Shown here piece by piece: positions 1 to 64,000 of a DNA stretch of 64,000 nucleotides. The notes under the pieces were generated by a model. It was given only the letters and a program-made list of their open reading frames with translations. It ran no database searches and was not told the DNA's origin. Source of the DNA: Cupriavidus sp. (GTDB lineage Bacteria > Pseudomonadota > Gammaproteobacteria > Burkholderiales > Burkholderiaceae); assembly GCA_031180665.1 (NCBI GenBank), contig JAPSLP010000015.1:1-64000 (forward strand), given 5' to 3'. Position numbers and translations under genes: made by a program. Positions within the stretch are counted from its first letter, which is position 1; the number at the start of each line of letters is the position of its first letter.

Positions 1-83
1 AGAATAGCCGCGAGCGAGGCGGCAGCGATGCCCTTGCCGAGGGAAGAGACGACGCCACCGGTGACGAAGACGAATTTGGTCAT
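1..83 (-). CDS. pyrG: CTP synthase, N-terminal fragment (cut by window edge)
   Basis: Only the first 27 or so codons are in the window. The reverse strand from the ATG at 83 reads [18 protein letters not shown] and continues past the edge. This is the highly conserved start of CTP synthase, which makes CTP from UTP, ATP and glutamine in the cytoplasm; the [10 protein letters not shown] stretch is the nucleotide-binding loop of the synthetase domain. The remainder lies outside, so nothing can be said about the glutaminase domain. The call rests on this short but very distinctive N-terminus. Confidence 0.93.
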
Positions 84-218
84 AAACCGAGCTTGCCGGG
101 GAAATCGGGATTATACATGAGCGAGGCGGGTTGGACGGGCGGAATCGGCGTGCCGGACTGTGCGCTCGCGTGCCGTTTTCCACCCGGCCCGGCACCGCCC
201 GCGCGCGCGGCGCCCCGC

Positions 219-1040
219 TTACTGCGGCTCGCGCGGCCGCTCGCGCCGGGCCCGCACCGGCTGTCCCCAACGGTCGCCCTCGCCCTGCCGCGTCAGCGGA
301 TGCTGGGCCGGCGCGGCCGCGTCCCATTCCGGGTTGTCGATCTCGCCGAACACCTGGCGCAGGCGCTGGCCCCAGGTCTCGCGGATCATGCAGAAATACG
401 GATTGCGGTCGTCGATGGTGGCAAAGCGCGTGACGTGCAGCGAATCGGCCTCGTAGACCAGCAGGTCCAGCGGCAGGCCCACCGAGATATTGGACTTGAG
501 CGTCGAGTCCATCGAGATCAGCGCGCACTTGGCCCCTTCGGCCAGCGGCAAGGACGGATGCACCACCCGGTCGATGATGGGCTTGCCGTACTTGGCCTCG
601 CCGATCTGGAAATAGCAGTTCTCCGGCGTCGCCTCGACGAAATTGCCCGCGGCATAGACGTTGAACAGCCGCACCCGCTCGCGACCGATCTGGCCGCCGA
701 AGATCAGGCTGACGTTGAACTCGATGCCGGCATCGCGCAGCGCATCGGCGTCGCGGCGATGCACCTGGCGCACTGCGTCGCCGACGATCGAGGCGGCCTC
801 GAACATATCGCGCGCCGTCCATAGCGAGCGTTTGCTGTCGCGGCTTTCCATCAGGATCTGGCGGATCGACTGGCTGATCGCCAGATTGCCGGCGGTCATC
901 AGCACCATGACGCGGTCGCCGGTTTCCTCGAACACCGTCATCTTGCGGGCGGTCGAGATCGCGTCGACGCCGGCATTGGTGCGCGAGTCGGACAGGAATA
1001 CCAGGCCAGCATCGAGCCGCATGGCTACACAGTACGTCAT
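219..1040 (-). CDS. Anbu-type bacterial proteasome homologue (peptidase)
   Basis: 273-residue protein of the proteasome/HslV fold in its ancestral-beta-subunit (Anbu) form. Thr2, exposed after Met removal, is the expected N-terminal nucleophile, followed by the hallmark SDSRTNAGVD block (Asp18) and RKM (Lys33), matching the Thr1/Asp17/Lys33 triad of proteasomal subunits. It is longer than HslV (about 175 aa), as Anbu proteins are, and ends in an Arg/Pro-rich tail. It is the last gene of a four-gene minus-strand set: ATP-grasp, alpha-E, transglutaminase, then this one after a 142-bp gap. Anbu genes are known to travel with exactly these partners. The substrate is not known; a role in trimming or degrading a peptide made by the neighbours is inference. 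Confidence 0.9.
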   Translation of the reverse strand: MTYCVAMRLDAGLVFLSDSRTNAGVDAISTARKMTVFEETGDRVMVLMTAGNLAISQSIRQILMESRDSKRSLWTARDMFEAASIVGDAVRQVHRRDADALRDAGIEFNVSLIFGGQIGRERVRLFNVYAAGNFVEATPENCYFQIGEAKYGKPIIDRVVHPSLPLAEGAKCALISMDSTLKSNISVGLPLDLLVYEADSLHVTRFATIDDRNPYFCMIRETWGQRLRQVFGEIDNPEWDAAAPAQHPLTRQGEGDRWGQPVRARRERPREPQ

Positions 1041-1182
1041 GGTGTTGTCTTATTGTGGTGACATGGCGCGCGGCGCAGCGCGCGGGGAGCATCCCGGCAT
1101 TCTAGCGCCCTCCCCGCCGGCGCCCCCCCTGCCGCGTCCTTTTTCACCGCCCGCTGCCGGCACGCATCCGCGCCCGCGCGAC

Positions 1183-2001
1183 TCAGGCCGGCTCGATCAG
1201 GATCTGCACCGACAACGATTCGGTGCCGCCGCCCTCGCGCACGCCGCGGATCGGCGCCGCCGAGCGGTAGTCGCGTCCCACGGCCAGGCGGATATGGCGG
1301 GTATCGGTGAAGCAGCCGTGGGTCACGTCGATGCTGCACCAGCGTTCGCGCCCGGTGTCGACGCACAGGTCGGCCCAGGCATGGCTGGCCAGCTCGGTCG
1401 CCGCCGGGTCGTAGAAATAGCCGCTGACATAGCGCGCCGGAATGCCGAAGGCGCGGCAGGCGGCCACCATCACCTGCGCCTGATCCTGGCAGACCCCGGC
1501 GCCGAGCGCGAAGGCCTCGGCGGCACTGGTGCCGACATCGGTGGCATTGGGCTGGTAGCGCACCCGTTCGCCGATGGCCTGGGCCAGCGCCAGCAGCGCG
1601 GCAGGATCATGGCCGGCGGCCAGGTACGGAGCGGCGAATGCGCTCAACTCGGCCGGTGCGCTGGTCAGCGGCGTGCCGCCGCGAAAGTACAGCGGCGAGA
1701 CGCGCGCCTCGCCCGGCGGCGGCGCGTCGCTGAAGCAGCCGTCGGCATCGTCAGCGGGCGTGATCTCGACCTCGCCGCTGGCCGCGATGGCGATGGTGTC
1801 GGCCGGCCGCGCCAGCGTGAACTGCTGGACGATATTGCCGAAGCCGTCGAGCGCCTCGGACAGGTTGCCCGGCACCGACAGCTGCCATTGGTGCACACGC
1901 TGCAGCGGGCCGGAGCGGGGCACCAGCCTCAGCTCGTGAACGCTGCGGATCACTGGCTCGGCATAGCGGTAAACGGTGCGATGGTGGATCTGGTATTTCA
2001 C
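1183..2001 (-). CDS. Transglutaminase-like cysteine protease of the Anbu cluster
   Basis: 272-residue transglutaminase-superfamily protein. The start chosen is the GTG at 2001 (VKYQIHHRTVYRYAEPV), which matches the typical N-terminus of this family and sits 22 bp after the alpha-E stop codon; an ATG at 2055 would overlap that gene. The N-terminal beta domain (1-110) precedes the core with Cys171 in GAGVCQDQAQ, His207 in ASHAWAD and Asp225 in SIDVTHG, which form an intact papain-like triad. No signal peptide is visible, so it is probably cytoplasmic. In other genomes the same domain accompanies the ATP-grasp and alpha-E proteins, where peptide hydrolysis or amide exchange has been proposed. 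The substrate is unknown. Confidence 0.88.
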   Translation of the reverse strand: MKYQIHHRTVYRYAEPVIRSVHELRLVPRSGPLQRVHQWQLSVPGNLSEALDGFGNIVQQFTLARPADTIAIAASGEVEITPADDADGCFSDAPPPGEARVSPLYFRGGTPLTSAPAELSAFAAPYLAAGHDPAALLALAQAIGERVRYQPNATDVGTSAAEAFALGAGVCQDQAQVMVAACRAFGIPARYVSGYFYDPAATELASHAWADLCVDTGRERWCSIDVTHGCFTDTRHIRLAVGRDYRSAAPIRGVREGGGTESLSVQILIEPA

Positions 2002-2023
2002 GGTCCTATCCGGCCAGGCCGGT

Positions 2024-2977
2024 TCAGGCTGCCAGCGGCGGCACCAGGAAGTCACGGCTGATGCCGCTGCCCAGATCGCCGATGCGCTCGAGGAAGCTGG
2101 TCAGGAAAGCGTGCAGCCCGACCGCGAAGATGTCGTCGATGCGCGCGTATTTGAGGTCGGCATGCAGTTTACCAGCCTGCCGCTCGGTCTCGGCCGACTG
2201 CTGGTTGCGCACCAGCGCCAGGATCGCCACCACCTCGTCCATGCTCGACACCAGCGAACGCGGCATGTCGGGCCGCAGGATCAGCAATTCGGCGACGCGC
2301 ACCGGCGTGATCACCGTGCGGTAGATCTTGCGGTAGACCTCGAAGCCCGACACCGAGCGCAGCACCGCGGCCCAGTGATAGAAGTCCTGCTCGGTCCGTT
2401 CGCTGCCGCCGTTCTCGCTGCCGGTGGCCTGAAATTTGACGTCGAGGATCCGCGCGGTATTGTCGGCGCGCTCCAGGAAGGTGCCCAACCGCATGAAGTG
2501 GAAGGCGTCGTCCTTGAGCATGGTGCCGAACTGCACGCCGCGCGCCAGATGCGAGCGGAACTTGACCCATTCGAAGAACTGCGACGGATCGTCGCGCAGC
2601 ACGCCATCCGAGATCATCCGCTGCACGTCCAGCCAGGTGGTGTTCAGCGTTTCCCACACCTCGGTGGTTAGCGAACCGCGCACCGCGCGCGCGTTCTCGC
2701 GTGCCGCGCGCAGGCAGCTCATGATCGACGACGGGTTGGTCATGTCGCGCACCATGAAGTCGATCACGTCCTCGCGCGACAGCAGCCCGTACTTGTGGTC
2801 GAACGCGTGCGTCAGCTCGGAGATATCGAGCATCGCCCACCAGCCCTGCTCGGCCACCTCGAGCGATTGCGGCAGCAGCGAGGTCTGGTAGTTGACGTCG
2901 AGCATGCGCGCGGTATTCTCGGCGCGCTCGGTGTAGCGCGCCATCCAGAACAGGTGGTCGGCGGTGCGGCTCAGCAT
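2024..2977 (-). CDS. Alpha-E domain protein (DUF403 family)
   Basis: 317 residues, essentially one all-helical alpha-E domain. The N-terminus MLSRTADHLFWMARYTERAE is the family hallmark, with further conserved ERADNTARILDVKF and RFFEW-like helices rich in charged residues. The function is not biochemically settled. Comparative genomics links the family to circularly permuted ATP-grasp ligases, transglutaminases and Anbu, and proposes a role in peptide modification. It lies 76 bp downstream of the ATP-grasp gene and 22 bp upstream of the transglutaminase, so co-transcription is very likely. No signal peptide or membrane segment is seen. Confidence 0.9.
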   Translation of the reverse strand: MLSRTADHLFWMARYTERAENTARMLDVNYQTSLLPQSLEVAEQGWWAMLDISELTHAFDHKYGLLSREDVIDFMVRDMTNPSSIMSCLRAARENARAVRGSLTTEVWETLNTTWLDVQRMISDGVLRDDPSQFFEWVKFRSHLARGVQFGTMLKDDAFHFMRLGTFLERADNTARILDVKFQATGSENGGSERTEQDFYHWAAVLRSVSGFEVYRKIYRTVITPVRVAELLILRPDMPRSLVSSMDEVVAILALVRNQQSAETERQAGKLHADLKYARIDDIFAVGLHAFLTSFLERIGDLGSGISRDFLVPPLAA

Positions 2978-3053
2978 GATGGCTCTCCGTGGTCCGGTCG
3001 GAAGATCGCGGGGGTCGGCAAGGGCTGCGAGGCGTTTCGAAGGCGCGGCGGCT

Positions 3054-4526
3054 TCAGCGCTCCAGCACCCAGGTATCCTTGGTGCCGCCGCCCTGCGAGG
3101 AATTGACCACCAGCGACCCCTCGCGCAGCGCGACGCGCGTCAGCCCGCCCGGCACCATGCGCACCTCCTTGCCCGACAGCACGAACGGCCGCAGGTCGAT
3201 ATGGCGCGGCGCGATGCCGGCCTCGACATAGGTCGGACAGGTCGACAGCGCCAACGTCGGCTGGGCGATGTACTGCTGCGGCCGCGCCTTGACCACCTCG
3301 CGGAAGGCATCGATTTCCGCGCGCGTCGCGGCCGGCCCGACCAGCATGCCGTAGCCGCCGGCGCCGTGCGTTTCCTTGACCACCAGCTCCCCCATGTGGT
3401 CGAGCACGTACTGCAGGTCGTCCGGGCGCCGGCACATATAGGTTGGCACGTTGGCCAGCAGCGGTTCCTCGCCCAGATAGAAACGGATCATCTCGGGCAC
3501 ATAGGGATAGATCGACTTGTCGTCGGCGACGCCGGTGCCGATCGCATTGCAGACCGTGACATTGCCGGCGCGATAGACCGCCAGCAGGCCCGCCGCGCCG
3601 AGCGTCGAATCGGGCCGGAACACCAGCGGATCGAGAAAGTCGTCGTCGACGCGGCGGTAGATTACGTCGACGCGCTGCGGCCCCTGCGTGGTGCGCATGT
3701 ACAGATGGTCGTCCTGCACGAACAGGTCGCTGCCCTCGACCAGTTCGATGCCCATCTGCTGCGCCAGGAACGCATGCTCGAAATAGGCGGAGTTGTACAT
3801 GCCGGGCGTCAGCACCACCACGGTCGGATCGGCCACACCCTGCGGCGACACGCTGCGCAGCATCTCGAGCAGCAGGTCGGGATAGTGCGCCACCGGCGCG
3901 ACGCGATTGCGCGCGAACAGCTCGGGGAACAACCGCATCATCATCTTGCGGTTCTCGAGCATGTACGAGACCCCGGACGGCACCCGCAGATTGTCCTCGA
4001 GCACATAGAACTCGCCCTCGCCGGCGCGCACCACATCGATGCCGGCGACATGCGCGTAGATGTCGCGCGGCACGTCGATGCCCAGCATCTCGGGCCGGTA
4101 CTGCGCGTTGTCGTAGACCTGCTCGGGCGGAATCACGCCGGCGCGGATGATGTCCTGCCCGTGATAGATGTCATGGATGAAGCGGTTCAGCGCGGCGACG
4201 CGCTGGCGCAGGCCCTTCTCCAGCAGCGCCCAATCGCCGGCAGGGAAGATGCGCGGAATCACGTCGAAGGGGATGGTGCGCTCGGTGCCGCTGTTGGCTT
4301 CGTCCTTGTCGCCATAGACGGCGAAGGTGATGCCCACGCGCCGGAACACCAGATCGGCCTCCGCGCGCTTGTTGGCCATGGTGGCGCCCGACTGGCGCGC
4401 CAGCCAGTCGGCGAACTGGCGGTAGTGCGGCCGGATCGCATCCGGGGCCAAGGCCTGGCCGGCGACGATGTTCGGGGGCGCATCGCCGCGCCAGTCCAGC
4501 ATTTCATCGAAAAACCGCGCCGCCAT
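3054..4526 (-). CDS. Circularly permuted type 2 ATP-grasp protein
   Basis: 490 residues, first gene of the Anbu-type cluster. The family is recognised from the N-terminal FFDEMLDWRGDAPPN region, the GITFAVYGD and GVTP-like segments, the ATP-grasp core (LEDNLRVPSGVSYMLENR; VVKETHGAGGYGMLVGP) and the C-terminal RHIDLRPFVLSG. These are the old DUF404/DUF407 regions, now seen as a permuted ATP-grasp ligase. Such enzymes activate a carboxylate with ATP and join it to an amine, so peptide-bond or amide formation is the expected chemistry; the product is not known. A 10-bp inverted repeat lies about 100 bp upstream (4629-4657) and may be a control site for the set. Confidence 0.9.
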   Translation of the reverse strand: MAARFFDEMLDWRGDAPPNIVAGQALAPDAIRPHYRQFADWLARQSGATMANKRAEADLVFRRVGITFAVYGDKDEANSGTERTIPFDVIPRIFPAGDWALLEKGLRQRVAALNRFIHDIYHGQDIIRAGVIPPEQVYDNAQYRPEMLGIDVPRDIYAHVAGIDVVRAGEGEFYVLEDNLRVPSGVSYMLENRKMMMRLFPELFARNRVAPVAHYPDLLLEMLRSVSPQGVADPTVVVLTPGMYNSAYFEHAFLAQQMGIELVEGSDLFVQDDHLYMRTTQGPQRVDVIYRRVDDDFLDPLVFRPDSTLGAAGLLAVYRAGNVTVCNAIGTGVADDKSIYPYVPEMIRFYLGEEPLLANVPTYMCRRPDDLQYVLDHMGELVVKETHGAGGYGMLVGPAATRAEIDAFREVVKARPQQYIAQPTLALSTCPTYVEAGIAPRHIDLRPFVLSGKEVRMVPGGLTRVALREGSLVVNSSQGGGTKDTWVLER

Positions 4527-4628
4527 GATGCCCTCCCCCAGTACCGGGGCGGCCTACCGGCCGCCTCGCATCGTTGACTCCTACAGCATACGTCCGGCCG
4601 CTGCCCCCGAGAAGGAAGCCAGGTGCCT

Positions 4629-4657
4629 TGGCAGACATTCAAGCAAGATGTCTGCCA
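4629..4657. promoter_or_regulatory. Inverted repeat upstream of the Anbu-type cluster
   Basis: TGGCAGACAT at 4629-4638 and its perfect reverse complement ATGTCTGCCA at 4648-4657, separated by 9 bp. It lies in the 211-bp gap between gntK and the ATP-grasp gene, both on the minus strand, about 100 bp before the ATP-grasp start. The symmetry and 19-bp centre-to-centre spacing suit a dimeric repressor or activator site; the lack of a T-run argues against a terminator for gntK. No matching regulator gene is adjacent. Confidence 0.45.
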
Positions 4658-4737
4658 GTGGAAGCGGGACGCAAGCGGGGGCGCAGGCACGGCCCAACGC
4701 CATGAAACGGCGCGGGGACGCCGTCCCGGACACCATT

Positions 4738-5247
4738 TCAGTGCACCGGCTGGCTGCCGCGCAGGGGCGGACGCTCGGCCAGGATCTCGCGCACCAGTTC
4801 CTCGGGCGGCTTGCGGATATCGAGCACCAGCGCGTCGCGCGGCTCTTCGAGCGTATCGAGCTGGCTCTGCAGCAGCTTGGGATCGAAGAAATGCCCGCTG
4901 CGGCCGGCCAGACGGGTGCGCAGCACGTCGATATCGCCCTTCAGGTAGATGAAGCTGACCCCGCCGTCGGGCGGCGTCAGGCGCTCGCGATAGATCTGGC
5001 GCAGCGCGGAGCAGGTGAAAACGTGGGGACGACCTTCGGCGCGGGCCTGGTCGATCGCCGCGCGCATCGCGTCCAGCCATGGCCAGCGGTCCTCGTCGGT
5101 CAGCGCAATGCCCGCGGCCATCTTGGCCTTGTTGGCGGCGCTGTGGAATTCGTCGGCATCATGGAAGCCGCAATGCAGCGCCTGCGCCAGCAGCGAGCCG
5201 ACCGTGGTCTTGCCACTGCCGGAGACGCCCATCAGGATATAGATCAT
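4738..5247 (-). CDS. gntK: Gluconokinase
   Basis: 169 residues, the usual length for GntK/IdnK gluconate kinases. The P-loop GVSGSGKT is at residues 7-14, followed by the family segments FHDADEFHS, KMAAGIALTDEDRWPWL and TCSALRQIYRERL. It phosphorylates gluconate to 6-phosphogluconate, the substrate of the edd product encoded 241 bp upstream on the same strand. The pair therefore forms the entry into the Entner-Doudoroff pathway. No HexR-like site was seen directly before gntK, so it may depend on read-through from edd or an unseen promoter; a palindromic repeat sits between the two genes. Confidence 0.93.
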   Translation of the reverse strand: MIYILMGVSGSGKTTVGSLLAQALHCGFHDADEFHSAANKAKMAAGIALTDEDRWPWLDAMRAAIDQARAEGRPHVFTCSALRQIYRERLTPPDGGVSFIYLKGDIDVLRTRLAGRSGHFFDPKLLQSQLDTLEEPRDALVLDIRKPPEELVREILAERPPLRGSQPVH

Positions 5248-5373
5248 GTCTGCTCCATCGATCAGGATCGGACGGTCGGAGCCGTCCTTGTTGGTCTGAC
5301 CGCGCGGCGGCGGATTCGCGCGCGCGGTCGATGCCGGACGCGCAGGTCCGGCTCAAGGTTGTCTACCAGCTTT

Positions 5374-5442
5374 GTCGTCCCCGCGAAAGCGGGGACCCAG
5401 CGGCTCGCCACGACGCTGGATTGCCGCATGCGCGGGAACGAC
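5374..5442. repeat. BIME-like palindromic repeat, copy 1
   Basis: About 69 bp made of two inverted palindromic units: one starting GTCGTCCCCGCGAAAGCGGG and one ending GCGCGGGAACGAC, with CCAGCG/CGCTGG as inner boundaries. Each unit is itself a hairpin. It lies between edd and gntK. A diverged second copy with the same layout is at 17400-17474. Such pairs resemble the REP/BIME elements dispersed in proteobacterial intergenic regions; on mRNA they would form stable stems that can protect or partly terminate the upstream transcript. Confidence 0.65.
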
Positions 5443-5488
5443 GTTGCGATATCGGGCAGCGAACGGCCATTGCGAGGGCCTACGCCGA

Positions 5489-7348
5489 CTATAGTGCCTG
5501 CGTCGCCATCGCATCGGCCTCGCTCAGGTCGAGCGCGCTGCCGCCCTGCTCCGCGCTGCGGGCGTGGCGGCGGAACAGCCCGAACAGGCCGCGGCCAAGG
5601 CTGTAGTCGGCAAAGGCGTCTTGCGGCGGCGCAGCCGGTGCGCGGGCCGCGAACTCGGCCGGATCGCCCAGCCACGCCAGCGTACCGGCGATCGCATCGA
5701 CGCGCAGCAGGTCGCCGTCGCGCACGCGTGCCAGCGGACCGCCCGCGCTCGCTTCGGGTCCGACATGGATCACCGCCGGCACCTTGCCGGAAGCGCCCGA
5801 CATGCGGCCGTCGGTCACCAGCGCAACGCGATGGCCGGCGTCCTGCAGCGCGCCCAGCGGCGGCGTCAACCGATGCAACTCGGGCATGCCATTGGCATTC
5901 GGGCCCTGGAAGCGCACCACCACGATGACGTCGCGATCGAGTTCGCCGCGCGCGAACGCATCCTGCAGCGCCTGCTGCGAATCGAACACGCGCGCCGGCG
6001 CCTCGACGATCCGGTGTTCGGGCGCGACCGCCGACACCTTGATCACGCCACGGCCCAGGTTGCCGGACATCAGCCGCAGCCCGCCCTCGGGATCGAACGG
6101 CTCGTCGATGGGCGCGAGCACCTGCGCGTCGCCGCTTTGCGACGGGGCATCGCGCCATTGCAACGCACCGTCGTGCAGCACCGGCTCCTGCGCATAGCGC
6201 GCCAGCCCCGGGCCGGCCACGGTCTGGACGTCCGCGTGCAGCAGCCCCGCATCGAGCAGCTGGCGAATCACGAAGCCGACGCCGCCGGCCGCATGGAAAT
6301 GATTGACGTCGGCGGCGCCGTTCGGATAGACCCGCGCCAGCAGCGGCGTCACGCGCGACAGGCGATCGAAGTCGTCCCAGTCGATCACGATGCCGGCCGC
6401 ACGCGCCATCGCCACCAGGTGAATGGTGTGGTTGGTCGAGCCCCCGGTCGCCAGCAGGCCGACGATGCCGTTGACGACCGCGCGTTCGTCGACGATGCGG
6501 CAGATCGGCAGATAGCCTTCGCCGCGCGCCGACAGCGCCAGCGCGCGCTGCGCCGCAGCCGCCGTCAGCGCATCGCGCAGGCCGCCCTCGGGCGGCACGA
6601 AGGCCGCGCCCGGCAGATGCAGGCCCATGATTTCCATCAGCAGCTGATTGCTGTTGGCGGTGCCGTAGAAGGTGCAGGTGCCGGCGCCGTGATAGGCCTG
6701 GCACTCGGCCTCGAGCAGCGCGTCGCGGCCGACCTGGCCCGTGGCATAGAGCTGGCGCACGCGCGCCTTCTCCTTGTTGGGCAGGCCGCTGGCCATCGGC
6801 CCGGCCGGCACCATCACCACCGGCAGATGGCCGAACTGCAGCGCGCCCATCACCAGTCCCGGCACGATCTTGTCGCAGACGCCGAGCATCACCACCGCGT
6901 CGAAGGTGTTGTGCGACAGCGCGATCGCGGTGCCCATCGCGATCGCATCGCGCGAGAACAGCGACAGCTCCATGCCGGGATTGCCCTGCGTGATGCCGTC
7001 GCACATCGCCGGCACGCCGCCGGCGACCTGGGCCACCGCCCCGACGTCGCGCGCGGCCGTGCGAATCAGCGCCGGATAGCGTTCATAGGGCTGGTGCGCG
7101 GACAGCATGTCGTTGTACGCGGTGACGATGCCGAGATTGAGCGCATGTTCGACACGCAGCTTCAGCTTGTCGGCAGCCAGCAGCGCGGCGTAGCCGTGCG
7201 CCAGATTGGCACAGGACAGCCCTTGCGCCGGCCCTTGTTCGCGCTGTGCGCGGGCGCAGCGTTCCAGGTAAGCGATGCGGCTGGCGCGGCTGCGTTCGAC
7301 GATGCGCTCGGTGACGTCGCGCACCGCGGGGTCGAGAGTCTGTGGCAT
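5489..7348 (-). CDS. edd: 6-phosphogluconate dehydratase
   Basis: 619 residues, standard for Edd of the IlvD/Edd family. The ATG at 7348 (MPQTLDPAV) is preferred over a longer frame because family members begin there. Conserved blocks include [20 protein letters not shown] and [17 protein letters not shown], whose cysteines bind the 4Fe-4S cluster, and the C-terminal [15 protein letters not shown]. It converts 6-phosphogluconate to 2-keto-3-deoxy-6-phosphogluconate in the cytoplasm. The gene is divergent from hexR, and a perfect HexR-type palindrome lies 77 bp before its start, so repression by HexR relieved by the pathway intermediate is likely. The aldolase gene eda is not in this window. 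Confidence 0.95.
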
Positions 7349-7424
7349 TCGGTATGGAGAGGCGAACGGGGAGATGGGCGGGTCGATGAACCAGAACAAG
7401 ACTGCGATTCCGGTCCGGTGTTTG

Positions 7425-7439
7425 TGTAGAATTTCTACA
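7425..7439. promoter_or_regulatory. HexR operator upstream of edd
   Basis: TGTAGAATTTCTACA, a perfect palindrome of 7-bp arms around one base. It closely resembles the known HexR site pattern (TGTA-AT-rich-TACA). It lies in the 292-bp divergent region between edd and hexR, 77 bp before the edd start. Binding of HexR here would repress edd and possibly hexR. Confidence 0.75.
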
Positions 7440-7593
7440 TTCTACCGAAGACGTCGCCGATCCAGAAGCCCCGTTCCACACCGATCCACCGCCAATGGGG
7501 GAAATCCCCACAAAAACCGGCCTTTCATCGTGATGAATCAGGGTTATTCCCGACTGCGGCGCATGACGTTCGGCCCGATCATTCGGCCGGCCA

Positions 7594-7608
7594 AGTAGAA
7601 TCTCTACA
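7594..7608. promoter_or_regulatory. Second, imperfect HexR-type operator before hexR
   Basis: AGTAGAATCTCTACA has the same spacing as the site at 7425 but two mismatched arm positions. It ends 32 bp before the hexR ATG, fitting autoregulation. The rest of the 7349-7640 intergenic region shows no other gene; a small TGGGG-N5-CCCCA palindrome is at 7496-7510. Confidence 0.6.
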
Positions 7609-7640
7609 TATTCCGTTCCAATCCGACTCTTGCCGCCCTC

Positions 7641-8594
7641 ATGCGCGATCGCATCCTCGCCGTCTACGACTCCCTTCGCCCCTCCGAACGCCGCCTGGCC
7701 GACTACGTCGCGCGCCACGGCGCGAGCGTGATCCGGCTGTCGATGCCCGAGCTGGCGCGCCGCGCCGGCGTGTCCCAGCCGACCATCGCACGCTTTTGCG
7801 CGGCATTGGGCTACGACGGCTTTCGCGAGTTCAAGCTGCAGTTCGCACAGACCGTTGGCGCCGGCACGCCCTTCGTGCACCAGGACGTCAATCCGCAGGA
7901 CCGGCCGGCAGATATCGCGGGCAAGGTATTCGACCGCACGATCGCGACGCTGATGTCGGTGCGCAATGCGCTGTCGGCCGATCAGATCGAGCACGGCATC
8001 GCGCTGCTGGCCGGCGCGCGCCGCATCGAGTTCTACGGCTGCGGCAATTCCGGCATCGTCGCGCTCGATATCCAGCACAAGTTCTTCCGGCTCGGCATGC
8101 CGACCGTCGCGTATTCCGATCCGCATGTGTTCAGCATGTCGGCGGCGCTGCTGGCGCCGGGCGATGTCGCGGTGCTGGTGTCCAACAGCGGCCGCACCTG
8201 GGACATGCTGACCGCCGCCACACTGGCGCGCAGCGCCGGTGCCAGCGTGCTCGCGCTGACGCACAGCGGCTCGCCGCTGGCCGCGCTGGCGGACGTCTGC
8301 GTGTTCTCCGATGTCGAGGAGGACAGCGAGGTCTATACGCCGATGACGTCGCGCATCAGCCATCTGGTGCTTGGCGACGTGCTGGCGGCAGGCGTCGCAC
8401 TGGCCCGGGCGGAGACGATGGCCGGCCGGCTGCAACGCGCCAAGGCCCATCTGCGCGAACGACGCATCGCCAGTGCGGAGCCCAGCCATGCGCTGGCGCC
8501 GCTGCCGCGCGACAAGTCGCGCCGCAACACGCGGCCGGCGGCAAAGCCTGCGTCCGCACCAACGCAGGCCGCCCGCCGCGCGGCCAAGCGCTAG
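7641..8594 (+). CDS. hexR: HexR-type RpiR-family repressor of sugar catabolism
   Basis: 317 residues. The N-terminal HTH_6 domain (about 1-77) has the recognition region ELARRAGVSQPTIARFCAALGY; a SIS sugar-phosphate binding domain follows (about 125-260; YGCGNSGIVALDIQHKF, LVSNSGRTWDML). The Ala/Arg/Lys-rich tail after about 285 is extra and unstructured. The family represses Entner-Doudoroff genes and is released by 2-keto-3-deoxy-6-phosphogluconate. It is divergent from edd with two palindromic operators between them. RpiR regulators for other sugars look similar, but the context strongly favours HexR. Confidence 0.88.
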   Translation: MRDRILAVYDSLRPSERRLADYVARHGASVIRLSMPELARRAGVSQPTIARFCAALGYDGFREFKLQFAQTVGAGTPFVHQDVNPQDRPADIAGKVFDRTIATLMSVRNALSADQIEHGIALLAGARRIEFYGCGNSGIVALDIQHKFFRLGMPTVAYSDPHVFSMSAALLAPGDVAVLVSNSGRTWDMLTAATLARSAGASVLALTHSGSPLAALADVCVFSDVEEDSEVYTPMTSRISHLVLGDVLAAGVALARAETMAGRLQRAKAHLRERRIASAEPSHALAPLPRDKSRRNTRPAAKPASAPTQAARRAAKR

Positions 8595-8667
8595 CCGGTA
8601 CCCGCCAGCGCCAGCAAAGCCCGAGCGTCAGCAAATCTCCGGCGTCAACAAGGCAGGCACCCAACCC

Positions 8668-11205
8668 TCACTCCGGCGCGTCCGGCGCCGGCCGCCAGTA
8701 GCGCCGCGCTTGCTGGCGGAACGACGCGATCGCCATACCGTGCCGATCCGCGACGACCTCGACCGCCCCGGTGCGATCGCTGCGATAGCGCGCGATCCCG
8801 CGGCGTCCATAGCGCGCCCACACCAACGCATGCGGATGCCGGTAACGGTTGCGATAGCCCAACTGGAACACCGCCGCGGTCGGCCGTACCGCTTCGAGCC
8901 ATTCATCGCTGGACGAAGTGCGGCTGCCATGGTGCGGCACCAGCAGCAGATCGGCACGCAGCGCATTGGGCGGCAGGCGCGCCACCATCGCCAGTTCGGC
9001 GGCGCGGTCGATATCGCCGGTCAGCAGCATCGTGGCGTACGGGCTTGAGATACGCAGCACGCAGCTGCGCGCATTGCTGCCGATCGTGGCGTCGTCGCCC
9101 TGCCCCGGCAAGGGATGCAGCAGTTCGAAACGCACGCCGTCCCATTGCCAGGCGATACCCGCGGCACACACCGCATTGACATCCGGCCCGACACCGGCCG
9201 GCAAGCGCCATAGCGGATGGCCGCGCGGCAACGCCGCCCACATGCGCCGGACCGGCAGCGCCGCCATCACGTCGCGCGCCCCGCCGGCGTGATCGGCATC
9301 CTCGTGGCTGATCACCAGCGCATCGAGCGAATGGATGCCGATCGCACGCAGGAACGGCACCACCACGCGTTCGCCTGCGCTCGCGCGCGGCGCATCGGCA
9401 GGACCATAGGATGGCCCGGTGTCGTATAACAGCCGATGGCCGCGGGTTTCGATCAGCACCGCGGCGCCCTGCCCGACATCGAGCGCAGTGGCGCGGAATG
9501 CCGCGGCCGGCAGCGGCGCGCGGCCGCTCGACAGCATCGGGATCAGCAGCACCAGACCATGCACGCGCCAGCCCCAGCCAAAGGCGCGCGGGGCGAGCAG
9601 CACCGCCGTGCCGAGCAGCGCGAAGGCAAGCTCGACCGTGTCGGGCCGCGCCGCCTGCCAGACGGCCCAGTTCGGCGCCGCCAGCCGCACCAGCACTGCG
9701 GCCAGCCATGCCATCGCCTGATGCGCCAGCGTCAGCAGCAACGCGGCCGCCATCGCGATGGCGCCGCCGACCGGCCAGTCGGCGGGCCACGCCGCCAGCA
9801 GCGCCGCGCTCAAGGCCAGCGGTGTCACCAGCAGGCTCACCACTGGAATCGCCAGCGCATTGGCCAGCGGCGACACCACCGACACCTGCTGGAACAACAG
9901 CAGCGTGGGCGGCAGCAGCCCGACCGTGACGGCCCATTGCGTACGCACCGCCTCGGCCAGATGGCGGCGCAAGCCATGCCAGCGCGCCTGCCAGACCGAT
10001 GGCGGTGACGGCTCGCAGCGGACCGCGGCCACGGTTCGCTGCGCGGCCGCCAGGAAGATCGCTGCGACCGCGCCGAACGACAGCCAGAACCCTGCCGCCC
10101 GCACCGCCCAGGGGTCGAGGGCGAGTGCCACCGCCGCGGCCCAGGCCAGCACCAGCGAAGCCGGCGGCCGGCGGTGCCAGCACAGCGCCAGCGCGGCCAC
10201 GGAAACCATTGCGACCGTGCGTTGCGCCGGCACCTCCATGCCCGACAGCAGCCCATAGGCCAAGGCCGTCCCCACCGCCGCCAGCGCTGCCGCGCGCTGC
10301 GCCGGACAGCGCAATGGCAACGGCCGCCGCATCCATCTGGCCAGGCCGAACGAGCGCCGCCACAGCGACCGCGCCAGCGCGCCTGCCAGTCCGGAGATCA
10401 TCGTGATATGCAGCCCCGAAATGCTGACCAGATGGCCGATGCCGGTACGCGTGAACCAGCGCCACTGCTCGGCGGCGATGCCGCTCTGGTCGCCGATCGC
10501 CAGCGCCACCAGCACGCCGGCGAACGGCGCATCGGCCGGCATCGCCGCCAGCATGCGCGAGCGCATCTGCGCGCGCCAGCGGGCGATGCGCCAGGCAGGC
10601 CGCCACTGCACGGGCGTTGCCGGACGCGCCGCCAGCACGTACCCGGTTGCGCCGATGCCCCGCTGCAGCAGCCAGTACTCGTAGTCGAAGCCATGCGGAT
10701 TGGCGAGGCCGTGCGGGCGCTTCAGCCGCACGGTCAGCGCCAGACGCGTGCCCGGCAGCAGATCGGGCGGCGCCTGTTGCCAGCCGAGCGACAGCAGCGC
10801 CGGCAAGCCGGCCGGCCTCTCGCCATCGACGGTGAACTGGAAGCGCAGGCCCTCGCTGTTGCCGGTGGGCAAGCCCGACACCACGCCGGTCAACGGCAGC
10901 GCCACGCCTTCGAGTTCCGCAGCGAGCCGTTCGGCCAGACGGCGCTCGGCACGCCAGGCCGCCCATGCCGCGCCCAGCATCAGCGCGGCCAGCACGGTGG
11001 CCAGCAAGCGCGCACGGAAGGCAAGCGATGAAGAACGCGAACGGTTGGCGCCGACATGCCGGCGTCGCTCGGCAAGCGGCGACAGCGCAGACAGCACACC
11101 CAACGCGGCCAGCCCCGTGGCCATGCAGATCGACGCGGAAGGCAGTGCGGGCAACTGCTGCGCCAGCCAGCAACCGGCCACGAAGGCGCACAGGGTCAGG
11201 CGCAT
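8668..11205 (-). CDS. comEC: DNA uptake channel ComEC/Rec2
   Basis: 845 residues, full length for ComEC. The N-terminal membrane part and OB-like DUF4131 region (to about 230) are followed by the competence membrane domain, seen in GIGHLVSISGLHITMISGLA and many hydrophobic helices (about 240-560), and by a metallo-beta-lactamase fold domain with VISHEDADHAGGARD and LLLVPHHGSRTSSSDEW. The protein forms the inner-membrane channel that carries single-stranded DNA into the cell; the C-terminal domain is the proposed nuclease. It is the last gene of lolC-lolD-tatD-comEC and converges with hexR. Its presence implies at least potential natural competence. Confidence 0.95.
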   Translation of the reverse strand: MRLTLCAFVAGCWLAQQLPALPSASICMATGLAALGVLSALSPLAERRRHVGANRSRSSSLAFRARLLATVLAALMLGAAWAAWRAERRLAERLAAELEGVALPLTGVVSGLPTGNSEGLRFQFTVDGERPAGLPALLSLGWQQAPPDLLPGTRLALTVRLKRPHGLANPHGFDYEYWLLQRGIGATGYVLAARPATPVQWRPAWRIARWRAQMRSRMLAAMPADAPFAGVLVALAIGDQSGIAAEQWRWFTRTGIGHLVSISGLHITMISGLAGALARSLWRRSFGLARWMRRPLPLRCPAQRAAALAAVGTALAYGLLSGMEVPAQRTVAMVSVAALALCWHRRPPASLVLAWAAAVALALDPWAVRAAGFWLSFGAVAAIFLAAAQRTVAAVRCEPSPPSVWQARWHGLRRHLAEAVRTQWAVTVGLLPPTLLLFQQVSVVSPLANALAIPVVSLLVTPLALSAALLAAWPADWPVGGAIAMAAALLLTLAHQAMAWLAAVLVRLAAPNWAVWQAARPDTVELAFALLGTAVLLAPRAFGWGWRVHGLVLLIPMLSSGRAPLPAAAFRATALDVGQGAAVLIETRGHRLLYDTGPSYGPADAPRASAGERVVVPFLRAIGIHSLDALVISHEDADHAGGARDVMAALPVRRMWAALPRGHPLWRLPAGVGPDVNAVCAAGIAWQWDGVRFELLHPLPGQGDDATIGSNARSCVLRISSPYATMLLTGDIDRAAELAMVARLPPNALRADLLLVPHHGSRTSSSDEWLEAVRPTAAVFQLGYRNRYRHPHALVWARYGRRGIARYRSDRTGAVEVVADRHGMAIASFRQQARRYWRPAPDAPE

Positions 11206-11232
11206 CGCGGTGCCGGCAACGCAGGGAACGCA

Positions 11233-11268
11233 AGGACAACGAGGACAACGAGGACAACGAGGACCGCA
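11233..11268. repeat. 9-bp tandem repeat between tatD and comEC
   Basis: Three perfect copies of AGGACAACG and a fourth diverged copy, in the gap between tatD and comEC, ending outside the comEC frame. It is one of several short tandem arrays in this window. Confidence 0.85.
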
Positions 11269-11364
11269 ACAACCGCAAGAATCGTCAGCACAGCAGGCAT
11301 GCCCGGCCTCGTTCGAGGATCGCGATGCCTGCGTTTATACCGCCGGGCGGCGGCCCGAAACGTG

Positions 11365-12207
11365 TCAGTCCGTCACGGCGGAGGATGGCGCCATCGTCGT
11401 GGCAAAGGCGGCCAGCCGGGGCAGCGCCTCGAGCGCATTGCGCCAGGTCGCCTGGGCCAATGCGTGCGCATCGATGCCGCGCAGTTCGGTCAGCACGCGC
11501 GCGACGCCCGCCACCTCGGCCGGCGTGTTGCGCACCTTGCGCTGTTCGCCGAACTGGTCGTCGGTCAGCCAGGCCGGCGCGATGTCCGGTGCATCGGTTT
11601 CCAGCACCAGCGCCTCGAGCGGCAGCTCCACGGCCAGCCGCCGGATCTGCCGGGCCCGGCTGAACGTCACGTTGCCGCCGAAGCCGAGCTTGAAGCCCTG
11701 CTCGACGAAGCGCTGGGCCTGCTGCGCGCTGCCGTTGAAGGCATGCGCGATGCCGCGCCGCACCCCGACGCGCCGCAGCTGCGTAGCGACCTGGTCCTGC
11801 GACTTGCGGACATGCAGCAGCACCGGCAGATCGAACTCGCGTGCGATCTTCAGCTGCTCGACGTAGAGCCGGGTCTGGTGCTGCGCGTCGAGCCCCGGCA
11901 CGAAGAAATCCAGGCCGATCTCGCCGATGCCGACGAAGCGCGGATCGGGCAGCGCGGCCTCGACCTCGCGCCGCAGCGCGTCCAGATCGGACTGCCCCGC
12001 CCCCGCCGTACACAGCGGATGGATGCCCAGCGCGTAGACGCAGGCCGGATGGCGATGCGCCAGCGCCCGTACCGCGGCGAAGTTCGACACCGCCACCGCC
12101 GGCAGCACGATGCCGCGGACACCGGCCGCGACGGCGCCTGCCACCACCGCGTCGCGGTCGTCATCGAATTGCGCCGCGTCGAGATGGCAATGGGTGTCGA
12201 TCCACAT
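11365..12207 (-). CDS. TatD-family metal-dependent hydrolase (3'-5' DNase)
   Basis: 280 residues with all TatD metal ligands: DTHCHLD at the N-terminus (two His), GEIGLDFF (Glu), PVLLHVRKS (His), IAHAFNGS (His) and ETDAPDIAP (Asp). TatD enzymes form a TIM barrel and act as magnesium-dependent DNases/RNases in DNA repair and nucleic acid turnover. The gene is 25 bp after lolD and probably in the same operon. This gene order (lol genes, tatD, comEC) recurs in related genomes. Which TatD paralogue (TatD, YcfH or YjjV type) it is cannot be settled; YcfH is the likeliest because of the lol neighbours. Confidence 0.92.
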   Translation of the reverse strand: MWIDTHCHLDAAQFDDDRDAVVAGAVAAGVRGIVLPAVAVSNFAAVRALAHRHPACVYALGIHPLCTAGAGQSDLDALRREVEAALPDPRFVGIGEIGLDFFVPGLDAQHQTRLYVEQLKIAREFDLPVLLHVRKSQDQVATQLRRVGVRRGIAHAFNGSAQQAQRFVEQGFKLGFGGNVTFSRARQIRRLAVELPLEALVLETDAPDIAPAWLTDDQFGEQRKVRNTPAEVAGVARVLTELRGIDAHALAQATWRNALEALPRLAAFATTMAPSSAVTD

Positions 12208-12232
12208 CGGGGAGGCTCCGGCGCGCCGCGGG

Positions 12233-12979
12233 TCAGCGTTCGCGATGCAGATGGCCGTCGCGCAGCCGCAGCACGCGGTCGCAGCGATTGGCCAGGTCGA
12301 GATCGTGGGTGACGATCACGAAGCTGGTCCCCAGCGTGCGCGAGAGTTCCAGCATCAGGTCGTAGACCCCGCCGGCCGTATGGTCATCGAGGTTGCCGGT
12401 GGGCTCGTCCGCCAGCACGCACGCCGGCTGCCCCACCAGCGCGCGCGCGATCGCCACGCGCTGCCGCTCGCCGCCCGACAGTTCGCCCGGGCGGTGCTTG
12501 GCGCGCTCGCCCAGGCCGACGCGCGCCAGCATCGCCTGCGCGGCCTCGCGCGCCTCGCCCTGGCGCAGGCCGCGGATGCGCATCGGCATCGCGACGTTGT
12601 CCAGCGCCGTGAACTCCGGCAGCAGATGGTGGAACTGGTAGACGAAGCCGAGCGAGCGGTTGCGCACCAGGTTGCGCTCGGTCTCGCGCAGATCGGTGAA
12701 GGGCTTGCCGAGCAGCGCGACGCTGCCCGAATCGGGATTGTCGAGTCCGCCCAGCACATGCAGCAGCGTGCTTTTGCCCGAGCCCGACGCACCGACGATC
12801 GCGACCTTCTCGCCGGCATCGATGCGCAGGTCGACGCCGCGCAGCACCTCGACATCGAGCCCGCCCTGGCGGAAACGCTTGCACAGGCCCTGCGCGGTCA
12901 GGATCGGCTGCGCGGCGGCGGCGGCCCCCGCCGGGGTGGCGTCGAGCGCGGCGGTGCGGTTCAGGATGGCCTCATTCAT
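12233..12979 (-). CDS. lolD: Lipoprotein-releasing ABC transporter ATPase LolD
   Basis: 248-residue ABC ATPase. Walker A is [10 protein letters not shown], the signature [15 protein letters not shown], and Walker [10 protein letters not shown]. The segment following Walker A ([12 protein letters not shown]) and the Q-loop [16 protein letters not shown] are typical of LolD. It powers extraction of outer-membrane lipoproteins from the inner membrane for handover to LolA. Its start overlaps the 3' end of lolC by 8 bp, showing translational coupling. The N-terminus carries an Ala-rich lead of about 20 residues before the core. Confidence 0.95.
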
Positions 12980-14222
12980 AGCGCAGCGCCTCCGCGGGGT
13001 TCACGCGGGCGGCGCGCCAGCTGGGATAGAGCGTGGCCAGGATGGCCAGCACGAAGGAAATGGTGCCGATGGTGGCGATGTCGTTCACGCGCGGGTCCGA
13101 GGGCAATTCGCTGATGAAGTAGATGTCGCGGGGCAGGAACTGGACCTGCAGGATCCGCTCGATGAAGGGCACGATCACGTCGATATTGGTGGCGATCAGC
13201 GTGCCGCCGAGTACGCCGAGCACGGTGCCGATGAAGCCGATGGCCACGCCCTGCACGATGAAGATGCGCATGATCGAGCCGGGCTGCGCGCCCATGGTGC
13301 GCAGGATCGCGATATCGGCCTGCTTGTCGGTCACGGTCATCACCAGCGTCGATACCAGGTTGAAGGCCGCCACCGCGATGATCAGCGTCAGGATGATGAA
13401 CATCATCCGTTTCTCGGTCTGCACCGCCGCGAACCAGTTGCGGTTCTGCTTGGACCAGTCGCGCAGATAGAGCTCGCCGGACAGCGTGCCGGCCAGCGCG
13501 TCGGCGACCTGCGGGGCGCGCTGCATGTCGGACAGCTTCAGCCGCAGGCCATTCGGACCGTCGAGCCGGAACAGCGTCTGCGCGTCCTGGATGTCGATCA
13601 GCGCCAGCGCGCTGTCGAACTCGTAATGGCCCGACGAAAACACGCCCACCACGGTGAACTGCTTGAGCCGCGGCAGCACGCCGGCCGGCGTGATGGTGCC
13701 CTGGGGCGCCACCAGCGTGACCTTGTCGCCGACGCGCACGCCCATCGCCGCGGCCAGTTCGCCGCCGAGCACGATGCCGAAGCCGCCGGGCTGCAGCTCG
13801 GTCAGGCTGCCGGCCTTGAACTGCTTGCCGATGTCCGAGACTTTGGGCTCCTCGGCCGGATCGACGCCGCGCAGCAGCACGCCGCGCACGATGTCGTCGC
13901 GCGTGAGCATCGCCTGCGCGGCGACATAGGGCGCGGCGCCGACGACCTCCTTGTTGCGCATCGCCTCGGCCGCGGTGCGGCGCCAGTCCGGCAGCGTGGA
14001 AGGGCCGATCACCTCGATATGCGCCAGCACCGACAGCATGCGGTCGCGTACCTCCTTCTGGAAGCCGTTCATCACCGACAGCACGACGATCAGCGCGGCC
14101 ACGCCGAGGGCGATGCCGAGCATCGAGATCATCGAGATGAAGGAGATGAAGGTATTGCGGCTGGCGCGTTTGCTGGCGCGGGTATAGCGCCAGCCGATCT
14201 GCCACTCGTAGGGAAAGTTCAA
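12972..14222 (-). CDS. lolC: Lipoprotein-releasing permease LolC/LolE
   Basis: About 416 residues. The start is inferred as TTG at 14222 (reads as [18 protein letters not shown]), which matches the family N-terminus and has AGGAA just upstream; a further in-frame TTG is at 14246. There is one membrane segment near residue 30-50 ([20 protein letters not shown]), a large periplasmic domain, then three C-terminal membrane segments of the FtsX type. Together with LolD it removes sorted lipoproteins from the inner membrane. Only one permease gene is present here, so the complex may be a LolF-like homodimer rather than LolC plus LolE; this needs the rest of the genome. Confidence 0.9.
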
Positions 14223-14372
14223 GACGGTTCCTGTGTTCGTTGCCAACGCGCGATGGCGGCTGCCGGAGCCGGATCGATGGGCCCGGCCGGGCCGCCATCG
14301 CGCCCCCGGGCACGTGCAGATTCAGTGAATCGGGACGCGCCGGCCACCCGCGAGTTTACAATCTCGCCAACC

Positions 14373-15542
14373 ATGACGACCCACCTGACCCTGATTGTGC
14401 CCTTTTCGGTCCCGCCCGGCGCGGATACCGAGGGCCTGGACGAACCGAACGGCGCCGGTGGCGGCATCGCCGGCGCCCTGCTGCGCCAGTTGGAGTTGCC
14501 CGCGCTGGGAAAGTTGCTGACACGCGCCGGCGCCACGGCGCGCGAGCGCCACGGCGCCGGCTACGATCCGACCGCGCTGCGCTCGCTGCCGCATGAGCGC
14601 TGGCTGGCGGCGCGCGCAGGCCTGGACACCGCGCGCGTGCCCACCGCTCCTTACATGCGGTTGGCCGACCATGGCAAGGCCGGCGCGGACAGCGACCCGC
14701 AGGCCTGGGTCTGCCTGCAGCCGGTCCATCTCCATGCCGCGCGCGATCACCTGGTGCTGATGGACCCGGCGCTGCTGGCGCTGGATGCCGCCGAATCGGC
14801 GGCGCTGCGCGAAGCCATCGCGCCGCTGCTGGAAGATTCCGGCATCGCGCTGGACGCGCCCCACCCCGGCCGCTGGTATCTGCCCGAAGCCGTATTCGGC
14901 CCGCTGGACGCCACCCCGCCACTGCGCGCCGCCGGCCGCAACATCGATGTGTGGATGCAGTCCGGCCCGCGCGAGCGCGACTGGCGCCGATTGCAGAACG
15001 AGATCCAGATGACGTGGTTCGACCATCCGGTCAACCAGGCGCGCGAGGCCCACGGCGCGCTGCCCGTCAACTCGGTCTGGCTGCATGGCGGCGGCGCGCT
15101 GCAACCGGTGCCGCGGCTGGCCGATACGGTGCTGGCCGACGATCCGCTGCTGCGCGGGCTGGCGCTGGCCGGCGGCGCTGCCTGCGCGCCCTTGCCGCCT
15201 TCGCTGGCGTCGCTGGCGTCGTCGGCATCGTCGGCATCGTCGGCATCGCTTCAGGCCGACGGCAGCGCGATGGCACTGCTCGATGCCTGCGCCTCGCCCT
15301 ATATCGCCGAGGACTGGGGCAGCTGGATCGAGCGGCTGCATACGCTCGAGGCCGACTGGTTCGCACCGGCGCTGGCCGCGCTCGAAGCGGGCCGGCTGCA
15401 GGCGCTGACGCTGGTGCTCGGCGGCGACGACCATCACGCCGAATTCACCGTACGCCGTAGCGACCTGCGCAAGTTCTGGCGCGGCCTGGGCATGCGCGGC
15501 GACTGGCGCGCGCTGCTGTCCGATCTCGCACTGGCCGCATGA
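14373..15542 (+). CDS. Conserved protein of unknown function next to recJ
   Basis: 389 residues, cytoplasmic by appearance (no signal peptide or membrane segment). The start at 14373 lies 10 bp after a TACAAT that could be a -10 box. Recognisable conserved parts are LPHERWLAARAGL, CLQPVHLHAARDHLVLMDP, GRWYLP and WRRLQNEIQMTWFDHPVNQAREAHGALPVNSVWLHGGG. Homologues are often annotated as putative phosphoglycerate mutase or regulatory protein, but I see no supporting catalytic motif, so I give no function. A low-complexity Ser/Ala/Leu stretch near residue 277-291 is encoded by a 9-bp tandem array. It is divergent from lolC and precedes recJ on the same strand. Confidence 0.75.
   Translation: MTTHLTLIVPFSVPPGADTEGLDEPNGAGGGIAGALLRQLELPALGKLLTRAGATARERHGAGYDPTALRSLPHERWLAARAGLDTARVPTAPYMRLADHGKAGADSDPQAWVCLQPVHLHAARDHLVLMDPALLALDAAESAALREAIAPLLEDSGIALDAPHPGRWYLPEAVFGPLDATPPLRAAGRNIDVWMQSGPRERDWRRLQNEIQMTWFDHPVNQAREAHGALPVNSVWLHGGGALQPVPRLADTVLADDPLLRGLALAGGAACAPLPPSLASLASSASSASSASLQADGSAMALLDACASPYIAEDWGSWIERLHTLEADWFAPALAALEAGRLQALTLVLGGDDHHAEFTVRRSDLRKFWRGLGMRGDWRALLSDLALAA
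15201..15245. repeat. In-frame 9-bp tandem repeat
   Basis: Five 9-bp units (two TCGCTGGCG, three TCGTCGGCA) inside the unknown protein at 14373-15542, encoding SLASLASSASSASSA. Because the unit is three codons, copy-number change would not shift the frame. Confidence 0.85.
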
Positions 15543-15571
15543 GCGCGACCATGCCGACCACGCCGACCTTG

Positions 15572-15643
15572 CTGCGCCCGCTGCGTCCGCTTCCTCTGCT
15601 TCGCCCGCTTCGTCCGCTTCGCCCGCTTTGCCCGCTTTGCCGC
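15572..15643. repeat. 9-bp tandem repeat upstream of recJ
   Basis: About eight units of a 9-mer of the type CTTCGCCCG (variants CTTCGTCCG, CTTTGCCCG) fill most of the gap between the unknown protein and recJ. The array ends 35 bp before the recJ start. Confidence 0.8.
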
Positions 15644-15678
15644 CGCCTCGGCCCCTGCTCCGCTATCGTCCAGACCCC

Positions 15679-17376
15679 ATGACTCGCATCGCGATCCGCC
15701 CCCACCAGCCCGACCACGCCAGCGCCCTCGCCGCGCTGGGCCTGCATCCGACGCTGGCGCGCATCCTGTCGGCGCGCGGCGTCACCCATGCGCGCGAGCT
15801 CGCCACCGACCTGCCCGAGCTGATGGCGCCGCAGGCGATGAAGGGCATCGACCGCGCCGCTGTCTATCTGGCCGACGCGATCGCCGCACGCCGCCGGCTG
15901 CTGATCGTCGCCGACTACGACTGCGACGGCGCCACCGCCTGCGCGGTGGGCGTGCGCGGCCTGCGCATGCTGGGCGCGCAGGTCGACTACATCGTGCCTA
16001 ACCGCTTCGAATACGGCTACGGCCTGACGCCGGAGATCGTCGCGCTGGCGGCGCAGCGCAATCCCGACGTGATTGTCACCGTGGACAACGGCATCGCCAG
16101 CGTCGACGGCGTCGCCGCGGCCAATGCGCGCGGCATCGACGTGGTCGTCACCGACCACCATCTGCCCGGGGACCATTTGCCCGACGCGGCAGTGATCGTC
16201 AATCCGAACCAGCCGGGCTGCGGCTTTCCCAGCAAGAACCTGGCGGGGGTCGGCGTGATGTTCTACGTGCTGCTGGCGCTGCGCGCGGAATTGCGCCAGC
16301 GCGGCGTCTTCACGCCGGCCAATCAGCCACGGCTGGACACGCTGCTCGACCTGGTCGCGCTGGGCACCGTGGCCGACGTGGTCAAGCTCGACACCAACAA
16401 CCGCATCCTGGTCGCGCAAGGGCTCAAGCGCATGCGCGCGGGCCGCATGCATGCGGGTGTCGCCGCGCTGTTCCGCGCGGCCGGACGCGAGGCCAGCCGG
16501 GCCACCACCTTCGATCTCGGCTTCGGCCTGGGGCCGCGCCTGAACGCCGCCGGGCGGCTCGCCGACATGTCGCTCGGCATCGAGTGCCTGCTCAGCGACG
16601 ACGCGGAGCGCGCCTGGGAGATCGCGCAGCAGCTCGACGCGATGAACCGCGAGCGGCGCGATATCGAGGCCGGCATGCAGCAGGAAGCGCTGCAGATCCT
16701 CGAGCGTCCGCTCGACGGGCTCGACCCGTCGTCGCGCTTTACCGTCAGCGTGTTCAACGACACCTGGCACCAGGGCGTGATCGGCATCGTCGCGTCGCGC
16801 CTCAAGGAGAAATTCCATCGCCCGACCATCACCTTCGCGCCGGGCGACGAGGCCACCATCAAGGGCTCGGGCCGCTCGATTCCGGGCTTTCATCTGCGCG
16901 ATGCGCTCGATCTGGTCTCCAAGCGCCATCCCGGCCTGCTGGTCAAGTTCGGCGGCCATGCAATGGCGGCCGGCCTGACGCTGCGCGCGGGCGACTTCGA
17001 GCGCTTCATGGACGCGTTCGAGGGCATCGGCCGCGAATGGCTGACCGACGACCACCTCGCCCGCGTGATCGAGACCGACGGCGAGATCGAGGACCACTGC
17101 TTCGATCCGGCCTTCGTCTCGCTGCTGGAGCAGCAGGTATGGGGCCAGGGCTTTCCGCCGCCGACCTTCTGCGGGGAGTTCGATGTGCTGCGCCAGACCG
17201 TGCTCAAGGGCAAGCACCTGAAGCTGCAACTGGGACGCGGCAAGCGCCAGTTCGACGCGATCTGGTTCAACCACGCCGACACGCTGGGCGCCAGCGCGAT
17301 GGTGGCCTACCGGCTCGACAACAACACCTTCAACGGCGTCACGCGGGTGCAGATGGTGATCGAGCACGCGCAGTAG
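15679..17376 (+). CDS. recJ: Single-stranded-DNA-specific 5'-3' exonuclease RecJ
   Basis: 565 residues from the ATG at 15679 (MTRIAIRPHQ). The DHH phosphoesterase motifs are intact: VADYDCDGATA, VTVDNGIAS and VVTDHHLPG, followed by the DHHA1 region (GSGRSIPGFHLRDAL, KFGGHAMAAGLTL) and the C-terminal OB fold. RecJ degrades single-stranded DNA from the 5' end with Mg/Mn ions, in RecF-pathway recombination, base excision and mismatch repair. An upstream in-frame extension to 15628 is possible but lies within low-complexity repeat DNA and is not supported by family alignment. Confidence 0.96.
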   Translation: MTRIAIRPHQPDHASALAALGLHPTLARILSARGVTHARELATDLPELMAPQAMKGIDRAAVYLADAIAARRRLLIVADYDCDGATACAVGVRGLRMLGAQVDYIVPNRFEYGYGLTPEIVALAAQRNPDVIVTVDNGIASVDGVAAANARGIDVVVTDHHLPGDHLPDAAVIVNPNQPGCGFPSKNLAGVGVMFYVLLALRAELRQRGVFTPANQPRLDTLLDLVALGTVADVVKLDTNNRILVAQGLKRMRAGRMHAGVAALFRAAGREASRATTFDLGFGLGPRLNAAGRLADMSLGIECLLSDDAERAWEIAQQLDAMNRERRDIEAGMQQEALQILERPLDGLDPSSRFTVSVFNDTWHQGVIGIVASRLKEKFHRPTITFAPGDEATIKGSGRSIPGFHLRDALDLVSKRHPGLLVKFGGHAMAAGLTLRAGDFERFMDAFEGIGREWLTDDHLARVIETDGEIEDHCFDPAFVSLLEQQVWGQGFPPPTFCGEFDVLRQTVLKGKHLKLQLGRGKRQFDAIWFNHADTLGASAMVAYRLDNNTFNGVTRVQMVIEHAQ

Positions 17377-17399
17377 GGAACGACGCTGCCAGCCGATCG

Positions 17400-17474
17400 G
17401 TCGCCCCCGCGCCAGGCCGGGGCCCAGTGGCTTTCGAAGACGCTGGGGCCCCGCCCGTGCGGGTCCGGGCGGAC
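17400..17474. repeat. BIME-like palindromic repeat, copy 2
   Basis: Diverged copy of the element at 5374-5442 with the same order of blocks: GTCGCCCCCGCG, GGGGCCCAG, GACGCTGG, then a CCCG-TGCGGGTCCGG stem. It occupies the gap between the convergent recJ and the LysM/M23 lipoprotein gene and could serve as a two-way transcript end. Confidence 0.55.
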
Positions 17475-17488
17475 GGTGCGTGCAGCTC

Positions 17489-18238
17489 CTAGCCCCGCGC
17501 CGGCAGCATGCTGGCCGGATCGACCGGCTTGCCGTTGCCGCGCACCTCGAAATGCAGCTCGCTGGCCGCGGCGCCCATGCGGCCCACCACCTGGCCGGCG
17601 TCGACGTGGGCGCCTTCCTTGACCATCGGCTGATCGAGATTGCCGTAGACCGTCAGCCAGTCGTCGTTGTGCTTGACGATCACCAGCGTGCCATAGCCGC
17701 GCAACGCACCGACATGGATCGCCCAGCCGGCGGCCGCCGCGCGCACGGTGCCGTTGGCCGGCACCGCGATGCGCAGGCCCTTGCTGGACGGTGGCGAATA
17801 ACCATGCGTGACGGTGCCGTCGGCCGGCCATTGCAGCGCGATGCGGCTGGACGGCGGCCGGCTCGACGGCGCGGCGGCGCGCGGCGTGTCCTCGACCGTG
17901 GTGGCGCTGCCGGCTTTGCCCGCCGCCGCCGCGGCACCGGCGGCAGGCCGGACGCGAATCAGCTGGCCGACCTCGATGCGGTCGGCGCTCGGCAAGGCGT
18001 TCCAGCGCACCAGGTCTTGCACCGAGCGCCGATGGCGGCGCGCGATCGAATAGAGGGTGTCGCCTGAGCGCACCCGGTAGAAGCCGTCCGGCGCGGGACC
18101 GCCCTCGCCCACCGTGCCGCAGCCGGCCAGGGCCGCCAGCATCGTGGCGGCCAGTGCGGCGATGGCGCGCCGGCGGCCGACGGCCGGGGCGGTCGGTGCG
18201 GTCGCTGTCGGGAAGGTCGAAGTGGCTGGCATCGTCAT
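17489..18238 (-). CDS. NlpD/EnvC-like lipoprotein: LysM plus degenerate M23 domain
   Basis: About 249 residues from the ATG at 18238 (a second ATG follows at 18232). An N-terminal hydrophobic segment ends in a lipobox (LAALAGC), then a LysM domain (YRVRSGDTLYSIARRHRRSV), an Ala-rich linker, and a C-terminal M23/LytM domain. The zinc-binding HxxxD of active endopeptidases is replaced (GLRIAVPANG), while LHFEVRGNG remains. This is the pattern of NlpD and EnvC, which do not cut peptidoglycan but activate amidases during cell separation. Residence on the inner side of the outer membrane is expected. The true nlpD usually sits beside rpoS, so this may be a second LytM factor. Confidence 0.82.
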   Translation of the reverse strand: MTMPATSTFPTATAPTAPAVGRRRAIAALAATMLAALAGCGTVGEGGPAPDGFYRVRSGDTLYSIARRHRRSVQDLVRWNALPSADRIEVGQLIRVRPAAGAAAAAGKAGSATTVEDTPRAAAPSSRPPSSRIALQWPADGTVTHGYSPPSSKGLRIAVPANGTVRAAAAGWAIHVGALRGYGTLVIVKHNDDWLTVYGNLDQPMVKEGAHVDAGQVVGRMGAAASELHFEVRGNGKPVDPASMLPARG

Positions 18239-18574
18239 GGCTGCATCGGTAATCTGGTACCCGCCGCGGGCTCGTCCCGGCGGGCGCAACGGCGAACCGG
18301 AACGGCGGACAGGAACGGCGGATGGAAACGGAACCTGCGCGGAACTGTACGGAACCCGCGCGGAAGCTGCGCCACCGATGTAACGGTTGACGCACCCGCC
18401 ACTGTAGACCATCGGCCACGGCCACAGTTCGGCGCGGCGTCGGCAACAACCCCGGACGGCGGCGGCGGCGGGGACTGCAAGGCGCGGCTCTGCGCGCGGC
18501 GCATTATCCGTCATTGCCCGGGGAATGCCTCCCCGTTCCGCTATAATTCACGGTTTTCAAAGCGCAAGAACACC
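18239..18574. other. Divergent intergenic region, NlpD-like gene / prfB
   Basis: 336 bp with no convincing gene. It holds degenerate GGAACGGCGGA repeats (about 18295-18330), a G-rich run (GGCGGCGGCGGCGG, near 18458-18472) and the prfB promoter at its right end, where a consensus TATAAT -10 box is at 18542-18547. No good -35 box is found 16-18 bp before it. Confidence 0.5.
18542..18547 (+). promoter_or_regulatory. Consensus -10 box of prfB
   Basis: TATAAT, 27 bp before the prfB ATG. It is the only perfect -10 hexamer in the region; the -35 is weak, the nearest candidate TTGCCC being 22 bp away. Confidence 0.5.
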
Positions 18575-19679
18575 ATGGAAGCAGAACGCCTCAACGCCAT
18601 CTCCGGCGCCATCTCCGATCTCCGTTCCCGGACGGAAGATCTACGGGGGTATCTTTGACTACGACGTCAAGGTAGGACGTCTGGCCGAAGTCAACGGCGA
18701 ACTGGAGGACCCCGAGGTCTGGAACAACCCGAAGCGGGCCCAGGATCTCGGCAAGGAAAAGAAGATGCTCGAAGGCGTGGTCCAGGTACTGGGCAAGCTG
18801 ACCGAGGATCTGGAAAGCGCTCAGGAGCTGTTCGAGCTCGCGCGTGAAGAAGGCGACGACGACACGCTGGTGTCGATCGAAGAGGACGTCAAGGGCTTCG
18901 AGGCGGCGGTCGCCGACATGGAGTTCCGCCGCATGTTCTCCGGCCAGCTCGATCAGGCCAATGCCTTCATCGATATCCAGGCCGGCGCCGGCGGTACCGA
19001 GGCGTGCGACTGGGCCTCGATGCTGCTGCGCCAGTACCTGAAGTACTGCGAGCGCAAGGGCTTCAAGGCCGAAGTGCTGGAAGAATCCGAGGGCGATGTC
19101 GCCGGCATCAAGAGCGCCACGATCAAGGTCGAGGGCGAATACGCGTTCGGCTATCTGCGCACCGAAACCGGCGTGCACCGGCTGGTGCGCAAGTCGCCGT
19201 TCGATTCGTCGGGCGGCCGGCATACCTCGTTCTCGTCGGTGTTCGTCTATCCGGAGGTCGACGACTCGTTCGAGGTCGAGATCAATCCGGCGGACCTGCG
19301 CGTCGATACCTATCGCGCCTCGGGCGCGGGTGGCCAGCACATCAACAAGACCGATTCGGCGGTGCGGATCACGCATATCCCGACCGGCATCGTCGTGCAG
19401 TGCCAGAACGACCGCTCGCAGCACCGCAACCGCGCCGAGGCGATGTCGATGCTCAAGTCGCGCCTGTACGAGCACGAGATGCGCAAGCGCCAGGCCGAGG
19501 CCGACAAGCTCGAATCGACCAAGACCGATGTGGGCTGGGGCCACCAGATCCGCTCGTACGTGCTGGACCAGAGCCGCATCAAGGACCTGCGCACCAACGT
19601 CGAAATGTCCAACACGCAGAAGGTGCTGGACGGCGACCTGGACACCTTCATCGAAGCGAGCCTGAAACAGGGCCTGTAA
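18575..19679 (+). CDS. prfB: Peptide chain release factor 2, programmed +1 frameshift
   Basis: Begins at ATG 18575 and reads 27 codons to an in-frame TGA at 18656-18658, set in CGGGGGTATCTTTGAC: a Shine-Dalgarno-like GGGGG, the slippery CTT and the TGA C stop context. A +1 shift (skipping T at 18656) continues from GAC at 18657 to TAA at 19677-19679, giving 367 residues, the normal RF2 length. The codon-recognition SPF ([12 protein letters not shown]) and the catalytic GGQ ([12 protein letters not shown]) are present. RF2 ends translation at UGA and UAA; low RF2 slows termination at the internal UGA and favours the shift, so it regulates itself. A 10-bp tandem repeat begins at the stop codon. 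Confidence 0.97.
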
Positions 19680-19730
19680 GGGCCTGCAAGGGCCTGCAAG
19701 GGCCTGCAAGGGCCTGCAAGGGCCTGCAAG
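19671..19730. repeat. 10-bp tandem repeat growing from the prfB stop codon
   Basis: GGCCTGTAAG at 19671-19680 contains the prfB TAA; it is followed by five perfect GGCCTGCAAG units (19681-19730). The later units differ from the first by T to C, which removes the stop. The array is outside the coding frame. Confidence 0.9.
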
Positions 19731-19839
19731 CGCAGGACCGAGCGTTGCAGCACCAGCAGGACCGGCGCCCGATCGCGCCACCCATCCCGCGGCGCGGCCG
19801 TGCCGCGGGGTCCGACCTCTCTCCGCCAGGGCGATATCC

Positions 19840-20622
19840 ATGACCACAGCCGCATCGACTGACGCATCGACTGACGCATCCCACCTGATCATCGTCACCG
19901 GCGCCTCGCGCGGCCTGGGCGCCGCCCTGGTGCGCGCGCTGATGGCCCCGGGCAATCGGCTGGTATGCGTGGCGCGCAGCCGCAATGCGGAACTGGAGCA
20001 GGCCGCGCAGGCCAGCGGCGTGCCGATCGCCTGGCACCTGCAGGACCTGTCGAAACCCGCGCAGGCGGCGAGCTGGCTGGCGAGCGTGCTCGACAGCGTC
20101 GACGCCCCCGCCAGTGCCACGCTGGTGCTGAACGCCGGCGTGATCGAACCGATCGCGCCGATCGCCGAGCTGCAGGAGGCCACGCTGGTGCCGCACCTGA
20201 TGACCAACCTGGTGTCGCCGATGACGATGACCGCGGCCTTCCTGGCGCGCAGCGAGCGCTTCGGCTGCCCCCGCAAGGTGCTGGCGATCTCGTCCGGCGC
20301 CGCGCGCCGGCCGGTCGAAGGCTGGAGCGCCTACTGCGCCGGCAAGGCCGCACTGGACATGTTCGTGCGCTCGGTCAATGCCGAGTACGCGTCGGTACCG
20401 CCCGAGCGCGGCGTGCGCGCGGTGGCGCTGGCCCCGGGCGTGGTCGATACCGGCATGCAGGCCGCGATCCGCCAGGCCGACTTCGCGCAGGTCGAACGCT
20501 TCCGCTCGCTCAAGGCGAACGCGCAGCTGACCAGCCCCGACGAGGCCGCTGCCCGCATCGCCGCCTATCTGCAGCGCGCCGACTTCGGCAGCACCGAACT
20601 CGACGATATCCGCAATACCTGA
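19840..20622 (+). CDS. Short-chain dehydrogenase/reductase
   Basis: 260 residues of the classical SDR fold. The NAD(P)-binding TGASRGLG is near residue 25, LNAGVIEP is the NAG motif, and the catalytic Ser-Tyr-Lys are in [25 protein letters not shown]. The sequence resembles the YueD/sepiapterin-reductase-like group, whose members reduce diketones such as benzil in vitro; the natural substrate is not known. It sits between prfB and lysS on the same strand, 160 bp after prfB and 41 bp before lysS. A short [15 protein letters not shown] lead at the N-terminus is repetitive. Confidence 0.85.
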
Positions 20623-20663
20623 CTTTCCCGCGCGGCCTCCGTGCCCCGCCCTTTGACGACATC

Positions 20664-22196
20664 ATGACCGAACCCACCCGCGCGCCTGCCGAGCAGGCCC
20701 CCGCCGTCGACGAAAACAAGATCATTGCCGAACGGCGCGAGAAGCTGCAGGCGCTGCGCCAGCAAGGCGTCGCCTTCCCCAACGACTTCCGCCCGACTCA
20801 CCAGGCAGCCAGCCTGCACGCGCAGTACGGCGACGCCGACCAGGCCGCACTCGAGGCCAATCCCGTCGAGGTCGCGGTGGCCGGCCGCATGATGCTCAAG
20901 CGCGTGATGGGCAAGGCCAGCTTCGCCACGGTGCAGGACGGCAGCGGCCAGATCCAGTTCTACATCACGCGCGACAAGGTCGGCGAAGAGGTCTACGCCA
21001 ACTTCAAGCACTGGGACCTGGGCGACATCGTCAGCGCACGCGGGCTGCTGTTCCGCACCAACAAGGGCGAACTGTCGGTGCAGGTGCAGGAGCTGCGCCT
21101 GCTGTCGAAGTCGCTGCGGCCGCTGCCGGACAAGTTCCACGGCCTGGCCGACCAGGAGATGAAGTACCGCCAGCGCTATGTCGACCTGATCGTCTCGCCG
21201 GAAACGCGCGCGACCTTCCGCGCCCGCACCGAGGCGATCTCGTCGCTGCGCCGCCATATGGCCGAGGCCGGCTTCATGGAGGTGGAAACGCCGATGCTGC
21301 ATCCGATTCCGGGCGGCGCCGCGGCCAAGCCCTTCATCACGCACCACAACGCGCTGGACATGCAGATGTTCCTGCGCATCGCCCCCGAGCTCTATCTGAA
21401 GCGGCTGATCGTCGGCGGCTTCGAGCGCGTGTTCGAGATCAACCGCAATTTCCGCAACGAGGGGGTCAGCCCGCGCCACAACCCCGAGTTCACGATGATG
21501 GAGTTCTACGCGGCCTATACCGACTACCGGTGGCTGATGGACTTCACCGAGGACCTGATCCGCAAGGCCGCGATCGATGCGCGCGGCAGCGCGACGCTGA
21601 CCTATCAGGGACGCGAGCTGGACCTGTCCAAGCCCTTCCACCGGCTGACCATCACGCAGGCGATCCAGAAGTACGCGCCGCAGTACACCGATGCGCAGCT
21701 GGCCGATGCCGACTTCCTGCGCGCGGAGCTCAAGACGTTCGGCGTCAACACCAGCGCGCCGCAATTCCTCAACGCGGGCCTGGGCACGCTGCAACTGGTG
21801 CTGTTCGAGGAGACCGCCGAGAGCCAGCTGTGGGAGCCGACCTTCATCGTCGACTATCCGGTCGAGGTGTCGCCGCTGGCGCGCGCCTCCGATACGGTGC
21901 CCGGCATCACCGAGCGGTTCGAGCTGTTCATCACCGGCCGCGAAATCGCCAATGGCTTCTCGGAACTGAACGATGCCGAAGACCAGGCCGAGCGCTTCCG
22001 CAAGCAGGTCGAGCAAAAGGATGCGGGCGACGAGGAGGCGATGTACTTCGATGCCGACTATATCCGCGCGCTCGAGTACGGCATGCCGCCGACGGGCGGC
22101 TGCGGCATCGGCATCGACCGCCTGGTGATGCTGCTGACCGACAGCCCGAATATCCGCGACGTGATTCTGTTCCCGCACCTGCGGCGCGAGGACTGA
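20664..22196 (+). CDS. lysS: Lysyl-tRNA synthetase (class II)
   Basis: 510 residues. The N-terminal OB-fold anticodon domain (about 60-165; [22 protein letters not shown]) is followed by the class II catalytic core: motif 1 around [26 protein letters not shown], motif 2 [24 protein letters not shown] (partial), and motif 3 [17 protein letters not shown]. It charges tRNA-Lys in the cytoplasm. Adjacent to prfB, as in many proteobacteria. Confidence 0.97.
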
Positions 22197-22208
22197 GGCG
22201 GCAAGGGG

Positions 22209-22232
22209 GCGCCGCCTCGAGGCCGGCGGCGC
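22209..22232 (+). terminator. Hairpin after lysS
   Basis: GCGCCGCC (22209-22216) and GGCGGCGC (22225-22232) with an 8-base loop, 12 bp after the lysS stop. It lacks a T-run, so termination may be weak or Rho-assisted. Confidence 0.4.
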
Positions 22233-22267
22233 TTCATGTACCGCCGGCGTGCTGCCTTAGAACCGGC

Positions 22268-22393
22268 TCAGCATGGGCCGAACCACAGGCAGAAGTCAGG
22301 GGGAAAGATCTCGGTCAACGCGGGTTCCGCCTGGGCCGTCGCGCCGGCCGCGACCAAAGCACACGCGATACCGATCTTGATCAAAGTCCGCAT
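22268..22393 (-). CDS. Tiny secreted Cys-containing peptide, 41 aa
   Basis: A short gene running from ATG 22393 to TGA 22268. The product starts MRTLIKIGIACALVAAGATAQA, a clear Sec signal peptide with cleavage expected after AQA, leaving about 19 residues ending FPPDFCLWFGPC. Two cysteines seven residues apart could form a small disulphide loop. GCGAGGTG, about 8 bp before the ATG, is a good ribosome site, and a TTGACT-17-TATCAA promoter lies 119 bp upstream. A second peptide with the same design is encoded 358 bp upstream on the same strand. I recognise no family; a secreted effector, signal or bacteriocin-like peptide are all possible. Confidence 0.6.
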   Translation of the reverse strand: MRTLIKIGIACALVAAGATAQAEPALTEIFPPDFCLWFGPC

Positions 22394-22511
22394 CTACAAC
22401 ACCTCGCCATCCATACCGACCATCAGCACCATTTACGCGGCAAGAGCAACATGCCGCATCCGCCCCGGACACTGTCAACCCCATCCACGCAGCGGTCGTC
22501 GCGGTTCATCA

Positions 22512-22540
22512 TTGATATTGGCCGCAGTCGCCAAAGTCAA
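22512..22540 (-). promoter_or_regulatory. Promoter of the 41-aa peptide gene
   Basis: On the minus strand, -35 TTGACT (22540-22535), 17-bp spacer, -10 TATCAA (22517-22512). It implies a leader of about 110 nt. The -10 is identical to that proposed for the 68-aa peptide gene. The rest of 22394-22750 contains a perfect hairpin (22608-22630) and nothing else recognised. Confidence 0.5.
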
Positions 22541-22607
22541 TGTCTTTCGCCCTTGCATGGCTTAACTCGCATTCTCTTCGCGCGCGCGGCCGCAGGCTGA
22601 AATGCAA

Positions 22608-22630
22608 CGCGGCGGCAATTTGCCGCCGCG
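22608..22630 (-). terminator. Perfect hairpin between the two small peptide genes
   Basis: CGCGGCGGCAA and TTGCCGCCGCG form an 11-bp perfect inverted repeat around one base (9-bp GC-rich stem with a 5-base AT loop in RNA). It lies 121 bp after the 68-aa gene and 68 bp before the promoter of the 41-aa gene, so it probably ends the first transcript. There is no T-run. Confidence 0.45.
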
Positions 22631-22750
22631 TGTCACGATCATCGAACACCCCCGGGTCAGCCAACGCAGCTACAGGCGGTTTGCCGCCTTGCTGCAGAGC
22701 GCCATGCGGTGGCTTGCCGGAGCTTTGAACCTATGCACCGGCCCCTCCTG

Positions 22751-22957
22751 TCAGCCGCCGTTCTCGCCGATCTGGATCTGGATCTCGTACGGGTTCCAGG
22801 GCGGTTCGCACCAGAGGTCCCAACACTCATTTCCCAGCACGGTGTGCACGGAGATCTCCTGATGTCCCTGCGTGGCCGGGCGTACCTCCTGAGCCTGGGC
22901 CACTGCGCCGACGGTGACAAATGCACCCGCCGCCAATAACTTGAAAAACAACCGCAT
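22751..22957 (-). CDS. Small secreted Trp/Cys peptide, 68 aa
   Basis: Starts at ATG 22957 with a strong AGGAGGAGA ribosome site 5-13 bp upstream. The first 23 residues (MRLFFKLLAAGAFVTVGAVA, then QAQ) form a Sec signal peptide; the mature part of about 45 residues contains HTVLGNECWDLWCEPPWNPY, with two cysteines and three tryptophans, and ends GENGG. It shares design with the 41-aa peptide downstream (signal ending AQA/AQ, a pair of Cys with Trp between) but no clear sequence homology beyond that. An upstream in-frame ATG at 22996 would destroy the signal peptide. Function unknown. Confidence 0.65.
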   Translation of the reverse strand: MRLFFKLLAAGAFVTVGAVAQAQEVRPATQGHQEISVHTVLGNECWDLWCEPPWNPYEIQIQIGENGG

Positions 22958-22983
22958 CGCACTCTCCTCCTGCTGCTGCAAAC

Positions 22984-23006
22984 AAAAAAAGCGCATCGTA
23001 CGCGCT
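22984..23006 (-). terminator. Leader terminator before the 68-aa peptide gene
   Basis: On the minus strand, AGCGCGT-ACG-ATGCGCT (one G-U pair) followed by a run of seven T. It lies 27 bp before the 68-aa gene and downstream of its proposed promoter, so it would stop transcription inside the leader unless prevented. It might alternatively close a short RNA of about 70 nt. Confidence 0.5.
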
Positions 23007-23061
23007 CATCCGAGCGTGCTCGCGTCATCGCGTTCCGACGACGGAGCCGCGCTCTGGGGTA

Positions 23062-23090
23062 TTGATAGAAGGGTCAGCAGCTTTGTGCAA
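23062..23090 (-). promoter_or_regulatory. Promoter of the 68-aa peptide gene
   Basis: On the minus strand, -35 TTGCAC (23090-23085), 17-bp spacer, -10 TATCAA (23067-23062). Transcription would start near 23055, about 100 nt before the ATG. The stretch 22958-23203 otherwise shows no gene. Confidence 0.45.
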
Positions 23091-23203
23091 GCAACTCTCG
23101 CCAAAAACCGAAAGGAGTCGGATTTTCGGCATCCGTGTCGCCCCATTGGGAGGCGTCGAAAGCGCTGTGCGGCGCGCCGCGGGCATGGCGCAATCGCTGG
23201 TCG

Positions 23204-23248
23204 CAGACAAGACGACGCCGGCTTGATGCCGGCGTCGTCTTGTCTGCG
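23204..23248 (-). terminator. Perfect 20-bp stem ending the isc operon
   Basis: Bases 23204-23223 are the exact reverse complement of 23229-23248, with a 5-base loop TTGAT. The stem core is GACGACGCCGGC. It begins 18 bp after the iscX stop codon. There is no T-run on either side, but a 20-bp perfect stem is unusually strong and should block exonucleases and read-through. Confidence 0.6.
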
Positions 23249-23266
23249 CAGATGTCCCGTCGCGAC

Positions 23267-23461
23267 CTATTGCGCTTCCTCGATCCACGCGGCCTGGATG
23301 GCTTCGAGGATCTTTTCGCCGGAGCGCTCGGGCAGGTCGTCGAAGCCATCCAGCTCCAGCACCCAGCGGCGCAGATCGGTAAAGCGCACGGTCAGCGGGT
23401 CGACCTCGGGGTACTTGTCGTACAGCGCCGCGGCGATGTCAAAGGTGTCCGTCCATTTCAT
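23267..23461 (-). CDS. iscX: Fe-S assembly protein IscX
   Basis: 64 residues from ATG 23461 (MKWTDTFDIAAALYDKYPEVDP), the usual length. The acidic winged-helix protein binds IscS and may act as an iron-dependent regulator of cysteine desulfurase; conserved features here are KYPEVDPLTVRFTDLRRWVLEL and the C-terminal EAIQAAWIEE. Last gene of the isc operon, 51 bp after fdx, followed by a strong hairpin. A longer in-frame frame upstream overlaps fdx and is not the real start. Confidence 0.93.
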   Translation of the reverse strand: MKWTDTFDIAAALYDKYPEVDPLTVRFTDLRRWVLELDGFDDLPERSGEKILEAIQAAWIEEAQ

Positions 23462-23511
23462 CAGGGTTCTCCAATTTCTGCGTTCGCCATGGAAAGGCTG
23501 GGGCGCAAGCC

Positions 23512-23850
23512 TCAGTGGCCTTCCTTGGCGTGATTGATGGTGTATTTGGGAATCTCGATGGTCAGGTCTTCGTCGGCGACGATGGCCTGGCAGGACAGCC
23601 GGGAGTTCGGTTCGAGGCCCCACGCCTTGTCGAGCAGGTCCTCCTCCTTCTCTTCGGCTTCGTTCAGCGAATTGAAGCCCTCACGCACCACCACGTGGCA
23701 GGTGGTGCAGGCGCACGACTTCTCGCAGGCGTGCTCGATCTCGATGTCATGCTCGAGCAGCACGTCGCAGATGCTGGTGCCCTTCTTCGCTTCGATCACG
23801 GCGCCCTCGGGGCAGTATTCGGCATGGGGCAGTACGACAATCTGTGGCAT
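23512..23850 (-). CDS. fdx: ISC-type 2Fe-2S ferredoxin
   Basis: 112 residues. The 2Fe-2S ligands are in HACEKSCACTTCHVVV (C-x5-C-x2-C pattern) plus a fourth Cys in RLSCQAIV. N-terminal PQIVVLPHAEYCPEG is typical of the ISC ferredoxin. It supplies electrons for cluster assembly on IscU. It lies between hscA and iscX in the canonical order, 35 bp after hscA. Confidence 0.95.
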   Translation of the reverse strand: MPQIVVLPHAEYCPEGAVIEAKKGTSICDVLLEHDIEIEHACEKSCACTTCHVVVREGFNSLNEAEEKEEDLLDKAWGLEPNSRLSCQAIVADEDLTIEIPKYTINHAKEGH

Positions 23851-23885
23851 ATCGGGTCCTGAATTGGGGGTAGCGGGCGGCGTCT

Positions 23886-25751
23886 TCAGCCGAGGTCCTG
23901 CACGTTGCGGCCGGCCAGCGCCTGCTTGATCGAGCGGTCCATGCGCCGGGCCGCAAACTCGTCGGTGCCGCGCGACAGCGTTTCGATCGCCGCCTTGATC
24001 GCCAGATGGTCGTCACCGCGAGCGGTTTCGCCCACGCGCGTCATCAGGGCATCGATCTCGGCCCGCTCGTCGTCCGACAGCAGATCGCCGTCGGCCCGCA
24101 GCGCGGCACGCGTGGCTTCGAGCAGCCGCTCGGCCTCGACACGCTCCTCTGCCAAGGCGCGGCTCTTCATATCGTGTTCGGCCTCGCGGAAGCTGTCCTG
24201 CAGCATCCGCGCGATATCGTCGTCGCCCAGCCCGTACGAGGGCTTGACGGCAATCGAAGCCTCGACGCCCGACTGCATCTCGCGCGCCGACACCGACAGC
24301 AGGCCGTCGGCATCGACCTGATAGGTCACGCGGATACGGGCGGCGCCGGCCACCATCGGCGGAATGCCGCGCAGCTCGAAGCGCGCCAGCGAACGGCAGT
24401 CGCTCGCCAGTTCGCGCTCGCCCTGCAGCACGTGGATCGCCATCGCGGTCTGGCCGTCCTTGAAGGTGGTGAACTCCTGCGCGCGCGCGACGGGAATGGT
24501 GCTGTTGCGGGGAATGATCTTCTCGACCAGGCCGCCCATGGTTTCGACGCCCAGCGACAGCGGGATCACGTCGAGCAGCAGCCAGTCGTCGCCCGGCGCG
24601 TTGTTGCCGGCCAGCAGATTGGCCTGCATCGCGGCGCCCAGCGCGACCACCTTGTCCGGATCGAGATTGGTCAGCGGCGGCTGGCCGAAGAAATCGGCGA
24701 CTGCCTTGCGGATCGACGGCATGCGCGTGGCGCCGCCCACCAGCACCACGCCCTTGACCTCATCGGGGGCCACGCCGGCATCGCGCAGCGCCTTGCGCAC
24801 AGGCGCCAGCGTCTTCTGCACCAGATGCGCGGTCATTTCGCGGAACTGCTCGACGCTCAAGGGCAGATGGACGATCTCGCCGGTCGTCAGCACTGCGTCG
24901 ATGACGGTGCTGTCCGCATCCGACAGCGCTTCCTTGGCAGCGCGCGCGCGCACCATCAGCAGGCGGGTGTCCTCAGCCGACAGCGGCTGCAGGCCGGCCT
25001 GCTCGACGATCCAGCAAAGCAGGCGCTGGTCGAAGTCGTCGCCGCCCAGCGCGGAATCGCCACCGGTCGCCATCACCTCGAAGACGCCCTTGGTCAGCTT
25101 GAGGACCGAGATATCGAAGGTGCCACCGCCCAGGTCATAGACCGCGTAGATCCCTTCCGAGGCGTTGTCGAGCCCGTAGGCGATCGCCGCCGCGGTCGGC
25201 TCGTTCAGCAGGCGCAGCACTTCGAGGCCGGCCAGACGCGCGGCGTCCTTGGTCGCCTGGCGCTGCGCGTCGTCGAAATAGGCAGGCACCGTGATCACCG
25301 CGCCGACCAGGTCGTCGCCCAGCGCATCCTCGGCGCGCTGGCGCAGCGTGGCCAGGATCTCCGCCGACACCTCGACCGGGCTCTTGATGCCGGCGACGGT
25401 CTTGATCTGCAGCATGCCGGGCGCGTCGACGAAATCGTACGGGCTGTGCTCGATATGCGCGACGTCATGCAGGCCACGGCCCATGAAGCGCTTGACCGAG
25501 ACGATGGTGTTCTTGGGATCGCGCACCGCCTCTTCCTGGGCGCGGAAGCCGATCTGCGCGGTGTGGTTCGGCAGATAGCGCACCACCGACGGCAGCAGCG
25601 CGCGGCCGCTCTCGTCGGCCAGCACCTCGGGAATGCTGTTGCGAACGGCCGCCACCAGCGAATTGGTGGTGCCAAGGTCGATACCGACCGCGAGCCGTCG
25701 CTGGTGGGGTGCCGGCGACATGCCGGGTTCGGAAATCTGGAGCAGTGCCAT
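23886..25751 (-). CDS. hscA: Fe-S assembly Hsp70 chaperone HscA
   Basis: 621 residues from ATG 25751 ([10 protein letters not shown]), matching HscA length; a longer upstream frame is not supported. The Hsp70 ATPase domain shows [12 protein letters not shown] near residue 23, [14 protein letters not shown] and [16 protein letters not shown]; the substrate-binding domain follows from about residue 380. HscA uses ATP, stimulated by HscB, to help release the cluster from IscU by binding its LPPVK loop, which is present in the IscU encoded here. Confidence 0.96.
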
Positions 25752-25874
25752 GTCAATCTTCTGTTGTCGGGGCAGGCAGCGCGATGGCCGGGCGAAGGCC
25801 CAAGGCAAGCCGCCGGAATACCCCCTTTTGCCGGGGCGCCATTGTGTCATGGCCCCCGCGATGGTGCCGCCGCG

Positions 25875-26393
25875 CTAGCTCTCGAGGCGGTCGATCGCCT
25901 CGCTGGCGTCGTGTTCGATCTTCTCGACGAACATCAGCTGGCGCGCCGCGGCGGCCGCGGCCTCGTCGTCGCCGGCATCGAGCAAGCTGCCGAGCGCGCG
26001 CTGGCGTTCGCGCTTTTCCTGGCGCAGCGAGCGCAGCAGCGCGTCCAGCGCCGCGGCGTCGCGCTGCTGTGCCGCGTCCTGCAGCGCCTCGCGCCATTCC
26101 ATCTGCTGCATCAGGAATTCGGGCGCCATGGCCGTATTGTTCTCGGCCTGGATATCGATGCCACGCAGCGACAGCAGATAGATGGCGCGCTTGAGCGGCT
26201 GGCGCAAGGTGCGGTAGGCCTCGTTCGCATGCGCGGCCCATTGCATCGCGACGCGCCGTTCGGCGTCGCCGGCGTGGGCAAAGCGGTCCGGATGGGCCTG
26301 CGATTGCACCGTGCGGTAGGCGGCGTCGAGCGCGGCCTCGTCGACGGTGAAGCGGGCCGGCAGCCCGAACAGGGCGAAGTAATCGTCTTTCAA
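25875..26393 (-). CDS. hscB: Fe-S assembly J-protein HscB
   Basis: 172 residues. The N-terminal J domain begins [21 protein letters not shown] and contains the HPD motif ([15 protein letters not shown]) needed to stimulate HscA; the C-terminal three-helix domain binds IscU. It is separated from iscA by 115 bp holding two hairpins, and is followed by hscA after 123 bp. Canonical isc position. Confidence 0.95.
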
Positions 26394-26421
26394 GGTAGTC
26401 CTGCTGGAAGGCTATGGCGAA

Positions 26422-26487
26422 GGCGGCGGCGCGCCTCGATGCGAGGCGCCGCCGCCGTGCCCTGCCCTCTCCCGCCAGCGGGAGAGG
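26422..26487 (-). other. Two hairpins between iscA and hscB
   Basis: First, an almost perfect GC-rich stem at 26422-26456 (GGCGGCGGCG..., CGAGGCGCCGCC). Second, CCTCTCCCG-CCAG-CGGGAGAGG at 26466-26487, a perfect 9-bp stem. Together they fill the gap in the isc operon. They may attenuate or define a processing point that sets the ratio of iscRSUA to hscBA-fdx-iscX transcripts. Confidence 0.55.
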
Positions 26488-26508
26488 AACACGCTCAGGC
26501 CGCCGGCC

Positions 26509-26829
26509 TTACACGCGGAACGATTCGCCGCACCCGCACTCGTCCTTGACGTTCGGGTTGTTGAAGCGGAAGCCTTCGTTCAACCCTTCGCGGGCGAAGT
26601 CGAGCTCGGTGCCGTCGATATAGGGCAGGCTCTTGGGATCGACCACCACCTTGACGCCGTGCGACTCGAACACCTGGTCCTCCGGCTGGAGCTCGTCGAC
26701 ATACTCGAGCTTGTACGCCAGGCCGGAACAGCCGGTGGTCTTGACGCCGAGCCGCAGGCCGATGCCCTTGCCCCGGCGGTCCAGATAGCGCGAAACGTGC
26801 TTCGCGGCTTTTTCGGTCAATGTGATCAT
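26509..26829 (-). CDS. iscA: Fe-S cluster carrier IscA
   Basis: 106 residues from ATG 26829 ([16 protein letters not shown]). The A-type carrier cysteines are in [14 protein letters not shown] and the C-terminal DECGCGESF. It accepts clusters or iron and passes them to target proteins. It lies 23 bp after iscU. A longer frame on this strand is a by-product and covers iscU. Confidence 0.96.
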
Positions 26830-26852
26830 CGCTACCACTTCCCTTCGATCGC

Positions 26853-27260
26853 TCAGGCGGCCTGCTGTTGCGTCGGCTCGCCTGCGTGCTTCTTCTTGTA
26901 GTCTTCGACCGCGGCCTTGATCGCGTCCTCGGCCAGGATCGAGCAGTGGATCTTGACCGGCGGCAGCGCCAGTTCCTCGGCGATCTGGGTGTTCTTGATC
27001 TCCAGCGCCTGGTCCACGGTCTTGCCCTTGACCCACTCGGTCACCAGCGACGACGAGGCGATCGCCGAGCCGCAACCGTAGGTCTTGAACTTGGCGTCCT
27101 CGATCACGCCCTGCTCGTTGACCTTGATCTGCAGCTTCATCACGTCGCCGCAAGCGGGCGCGCCCACCATGCCGGTGCCGACGGCGTCGTCGTTCTTGTC
27201 GAACGAGCCGACGTTACGGGGGTTTTCGTAGTGGTCGAGTACCTTGTTGGAGTAAGACAT
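26853..27260 (-). CDS. iscU: Fe-S cluster scaffold IscU
   Basis: 135 residues. Cluster ligands are in [36 protein letters not shown] and [15 protein letters not shown]; the LPPVK loop is the HscA recognition site. The Asp after the first Cys (CGD) is present. IscU holds the nascent 2Fe-2S cluster. It lies 48 bp after iscS. Confidence 0.97.
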
Positions 27261-27308
27261 GTTGGCTACCTCTGTGACGTATCTTTTATGGGGTCGGATG
27301 GACAGCGT

Positions 27309-28526
27309 TCAATGCGCCGCCCATTGAATCGAATTCAGGTCCACGCCGTCCTTGTACATCTCCCACAGCGGGGACAGGTCGCGCAGCTTGCCGATCTTGC
27401 TCTTCAACAGTTCGACCGTGTAATCGATCTCCTGTTCGGTGGTGAAGCGACCGACGGTGAAACGGATCGAGCTGTGCGCCAGTTCGTCGTTGCGGCCGAG
27501 CGCGCGCAGCACGTAGGACGGCTCCAGCGAGGCCGAGGTGCAGGCCGAGCCCGACGACACCGCGACGTCCTTGATCGCCATGATCAGCGACTCGCCTTCG
27601 ACGAAGTTGAAGCTGACGTTCAGGTTGTGCGGCACGCGGCGCTCGAAATCGCCGTTCAGATAAACCTCTTCCATGCCCGACAGGCCGTTCCAGAGGCGGT
27701 CGCGCAGCATGCGGATGCGCTCGTTCTCGGTCGCCATTTCCTCGCGGGCGATGCGGAACGCTTCGCCCATGCCGACGATCTGGTGCGTCGCCAGCGTGCC
27801 CGAACGCATGCCGCGCTCGTGGCCGCCGCCGTGCATCTGCGCCTCGATGCGCACGCGCGGCTTGCGGCGCACGTACAGCGCGCCGATGCCCTTCGGACCA
27901 TAGGTCTTGTGCGCCGAGAACGACATCAAGTCCACCTTCAGCTTCGACAGGTCGATCGCGACCTTGCCGGTGGCCTGCGCGGCATCGCAATGGAAGATGA
28001 TGCCCTTCTCGCGGCAGATCTCGCCGATCTGCTCGATGTCCTGGATCACGCCGATCTCGTTGTTGACCAGCATCACCGAGACCAGGATGGTGTCCGGGCG
28101 CAGCGCCTGCTTGAACACCTCGATGTCGATCAGGCCGTTTTCCTGCACATCCAGGTAGGTGACCTCGAAACCCTGGCGCTCCAGCTCGCGCGTGGTGTCG
28201 AGCACCGCCTTGTGCTCGGTCTTGACCGTGATGATGTGCTTGCCCTTGCCCGAGTAGAAATTGGCCGCGCCCTTGATCGCGAGGTTGTCGGACTCGGTCG
28301 CGCCGGAGGTCCAGACGATCTCGCGCGGATCGGCGCCGACCAGCGCGGCGACCTGCTCGCGCGCTTCCTCGACGGCCTTCTCGGCTTCCCAGCCGTAGGC
28401 GTGGCTGCGCGACGCGGGATTGCCAAACTGCTCGCGCAGATACGGAATCATCTTGTCCGCCACGCGCGGGTCCACCGGCGTGGTGGCCGAATAATCCATG
28501 TAGATCGGGAAATGTGGGGTGCTCAT
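27309..28526 (-). CDS. iscS: Cysteine desulfurase IscS
   Basis: 405 residues from ATG 28526 ([22 protein letters not shown]); a GTG three codons earlier is less likely because AAGGCAG is well placed for the ATG. PLP lysine is in [19 protein letters not shown]; the active-site Cys loop is [18 protein letters not shown]. IscS takes sulphur from cysteine for clusters on IscU and for tRNA thiolation. Second gene of the operon, 64 bp after iscR. Confidence 0.97.
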
Positions 28527-28590
28527 CGTTGTCACTGCCTTGTTTTGACTGCCGGGTGGGACACTGTGCGTCGCCTGACTGCGGTCCTGC

Positions 28591-29157
28591 TCAGGACTGC
28601 GCCAGGCTGAAAACCGAATTCACCATCTTGGGCCGGGCGGGCTTGTCCGCCTTTTCCGCCGTGCCGGGCTGCGTCCGCGCCGCCGGTGCGCTCTGGCGGG
28701 CGCTGCCCTCCTCGCGCATGTCGCGCAGCACACCGGGCTGGCGGGCACGCTGCTGGTCGACCAGATCCTTCAGCGAGACCGAGTCCAGATACTCGACCAT
28801 CTTCTGGTTCAGGGTCGCCCACAGCTCGTGGGTCATGCAGCGGCCGGTATTCTCGTCGCCATTGCAATTGCCCTTGCCGCCGCACTGGGTGGCATCGAGC
28901 GGTTCGTCCACCGCGATGATGATGTCGGCCACCGTCACGTCCTCGGACTTGCGCGCCAGGCTGTATCCGCCGCCCGGACCGCGCACGCTCTCGACGATCT
29001 GATGCCGGCGCAGCTTGGCGAACAGCTGTTCCAGATAGGACAGGGAGATCTTCTGGCGCTGGCTGATGCCGGCCAGCGTCACCGGCCCCTGGTCCTGGCG
29101 CATGGCCAGGTCGATCATGGCGGTGACCGCGAAGCGGCCTTTGGTCGTCAATCTCAT
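28591..29157 (-). CDS. iscR: Fe-S responsive Rrf2 regulator IscR
   Basis: 188 residues. The winged-helix N-terminus [18 protein letters not shown] is followed by the cluster ligands in [16 protein letters not shown] (C-x5-C-x6-C arrangement). With a 2Fe-2S cluster it represses the isc operon through type 1 sites; without it, it controls other genes. A matching site overlaps its own promoter at 29171-29195. A C-terminal tail of about 40 residues, rich in Ala/Arg/Lys, is longer than in E. coli. Confidence 0.96.
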
Positions 29158-29170
29158 GATTGCGGGGGTA

Positions 29171-29219
29171 ATACCTGATGAATTTCGTCAAGTATAAATT
29201 TCCCGACTAAATCGGTCAA
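29171..29219 (-). promoter_or_regulatory. isc promoter with IscR type 1 site
   Basis: On the minus strand, -35 TTGACC (29219-29214), 17-bp spacer, -10 TATACT (29196-29191). A 25-bp IscR type 1 site at 29195-29171, beginning ATACTTGAC and ending CATCAGGTAT, agrees at about 22 of 25 positions with the known consensus and overlaps the -10 box, ideal for cluster-dependent autorepression. Confidence 0.85.
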
Positions 29220-29286
29220 CTACCCCATGTCACTTCTTCGGCAGATTCCCTTGTGATGGCAAGGACATTGCCGCAGTGCGGGCGGG

Positions 29287-31548
29287 TCAGGCCCGGCTGC
29301 CCCCCGCCGCAGCCGGCGCCTGGCGCGGCGGCACGATCAGCGACCACGGATGGCGCAGGATGCGCGCCCGCACCGCCGCGCTCAGCGCGCGCCGGTCGAC
29401 CCGACGCAGGTTGCGCGAGCGCAGCGCCATGTAGAAGGCCAGCGCGAAGCTGACGGCGACGTTCAACAGGCCCATCAGTGCGATGCCGGCCACCGCCAGC
29501 CACAGGGCCGGCATCCGCAGCGCGTCGAGTCCCAGCACGCCGATCGCGGTGCCGACCGAGCCAGTCGACAGCGTCACGTGGCGCACCTCCATATGCGGGC
29601 CGAAGAAGCTCAGGATCTCCGGCCCCAGCCCCAGCAGAAAGCCCAGCGACACATTGCCCCCGATGCCGGACAGGTTGCGTTTCCAGAAGTCGGCCAGCCG
29701 CACGGCGCCCCGCTCGCCCAGCACATAGCGCAGGCGGCGATGGTAGGCGAGCACATCGTGCACGCGGTGCAGCGCGAACCAGTTGTCGGCCCATCCCGCA
29801 ATCAGGCTCGACAGCCATAGCAGCACGCCGGTGAAGATGGCGTACAGCGGCGTCGGGCCCAGGATGGAAAACGACTCGATGGTGGCGATCGCCTTGGCCG
29901 GAGTGATCAGGTTGACCGACAGCAGCTTGCCGGCCAGCCACTGGATCGCCAGCGCCACCGGAAATACCACCGCCAGATTGCCGACGATGGCAGCCGCATT
30001 TGAGCGGATCATCGCGACGGTATCGTCGACGAACGCCTCCCTGCCCTCCGGCCGCCCCACGGCATCGAGCCGATGCGCCAGGGCCGGACCGGTCATCGCC
30101 GGCTGCTTGGTGGCCAGCGTGAAATGCGCGAAATGGATCGCCAGGAAGCTGCCGGCATAGTTCAGCGAGGCCAGCAGCCCCTCGATGAACTTGTCCAGAT
30201 GCAGGCCATAGATCAGGAACTTCAGATAGACCGTGGCCACCGTGATCAGCCCGCCGCCGGCCGCGGCCCGCACCAGGTCGCCGTATTCCTTGCGGTCGCG
30301 CGTGATGTAGTGCTCGCCGGTCTCGGCGGAGCGCTCGACCACCTTGCGCGCCAGTTGCGAGAACGATTCCGCGGCCAGATGCTTGACGCTGCGGCGCGCC
30401 TGCGTCGAGCGGATCAGTTCGCCGGCCAGCTGCGCGACCTTGCCCCGGCGCGCGGGATCGACCCAGGCGGCGAGCAGCATGTCGATACGGGCGAGCCGCA
30501 CCTTCATCCGCTCGATCTGGAACACCACTTCGACGGAAACGCCGTTCTCTTCGAGGTCCGCGTAGACATGGCGCGCGGCGTCGTGGCAGCCGTCGAGCAG
30601 CGCACGGCAGTAGTTCAGGCGGTGCAGGAAGACATCGCTGTCGCGCGCCAGCCCTTCCTCGCACAGCGCGGCCACGGCAGCACCGAGCCGGAAGAACGGG
30701 GTGTCCTCGACCCGGCCCGGCAGCCGCGCCCGGATGGCCTGGCTCAGCCCGGTGGCACGCACCTGACTGGCAAGGACCTGGATGCTGCTCGCCAGCGTGC
30801 GCTCGAGATGGTCCCAGTAGCGGGCCGGCAGGGTCTGGCCCGCGGCGGCCTCCGCCCCATCGCGCGGTCCTTCGTCCGCGCCGCCGCCAGCCGCGCCTTC
30901 ACTCGCCCATTCACTCGCCCATTCACTCGCCCATTCACTCGCCCATTCACTCGCCCATTCACTCGCCCATTCACCCGCACCTTCGCCTGCGCCTTCAGCA
31001 GCGCCTGCGCCTGCAGCCTGGTCCGGCGCAAACATCAGCAGGGCGCCGAGCCGGTCGAGCAGCTCCGCATCGAGCGCCGCCACCCAGTCGGCGTCCCGTT
31101 CGCCGACGAACAGCAGGGCGAACAGATCGGCCATATCGCCGCGGTTCGGCGGCGGCGACAGGAAGCGCGCCTGCAGGCGGTCCATCATCTCGCCCCAGAA
31201 GCCCGGGTGCGACGCCACGCCGGTGTCGCAGAAGAGCCCGGTGGGATCGTTGTCGCGCACGATCGTGCGGACCGTGCGGGCAAAGCGGGCCGCCAGATCC
31301 GGATTGCGCTCCAGCACCTGCAGCAGATACCGCAGCCGGACGTGCTCGGGCCAGGCGTCCTCGCCGGGCGCCGGCTCGGCGACGACGGCGCCCGGCCGGC
31401 CATCGCGGCGCAGCCAGTAGCCCAATTCGATCAGCCAGCCGTTGCGCTCGGCCAGCGTGCCGTCCGGATTGGCGGCGGACAGGATGGCGTCCAGCTGCAG
31501 GCTGGCATTGCGCGATTCGCGCCATTTGCGAAGCAGGGATCGAAACAT
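29287..31548 (-). CDS. Gcr-family membrane protein (annotated site-specific recombinase)
   Basis: About 753 residues from ATG 31548 (MFRSLLRKWRESRNASLQLD). The family is widely labelled site-specific recombinase Gcr, but no tyrosine or serine recombinase motif is visible. Instead the C-terminal third holds several membrane segments (for example AAIVGNLAVVFPVALAIQWL, YAIFTGVLLWLSSLIAGW, NVSLGFLLGLGPEILSFF), so it is an integral membrane protein of uncertain role. A polar region near residues 194-216 consists of EWAS repeats encoded by a 12-bp tandem array. No strong ribosome site precedes the chosen start. Next gene on the strand upstream is a phosphatase. Confidence 0.7.
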   Translation of the reverse strand: MFRSLLRKWRESRNASLQLDAILSAANPDGTLAERNGWLIELGYWLRRDGRPGAVVAEPAPGEDAWPEHVRLRYLLQVLERNPDLAARFARTVRTIVRDNDPTGLFCDTGVASHPGFWGEMMDRLQARFLSPPPNRGDMADLFALLFVGERDADWVAALDAELLDRLGALLMFAPDQAAGAGAAEGAGEGAGEWASEWASEWASEWASEWASEWASEGAAGGGADEGPRDGAEAAAGQTLPARYWDHLERTLASSIQVLASQVRATGLSQAIRARLPGRVEDTPFFRLGAAVAALCEEGLARDSDVFLHRLNYCRALLDGCHDAARHVYADLEENGVSVEVVFQIERMKVRLARIDMLLAAWVDPARRGKVAQLAGELIRSTQARRSVKHLAAESFSQLARKVVERSAETGEHYITRDRKEYGDLVRAAAGGGLITVATVYLKFLIYGLHLDKFIEGLLASLNYAGSFLAIHFAHFTLATKQPAMTGPALAHRLDAVGRPEGREAFVDDTVAMIRSNAAAIVGNLAVVFPVALAIQWLAGKLLSVNLITPAKAIATIESFSILGPTPLYAIFTGVLLWLSSLIAGWADNWFALHRVHDVLAYHRRLRYVLGERGAVRLADFWKRNLSGIGGNVSLGFLLGLGPEILSFFGPHMEVRHVTLSTGSVGTAIGVLGLDALRMPALWLAVAGIALMGLLNVAVSFALAFYMALRSRNLRRVDRRALSAAVRARILRHPWSLIVPPRQAPAAAGGSRA
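30897..30980. repeat. 12-bp tandem repeat encoding (EWAS)n
   Basis: Five perfect copies of ATTCACTCGCCC (30909-30968) with partial copies on both sides, in frame inside the Gcr-family gene, where the minus strand encodes Glu-Trp-Ala-Ser six times. Flanking EGAG units look like older, diverged copies. Confidence 0.9.
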
Positions 31549-31669
31549 CGGGGAGGGAGAGAAAATCAGGCGAGACTTGGAACGATCGGCGCCATCGGCG
31601 CCGAATCCGAGACGGGATACGGGCTTCACGCGGCAAACCGGCAGGCAGGCCGCGGGCGCGGCCCTGCCT

Positions 31670-32146
31670 TCACTGCCGGGCCCGCAGCATCGCGACCAGG
31701 CCGTCGCAGGCATCCTCGACGTAATCGAGCACGCGCTCGAAACCGTCGCCTTCGCCATAGTAGGGATCCGCCACTTCGTCGGCCTCGTGCCGGGTGGCGA
31801 AGTGCATCAGCAGCTTCACCTTGTGGCGGTGCTCGGGCGGGCACAGCGCCTGCAAGCGAGCCAAGTTGTCGCGGTCCATCGCCAGGATCAGGTCGAAGCG
31901 ACCGAAGTCCTCGACCGCGGCCAGGCGCGCCCGCTGCCCCGCCAGATCGTAGCCGCGCGCCAGGGCGTGCTGCTGTGCGCGGCGGTCCGGGGCATGGCCG
32001 AGATGATAGCTATGGGTACCGGCCGAATCGACCTCCACCGTATCGGCCAGCCCGGCCTGGGCGAGCTTCGCCCGAAGCACGCCCTCCGCGGTCGGCGAGC
32101 GGCAGATATTTCCCATGCAGCACATCAAGATGGCGAAGCGTTTCAT
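31670..32146 (-). CDS. Low molecular weight protein-tyrosine phosphatase
   Basis: 158 residues. The phosphate-binding loop CMGNICR (Cys10 to Arg16) followed by SPTAEGVL and the general-acid DPYYG (ADPYYGEGDGFERV) define the family. It hydrolyses phosphotyrosine or small aryl phosphates in the cytoplasm. In many bacteria such enzymes pair with tyrosine kinases of capsule synthesis, but no kinase is nearby, and this phosphatase near iscR is a conserved stand-alone arrangement in betaproteobacteria. Substrate unknown. Confidence 0.93.
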   Translation of the reverse strand: MKRFAILMCCMGNICRSPTAEGVLRAKLAQAGLADTVEVDSAGTHSYHLGHAPDRRAQQHALARGYDLAGQRARLAAVEDFGRFDLILAMDRDNLARLQALCPPEHRHKVKLLMHFATRHEADEVADPYYGEGDGFERVLDYVEDACDGLVAMLRARQ

Positions 32147-32271
32147 CGTTCGGATCGTGCGGATCGATGCGCGGCGGCTGGCCCGCGCCCCGCCCGCAGC
32201 GTCAAAAGGGAGCCGATTTTAACCGGTGCCGATGACACCGGCGACAGCGCCGAGCGCCAGGGATAAAACGG

Positions 32272-34368
<2,097 letters not shown>

Positions 34369-34520
34369 AGACAGGCAGAAAACCTTTGGAATACGGGCGG
34401 ATACGCTAGAATCTCGGGGTTGCGCGGTCCGTTTCAAGGCGGACCCACCGCACGCCCCAGCGCAGTCCGAGCATTCTACGCCTTCCCGTTTTGTTACATA
34501 GCTGACCACGAGAATCCCAA

Positions 34521-35717
34521 ATGAGTTTGTTTTCTGCCGTCGAGATGGCCCCGCGCGATCCCATCCTGGGCCTGAATGAAGCGTTCAACGCCGACACCCG
34601 TGCCAACAAGGTCAATCTGGGCGTGGGCGTGTACTTCACCGACGAAGGGAAGATTCCGCTGCTGCGTGCGGTACAGGAAGCCGAGAAGGCGCGCCTGGCC
34701 ACGGCCACCCCGCGCGGCTATCTGCCAATCGAGGGCATCGCGGCCTACGACCAGGCAGTGCAGACGCTGCTGTTCGGCAAGAACTCGCCGCTGATCACGG
34801 AAGGCCGTGTGGTGACCGCTCAGGCACTCGGCGGGACCGGCGCGCTGAAGATCGGCGCCGACTTCCTCAAGCGCCTGTATCCGGACGCCAAGGTCGCGAT
34901 CAGCGATCCGAGCTGGGAAAACCACCGCGCGCTGTTCGAGGCCGCCGGTTTCCCGGTGGTCAACTATGCCTATTACGACGCCCCCAGCCACGGCCTGAAT
35001 TTCGCCGGCATGGTGGAGTCGCTGAAGTCGTATTCGGCCAACACGATCGTCGTGCTGCACGCCTGCTGCCATAACCCGACCGGCGTCGACCTGTCGGCCG
35101 AGCAGTGGCAACAGGTGGTCGGCCTGATCCAGGAACGGAACCTGATCCCCTTCCTCGACATGGCCTACCAGGGCTTTGCCGACGGCATCGACCAGGACGG
35201 CGCCGCCGTGCGTCTGTTCGCGGAGTCGGGCCTGCCCTTCTTCGTCTCGAGCTCGTTCTCGAAGAGCTTCTCGCTGTACGGCGAGCGCGTCGGCGCGCTG
35301 TCGATCGTGACCACCGGCAAGGAAGAAGCGCAGCGCGTGATGTCGCAGGTCAAGCGCGTGATCCGCACCAACTACTCGAACCCGCCGACGCACGGCGGTA
35401 CGGTGGTCGCGACCGTGCTGAACAGCCCGGAACTGCGTGCGATGTGGGAAGAGGAACTGGCGGAAATGCGCGACCGCATCAAGCAGATGCGCCACGCGCT
35501 GGTCGACAAGCTGGCCGCCAAGGGCGTGTCGCGCGACTTCGCCTTCGTCAAGGCGCAGCGCGGCATGTTCTCGTATTCGGGCCTGACCACCGAGCAGGTC
35601 GAGCGGCTGAAGTCGGAACACGGCATCTACGCGGTCGGCACCGGCCGCATCTGCGTGGCCGCGCTCAATAGCCGCAATATCGACGCAGTGGTCGACGCCA
35701 TCGCGGCGGTGCTGTAA
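34521..35717 (+). CDS. tyrB: Aromatic amino acid aminotransferase
   Basis: 398 residues, class I aminotransferase of the AspC/TyrB group. [22 protein letters not shown] is a typical start; the PLP lysine is in [16 protein letters not shown] and the substrate-carboxylate Arg in the C-terminal GRICVAALN. It transfers amino groups to phenylpyruvate, hydroxyphenylpyruvate and oxaloacetate. TyrB and AspC are hard to separate by sequence; the choice of TyrB follows related genomes. A TAGAAT -10-like box lies at about 34408 and a UUCG-capped terminator follows the gene. Confidence 0.87.
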
Positions 35718-35741
35718 GTCTGACGGCAATGCCTGACGCCA

Positions 35742-35767
35742 GCGGGCCCATCTTCGGATGGGCCCGC
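35742..35767 (+). terminator. Terminator of tyrB
   Basis: GCGGGCCCATC-TTCG-GATGGGCCCGC, an 11-bp perfect stem with a UUCG tetraloop, 24 bp after the tyrB stop, followed by GTCCTTTCC. Confidence 0.8.
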
Positions 35768-35948
35768 GTCCTTTCCGCCGGCCGTCCTGGCCGCTCCAGC
35801 AGCACCCAGCCTCTCCGGTCGCTCGCCTCTCCTGCTATCAACGCGCTTTTGTGCATTTGACAGCACTCTACTGGCCCCGCCTGTCGGTGTAGTCCAACAC
35901 CTCGCCAGAATTACAGCCAATGTCCTATTGAGTTCCACTCACGCCGGC

Positions 35949-36023
35949 ATACCTTTAGGTATATGCTGCGTTGCAAGATCATGCGCACGGTCGTTCGCAA
36001 AACGAACGAGGTAAGCGCATAAT
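35949..36023 (+). promoter_or_regulatory. phaZ promoter region with two palindromes
   Basis: A TetR-like palindrome TCGTTCG-CAAAA-CGAACGA lies at 35991-36009 and overlaps the proposed -35 TTCGCA (35994-35999), with -10 CATAAT at 36018-36023 (18-bp spacer). A second palindrome, ATACCT-TT-AGGTAT, is at 35949-35962. The remainder of the 350-bp gap from 35718 holds the tyrB terminator and no gene that I can see. Confidence 0.5.
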
Positions 36024-36067
36024 CCGCCACAGCAGAAAACCCGATATCGAAAGGCAGGTGTTCGGCA

Positions 36068-37309
36068 ATGCTTTACCAACTGCATGAATTTCAGCGCTCG
36101 ATCCTGAACCCGCTGACCGCGTGGGCCCAGGCGACGGCCAAGACGTTTACCAACCCCCTGAGCCCGCTGTCGCTGGTGCCAGGGGCCACCCGGCTGGCCG
36201 CGGGCTACGAGTTGCTGTACCGGCTCGGCAAGGAATACGAGAAGCCCGCCTTCGACATCAAGTCGGTGCGCTCCAACGGCCGCGATATTCCGATCGTCGA
36301 ACAGACGATCATGGAAAAGCCGTTCTGCAAGCTGATCCGCTTCAAGCGCTACGCCGACGATCCCGAGACGATCAAGCTGCTGAAGGACGAACCGTCCGTG
36401 CTGGTCTGCGCGCCGCTGTCCGGCCACCACGCGACGCTGCTGCGCGACACCGTGCGCACGCTGCTGCAGGACCACAAGGTCTATGTGACCGACTGGGTCG
36501 ACGCGCGCATGGTGCCGGTCGAGGACGGCCCCTTCCATCTGGCCGACTACATCCGCTACATCCAGGAATTCATCCGCCATCTTGGCGCCGAGGACCTGCA
36601 TGTCGTGTCGGTCTGCCAGCCCACCGTGCCGGTGTTGGCCGCGATCTCGCTGATGGCCTCGGCCGGCGAGAAGACGCCCAAGACGATGACGATGATGGGC
36701 GGCCCGATCGACGCGCGCAAAAGCCCGACCGCCGTCAATTCGCTGGCGACCAACAAGTCGTACGAGTGGTTCGAGAACAACGTCATCTACACCGTGCCGG
36801 CCAACTATCCCGGCCACGGTCGCCGTGTCTATCCGGGCTTCCTGCAGCATGCCGGCTTCGTCGCGATGAACCCGGACCGCCATCTGTCCTCGCATTACGA
36901 CTACTACCTGAGCCTGATCGAGGGCGATGCGGACGATGCCGAGGCGCATGTGCGCTTCTACGACGAGTACAACGCCGTGCTGGACATGGCGGCCGAGTAC
37001 TACCTCGACACGATCCGCGAGGTTTTCCAGGAATTCAGGCTGGCCAATGGCACCTGGGAGATCGAGGGTAAGCCGGTGCGACCGCAGGACATCAAGCACA
37101 CCGCGCTGATGACGATCGAGGGCGAACTCGATGACATCTCGGGTGCGGGCCAGACCGCCGCCGCACACGATCTGTGTGCCGGCATTCCGAAGACCCGCAA
37201 ACAGCATCTGACCGCGCCCAAGTGCGGCCACTACGGCATCTTCTCCGGCCGGCGCTGGCGCGAAACGATCTACCCGGAGCTGCGCGATTTCATCCGCAAA
37301 TACCGCTGA
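36068..37309 (+). CDS. phaZ: Intracellular poly(3-hydroxybutyrate) depolymerase
   Basis: 413 residues, alike in length to PhaZ1 of Ralstonia/Cupriavidus. N-terminal MLYQLHEFQRSILNPLTAWAQ is characteristic. The family uses a cysteine rather than serine nucleophile; here it is the Cys in VVSVCQPTVPVL, with the Asp near EGELDDISGAGQT and the His in KCGHYGIFSGRRWRE. It degrades native PHB granules in the cytoplasm, releasing carbon and energy stores. Upstream lies a palindromic promoter; downstream a strong terminator separates it from a convergent TetR gene. Confidence 0.95.
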   Translation: MLYQLHEFQRSILNPLTAWAQATAKTFTNPLSPLSLVPGATRLAAGYELLYRLGKEYEKPAFDIKSVRSNGRDIPIVEQTIMEKPFCKLIRFKRYADDPETIKLLKDEPSVLVCAPLSGHHATLLRDTVRTLLQDHKVYVTDWVDARMVPVEDGPFHLADYIRYIQEFIRHLGAEDLHVVSVCQPTVPVLAAISLMASAGEKTPKTMTMMGGPIDARKSPTAVNSLATNKSYEWFENNVIYTVPANYPGHGRRVYPGFLQHAGFVAMNPDRHLSSHYDYYLSLIEGDADDAEAHVRFYDEYNAVLDMAAEYYLDTIREVFQEFRLANGTWEIEGKPVRPQDIKHTALMTIEGELDDISGAGQTAAAHDLCAGIPKTRKQHLTAPKCGHYGIFSGRRWRETIYPELRDFIRKYR

Positions 37310-37332
37310 GCCGGCGACGGAACGCCAATGAC

Positions 37333-37360
37333 AAACGGGACCGCAACGCGGTCCCGTTTT
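37333..37360. terminator. Bidirectional terminator phaZ / tetR-type gene
   Basis: AAACGGGACCGC-AAC-GCGGTCCCGTTT with T-rich flank (TTTTCTTTGT), 24 bp after phaZ. The A-run before the stem makes it work for the convergent gene as well. Confidence 0.9.
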
Positions 37361-37399
37361 CTTTGTCCCACGCCTTCCGGCGGGTCCCGGCGCCGCGCC

Positions 37400-38035
37400 C
37401 TAGCGCCGCGCCAGATAGGCCAGCAGCATGTCCGTATGCAGTTGGGCAAAGCGCTCGTGCTCGTCGTGGGAGGCCACGTCGCGGCCGATCACCGCGCTGA
37501 TGGTGTAGCGGTTCGACAGCACGTAGTAGCCCAGTGCCGAGATCGTCAGATAGAGCTGGGGCACGTCGACACCCTCGCGGAACACGCCCTGCCGCTGGCC
37601 GCGGCGAACGATCTCGGCCAGCACGTCGACCACCGGGTTGACCAGGTCGTGCAGTTGCGTGGATTTCTTCAGGTGCCGCGCTTCGTGCAGGTTCTCGCTG
37701 TTGACCAGGCGGATGAATTCGGGATGCTGGTAGTACCAGTCCCAGACGAAGCGGACTAGCTTGCGCACCGCGGCGACCGGATCTTCGTCGCCGATCTGCA
37801 GGCGCTCCTCGGCGGCGCGGAACTGCGCGTACTGCCGTTCGAGCACCGCGAGAAACAGCCCTTCCTTGCTCCCGTAGTAGTAATACAGCATGCGCTCGTT
37901 GGTCTCGGCGCGGCGTGCAATCTGGTCGACGCGTGCGCCGGCCAGGCCGCCTTTGGCGAACTCCTCGGTGGCCGCATCCATGATGCGGCGACGGGTTCCT
38001 TCAGGATCGCGTTTCGTCTTGGTGGCGTTCGACAT
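37400..38035 (-). CDS. TetR/AcrR-family transcriptional regulator
   Basis: 211 residues. The N-terminal HTH (about 12-60) reads RRRIMDAATEEFAKGGLAGARVDQIARRAETNERMLYYYYGSKEGLF (in two parts), followed by a TetR_C-type ligand domain (PEFIRLVNSENLHEARHLKK is typical of the RutR-like/YcdC group). It would repress target genes until a small ligand binds. It is convergent with phaZ, so regulation of phaZ through the palindrome at 35991 is conceivable but only inferred from proximity. The ligand cannot be named. Confidence 0.87.
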   Translation of the reverse strand: MSNATKTKRDPEGTRRRIMDAATEEFAKGGLAGARVDQIARRAETNERMLYYYYGSKEGLFLAVLERQYAQFRAAEERLQIGDEDPVAAVRKLVRFVWDWYYQHPEFIRLVNSENLHEARHLKKSTQLHDLVNPVVDVLAEIVRRGQRQGVFREGVDVPQLYLTISALGYYVLSNRYTISAVIGRDVASHDEHERFAQLHTDMLLAYLARR

Positions 38036-38240
38036 GCGTGGTCGGGGTCGATTTTATGGGTGATGGCATGGCGCACCTGCGCCACTGGCGCGGGCCGGCC
38101 GGGTCTGTCCGCTTCTGCGCCATGGCAAAGGGCGCATCTTCATGGTTTCTGCGGCGTGGCGAAATCGGGGATAATCCTTGCCGCGTCAGCCGCACCGTAC
38201 GGCTGCACCTTGTGTTACCCCGCATCGTTCTCCTGCTTTC

Positions 38241-39098
38241 GTGACCGCTTCCTCCGCCGATACCGCTTCCGCTTCCCCTGCCGATGCCCGCCCGGACGCC
38301 GATCTGGCCGCCCGCGCCGATCGCCTGGAGGCCCTGCTGCCCCAGACGCAATGCACGAAGTGCGGCTTTCAGGGATGCCGTCCTTATGCCGAAGCCATGG
38401 CGCGCGGCGAAGCCGACTGCAACCGCTGTCCGCCCGGTGGTGCCGAAGGGATCCGGCGGCTGGCGGCCGAACTCGGTGTCGCGCCGTTGCCGCTCGATCC
38501 GGGTCACGGTACGGAACAGCCGCGCGCGGTCGCTCGCATCGACGAGACGCTGTGCATCGGCTGCACGCTGTGCATTCAGGCCTGTCCGGTCGACGCCATC
38601 GTCGGCGCCGCCAAGCAGATGCACACCGTGCTGCCGGACTGGTGCACCGGCTGCGACCTGTGCGTGGCGCCCTGCCCGGTGGACTGCATCGCGATGATTC
38701 CCGTCACCGGCGAGCGCACCGGCTGGGATGCGTGGTCGCAGCAGCAGGCCGACGCGGCCCGTGACCGCTATCTGGCGCGCAAACAGCGGCTGGTGCGCGA
38801 GCGCGAGGAGAACGAAGCGCGCCTGGCAGCCAAGGCCGCCGCCAAGCTCGAAGCGCTGCGCCAGGAAGCGGCATCGTCCGAGGCAGAACGCCAGGCGCAG
38901 GAGCGCAAGAAAGCCATCATCCAGGCCGCCATCGAACGCGCGCGCCAGAAGCGGCAGGCCGCCCAGCCGCTCAACGCTGCACCGGCCGATCCGGTTGACC
39001 GGCCCGACGCGGCGCCGGCAGCCGCCGGGCCCGACCATTCCGACCATTCCGACCATTCCGACCATCCCGTCCCCTCCGACACCAAGCGACCACAATGA
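38241..39098 (+). CDS. rsxB: RnfB/RsxB-like ferredoxin
   Basis: About 285 residues from GTG 38241 (VTASSADTA); an ATG at 38178 is in frame but less likely. An N-terminal 4Fe-4S domain of the RnfB type ([16 protein letters not shown]...CNRCPPGG) is followed by two 4Fe-4S ferredoxin motifs ([32 protein letters not shown]), then a charged coiled-coil tail. Unlike RnfB of the full Rnf complex it lacks the N-terminal membrane helix and the other rnf genes are absent; the stand-alone gene next to nth is conserved in betaproteobacteria. It likely transfers electrons to an unknown partner, possibly Nth or SoxR. The C-terminus carries [12 protein letters not shown] from a 9-bp repeat. Confidence 0.85.
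39033..39068. repeat. 9-bp tandem repeat at the 3' end of rsxB
   Basis: Three perfect copies of GACCATTCC and one diverged copy, encoding repeated Asp-His-Ser near the C-terminus of the ferredoxin. Confidence 0.9.
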
Positions 39099-39739
39099 AC
39101 GCCGCCAAGTGCCGCGCGCTGTTTGAAACGCTCAAGGAAACCAATCCGTCGCCGACCACCGAGCTCGAGTACAGCTCGCCGTTCGAACTGCTGATCGCCG
39201 TGCTGCTGTCGGCGCAGGCCACCGATGTCGGCGTCAACAAGGCCACCCGCAGGCTGTTTGCGATCGCCAACACGCCGCAGAAGATCCTGGCCCTGGGCGA
39301 GTCGGGCCTGATCGAATACATCAAGACCATCGGCCTGTACAAGACCAAGGCAAAGCACGTGATGCAGACCTGCCGCATCCTGGTCGAGCGATACGGCGGC
39401 AAGGTGCCGGCCGATCGCGAGGCCCTGGAAGCACTGCCGGGCGTCGGCCGCAAGACCGCCAACGTGGTGCTGAACACCGCCTTCGGCCATCCGACCGTCG
39501 CGGTCGACACGCACATCTTCCGCGTCAGCAACCGCACCGGACTGGCGCCCGGCAAGACCGTGCAGGCCGTCGAGATGAAGCTGCTGGAGGTCGTGCCCGA
39601 CGAGTTCCTGCACGACGCGCACCACTGGCTGATCCTGCACGGCCGCTACGTCTGCAAGGCGCGCAAGCCCGAATGCTGGCATTGCGCGATCGAGACACTG
39701 TGCGAGTACCCGGACAAGACGCTGCCGCCGCGACGGTGA
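39095..39739 (+). CDS. nth: Endonuclease III
   Basis: 214 residues. The helix-hairpin-helix [13 protein letters not shown] with catalytic Lys, the catalytic Asp in VAVDTHIFR, and the C-terminal 4Fe-4S ligands ([18 protein letters not shown]-x6-C-x2-C-x5-C) are all intact. It removes oxidised pyrimidines and nicks abasic sites in base excision repair. Its ATG overlaps the rsxB stop by 4 bp (ATGA), so the two are translationally coupled, which suggests electron delivery to the Nth cluster as a testable link. Confidence 0.97.
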
Positions 39740-39755
39740 GCGCGCGCCGGCCAGT

Positions 39756-39784
39756 CCTGCCGCACCGTCAGACGATGCGGCAGG
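39756..39784. terminator. Two-way hairpin nth / rutE
   Basis: CCTGCCGCA and TGCGGCAGG, a 9-bp perfect stem with an 11-base loop that contains the rutE stop codon. It lies between the convergent genes; no T-run. Confidence 0.5.
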
Positions 39785-40355
39785 CCTCGTCGAAGCTCAG
39801 GCGCGGGTTGCGCGGATACAGCTTGTCAGCGTCGCCATAGCCCAGGTTGACCAGGAAGTTGACCGACCATTTGCCGTCGGGGAAGAAGGCCGCATTGACC
39901 TTGGCCGCGTCGAAGCCGCCCATCGGACCGCAATCGAGGCCCAGCGCACGCGCCGCCAGGATCAGATAGGCGCCTTGCAGCGAGCTGTTGACCAGCGCGT
40001 CACGGGCGATCTTTTCCGGCTGGCCGACATACCAGGAACGGGCATCGGCGTGCGGGAACAGCTTGGGCAGCTGCTCGTGGAAGGCATTGTCGAAGGCCAC
40101 GATTGCAGTCACCGGAGCCGAGCGGGTCTTGTCGACATTGCCCGGCGACACGCATTCGACCAGCTTCGCCTTCTGCGCCGCGGTCTTGACGAATACGATG
40201 CGGGCCGGCGAGCTGTTGGCCGCGGTCGGGCCGAACTTCATCGCCTCGTAGAGCCGATGCAGCACGGCATCGTCGATCTGCCGGTCCTGCCAGGCGCTAT
40301 GCGTACGGGCGTCGGTGAACAGTTGGGCGATGGCGGGCTGGTCGAGCGACTTCAT
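39768..40355 (-). CDS. rutE: RutE/HadB-type nitroreductase (malonic semialdehyde reductase)
   Basis: 195 residues of the nitroreductase fold, the RutE/HadB subgroup: [40 protein letters not shown] in its N-terminal part, and [11 protein letters not shown] near residue 155. The family uses FMN and NAD(P)H; RutE reduces malonic semialdehyde to 3-hydroxypropionate in uracil catabolism. No other rut gene is nearby, so the physiological substrate is uncertain. Confidence 0.82.
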
Positions 40356-40439
40356 GCGGATTCCTCAGGGAAGTTCGGGAAAGGGCGCATTCTACCGACG
40401 CGTCCCCCCCGTTCCCCGCCAAGGATTTCAGCAAGCCGT

Positions 40440-41372
40440 TCAATTTTGTTGTACAGGCGCGGGCGCCGTGCCCTTGCGCGTCAGCCACAGCACGCCGGCC
40501 AGGATCAGGCCGCCGCCGATGGCCTGGGCCACGCCGATCTGCTCGCCCAGCAGCAGCGCGGCCAGCAGTACCGTGACCACCGGTTCGAGCGTGGACAGCA
40601 TCGAGGCCTGCGCCGCGCCGAGCCGATGCAGGCCGGCGAAGAAGGTCAGGATGGCCAGCACCGTCGAGAGCAGCGCGATCGCCGCCAACGCCAGCCAGCC
40701 GCCGGCATCGGCCGGAAACTGCGGCGGCATGCCGGCGGCGGCCCGCGCCAGCGCGGCACCGACATAGACGACGGCGGCTGCGGTGCAGACCACCGTGGTC
40801 GTTGCGACCGGGTGGACGCCGGGCGTCAGTCGCGCGCCGACGATGATGTAGACCGAATAGATCAGCGCCGACGCCAACCCCAGGCCGATACCGAGGGGGC
40901 TGCCCTCCCCGCCGCCGACCGTCAGGCCCGCGCCGACCGAGCACAGCACCAGCGCGGTGATCGCCGCGCCGGTCAGTTTCTCCTTCAGGAACAGCGCCGC
41001 CATCACGGTGACGAAGACCGGATACAGGTACAGCAGCAGCGCGACCAGGCTGGCCTGCGCATGGTTCAGGGCGCTGAAGAAGCAAAACGACTGGCCGACA
41101 TAGCCGATGCCGCCCATCGCCGCCAGCGCCAGCACGCGCGGCCATGGTGGCAGCGCGATCCGCTGCCAGCGCATCACCGCCGCCAGCGCGATCGCGGCCA
41201 GCACGAAGCGCACCGACAGCAAGCCGTAGACGTCGGCGCCGGCGTCATAGGCGAAGCGGGCGAAGATCGCCATCGCACCGAAGGCGCTGGCCGAGATGGC
41301 GATCAGCAGCACGCCGGCCAGCTTGTCGCCGGCGTGCCGCAGCAGGGTCGAGGAGCGAGGGGTAGCGGTCAT
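40440..41372 (-). CDS. EamA/DMT-family transporter
   Basis: 310 residues with ten predicted membrane helices in two EamA repeats (about 18-145 and 165-300). Typical pieces are GVLLIAISASAFGAMAIFAR, NHAQASLVALLLYLYPVFVT and LGAAQASMLSTLEPVVTVLLA. It is an inner-membrane exporter of metabolites or amino acids; the substrate cannot be read from sequence. It sits alone between rutE and a DUF1841 gene; the upstream gap carries a 12-bp tandem repeat. Confidence 0.88.
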   Translation of the reverse strand: MTATPRSSTLLRHAGDKLAGVLLIAISASAFGAMAIFARFAYDAGADVYGLLSVRFVLAAIALAAVMRWQRIALPPWPRVLALAAMGGIGYVGQSFCFFSALNHAQASLVALLLYLYPVFVTVMAALFLKEKLTGAAITALVLCSVGAGLTVGGGEGSPLGIGLGLASALIYSVYIIVGARLTPGVHPVATTTVVCTAAAVVYVGAALARAAAGMPPQFPADAGGWLALAAIALLSTVLAILTFFAGLHRLGAAQASMLSTLEPVVTVLLAALLLGEQIGVAQAIGGGLILAGVLWLTRKGTAPAPVQQN

Positions 41373-41450
41373 GGAGCGGGGCCGGCCCTATGGCGAGGTC
41401 AACGGGAAGTCCAACGTCAGTTCCGTCGCCGGGCCCGACGGAATGCCGAA

Positions 41451-41498
41451 CGGAAGGCCCAGCGGAAGGCCCAACGGAAGGCCCAACGGAAGGCCGAA
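41451..41498. repeat. 12-bp tandem repeat upstream of the DMT transporter gene
   Basis: Four units of CGGAAGGCCCAR (the last with one change) in the 233-bp divergent gap between the transporter and the DUF1841 gene. Confidence 0.88.
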
Positions 41499-41605
41499 CG
41501 ATCCCGCATTCTAGTCCGCATGCGGCCTCTGCGGCACAGTGGCCGCCTCGTGCGCCGCGCCGGCCGCCGGCATGCCTGCGGACCGTCGTTTACAATCCGT
41601 CCATC

Positions 41606-42037
41606 ATGTTCAATCCCTCCCGTGAAGAAGTCCGCCGGTTCTTTTGCGAAGCCTGGCGCAAGCAAGGCGCCAACGAAGTGCTGACGCCGCTCGAGGCGAT
41701 CGCCGTCGACTGGATCCGCGCCCATCCCGAATACCACGATCAACTGGCGGATGCAGAGGCGGCGATCGCCGAGGAATTCACGCCCGAGCGCGGGCAGACC
41801 AACCCATTCCTGCATCTGGCCATGCACCTGTCGATCGCCGAGCAGGTGTCGGTCGACCAGCCGCGCGGTATCCGCCAGGCGTTCGAACAGCTGGCGCGGC
41901 GGCTCGATTCGCCGCATGAGGCGCATCATCAGATGATGGAATGCCTCGGCGAGATGCTGTGGCAATCGCAACGCAGCGGACTGCCGCCGGACGGCGAGCA
42001 CTACATCGCCTGCGTCCAGCGCCGCGCCCGCGGCTGA
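41606..42037 (+). CDS. DUF1841 family protein
   Basis: 143 residues, the usual length, from ATG 41606 (MFNPSREEVRRFFCEAWRK). Conserved PLEAIAVDWIRAHPEYH, NPFLHLAMHLSIAEQ and HQMMECLGEMLWQSQR are the family signature. It is soluble and mostly helical. No function is known. A TACAAT at 41591-41596 placed 9 bp before the ATG suggests a nearly leaderless transcript. Confidence 0.9.
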   Translation: MFNPSREEVRRFFCEAWRKQGANEVLTPLEAIAVDWIRAHPEYHDQLADAEAAIAEEFTPERGQTNPFLHLAMHLSIAEQVSVDQPRGIRQAFEQLARRLDSPHEAHHQMMECLGEMLWQSQRSGLPPDGEHYIACVQRRARG

Positions 42038-42172
42038 GTGCCCGTCGCCACCGGCCGACCGGCCGGTACAAATCGTCACAGCTGGCCCGGCCGGCCACGT
42101 GCTAGGCTTTGCCGCGTTGCCATTCCGGGCCGTGCCATGCGTCATATCCGGCACAGCACCCCAAGATCTCCC

Positions 42173-43495
42173 ATGATGCCGTTGCTACGAACCCCGTGCG
42201 CGGGCCGTCGTCCCCGCCTGCTTGCGCCTGCCGCCGCTGCCACTCTGGCGCTCGCCGCCCTGTGCGCACCGTCCGCCCACGCCGCGATCGCGCTGCTGCA
42301 GCCGCCGCGCGTGCTGGACGGCGCGCAGCCGCTGCGGCTGACGCTGTTGGTGACCGCCGACACGGCCAACCGCAGCTATCTGGTGCCCGATACGTTGGAA
42401 GTGGTCGCCTCGCCCGAAATGCTGGCGCCGGTGCGCATCACGATGCGCCGGATCACGCCGGGGCCGGCCACGGTGCGCCTGCGCCGTGGCGAGAATCGCA
42501 CCATCCAATACCAGGGCGAGATCCCGCCGACGCTGCGCGGGCAGATCCGGCTCGATCCGGTTGGCATCGACGCCGCGCCGGTACTGGTGACGCTGAACCA
42601 GTCGGGAATCGCGCCGCCCGCCACCGCCGCGGCGCCGTCCAGCGCTGCGCCGCCGGCGACGGCCGCTGCCGCACCGGCCGACGATGACGACCAGCATGCG
42701 GATATCGCGGCGACGCCCGTCGAGACCGTGGTCCAGCCGAAAGGACCGGGCCAGCCGGTCTACGACCAGCCGATCCTGACCGGCGGCAGCCGGCTGACCT
42801 TCAACGATCCGATGTACTACGCCGTCGGCGCGCACGGCGGCGCCAATGCGAAGTTCCAGTTCAGCTTCAAGTACCGGATCTTCGAAGGCCGCGACCCGAA
42901 CTCGCGCTACTGGCTGGACAATCTGTACCTGGGCTACACGCAGTTCTCGCTGTGGGATCTGTCGGAGGAATCCAAGCCTTTCCACGACACCAACTACCGG
43001 CCCAGCATCTTCTATTACCTGTCCGATACCGGCGTGCGCAACCGCTGGATCAGCCGGCTGTCAGTGGCGACCGGCCTCGAACACGAATCGAACGGGCGCG
43101 ACGGCGACCAGTCGCGCAGCATCAATACGCTGTTCCTGAAGCCGACCTTCCACTTCGGCGAAACGAACGACTGGCACTGGACCGTGACGCCCAAGCTCTA
43201 CTACTACCTGGAGAAGAGCGACAACAGCGATATCGCGCGTTACCGCGGCTATATGGATCTGCGGGTCGCCTACGGCAAACCCGATTCGTGGGAGCTGGCG
43301 GCGACGGTGCGCAAGGGCACCCGCCAGTGGTACGGCAGCGTGGATGCGCAGTTCACCTACCCGATGGGCAGGCTGATACCGGGCACGGCTGGCTATCTGA
43401 TGGCCGGCTACTTCGTCGGCTATGGCGAGAGCCTGCTCGACTACAACCGCAAGACACCCTGGCAGTTCCGCATCGGCTATTCGCTGAACCGCTGA
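42173..43495 (+). CDS. pldA: Outer membrane phospholipase A
   Basis: About 440 residues from ATG 42173, with a signal peptide ending in SAHA (cleavage before AIALLQ). After an N-terminal domain of about 140 residues and an Ala/Pro/Asp linker (NQSG to QHAD), the 12-strand OMPLA barrel begins near GGSRLTFNDPMYYAV. The catalytic HES in LEHESNGRDGDQSRSIN matches His142-x-Ser144 of E. coli OMPLA, with the following Asn; YFVGYGESLLDYN is the conserved last strands. It hydrolyses outer-membrane phospholipids that stray to the outer leaflet. The N-terminal extra domain is longer than in E. coli. The stop codon lies in an 8-bp tandem repeat. Confidence 0.9.
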   Translation: MMPLLRTPCAGRRPRLLAPAAAATLALAALCAPSAHAAIALLQPPRVLDGAQPLRLTLLVTADTANRSYLVPDTLEVVASPEMLAPVRITMRRITPGPATVRLRRGENRTIQYQGEIPPTLRGQIRLDPVGIDAAPVLVTLNQSGIAPPATAAAPSSAAPPATAAAAPADDDDQHADIAATPVETVVQPKGPGQPVYDQPILTGGSRLTFNDPMYYAVGAHGGANAKFQFSFKYRIFEGRDPNSRYWLDNLYLGYTQFSLWDLSEESKPFHDTNYRPSIFYYLSDTGVRNRWISRLSVATGLEHESNGRDGDQSRSINTLFLKPTFHFGETNDWHWTVTPKLYYYLEKSDNSDIARYRGYMDLRVAYGKPDSWELAATVRKGTRQWYGSVDAQFTYPMGRLIPGTAGYLMAGYFVGYGESLLDYNRKTPWQFRIGYSLNR

Positions 43496-43528
43496 ACCGC
43501 TGAACCGCTGAACGGCTGAACGGCTGAC
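43483..43528. repeat. 8-bp tandem repeat over the pldA stop codon
   Basis: GCTGAACC three times, GCTGAACG twice, then GCTGAC. The pldA TGA (43493-43495) is inside the second unit. An 8-bp unit puts TGA in every frame, so the array makes a leak-proof stop. Confidence 0.9.
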
Positions 43529-43547
43529 CCGCACGGCTAGCGGGCCA

Positions 43548-43964
43548 TCATCCGGCGAGCGGCTTGCCGCTGGCCTTGAGCCGCGCATTGGCCACGGCCG
43601 CGGCGAATTGCCCCATGCCATGCCAGCCGGTGGCGCGGCCAAGCTTCTTGCCGCGGTGGAAGAACATGAACACCGGGATGCCGTACAGCCCGAAGCGCCT
43701 GCCCAGCGCCGGATAGGTGTAGACGTCGGCATGCAGCCAATGCAGGTCCAGCGCGCGCAGCGGGTCCGGATTGGCCAGCATGGCCTTCTTGGCCATCTCG
43801 CAGTTGTAGCAGTCCTCGCCCCAGAAGAACACGCAGACCAGCTCGTCACCGGCCGCTGCCAGCGCGTCGTCGATGGTGTCGTGATCCACCGCGCGCATGC
43901 CGAAGGCCTCGAACGCGCGGTGATCCGTGTGGGGTGCCGGCGCTGCGCCGAACGGGTAAGGCAT
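43548..43964 (-). CDS. Thioredoxin-fold protein with CxxC
   Basis: 138 residues from ATG 43964 (MPYPFGAAPA). The redox motif is FFWGEDCYNCEMAKK (CYNC) and the cis-Pro loop YGIPVFMFFHRGKK. No signal peptide is visible, so it is cytoplasmic. It is a thioredoxin-like disulphide reductase or trapped-substrate type protein; partner unknown. It lies after grpE on the same strand, but a terminator-like hairpin separates them. Confidence 0.85.
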   Translation of the reverse strand: MPYPFGAAPAPHTDHRAFEAFGMRAVDHDTIDDALAAAGDELVCVFFWGEDCYNCEMAKKAMLANPDPLRALDLHWLHADVYTYPALGRRFGLYGIPVFMFFHRGKKLGRATGWHGMGQFAAAVANARLKASGKPLAG

Positions 43965-43987
43965 CGCATTTCTCCACAAACGAGAAC

Positions 43988-44012
43988 GCCCGGTGCCGAA
44001 ACGGCGCCGGGC
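43988..44012 (-). terminator. Terminator after grpE
   Basis: On the minus strand, GCCCGGCGCC-GTTTC-GGCACCGGGC (one mismatch) followed by GTTCTCGTTT, about 43 bp after the grpE stop. Confidence 0.6.
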
Positions 44013-44054
44013 GCGTGGCTGCGCACCGGTCGCGGGCCTTCTGCCCGCCGGCCC

Positions 44055-44645
44055 TTACTTCGGCGCAGCCACCGTCACCAATGCAGGCCGCAGGACCCGG
44101 TCCGCGATCAGATAGCCGCGCTGCAGCACGGCCACCACCGTGTTCGGTTCCTGCTCCGAGGGCACCATCGAAATCGCCTGGTGCCGATGCGGGTCGAACT
44201 TCTCGCCGACCGGATTCAGTTCGACCATGCGGCCCTTCTCGAAGGCGCTGGCCAGCTGCTTGGCGGTCAGTTCGACCCCCTCGCGCAGCTTGGCGATATC
44301 GCCCGACCCATCGGCCAGCGCAGCCTGCAGGCTGTCCATCACCGGCAGCAGATGCTCGGCGAAGCTTTCGATGGCGAACTTGTGGGCCTTGGCCACGTCG
44401 TCCTGTGCCCGGCGCCGGATGTTCTCGGCCTCGGCGACGGCACGCAGATACAAATCGTAGTGCTCGCGTGCCTTGGCTTCCTGCTCGGCCAACTGCGCGG
44501 CCAGCTGGGTCGCCACGTCATCCGCGGCAGCGGCGGGCTCGGCCGTTTGGTTGGGCGTGGCCGAGGGCGCGGCTTGCGCTTCGGCGGCCTGGTCGGCGGG
44601 CGAGGTCGGCGGCGTGTTGGATGGCGTTTGCTTCTGGTCTTCCAT
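44055..44645 (-). CDS. grpE: Nucleotide exchange factor GrpE
   Basis: 196 residues from ATG 44645 ([10 protein letters not shown]). The N-terminal 45 residues are Ala/Pro/Thr-rich and disordered; then a long helix ([23 protein letters not shown]), a four-helix part and the beta domain ([33 protein letters not shown]). It exchanges ADP on DnaK. dnaK and dnaJ are not in the window. A possible heat-shock sigma promoter is upstream. Confidence 0.95.
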
Positions 44646-44717
44646 GTCGATCCGTTTCAGAACAAGTTGCGGCCGCACGTGGCGGTCCGCCGGGGGTCAA
44701 TCGGAATTCAGCTGGCA

Positions 44718-44745
44718 ACTGGTGGCGCCGAGCCGATATTTCAAG
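44718..44745 (-). promoter_or_regulatory. Possible heat-shock (sigma-32) promoter of grpE
   Basis: On the minus strand, a perfect -35 CTTGAAA (44745-44739), 13-bp spacer, and a weak -10 CCACCAGT (44725-44718) against CCCCATNT. It is about 75 bp before the grpE start. The -10 mismatch keeps this tentative. Confidence 0.4.
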
Positions 44746-44809
44746 AGCGGATGGACATCTGCAGGAAACATCAGCTTACAAACTTAAACCAGTGCTGCGA
44801 GGAGTGAAA

Positions 44810-44838
44810 TTGCTTTGCTGCAGTGCAGCTTCTAAGAT
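44810..44838 (+). promoter_or_regulatory. Promoter of the 61-aa membrane protein, with palindrome
   Basis: -35 TTGCTT (44810-44815), 17-bp spacer, -10 TAAGAT (44833-44838). The spacer holds a perfect palindrome GCTGCA-G-TGCAGC (44817-44829), which could be an operator. The sequence from 44839 to the ATG is A-rich. Confidence 0.5.
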
Positions 44839-44908
44839 AAATCCAAAAAAACGACAAAACTGCCGGGGTGCCGTCTCATATCGCAGTCTTTCCTGCCGGG
44901 GTAAGGCC

Positions 44909-45094
44909 ATGCGCAAGCTGCCGAAGCCGTCCAACAAAACACCGAAGTTGTCCCTCTTCACCCTGCTGGTTGTGCTTTCGCTTGCCGCTCTGACCATCTT
45001 CATCTGGCTCTCCGACGGACTGAACCCGCGGGACAGCGTGGCTGGCAGCGCCGATCCAGCGCTGCGGCAATACATCATCCAGTACTCCCGCTGA
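44909..45094 (+). CDS. Small single-span membrane protein, 61 aa
   Basis: Runs from ATG 44909 to TGA 45094. A basic N-terminus (MRKLPKPSNKTPKLS) is followed by one hydrophobic helix (LFTLLVVLSLAALTIFIWL) and a polar C-terminal part ending YIIQYSR, giving an Nin-Cout inner-membrane protein by the positive-inside rule. GGGGTAAGG lies just upstream and a good promoter at 44810-44838. The gene is divergent from grpE and converges with hslR. I do not recognise the family. Confidence 0.6.
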   Translation: MRKLPKPSNKTPKLSLFTLLVVLSLAALTIFIWLSDGLNPRDSVAGSADPALRQYIIQYSR

Positions 45095-45130
45095 CACTGC
45101 GCCCGTCCACGCGGGCCCCGTTTCAGCGGC

Positions 45131-45526
45131 TCACCCTTTCAGATCCTCGATCCGGCGGCGGTCCCGCTTCGTCGGGCGCCCCTGCAATTGCGACGCTGGC
45201 TCCACATGAAGACGGCGGCGCTCGGCCTCCGCGGCGCGCCGCGTGCGGCTTTCCTCGGTTTCCTCATAGAGCGTCTGCGCCACGGACGCCGGCCCGCGCG
45301 CCGGTGCAATGCCCTTGACCACCAGCTCCCAGCGCTGCTGATGGGCGTCGATGCGCACCGTGTCGCCCGGCTTGACCTCGCGCGAATTCTTGCATGGCTG
45401 GCCGTTGACCTCCACCCTGCCCCGTTCGACCGCTTCTGCCGCCAGCGAGCGGGTCTTGAAAAAGCGCGCACACCACAGCCACTTGTCGATCCGCTGGCGC
45501 GCATCGTCCTCGTATGACGGATTCAT
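45131..45526 (-). CDS. hslR: S4-domain RNA-binding heat-shock protein Hsp15
   Basis: 131 residues from ATG 45526. The S4 RNA-binding domain ([31 protein letters not shown] in its first half) is followed by a basic tail ([14 protein letters not shown]). Hsp15 binds free 50S subunits that carry nascent chains on stalled tRNA and helps recycle them. Its start overlaps the end of hemH by 4 bp, so both are translated together from one mRNA. Confidence 0.9.
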
Positions 45527-46638
45527 GCGGCCGCCCCCCTTGCCTGCGCCAGCGAGCGCCTGGCTTCGAGCTCCTGCGCGTGCGGCAGCCGCAAGGGCCA
45601 GCCCTGCATATGCTGCAGCGAGATCTCCGACAGGGCCGTGATCCAGAACGGCGCATCGTTCATGCACGGAATGAAGTGGAATTGCTTGCCGCCGGCGACC
45701 TTGAATTCGGACTGCCCTTCCATCGCGATCTCTTCCAGCGTCTCGATGCAGTCGGCCGGAAAGCCCGGACAGAAGACATCGACCCGCGCGGTGCCGACCT
45801 TGCCCAGTTCGGTCAGCGTCGGCGCGGTATAGGGCTGCAGCCACTCCGCCTTGCCGAAACGCGACTGGAAGGTGACCTGGTACTGGCCGGGCTGCAGGCC
45901 GAGCGCTTCGCCCAGCATGCGGCCGGTCTTCAGGCATTCGCAGTGATACGGATCGCCCAGCTCCAGCGTGCGCCGCGGCACGCCGTGGAAGGACAGGATC
46001 AACCGGTCGCCGCGCGCGAAATCGGGCGCGCCATGCTGGGCCCAGTAGGCGCCGACCTGCTGGTGCAGCGCCCCCAGATACGCCGGATGATCGTGGAAAT
46101 GTTTGACCAGCCGCAGTTCGGGCTGATTGCGCCATTCCCCCAGCACGCGAAACAGCTCGTCGAAGGCGGTCGCGGTGGTGGTGCCGGAATACTGGGGATA
46201 CATCGGCAGCGCGAGGATGCGCTCGCAGCCCTGGCGCCGCAGCGCCTCCATCACCGAGGGGATCGACGGGTTGCCGTAGCGCATCGCACAGGCCACCGTC
46301 ACATCGTGCCCCTGCTGCGCCAGCAGCTGCTGCAGCGCATGCGCCTGGCGTTCGGTGTGGACCAGCAGCGGCGAGCCGGTCCGGTGCGCTTCGCGCAGCC
46401 AGATCGATTCGTACTTGAGCGCCGACGCACGCGAGCGCAGCGGCAGGATCAGCCCGTACAGCACCGGCAACCAGGCCGCGCGCGGAATCTCGACCACGCG
46501 CGGGTCGGACAGGAACTGCTTCAGGTAGCGGCCGACCGCCTTGGGGGTCGGCTCGTCCGGTGTGCCCAGATTGATCAGCAGGATCGCCGTGCGGGGCGCC
46601 TGCCCATGCCGATAGGCCGGTTCTGCGGTAAAGGTCAT
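45523..46638 (-). CDS. hemH: Ferrochelatase
   Basis: 371 residues. Family signatures are [64 protein letters not shown] (in parts) and [17 protein letters not shown]. The catalytic His is in SFHGVP and the Glu in DCIETLEE. It inserts ferrous iron into protoporphyrin IX to make protohaem at the membrane face. The gene is between hrcA (62 bp upstream) and hslR. Confidence 0.95.
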
Positions 46639-46702
46639 AGGGATTCCGGTATCGCTGGGGGCGCGAAGGCCGCCCGGCGCTGGCGGCCCGCCCCGGCCGC
46701 CA

Positions 46703-47740
46703 TCAGTTCTGGCTGCTCAGCGCGCTCGAGAGCAACCGCGCCGTGATATCGACGATCGGGATCACCCGGTCATAGGCCATCCGCGTCGGGCCGATCACGC
46801 CCAGCGTGCCGACGATCTGGCCGTCGACCTCGTACGGCGCGGTGATCACCGCCATATCCTCCAGCGGCACCAGCCGGCTCTCGCCGCCGATGAAGATCTG
46901 CACGCCCTCGGCATGGCTGGACACATCGAGCAGCTGCAGCAGGCTGGTCTTGTGCTCGAACACGTCGAACAGCCGGCGCAGCTTGTCCATGCTCGAGGCC
47001 AGGTCCTCGACCTCGAGCAGCTTGCGTTCGCCCGAGATATAGACCTGCTCGTCCTCGTCGGCCATCGCGCTGCTGCCGGCCTCGACCGCGGCCTGCATCA
47101 GCTCGGACATGTCGATGCGCAGCGCCTTCAGTTCGTCGCGCAGCCGCTCGCGCACGGTGTCGAAGCGCATGCCGGCGTAATGCGTGTTGATGAAATTGGC
47201 CGCCTCGACCAGTTGCGACGCGCTGTAGGGCAGCTCGGTCTGGATGATGCGGTTCTGCACGTCGCCTTCGGGCGTCACGATGATCAACAGGATGCGCTTG
47301 TCGGACAGGCGCATGAATTCGATCTGCCGGAAGGCCTGCGCGCGGCGCGGGGTCATCACCACACCGGCGAACTGCGACAGGTTCGACAGCGTGCGCGCGG
47401 CCGTGGTGATCATCCGCTGCGGGCTCTGTTCCTGCCCGCCCAGTTCGCCCTGGATCAGTCCGGCCAGCTTGGTGCGGTCGAACTGGGTATCGAGCGGCTG
47501 GGCCGTCAGCATGGTATCGACGAACAACCGATAGCCGCGCGGGGTCGGGATACGCCCCGCCGACGTGTGCGGGCTGGCGATGAAGCCCATCTCCTCCAGG
47601 TCCGACATCACGTTGCGGATGGTCGCCGGCGACAGGTCCAGTCCCGAGTACTTCGACAGCGTACGCGAGCCGACCGGCTGCCCTTCGGCGATGTAGCGCT
47701 CGATCAGGGTCTTGAGAAGGGTTTTCGCTCGTTCGTCCAT
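46703..47740 (-). CDS. hrcA: Heat-inducible transcription repressor HrcA
   Basis: 345 residues, typical HrcA. The N-terminal winged helix ([45 protein letters not shown], in parts) is followed by the central GAF-like and dimer domains ([42 protein letters not shown]). HrcA represses chaperone genes through CIRCE (TTAGCACTC-N9-GAGTGCTAA). No CIRCE was seen before grpE or elsewhere in the window, so its targets (for example groESL) must be outside. Divergent from nadK. Confidence 0.95.
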
Positions 47741-47806
47741 GGTGTCCCGATTTTACGCAAGTTTTGCGCGGTGGGGCTCGCGCTGGCACTCGTCCCCCTG
47801 GCCGTG

Positions 47807-47836
47807 CTGACAATGGTCATGGCGGTATGGTCTAAT
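47807..47836 (+). promoter_or_regulatory. nadK promoter, leaderless spacing
   Basis: -35 CTGACA (47807-47812), 18-bp spacer, -10 TCTAAT (47831-47836). The nadK ATG begins at 47843, seven bases after the -10, exactly where transcription should begin, so the mRNA would start with AUG. Confidence 0.55.
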
Positions 47837-47842
47837 CCGGGC

Positions 47843-48760
47843 ATGTCTGCACACCCCAAGTCCGGCGCCGCGCACGCGCCCTTTCGCACGGTCGCCCTGG
47901 TCGGCAGGTATTCGACCGCGGGCATCGAAGGCCCGCTGGAGGAACTGGCGGCCTGCATCCTGCGCAACGGCCAGGACGTGGTGTTCGAACGCGAGACCGC
48001 GCTGGCAACCGGCCTGACCGACTATCCGGCGCTCTCGGCCGAAGAGATCGGCCGGCAGGCCGACGTGGCGGTGGTGCTGGGCGGCGACGGCACGCTGCTC
48101 GGCCTCGCCCGCCAATTGGCGGGCTTCTCGGTGCCCCTGATCGGCGTCAACCACGGCCGCCTCGGCTTCATGACGGACATCCCGCTGGAGGATGTGCAAT
48201 CGGTGCTGCCCGCCATGCTCAGCGGCAACTACGAGCCCGAGAACCGCATGCTGCTCGAATCGCGCGTGATCCGCGACGAGGGCGTGATCTTCTCCGCGCT
48301 GGCGTTGAACGACGTCGTGGTCAATCGTTCCGGCATCTCCGGCATGGTCGAGCTGGCGGTCTCGGTGGACGGCTACTTCATGTACAACCAGCGCTCCGAC
48401 GGCCTGATCGTGTCGACGCCGACCGGATCGACCGCCTATGCGCTGTCGGCCGGCGGCCCGATCCTGCATCCGACGCTGTCGGGTCTGGTGCTGGTGCCGA
48501 TCGCCCCGCATGCGCTGTCGAACCGGCCGATCGTGCTGCCGCACGACGCCGAGGTGTCGATCGAGGTGGCCACCGCGCGCGATGCCAGCGTCAACTTCGA
48601 CATGCAGTCGCTGACCTCGCTGCTGCCCGGCGACCGCATCGTGGTGCGCCGCTCGGCCAAGACCATCAACCTGCTTCACCCGTTCGGCTACAACTACTAC
48701 GCCACGCTGCGCAAGAAGCTGCACTGGCACGAGTACCCGACCGAAGACAACCGGCTCTGA
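47843..48760 (+). CDS. nadK: NAD kinase
   Basis: 305 residues from ATG 47843 (MSAHPKSG). The diacylglycerol-kinase-like fold shows [14 protein letters not shown] (GGDGT), [13 protein letters not shown], the NE/D-type [10 protein letters not shown] and [22 protein letters not shown]. It makes NADP from NAD and ATP (or polyphosphate) in the cytoplasm. A much longer frame upstream is an antisense by-product of hrcA. hrcA/nadK/recN is the conserved order in betaproteobacteria. Confidence 0.96.
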
Positions 48761-48823
48761 GCGCAAGCGCGCCGCGCTGGTCCCGATCCCTCTCCAAGTC
48801 ACCGCCGCCTTCCGTCTCCCAAG

Positions 48824-50542
<1,719 letters not shown>

Positions 50543-50633
50543 CCCCGCCCGAGCCGCGCAGAGCCGGACGAACCGGACGGACCTAACGAACCGGACATAC
50601 CAACACCGAACCGCACCGACCACAGGAAACCCC

Positions 50634-51113
50634 ATGTTCTTCGCCAAGCCGCCCTCGCCCCTCGACGACCGGTCCGGTACGACCGGCTCCGCCGACGCCG
50701 CGCGCCGCCCGGTCAGCCGCACCACGCGTCGCCTGACGCTCGCGGTGGCGCTGTGCGGCCTGGCGCTGGCGGCCGCCTGCAGCTCGAAGCCCGCCACCCC
50801 GCCGCCGGGCAGCATCACCGACGACCGCGCGCTCGGCGACATCCTGGTCCGCTTTACGCCGCCGGCCGTCGACACCTCGCTGCAGGCCGGCGAACTGCTG
50901 GCGCAGGCCAAGGGACCGATCCGCTTCGTGGTCAAGCGGCCGATGTCCGGCGGCACCTGGCTGGTCACCGCGATTTCGCCGGCGCCCGAGGCCACCATCG
51001 AGCAGGCGGTCACCACGCTGCGCGCCCTGCCCCGGATCGAGGCGGCCGAGGCGGACCGCCGCCTGACGCCCAGCCGGCCCAAGCCGACCGGGCGCGACAT
51101 GCCGGCGAACTGA
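50634..51113 (+). CDS. Lipoprotein resembling a detached subtilase propeptide
   Basis: 159 residues with AGGAAA 9 bp before the ATG. A hydrophobic stretch ends in a lipobox (LAAAC, Cys49) with Ser at +2, which directs outer-membrane sorting. The mature domain matches, in order, the propeptide of the protease encoded next door: GDILVRF against GNIIVRW, VVKRPMSGG against TVKRQMGG, and TLRALPRIEAAEADRRLTP against QLRQDPRVADAVPDRWLRP. Such I9-like propeptides fold and inhibit subtilases. A membrane-anchored inhibitor or folding chaperone for the adjacent protease is therefore likely; no experimental precedent is claimed. Confidence 0.7.
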   Translation: MFFAKPPSPLDDRSGTTGSADAARRPVSRTTRRLTLAVALCGLALAAACSSKPATPPPGSITDDRALGDILVRFTPPAVDTSLQAGELLAQAKGPIRFVVKRPMSGGTWLVTAISPAPEATIEQAVTTLRALPRIEAAEADRRLTPSRPKPTGRDMPAN

Positions 51114-51320
51114 TACGGGGCGATGGCAGGCCGTCAACCCGGTTCGAGATAGCGGACCGAGGAAGCGGATCGAGAGACAAACCGCCCGGAACGTCACGCA
51201 AATAGCGTGCGCTGTCGGACGACCGCCGATTGCCCCACTGCGTTCCGCTGACTATCTTTGAGCCACATTCCCGCGAGCGCCGGCCGCTGCACCCCGGCTT
51301 CGCCCCTCCCGGAGGTGTTC

Positions 51321-53000
51321 ATGCCGCGTTCGTTTCCGCCTGTCGCCCTGCGTCTCGTCCTGGCCGCCGCCGTATCGGCGGGAGCCATCCTGCCCCCGTC
51401 TGCCGCGATGGCCGCGCAACATCCGGATGCCCGCCCGGCACCGGTCTATAGCGGCAACATCATCGTGCGCTGGAAGGACGCACCGGCCGGCACCGCGCTG
51501 ATGCCGGCGGAGGCCGCCGCCGAACAGGTGCGCAAGGTGGCCGAGCAGACCGGCATCGGACTGACCGTCAAGCGGCAGATGGGCGGCAACCTGGCCCTGC
51601 TGGGCGTGCCGGCCGGCAAGGGGGCCGATCCCGAAGCGGTGGCCGCGCAACTGCGACAGGACCCGCGCGTGGCGGACGCGGTGCCGGACCGCTGGCTGCG
51701 GCCGCACGACACGGTGCCGAACGATCCCGAGTTCGCCGTCAACCAGCCCTATCTGGGCTCGCCCGCCGTCATCCCGGGCGCCGCCAACCTGCCCGCCGCC
51801 TGGGATCGCTCACGCGGCAACGAAGGCCTGCTGATCGCCGTGATCGATACCGGTGTGCTGCCGCACCCGGACCTGGCCACACGGCTGGTGGCAGGCTACG
51901 ACTTCATCGCCGATCCGCTGTACTCGCAAGACGGCGACGGCCGCGACAGCGACCCGACCGACGCCGGCGATTTCGTGCCGCAGGGCTTCGCCTGTCCCGG
52001 CATGCCGGCTGCGTCGAACCAGCGTCCCAGTACCTGGCATGGCACCCGCGTCGCCAGCGTGCTGGGCGCGGCGACCAACAACGGGCAGGACATCGCCGGG
52101 GTCGACTGGAGCGCCCGCATCCAGCCGCTGCGCGTCTCGGGCCGCTGCGGCGCGCTGCTGTCCGACACCGTCGACGCGATGCGCTGGGCCGGCGGCCTGC
52201 CGGTGCCCAACGTGCCGAACAACCCCACGCCGGCGCGGGTGGTCAATATCAGCCTCGGCGCGGGCACCTGCAGCAGCTTCGAACAGCAGGCCGTGGATGA
52301 GCTCGCCGCGCGCGGCGTCGTCGTGGTGGCGGCCGCCGGCAACAGCGCCGGCGCGGTGGAAGCGCCGGCCGACTGCCGTGGCGTGATCGCGGTGACCGCC
52401 CATGTCAACGATGGCGAAAACGCCAGCTATGCCAACGTCGGCCCGCAGATCGCGATCAGCGCCCCGGGCGGTGGCTGTCCCAACAGCAAGGTGTCCGGCA
52501 ACACCTGCCTGGTGCCGCCGTCGACGATCCGCACGCTGACCAACGATGGCCAGACCACGGCAGGCAACTACACGCTGGTGAACTCCCAGGGTACCAGCTT
52601 CGCCGCGCCGATGGTGTCGGGCGTCGCCTCGCTGATGCTGGCGGTCAACGGCAACCTGACCAGCGCCCAGGTGTCCGAACTGCTCAAGAGCAGCGCGCGT
52701 CCGCATCCGGCCAATACCTATTGCACGACCGGCAACAACGCCGGCGATTGCGGCGCCGGGCTGCTGGACGCAAACCGCGCACTGGCTTCGGCCGCGGGTG
52801 CACCGGTTCCGCCGGCGCCGCCCCCGGTCAACAACGGTGGCGGTGGCGGTGGCGGTGGCGGTGGCGGTGGCGGTGGCGACGATGGCGGTGGCGGTGCCGT
52901 CCCGCTGTGGAGCGGTGCCTCGCTGGCGCTGGCCGGTCTGCTCGCCCTGCTGCTGCCCGCCGGCCGTCGCCGTCAAGGGAAACTGAATCGAGGGCGCTGA
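51321..53000 (+). CDS. S8 subtilisin-like protease with GlyGly-CTERM tail
   Basis: 559 residues from ATG 51321, with GGAGG 6 bp upstream. Signal peptide 1-32 (ends AAMAA); propeptide about 42-130; catalytic Asp176 (AVIDTGVLPHPD), His240 (STWHGTRVAS), oxyanion Asn341 (AAAGNS) and Ser426 (NSQGTSFAAPM). The C-terminus has a Pro/Gly-rich linker with a long Gly run (about 506-525), a hydrophobic helix (WSGASLALAGLLALLLPAG, 530-548) and Arg-Arg-Arg: the GlyGly-CTERM architecture, which is processed by rhombosortase. A rhombosortase gene lies immediately downstream on the other strand. The mature enzyme is probably released or surface-attached after type II secretion. The Gly run is encoded by GGTGGC repeats near 52838-52880. 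Confidence 0.9.
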   Translation: MPRSFPPVALRLVLAAAVSAGAILPPSAAMAAQHPDARPAPVYSGNIIVRWKDAPAGTALMPAEAAAEQVRKVAEQTGIGLTVKRQMGGNLALLGVPAGKGADPEAVAAQLRQDPRVADAVPDRWLRPHDTVPNDPEFAVNQPYLGSPAVIPGAANLPAAWDRSRGNEGLLIAVIDTGVLPHPDLATRLVAGYDFIADPLYSQDGDGRDSDPTDAGDFVPQGFACPGMPAASNQRPSTWHGTRVASVLGAATNNGQDIAGVDWSARIQPLRVSGRCGALLSDTVDAMRWAGGLPVPNVPNNPTPARVVNISLGAGTCSSFEQQAVDELAARGVVVVAAAGNSAGAVEAPADCRGVIAVTAHVNDGENASYANVGPQIAISAPGGGCPNSKVSGNTCLVPPSTIRTLTNDGQTTAGNYTLVNSQGTSFAAPMVSGVASLMLAVNGNLTSAQVSELLKSSARPHPANTYCTTGNNAGDCGAGLLDANRALASAAGAPVPPAPPPVNNGGGGGGGGGGGGGGDDGGGGAVPLWSGASLALAGLLALLLPAGRRRQGKLNRGR

Positions 53001-53016
53001 ATCGAAGACCGGCGCG

Positions 53017-53673
53017 CTAGCCCACCGCGGCGCGCCGCTGGCCCCACCACTGCTGCGCCAGCCACCAGGCGAAGCCGGCCACGGCGCCGGCCGCATGGGC
53101 GGCGCGCACCACGCCAAACCCCCAGGCCGCATCGAAGCGCACCGGCGCGAGCCACGACTGCTCCAGCCACAGCTTGATCAGCACGCCGGCGGCCAGCGCG
53201 ACGCCGATCGCCCGCGACCAGCGGTCGGCGGCCAGCAGACGCAAGGCACCCCATACCGCCAGCCCATGCAGCGCGCCCGACAGCCCGCCATACCAGCGCA
53301 CTGCCGGCTGCCATAGCAACGCGACCTGCACCGCGACGCCGCAGACCAGCAAGGCCAGCAGCATCTGCCGTGCGCCGGCGGCGCGGCCGGCCAGCAACAG
53401 CAGACCCGACGCCGCCAGCAGATTGCCCAGCCAGTGGCGTCCATCCAGATGGACCCACATCGCGGTCAGCAGCCGCCACCATTGGCGCTCGCCCCCGGGC
53501 AGCATCAGGGCATCGCGCAGATACAGGCCGTGCGCATGGAGCCATGGCACGAAGGTGAAGGCGGCCGACAGCGCACCGATCGCCGCCATCGCGACCAGGG
53601 CCGGCCGCGCGCGCCGCCATGCGAACGAGCGCGCCGTGGCCGGCACGGCGCCGCGGTCCTCTTCGGCGCCCAC
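53017..53673 (-). CDS. rrtA: Rhombosortase (rhomboid-family intramembrane protease)
   Basis: 218 residues with about six membrane helices. Rhomboid landmarks are WVHLDGRHWLGNLLA (His75, His80, Asn84), the catalytic Ser132 in YGGLSGALHG and His193 in VVRAAHAAGAVAG. This GLSG-ALHG plus AH-x-x-GA pattern is that of rhombosortase rather than of GlpG. Rhombosortases cleave GlyGly-CTERM tails; the likely substrate is the convergent subtilase 16 bp away. The gene starts 6 bp after the glnE stop on the same strand and may be co-transcribed with it. An N-terminal stretch of 25 residues precedes the first helix. Confidence 0.88.
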   Translation of the reverse strand: MGAEEDRGAVPATARSFAWRRARPALVAMAAIGALSAAFTFVPWLHAHGLYLRDALMLPGGERQWWRLLTAMWVHLDGRHWLGNLLAASGLLLLAGRAAGARQMLLALLVCGVAVQVALLWQPAVRWYGGLSGALHGLAVWGALRLLAADRWSRAIGVALAAGVLIKLWLEQSWLAPVRFDAAWGFGVVRAAHAAGAVAGFAWWLAQQWWGQRRAAVG

Positions 53674-53679
53674 CGCCGC

Positions 53680-56595
53680 TCAGTCCTGGCCGAACACGGC
53701 CTGCCATAGCGCCCGCACATCGCGCGCCTGGGCCTCGATGGTCGGCGGCGGCACGCGTGCCTGATCCTGGCCGTCGAGCCGCAGCTTGTGCTGGCGCGCG
53801 CGGAAGGTCCGATAGGCATCGCCGACCGACTCGGCCAGCGCCGCGTCGATCAGGCCGAGCTGCCCCGCCATCCGCAGCAGCGCGATATTGCCCGCGTTGC
53901 GCGTCAGCTCGGGATGGGCGCGGCTGTGCAGCAGCACCAGGTACTGCACGGTGAATTCGATGTCGACCATGCCGCCGCGGTCGTGCTTCAGGTCGAAGCG
54001 ATCGCCGCGGTTCGGATGGCCCTCGGCCACCTTGTGCCGCATCGCCACGATCTCCTGGCGCAGCGTGTCGGCATCGCGCGGCTGGCACAGGACCTCCTCG
54101 CGCAGCCGCTCGAAGCGCGCGCCCAGCTCGCGGTCGCCGGCGCAGAAGCGCGCGCGCGTCAACGCCTGATGCTCCCAGACCCAGGCGGTGTTGTCGCCCT
54201 GGCGCAGCTGATAGCGGCGGAACGAGTCGAAGCTGGTGACCAGCAGGCCAGCGGCGCCGTTCGGACGCAGCCGTGTGTCGACGTCGAACAGCATGCCCGC
54301 CGCGGTATGGCTGGTCAGCCAGGTGATCAGGCGCCGCGCATAGGCGGCGTAGATCTCCGCGGCGCCGTCGTCATCGTCGTCGTGCAGGAAGATGATGTCG
54401 AGGTCGGAGGCGTAGCCGAGCTCCTTGCCGCCCAGCCGGCCATAGGCGATCACCGCAAAGCGCGGCGTGTCGCGATGGCGCATCGGCAGTTGCTGCCAGA
54501 CCGCGGTCAGCGTGACGTCCAGCATCGCGTCGGCCAGGTCGGACAGGCGGTCGGCGATCTGCTCGACCGTCAGCCTGCCGTGCAGGTCCTGCAGCAGCAC
54601 GCGGAAGGTCTCGGCATGGTGCTCGCGGCGCAGGATGTCCATCTGCGCCTCGACCTGGCCGTGGGCGGCCAACAGGCGCTCGCCGAGCCGGGCGCGGAAG
54701 GCCTCCCAGTCCGGCACGCTGGCCAGCGCCTCGGCATCGAGCAGCTCGTCGAGCAGTTGCGGATGGCGCGTCAGATAGGTGGCGGCCCAGCGCGACGCGT
54801 GCAGGGTGTGGGCGACCCGCTCCATCGCCTGGGGATACTCGGACAGCAGCGACAGATACGAGGCGCGCCGGCTGATCGCATCGAAGAAGTCGAGAAAGCG
54901 CGCGATGGTGGCATCCGCATCGTCCTGCCGCCCCGCCAGCTCCAGCGCGCGGTTGACCAGCAGATCGAAGCGCGCGCGGCTCTGCTCGGACAGCGCGCGG
55001 TAGCGCGGCGAGGCCGCGGTGGCGCGCAGCCGCTCCAGCAGCCCGCCGCAGTCCGAATAGCCGGCCTGCGCCAGGCGCGCGCATGGCGCCTCCTCGTCCT
55101 CGCCATGCGCCAGCGCGGGCCACAGCGTCTCGGCAGGCGCCTGGCCCTGTTCCGGATCGGAGAAGGTGACCTCGAACTGCTGCGCCACCGGCTCCTGCAG
55201 CTCGGCCAATCGCGCCTGCAGCGCGGGCCAGTCCGCGCAGCCCATCATGCGCGCCACCGCGGACTGTTCCTCCTCGCTGGTCGGCAGATGGTGGGTCTGC
55301 GCGTCGTCGCGATACTGCAGCCGGTGCTCCAGCTGGCGCAGGAAGCGGTAGGCATCGGAGAGCTGCAGCGCCTGCCCGGCCGGCAGCAGCCCGCGCTCGA
55401 CCGCGATCGCGAGCACTTCCAGCGTCGGCCGTGCCCGCAGCGCCAAGTCCTGCCCGCCGCGGATCAGCTGGAACACCTGCGCCATGAATTCGATCTCGCG
55501 GATGCCGCCCCGCCCCAGCTTGATATCGGCCGAGCGCTGGTTGACGCCATGGCCGGCCAGGCCGCCGCTGCGCTTGGCGGCCTCGGCGCGGATCTGCGCA
55601 TGCAGCGAGCGGATCGCGGCGATCACGCCGTAGTCCAGATAGCGGCGGAACACGAACGGCGTGGTCAGCCGCGCCAGCTGGTCGGCGGTGCGCTGCGCGT
55701 GCGGGGTGGCCAGCGACGACACCACGCGCCCCTTGATCCAGGCGTAGCGCTCCCATTCGCGGCCCTGCACCACCAGGTATTCCTCCAGCATGCCGAGGCT
55801 GCAGGCCAGCGGGCCGGCATCGCCATTGGGCCGCAGCCGCATGTCGACGCGGAACACATAGCCGTCGGCGGTGGTCTCGGCCAGCACGCTGATCAGCCGC
55901 CGGCCCAGGCGCGAGAAATACTCGTGGTTCGACAGGCTGCGCTGGCCGCCCGCGGTGTCGCCATCCTCGTCGTAGAGAAAGATCAGGTCGATGTCGGACG
56001 AGACGTTCAGTTCGCGGCCGCCGAGCTTGCCCATGCCGACCACGATCAGCTCCTGCACCTCGCCGCTGTGCTCGCCGACGGCACGGCCGAAGGTCGGCGC
56101 CATGTCCTCGGTCAGCGTGGCCAGCGCATGCTGGATCGACAGCTCGGCCAGGTCGGTCATCGCGCCGGTGACCTCGGCCAGCGTGGCCAGTCCGCGCAGG
56201 TCGCGCTCGATGACGATGCACATCACCTCGGCGCGCAGCCGGCGCAGCGCCTGCCCGATCGCCTGCTCGGCATCGGCGGCGGGCTGCCGCAGCGCCGCCA
56301 GCCGCGCTTCCATCCACACCCGCGTCAGCGGCGCGGCGCTGGCCTGGGCGACCAGCGCCGGCAATTCGGGCCGGGCCTGCATGACCCGCCGCACGTACTG
56401 GGAGGCGGCCGCCGAGTACAATGCGTGTCCCCCGCAATCGGCGGGGTCGAGACCGGTCGCGGCGGTCAGTGCGAAGGCGCCGCTGGCCATGCTGCCCAGG
56501 CCGCCGGCCGCGGTTGCTGCATCGAGTGCAACGGCGGCGTCGGCAGCGTGCCGGCCGGCGCCTGCCTGGGAACTCGCGATATCTGGGGAAGTCAT
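53680..56595 (-). CDS. glnE: Glutamine synthetase adenylyltransferase/deadenylylase
   Basis: About 971 residues from ATG 56595 (MTSPDIASSQ). Two nucleotidyltransferase domains are visible: N-terminal (VVGMGKLGGRELNVSSDIDLIFLYDE; the deadenylylating half) and C-terminal (VIAYGRLGGKELGYASDLDIIFLHDDDDD; the adenylylating half), each with the G-G...D-x-D pattern, separated by a helical regulatory region. It attaches or removes AMP on glutamine synthetase in response to PII and glutamine. Divergent from yhdP; followed by rrtA with a 6-bp gap. Confidence 0.96.
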   Translation of the reverse strand: MTSPDIASSQAGAGRHAADAAVALDAATAAGGLGSMASGAFALTAATGLDPADCGGHALYSAAASQYVRRVMQARPELPALVAQASAAPLTRVWMEARLAALRQPAADAEQAIGQALRRLRAEVMCIVIERDLRGLATLAEVTGAMTDLAELSIQHALATLTEDMAPTFGRAVGEHSGEVQELIVVGMGKLGGRELNVSSDIDLIFLYDEDGDTAGGQRSLSNHEYFSRLGRRLISVLAETTADGYVFRVDMRLRPNGDAGPLACSLGMLEEYLVVQGREWERYAWIKGRVVSSLATPHAQRTADQLARLTTPFVFRRYLDYGVIAAIRSLHAQIRAEAAKRSGGLAGHGVNQRSADIKLGRGGIREIEFMAQVFQLIRGGQDLALRARPTLEVLAIAVERGLLPAGQALQLSDAYRFLRQLEHRLQYRDDAQTHHLPTSEEEQSAVARMMGCADWPALQARLAELQEPVAQQFEVTFSDPEQGQAPAETLWPALAHGEDEEAPCARLAQAGYSDCGGLLERLRATAASPRYRALSEQSRARFDLLVNRALELAGRQDDADATIARFLDFFDAISRRASYLSLLSEYPQAMERVAHTLHASRWAATYLTRHPQLLDELLDAEALASVPDWEAFRARLGERLLAAHGQVEAQMDILRREHHAETFRVLLQDLHGRLTVEQIADRLSDLADAMLDVTLTAVWQQLPMRHRDTPRFAVIAYGRLGGKELGYASDLDIIFLHDDDDDGAAEIYAAYARRLITWLTSHTAAGMLFDVDTRLRPNGAAGLLVTSFDSFRRYQLRQGDNTAWVWEHQALTRARFCAGDRELGARFERLREEVLCQPRDADTLRQEIVAMRHKVAEGHPNRGDRFDLKHDRGGMVDIEFTVQYLVLLHSRAHPELTRNAGNIALLRMAGQLGLIDAALAESVGDAYRTFRARQHKLRLDGQDQARVPPPTIEAQARDVRALWQAVFGQD

Positions 56596-56680
56596 TCCTG
56601 TCACTTGGATGGATCGCGGCAGAGTAACGCCGCGCGAGGAACCATGCGCCACCGGTAACGCCGCCCGGGCTGGCTTCGAA

Positions 56681-56709
56681 TTGGAGAGCGGCTAGTATTG
56701 TCGGATAAT
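56681..56709 (+). promoter_or_regulatory. yhdP promoter, leaderless spacing
   Basis: -35 TTGGAG (56681-56686), 17-bp spacer, -10 GATAAT (56704-56709). The ATG at 56716 is exactly seven bases after the -10, so the transcript should begin at the start codon. Confidence 0.6.
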
Positions 56710-56715
56710 CTGCGC

Positions 56716-59700
56716 ATGTCCAGCCGCGCCACCCCACCCGCCGAACGCCCCACACCGTCCAGCGGCGCGGCAACGACCCCAGGGTCCGCGGGGTCCGCCA
56801 CCGGTGCCGCGGCGGCTCAAGGTGCCGGCCCCGCTTCCTCGTCCTCCCCTCCCTTCGGCAAGTCGCCTTCGACCTCGACCTCGGCCTGGTCTCGCCGGAC
56901 CGGCCGGCTGATCGTCGGCCTGAAGGCCTCGCCGCGCGCCATCTGGCGCACCGTCGCGGCGGCGGTACGCCACCGCTGCTGGGGCTGGATCGCGCGCTGG
57001 CTGCTGCGCCTCGGCGTCGCGCTGGCGGCGGTTGCCGCGGTGCTGTTCCTGCTGATGCGTTTCGTGCTATGGCCCCAGGCCGCCGGCGCCCGCGCCTGGC
57101 TGGAGCAACGCGGCTCGGCGGCGCTGTCGGCCCGCCTGACCATCGCCGCGCTGGAGACCTCGTGGGACGGCTGGCATCCGGCCTTCCATGCGCGCGGCGT
57201 GCGCCTGGTCGACGACCGGCAGCGCGTGCTGCTGTCGGCGGACACGCTGCAGGGCGCACTGTCTTGGCAGTCGCTGAGCACGCTCGAACTGCGCTTCGCC
57301 CGCTTCGACGCCAACCACGCCGACGTGCTGGTGCACCGCTCCGCGCAGGGCCGGCTGGAGGTGGCGGGCATGCCGGTCCGCACGCAGGACCGCAGCGATG
57401 GCGACGATCATCGCTTCCTCGACTGGCTGCTGGCGCAGGGCTCCGTCACGCTGACCGGCGGCAAGGTGCGCTGGCTCGACGAGCAGCGCGGGCTGCCGGT
57501 GCTGGAGGTGGGCGACATCCTGCTGCGCTCGACCCGCAGCGGCGCCCGCCACGACTTGCGGCTGGAGGCGCGCTCGGCCGCGCTGGCCGCGCGTCCGCTG
57601 GTGATCACCGGCACCTTCCGCCATACCTATCTGCATGCGCAGGGAGACTGGCGCAACTGGCGCGGCCAGGCCAGCTGGGATATCGGCCAGCTGCAGCTGC
57701 CGGCGGTGCAGCGCTATCTGAGCCTGTTCGAGCAGGTCGACAGCGGCGTGCTGAGCAGCGACGGCACCATCGAATTCGCCAATGGCGAGATGCTGCGCAG
57801 CCAGGCGCGGCTGCGCGCCAACGCGGTCGATCTGCGCCTGGCCGGCGCGGCCGAGCCGTTGCGGCTGAACCAGTCGCAGGCCCTGCTGCTGCATCGGCGC
57901 GAAGGCGCCGACAACCAGCTGACCGTCGACACGTTGCTGTGGGAGCCCGCGGGCGCGCAGGCCCAGGCCAGCGGCGGCGCCTGGCGCGAGGGCATGCGCC
58001 GCGTCACGCTGCGCTGGGCGCGCGACGACAACGGCGCGCTGCGGCGGCTCGCGCTGAAGGCGCCGACGCTGGACCTCGACGCGCTGCGCGCGCTGTCGAC
58101 CGCGATGCCGCTCGATACCGCGCTGGCCCGCCAGGTGCGTGCGCTGCGGCCCTCAGGCCGGCTCGACAACCTCGACGTCAACTGGACGCGCGAGCGCGGC
58201 GGTCTGCTGCAGCGCCAGGGCGGGCCCGCCCGTTACCAGGTCCAGGGCACGCTGCGCAACGTGTCGGTGCGCGAACAGCCGGCCGAACCGGCGTTCGACA
58301 AGGAGGGCCATGCGAACCTGGGTGTGCCGGGCTTCAGCGGCCTGTCCGGCAATTTCTCCTTCGACCAGCAGGGCGGCAGCGCGCGCTTCGAGGGCACCCA
58401 GGCCACGCTGACCTTCCCCGGCGTGTTCGAAGAGCCCCGCCTGCCCTTCGACGAACTCGCCGGTGCGTTCCAGTGGCGCCGCGAAGGCGGCAAGCTGGTG
58501 GTACGCACCGACGGCATCCGCTTCGCCAACGCCGATACGGCCGGCACCGTGCGCGGCAGCTGGCGCGAAGGCGGCGACGGCCACGCCGGCATTGCGGAGC
58601 TGGACGGCGAGCTCGCCCGCGCACAGATCGCCCGCGTGCCGCGCTACCTGCCGCTGCACGTGCCGGCCAGCACCCGCCACTATCTGGCCGGCGCCCTGGC
58701 CGGCGGCCAATCCGAGGCGGTCCGCTTCCAGGTCAAAGGCGATCTTGCCCACTTCCCCTTCCATGGCGATGCCGCCCGGCATGGCGACTTCCGCGTCGAC
58801 GTGCCGCTGCGGCAGGCGTCCTACCAGATCGATCCGCACGGCCCGGACGGCAAGCCGCTATGGCCGCTGTTCACCGAAATCCACGGCAGCCTGCAGTTCG
58901 AGCGCGGCGCGATGGCGCTGAGCGTCGAGCGCGCCTCGGTGCAGGGCCTCGCCGGCGTGGCGCTGCGCGACATCAAGGGCCGCATCGACGAGCTCGACCA
59001 CCGCGGACGGCTGACGCTGGACGGCAGCGCCAGCGGCCCGATGCAGGGCTTCCTGCGCTATATCGCCAGCAGCCCGGTGCGCGACTGGACCGGCAACTTC
59101 ACCGGCGAGGCGCGCGGCCAGGGCAATGGCGAACTGCGGCTCAAGCTCGACCTGCCGCTGGCCGATGCCACCCGCAGCAAGGTCGAGGGCCAGTACCGCC
59201 TGAGCGGCAACGACGTGGTGCTCGCGCCGGGCCTGCCGATGCTGGGCGGCGCCACCGGCACGGTGGCCTTCAACGAGCACGGCTTCCAGCTCGACGCCGT
59301 GCGGGCGCGCCTGCTCGGCGGCGAGGTGCGCGCCAGCGGCGGCACGCAGCCCGACGGCACGGTGCGCGTGACCGCCGCCGGCAGCGCCAACTCGCGCGGC
59401 ATCGCCGAGGCGCTGTCCGGCGCCGGGCTGACGCCGCTGGCGCGCCGCTTCGAGGGCAACGCCGGCTACCAGGCCGTGATCGGCGTGCGCGAGCGCCAGC
59501 CGGTGATCTCGTTTACCGCCGACCTCGCCGGCATGGCGGTCGACCTGCCGGCGCCGCTGGCCAAGCCGGCCGGGCAGCCCGCGCCGCTGCGCGTCGAACT
59601 GCGGCCGGTGCCCGGACGGGCGGGTCATGAAGAACTCGAACTGCAATACGGCGCGACGCTCAACGCGCGCTATCTGCTGCGCCGTGGCGCCGGCGGTGTC

Positions 59701-61062
59701 GAGGTCGTCAACGGCGGCATCGGCATCGGCCAGGCGGCGCCCACGCCCTCCGCCACCGGCGTCAGCGCCGCGCTGGCGGTCGAGCGTTTCGATCTGGACG
59801 GCTGGCGGGCGGCGCTCTCCAGCGCGCCCTCCAGCGGCCCCGCCAACGACAAGGATGGCAGCCCACGGGAGCCGGCCACGGCCTCCTACATGCCGGAGCG
59901 CATCACCGCGCGTTCGCGCACGCTGCTCGCCTTCGGCCGCGAGCTCGACGACGTGACGCTGGACGCCGTGCGCGCCCCGCAGTCCGGCGATCCCGGCTGG
60001 CAGTTCCGCCTCGATTCGCGCCAGATCGCCGGCCAGATGCAGTGGCGCGCGGTGCCGTCCAGCCCGGGCGGCGCGCTGACGCTGCGGCTGTCGCGCCTGA
60101 ACATCCCCGACAGCCAGGACACCAGCAAGGTGGCCGACGCGCTGGCCGGCCAGATCGAGGAGCTGCCGTCGATCGACCTGCAGGCCGAGCGCTTCGAACT
60201 GCGCGGCCACGACTTCGGCAAGCTGCAGGTCAAGGCGCACAGCGCGCTCGACCATGGCGAACCGGTCTGGACACTGGAATCGCTGACGCTGGAACAGCCC
60301 GGCGCGACCTTCACCGGCCAGGGCAGCTGGCGCGTGCCGCGCCGCGTGCGCGACAGCAAGGCCGCCGGCCAGCGCCGCACGCTGCTGAGCTTCAACGTCG
60401 ACGTGCGCAATGCCGGCGATGTACTCGACCGGCTCGGCATGCCGCATACGCTGCGCGACGGCAAGGGCAAGCTCGAGGGCCGCATCCGCTGGATCGGCTC
60501 GCCGCTGGCGATCGACTACGCCTCGCTGAACGGCCGCATGGCGCTCAAGCTGGAGAACGGTCAGATCGTCAGCGTCGAGCCCGGAGCGGCCAAGCTGCTG
60601 GGCGTGCTGAGCCTGCAGAGCGTGATGCGGCTGGTGACGCTGGACTTTCGCGGCATCGCCGGCCAGGGGCTGGTGTTCGACGAGATCAGCGCGACCGGCA
60701 CCATCGAGAACGGTATCGCCAGCACCAGCGATTTCCGCCTGAAAAGCCCGCAGGTCAGCGCGGCGATGACGGGCAGCGCCAATCTTCCGCAGGAAACGCA
60801 GGATCTCGAGGTCGCGCTGGTGCCGCGCATCAACGCGACCTCGGCCTCGGTCGCCGCCGCCTTCATCAATCCGGCGCTGGGGATCGGCACGCTGGCCGCG
60901 CAATTGCTGTTCGCCGACGAGTTCTCCAAGGCCTTCACGCAGCACTACAAGGTCACCGGAAGCTGGGCCGAGCCGCGTATCGCCAAGGTGGGCGACAATG
61001 ATGCCGACGGGCCCAAGCGCGCACCCGACCGCCGCCAGCCCGAGCAGTCCTACATGCCGTAA
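56716..61062 (+). CDS. yhdP: YhdP family AsmA-like lipid-transport protein
   Basis: 1448 residues from ATG 56716; a TTG at 56698 is in the promoter and is rejected. After a basic, Ser/Pro-rich cytoplasmic head of about 95 residues, one membrane helix (LGVALAAVAAVLFLLMRFVLWP) is followed by a very long periplasmic beta-rich region of the AsmA/YhdP type (DUF3971, conserved YLPLHVPASTRHYLAGALAGG and the C-terminal AsmA_2 part ending with LLFADEFSKAFTQHYKVTGSW). YhdP is one of the bridge-like proteins that move phospholipids to the outer membrane in E. coli. It heads yhdP-nitrilase-tldD. Confidence 0.93.
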   Translation: MSSRATPPAERPTPSSGAATTPGSAGSATGAAAAQGAGPASSSSPPFGKSPSTSTSAWSRRTGRLIVGLKASPRAIWRTVAAAVRHRCWGWIARWLLRLGVALAAVAAVLFLLMRFVLWPQAAGARAWLEQRGSAALSARLTIAALETSWDGWHPAFHARGVRLVDDRQRVLLSADTLQGALSWQSLSTLELRFARFDANHADVLVHRSAQGRLEVAGMPVRTQDRSDGDDHRFLDWLLAQGSVTLTGGKVRWLDEQRGLPVLEVGDILLRSTRSGARHDLRLEARSAALAARPLVITGTFRHTYLHAQGDWRNWRGQASWDIGQLQLPAVQRYLSLFEQVDSGVLSSDGTIEFANGEMLRSQARLRANAVDLRLAGAAEPLRLNQSQALLLHRREGADNQLTVDTLLWEPAGAQAQASGGAWREGMRRVTLRWARDDNGALRRLALKAPTLDLDALRALSTAMPLDTALARQVRALRPSGRLDNLDVNWTRERGGLLQRQGGPARYQVQGTLRNVSVREQPAEPAFDKEGHANLGVPGFSGLSGNFSFDQQGGSARFEGTQATLTFPGVFEEPRLPFDELAGAFQWRREGGKLVVRTDGIRFANADTAGTVRGSWREGGDGHAGIAELDGELARAQIARVPRYLPLHVPASTRHYLAGALAGGQSEAVRFQVKGDLAHFPFHGDAARHGDFRVDVPLRQASYQIDPHGPDGKPLWPLFTEIHGSLQFERGAMALSVERASVQGLAGVALRDIKGRIDELDHRGRLTLDGSASGPMQGFLRYIASSPVRDWTGNFTGEARGQGNGELRLKLDLPLADATRSKVEGQYRLSGNDVVLAPGLPMLGGATGTVAFNEHGFQLDAVRARLLGGEVRASGGTQPDGTVRVTAAGSANSRGIAEALSGAGLTPLARRFEGNAGYQAVIGVRERQPVISFTADLAGMAVDLPAPLAKPAGQPAPLRVELRPVPGRAGHEELELQYGATLNARYLLRRGAGGVEVVNGGIGIGQAAPTPSATGVSAALAVERFDLDGWRAALSSAPSSGPANDKDGSPREPATASYMPERITARSRTLLAFGRELDDVTLDAVRAPQSGDPGWQFRLDSRQIAGQMQWRAVPSSPGGALTLRLSRLNIPDSQDTSKVADALAGQIEELPSIDLQAERFELRGHDFGKLQVKAHSALDHGEPVWTLESLTLEQPGATFTGQGSWRVPRRVRDSKAAGQRRTLLSFNVDVRNAGDVLDRLGMPHTLRDGKGKLEGRIRWIGSPLAIDYASLNGRMALKLENGQIVSVEPGAAKLLGVLSLQSVMRLVTLDFRGIAGQGLVFDEISATGTIENGIASTSDFRLKSPQVSAAMTGSANLPQETQDLEVALVPRINATSASVAAAFINPALGIGTLAAQLLFADEFSKAFTQHYKVTGSWAEPRIAKVGDNDADGPKRAPDRRQPEQSYMP

Positions 61063-61090
61063 TTGCGCCATCGCGCGCCGAGGAAACGCC

Positions 61091-61984
<894 letters not shown>

Positions 61985-62101
61985 CATGGACACCCGCAGG
62001 ACCCAACCGGACACATGGGCGCCGCCTCCGCCGGCGCCCCACCCTTGCGGCTGCCGGCCCGACGCCTGGCAGCGCGACACCGACTCCAACAGAGGACATT
62101 C

Positions 62102-63562
62102 ATGAACGCCGGCGATCTCGGAATCCGCAATCTCGCCACCGCACAGCAGCTGCTGCTGAACCCGTACGGGCTCGACGAAGCCCGGCTGCAGCGCGTGCTG
62201 GCCGACATCTTCACGCACAAGGTCGACTACGCCGACCTGTATTTCCAATACACCCGCAGCGAGGCCTGGAGCCTCGAGGAAGGCATCGTCAAGTCCGGCA
62301 GCTTCAATATCGACCAGGGCGTCGGCGTGCGCGCCGTGTCGGGCGACCGCACCGCCTTCGCCTACTCCGACGAGATCAGCCTGGAGGCGCTGCTGCAGGC
62401 CAGCGCCGCCACCCGCACCATCGGCAAGGTCGGCAGCGGCCGCACCAAGGTGGCGGGCTCGCTGGCCTCGCAAGGCGGCCGCGACCTGTACGCGCCCAAC
62501 GATCCGCTCGATTCGATGCCGGCGGCCGAGAAGGTCGCGCTGCTCGAGCGCGTCGAGAAGATGGCGCGCGCCAAGGATCCGCGCATCGTGCAGGTGATGG
62601 CGGGCCTGGCCGGCGAATACGACGTGGTGCTGGTCGCGCGCAGCGACGGCGTGATCGCCGCCGACGTGCGGCCGCTGGTGCGCGTCTCGGTCACGGTGAT
62701 CGCCGAACAGAACGGCCGGCGCGAGATGGGCACCTCGGGCGGCGGTGGCCGCTACCACTACGGTTACTTCACCGACGAACTGCTGCGCACCTATGTCGAC
62801 GAGGCGGTGTCCTCGGCGCTGGTCAATCTGGAGGCGCGCCCCGCCCCGGCCGGCGCGATGACCGTGGTGCTCGGCCCGGGCTGGCCCGGCGTGCTGCTGC
62901 ACGAGGCGGTCGGCCACGGGCTGGAGGGCGACTTCAACCGCAAGGGCTCGTCGGCCTTCGCCGGCCGCATGGGCGAACGCGTGGCGGCCAAGGGCGTCAC
63001 CGTGGTCGACGACGGCACGCTGGAAGGGCGCCGCGGTTCGCTGAACCTCGACGACGAAGGCAACCCGACCCAGTGCACCACGCTGATCGAGGACGGCATC
63101 CTGCGCGGCTATATCCAGGACACGCTGAACGCGCGGCTGATGAAGATGCCGGTGACGGGCAATGCGCGCCGCGAGAGTTTCGCCGCGCTGCCGATGCCGC
63201 GCATGACCAACACCTACATGCTGAACGGCGACCGCGATCCGCAGGAGATCATCGCCAGCGTCAAGCGCGGCCTGTATGCGGTCAATTTCGGCGGCGGCCA
63301 GGTCGATATCACCAACGGCAAGTTCGTGTTCTCGGCCAGCGAAGCCTACCTGATCGAGGACGGCAAGATCACCGCGCCGGTCAAGGGCGCGACGCTAGTC
63401 GGCAACGGCCCCGAATCGCTGAAGGATGTCACCATGATCGGCAACGACATGCGTCTGGACTCGGGCGTCGGCGTCTGCGGCAAGGAAGGCCAGAGCGTGC
63501 CGGTCGGCGTCGGCCAGCCGACCCTGCGCATCGAGAACATGACGGTGGGCGGCACCGCCTGA
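62102..63562 (+). CDS. tldD: Metalloprotease TldD
   Basis: 486 residues, full length. The zinc motif [18 protein letters not shown] (HExxxH) is present, with the downstream glycine-rich [12 protein letters not shown]-terminus. TldD forms a heterodimer with TldE (PmbA) that degrades unfolded peptides, including the CcdA antitoxin and microcin B17 leader. tldE is not in the window. The gene order yhdP-nitrilase-tldD is conserved in proteobacteria. Confidence 0.96.
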
Positions 63563-63571
63563 CGGCCTCGC

Positions 63572-63598
63572 GCGTCGGCGCCGCTGCTGCGCCGACGC
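63572..63598 (+). terminator. Hairpin after tldD
   Basis: GCGTCGGCG (63572-63580) and CGCCGACGC (63590-63598), 9-bp perfect stem with a 9-base loop, 9 bp after the tldD stop. No T-run. Confidence 0.5.
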
Positions 63599-63619
63599 CA
63601 CAGCCGGCCCCGCCAGGGC

Positions 63620-63650
63620 GTTTCGGCGCGCTTGCCAAGCGTGCCGAAAC
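63620..63650. promoter_or_regulatory. 31-bp palindrome over the -35 of the aroG leader promoter
   Basis: Arms GTTTCGGCGCGCTTG (63620-63634) and CAAGCGTGCCGAAAC (63636-63650) around one C, with 14 of 15 positions pairing and one G-T. It covers the -35 hexamer, so a bound repressor would block RNA polymerase. It could also fold as a hairpin in read-through RNA from tldD. Confidence 0.6.
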
Positions 63651-63660
63651 GGGCTATAAA
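63632..63660 (+). promoter_or_regulatory. Promoter of the aroG leader transcript
   Basis: -35 TTGCCA (63632-63637), 17-bp spacer, -10 TATAAA (63655-63660). Transcription would begin near 63667, about 118 nt before the leader peptide. Confidence 0.65.
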
Positions 63661-63784
63661 GTGGCTTCGTCGCTGGCGCATCCGCCGCGGCGCGTGCGAT
63701 ACCGACGCAGTACAGACGCAGAAACAGACGCAAGCAGACGCAATAGCGACTCGATTCCGACTGATCACCGCCCTTCCCTTCCGC

Positions 63785-63856
63785 ATGTCCGCCAAGTTTT
63801 ACTTTTACTTTTTTAGCGATCTCGCACCGCTGGCGGAAGGAGAGGATCAGTCGTAA
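63785..63856 (+). CDS. Phe/Tyr-rich leader peptide, 23 aa
   Basis: ATG 63785 to TAA 63854-63856. The peptide begins MSAKFYFYFFSDLAP: four Phe and two Tyr codons in a row at positions 5-10. Its stop lies 2 bp after the 3' arm of segment 2, so a ribosome that finishes the peptide masks that segment. Such peptides sense charged tRNA-Phe and tRNA-Tyr. A weak point is the lack of a clear Shine-Dalgarno before the ATG. The 225-bp frame upstream of the ATG on the same phase is not believed to be translated. Confidence 0.7.
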   Translation: MSAKFYFYFFSDLAPLAEGEDQS

Positions 63857-63873
63857 GCGCCTCCCAAGATTGC

Positions 63874-63908
63874 AAAAAAGCCGCCAGCAGACCTGGCGGC
63901 TTTTTTTT
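63874..63908 (+). terminator. Intrinsic terminator in the aroG leader
   Basis: AAAAAAGCCGCCAG-CAGAC-CTGGCGGC followed by eight T: an 8-bp GC-rich stem that can extend by six A-U pairs. It lies 17 bp after the leader stop codon and 74 bp before the next gene. Confidence 0.92.
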
Positions 63909-63982
63909 GGCCCGACTTTCCCGCCGCTGCCGCGGCACCCGAATACCCCCACTCTCACGACCTGACAAGACCTGGAGCCATC

Positions 63983-64000
63983 ATGTTGAAGAACACCGAC
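63983..64000 (+). CDS. aroG: Probable DAHP synthase, first six codons (cut by window edge)
   Basis: Only MLKNTD is in the window, with TGGAG before the ATG. This matches the start I know for 3-deoxy-7-phosphoheptulonate synthase (AroG type) of Cupriavidus/Ralstonia, the first enzyme of aromatic amino acid synthesis. The Phe/Tyr-coding attenuator in front fits this role. Six residues cannot prove the identity; another aromatic-pathway gene is possible. Confidence 0.55.

Follow-up and report, generated by a model that had tools for sequence, protein, structure and literature searches.

The entry step of aromatic synthesis in E. coli is controlled by repressor proteins, and the DAHP synthase genes of gammaproteobacteria are repressed by TyrR, a DNA-binding protein. 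The pheL-pheA and pheM-pheST systems of enterobacteria rely on a Phe-rich leader with Phe-only control codons, alternative segments and an intrinsic terminator. For a DAHP synthase gene, attenuation is on record in the aroR-aroF system of Corynebacterium glutamicum, which has a Phe-Tyr-Phe leader (Neshat et al. 2014, as described in PMC11802643 and PMC4046766); by the account in PMC11802643, that leader responds to limitation for Phe and not for Tyr. In Vibrio, an attenuator has been predicted before the DAHP synthase gene of aroA(Y)-tyrA (Merino site, Table 7, PMC1173090). A survey of 196 genomes reports both TyrR and TrpR as absent from classes other than gammaproteobacteria (PMC5343134) and, as far as that survey goes, the control of this step in betaproteobacteria is therefore left open.

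In this study, we examine the region upstream of aroG in Cupriavidus sp. and in its relatives. The window, which is the whole stretch of DNA that was analysed, comprises 64,000 nt (GCA_031180665.1, contig JAPSLP010000015.1, positions 1-64,000, forward strand), and the closest named relative is Cupriavidus gilardii (L033), whose AroG is 99.7% identical. The findings make it very likely that a ribosome-mediated transcription attenuator sets the supply of DAHP synthase. By analogy, aroR-aroF would be the nearest known system. As its published accounts describe it, it shares transcription attenuation with an aromatic leader peptide before a DAHP synthase gene; it differs in belonging to an Actinobacterium and in having Phe-Tyr-Phe where the present leader has six codons, and the two are likened by description, not by sequence. 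For C. glutamicum, attenuation upstream of a DAHP synthase gene has already been described; an attenuator before a betaproteobacterial aroG appears to be new, no description of one having been found in the open literature, and an earlier prediction may exist in subscription papers. The pheL-pheA and pheM-pheST leaders (RF01859) likewise use alternative segments and an intrinsic terminator, but have other target genes and Phe-only control codons. The Vibrio element is computer-predicted, lies in an operon with tyrA and is tabulated with no leader peptide named. TyrR repression concerns the same enzyme step and is also control by aromatic amino acids, but TyrR is a DNA-binding protein. No Rfam 15 family reached its cut-off in the window or in 20 relatives, RF01859 (Phe_leader) scoring 26 bits on the window against a gathering cut-off of 55.

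The features of the region, in order along the window, are as follows.

63632..63660, + strand: promoter TTGCCA-17-TATAAA (hexamers TTGCCA 63632-63637 and TATAAA 63655-63660).
63785..63856, + strand: leader ORF, 23 codons plus stop, ATG 63785 to TAA 63856, MSAKFYFYFFSDLAPLAEGEDQS, no Shine-Dalgarno.
63788..63794, + strand: segment 1 (protector), can pair with 63831-63837; kept in only part of the relatives.
63797..63814, + strand: control codons FYFYFF, residues 5-10; synonymous variation among relatives.
63820..63843, + strand: possible local hairpin of the consensus fold (63820-63823 with 63840-63843, 63827-63828 with 63835-63836).
63829..63836, + strand: segment 2, 5' strand of the antiterminator, GCTGGCGG; drawn initially as 63829-63852.
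63874..63908, + strand: intrinsic terminator, 14-pair stem (63874-63887 with 63893-63906) plus T8 (63901-63908).
63881..63888, + strand: segment 3, common to the antiterminator (with 63829-63836) and the terminator; drawn initially as 63880-63888.
63893..63900, + strand: segment 4, 3' arm of the terminator; GGCGG invariant in 75/75 aligned sequences.
63983..64000, + strand, and on to L002:5062: aroG start, 359 aa, Shine-Dalgarno-like GGAG at 63974-63977.

The initial annotation had proposed the promoter, the ORF with FYFYFF and the terminator with eight T, and all three lie exactly where it placed them. It had also taken the gene at 63983 to be related to aromatic amino acids, and rightly so: the product is AroG, a DAHP synthase of the AroF/G/H type (NF006723, 595.8 bits against a cut-off of 568; PF00793), and the pathway of the control amino acids thus includes the structural gene. 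The reading frame of aroG continues beyond the window edge on the same contig (L002:3983-5062). The gene appears to stand alone, because the next likely gene 3' of it is on the opposite strand; that likely gene carries a CxxCH motif suggestive of a cytochrome c. One type-I DAHP synthase, AroG, is encoded in the genome (5.47 Mb assembly, 92% complete), and the type II family PF01474 had no match there; a further DAHP synthase gene could be missing, because the genome is 92% complete. On the 5' side, tldD precedes the leader in the same orientation, both in the window and in 60 of 78 relatives. It was not found directly upstream in 17 of the 77 loci whose sequence reaches far enough (the 78th, L037, stops too near to tell). 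The tldD-aroG neighbourhood is not fixed, the loci without an adjoining tldD being L034-L036, L038-L040, L090, L094-L096, L098, L101-L104, L107 and L112.

Given the position of the promoter, transcription would be expected to start near 63667. A TTGnnR-17/18-TATAAA pair lies 5' of the leader in 53/78 named relatives. A simple signal scanner called neither a promoter nor a terminator in the region, and it missed the promoter because its rule requires the second hexamer to end in T, and TATAAA ends in A. Between promoter and leader ATG, 22 aligned same-genus genomes (L010-L012, L014-L032) share a conserved block, GCGCAAT....TGCC ... GCagCATaAAt, that is absent from the window's own lineage (L003-L005). 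The block yielded no convincing consensus structure in those 22 genomes and may be a binding site or a second promoter.

The leader ORF sits inside a longer listed reading frame. Its FYFYFF is the single run of at least five F/Y codons in the six frames of the window, and the 18-base codon string occurs once in the 5.47 Mb genome, in the leader. A scan of named genomes, of which we read the best 80 AroG loci (from Burkholderiaceae, Oxalobacteraceae and Achromobacter), found a short aromatic-rich ORF before aroG in 78. The two exceptions are Candidatus Burkholderia humilis (L071), whose shifted leader frame extends beyond the terminator, and an Oxalobacteraceae MAG (L100), which has neither leader nor terminator and in which tldD lies close to aroG. 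These 78 of 80 loci uphold the proposal of Phe/Tyr control codons, to which Trp codons have to be added in many relatives. The remark that no clear Shine-Dalgarno precedes the leader ATG also extends to the relatives: a GGAG-like motif is present before 3 of 78 leaders and was not found before the other 75, whereas aroG itself has a Shine-Dalgarno-like motif in 76/78. Its absence before the leader is unusual, given that aroG has one; a precedent for a leader translated with no ribosome site is that of ilvB in C. glutamicum, going by a title cited in PMC4046766. A separate purine-rich, Shine-Dalgarno-like motif follows segment 2 (63837-63846) in 72/78 leaders, by a broad rule with no chance control; it may pair with pyrimidines before segment 2, or hold a ribosome near the leader stop codon.

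Codons were counted by frame in 135 distinct stretches before segment 2, both landmarks being present in 158 of 167 loci. The leader frame contains 25.1% F, 11.8% Y and 3.2% W, as compared to 0.3-1.1% Y and 0.2-0.4% W in the two other frames; the frame was picked by F plus Y, so that the F and Y percentages are biased and the W percentage is unbiased. The F/Y codons concentrate where 5 to 10 codons intervene before GGCGG, with an extra peak at 3, spacings that would keep segment 2 clear of a stalled ribosome. In 52 leaders, Tyr is encoded by TAC or by TAT, and the fifth codon is TTT or TTC, in varying proportions. These leaders were chosen by a pattern requiring aromatics at most positions of the run (4 of 56 were unmatched), and the count shows synonymous variation but cannot show an absence of amino acid changes. 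Tryptophan codons occur in 71 of the 135 stretches, and 46 of the 79 W codons occupy one shared position after the run, which probably reflects one inheritance. The runs of the four matches outside the order also contain W (FYFWYYF, FYWYYF, FYRWYYF and YWFYFFY).

The pairing segments were compared in an alignment of 75 sequences, made up of the window plus 74 named leaders out of 78; left out were L033, L095 and L104 as near-duplicates, L112 for its shifted frame, and L071 and L100 for want of an intact leader. All 75 share an invariant GGCGG core in segment 2, which is kept while the surrounding peptide differs (PLADREG, PTAVE, and shifted frames in L074, L106 and L112). The antiterminator helix (63829-63836 with 63881-63888) is paired in 91.6% of cells, as compared to 14.6-43.3% when slid. 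Antiterminator and terminator are mutually exclusive, segment 3 being used by both, in agreement with the earlier claim that pairing of segments 2 and 3 excludes the terminator. Complementarity between leader and terminator arm exceeded that of dinucleotide shuffles (P<0.05) in 16 of 19 loci picked from 79; L088, L096 and L107 gave no significant excess (P 0.53, 0.07 and 0.08), and the combined P of 1.6e-18 is overstated, related loci having been treated as independent. The terminator hairpin is fully formed in the fold of the window sequence, and an intrinsic terminator lies between leader and aroG in 79 of the 80 named loci. Both the aromatic run and the pairing segments, on which the initial annotation had staked its reading, are thus kept among the relatives.

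The compensatory changes it anticipated in segments 1-4 are borne out in the terminator, where 16 cells changed on both sides against 2.9 in shuffles, with A-U to G-C exchanges at 63880:63900 and 63886:63894; neither antiterminator nor protector covaries above shuffles. The antiterminator is nearly invariant, and covariation cannot test it because the helix hardly varies. The service of segment 3 in two helices would itself hinder change.

Of the four segments originally drawn, 2, 3 and 4 hold, as does part of segment 1: 63788-63794 is partly shared, and 63759-63784 is not conserved. The shorter helix (63788-63794 with 63831-63837) is paired in 83.0% of cells; among 73 distinct sequences, 23-24 disrupt two of the seven pairs, and no covariation above shuffles was seen. 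In folds that start at the promoter, upstream pairing sequesters segment 2 with a probability above 0.5 in 27/54 cases (0.86 in the window). The 63759-63784 arm does pair within the window sequence; the long protector, 63759-63784 with 63837-63852, is absent in relatives, even in the genus, and was rejected as a conserved part. The consensus fold has 17 pairs in all, and its only addition to the terminator is the local hairpin at 63820..63843. With segment 2 in its loop, this hairpin would be a candidate for holding segment 2 closed. It is paired in 93.6% of cells versus 53.0-61.4% when slid, and it is changed on both sides between Oxalobacteraceae and the rest, in 21 cells. This covariation is not above controls, as a control slid by two columns likewise gives 21 cells, and the 21 are probably one split between families.

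The region is matched by DNA in 35/35 same-genus genomes, and in 3 of 24 genomes of other families over a short piece around the terminator only. A leader with FYFYFF or a close variant is present in all 30 same-genus loci read, our own genome included; the reading omitted 6 of the 35 matches for which there was no locus, one of which (G009) was read later. A covariance model of the 75 sequences scores 110.6 bits on the window. Under strict filters, 83 of the 399 genomes sampled from the order (the window's own included), belonging to 50 of 158 genera, contain a match, and the other 316 contain none. All 83 matched loci have AroG, the match ending 20-148 nt before the AroG start (26 nt at L134), and a loose rule recognises the leader ORF in 79 of them. 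In 27 hand-picked genomes (L160 and L161 being the loci of G704 and G443), a slightly stricter leader rule was positive in 3 of the 27 AroG loci, all three of which match the model. Among 21 genomes that carry aroG and are negative by the model, no leader could be recognised in 20, and the remaining one has a weak leader missed by the strict filters. A class-wide sample gave matches in 8/369 genomes: our own, two of the same order, four outside the order and one false. The four, from two families, all lie before aroG. The false one, L151, also outside the order, was rejected as a chance match, because its run lacks a start codon and the locus has neither a GGCGG segment 2 nor AroG. Second copies in the window's own genome (G000) were rejected as well, the two further matches being the same hairpin read on its reverse strand and an isolated hairpin, with no AroG at L115. 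As judged from this sampling of genomes, the element is widespread but patchy, broad in range and probably old. In a genus of small genomes (1.7-2.1 Mb) within the window's family (L164-L167), aroG is 63% identical, and 4/4 loci have neither leader nor terminator.

From the observed parts, their conservation, their link to aroG and their mutually exclusive pairings, we infer translation of the leader, ribosome stalling, terminator read-through and the identity of the amino acids sensed. RNA polymerase would start near 63667, with a ribosome trailing it through the leader. When charged tRNA-Phe and tRNA-Tyr are ample, the ribosome would reach the stop codon at 63854 and cover segment 2, segments 3 and 4 would form the terminator, and aroG would go untranscribed. 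When these tRNAs are uncharged, the ribosome would wait in FYFYFF and leave segment 2, which starts 14 nt past the last control codon, free to pair with the emerging segment 3, and the polymerase would continue into aroG. The original proposal of attenuation before aroG is sustained, and its Tyr component is called into question, since the C. glutamicum leader ignores Tyr by the account in PMC11802643.

Folding was consistent with such a sequence of events. With a ribosome at the last F/Y codon and the transcript folded to segment 3, segments 2 and 3 pair (probability >0.5) in 79/79 cases, and with a stall in mid-run they do so in 76/79; the stop-codon state gives zero such pairing by construction and is not counted as evidence. 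The complete transcript at equilibrium forms the terminator in 54/54, and the switch must therefore act during transcription. As modelled, these results fit attenuation of the trp type during transcription. In the window, the leader stop codon is 17 nt beyond segment 2, which puts segment 2 at the edge of what a terminating ribosome could mask. In folds with no ribosome, the antiterminator still forms in 62/79 cases from the leader ATG and in 27/54 from the promoter, and the untranslated state is therefore not clearly "off" in all lineages. That pairing, at least from the leader ATG, would also suit a switch worked by a ligand or a protein with no leader translation (a riboswitch or an antiterminator protein), for which the local hairpin around segment 2 offers a candidate site. 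However, this small hairpin is all that the 17-pair consensus fold has besides the terminator, no Rfam family reached its cut-off in the window or the 20 relatives, and F, Y and W abound in the leader frame whereas Y and W do not in the other two; we consider such a switch very improbable.

Still less likely is that the hairpin is a plain terminator of tldD, with the aroG promoter downstream of it. The placement of tldD ahead of the leader in the same orientation, seen in the window and 60/78 relatives, is what such an arrangement would predict, but the promoter-like pair lies 5' of the hairpin in 53/78 relatives, and in 19/78 loci the gap between terminator and aroG is about 29-45 nt, too short for a promoter and a ribosome site. 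Moreover, the hairpin stays at aroG in the 17 of 77 loci where an adjoining tldD was not found, and the leader ORF and segment 2 would be left unexplained; a tldD terminator was rejected from this comparison of neighbourhoods, in which the leader appears to go with aroG and not with tldD. An equally slight chance attaches to the leader being a small functional protein, with a hairpin that merely tunes operon level. Its N-terminal MSAKFYFYFF is well conserved in Burkholderiaceae, as such a protein would be; against this, the peptide varies greatly from family to family and segment 2 does not, segment 2 falls in a shifted frame in three relatives, and a search of Pfam and NCBIfam with three leaders gave no match (at 21-23 residues, a weak test).

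Ribosome-mediated attenuation of aroG may extend to all three aromatic amino acids, as the Trp codons of many relatives suggest. We put forward tentatively, as conceivable rather than probable, that the element is an old, vertically kept sensor, in which a single leader would monitor charging of tRNA-Phe, tRNA-Tyr and tRNA-Trp together and set the only DAHP synthase. If this three-way reading is true, a leader in Burkholderiales has the role that TyrR and TrpR, with three feedback-tuned isoenzymes, play in E. coli, and the mix of F, Y and W codons in each lineage shows evolution tuning the weight given to each end product. An attenuator of aroG conserved across many families of Burkholderiales provides a concrete, testable answer to how the entry step of aromatic synthesis is controlled in these bacteria. 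It would define an RNA family for which no match was found in Rfam 15, and it could help in making aromatic compounds in Cupriavidus and Paraburkholderia.
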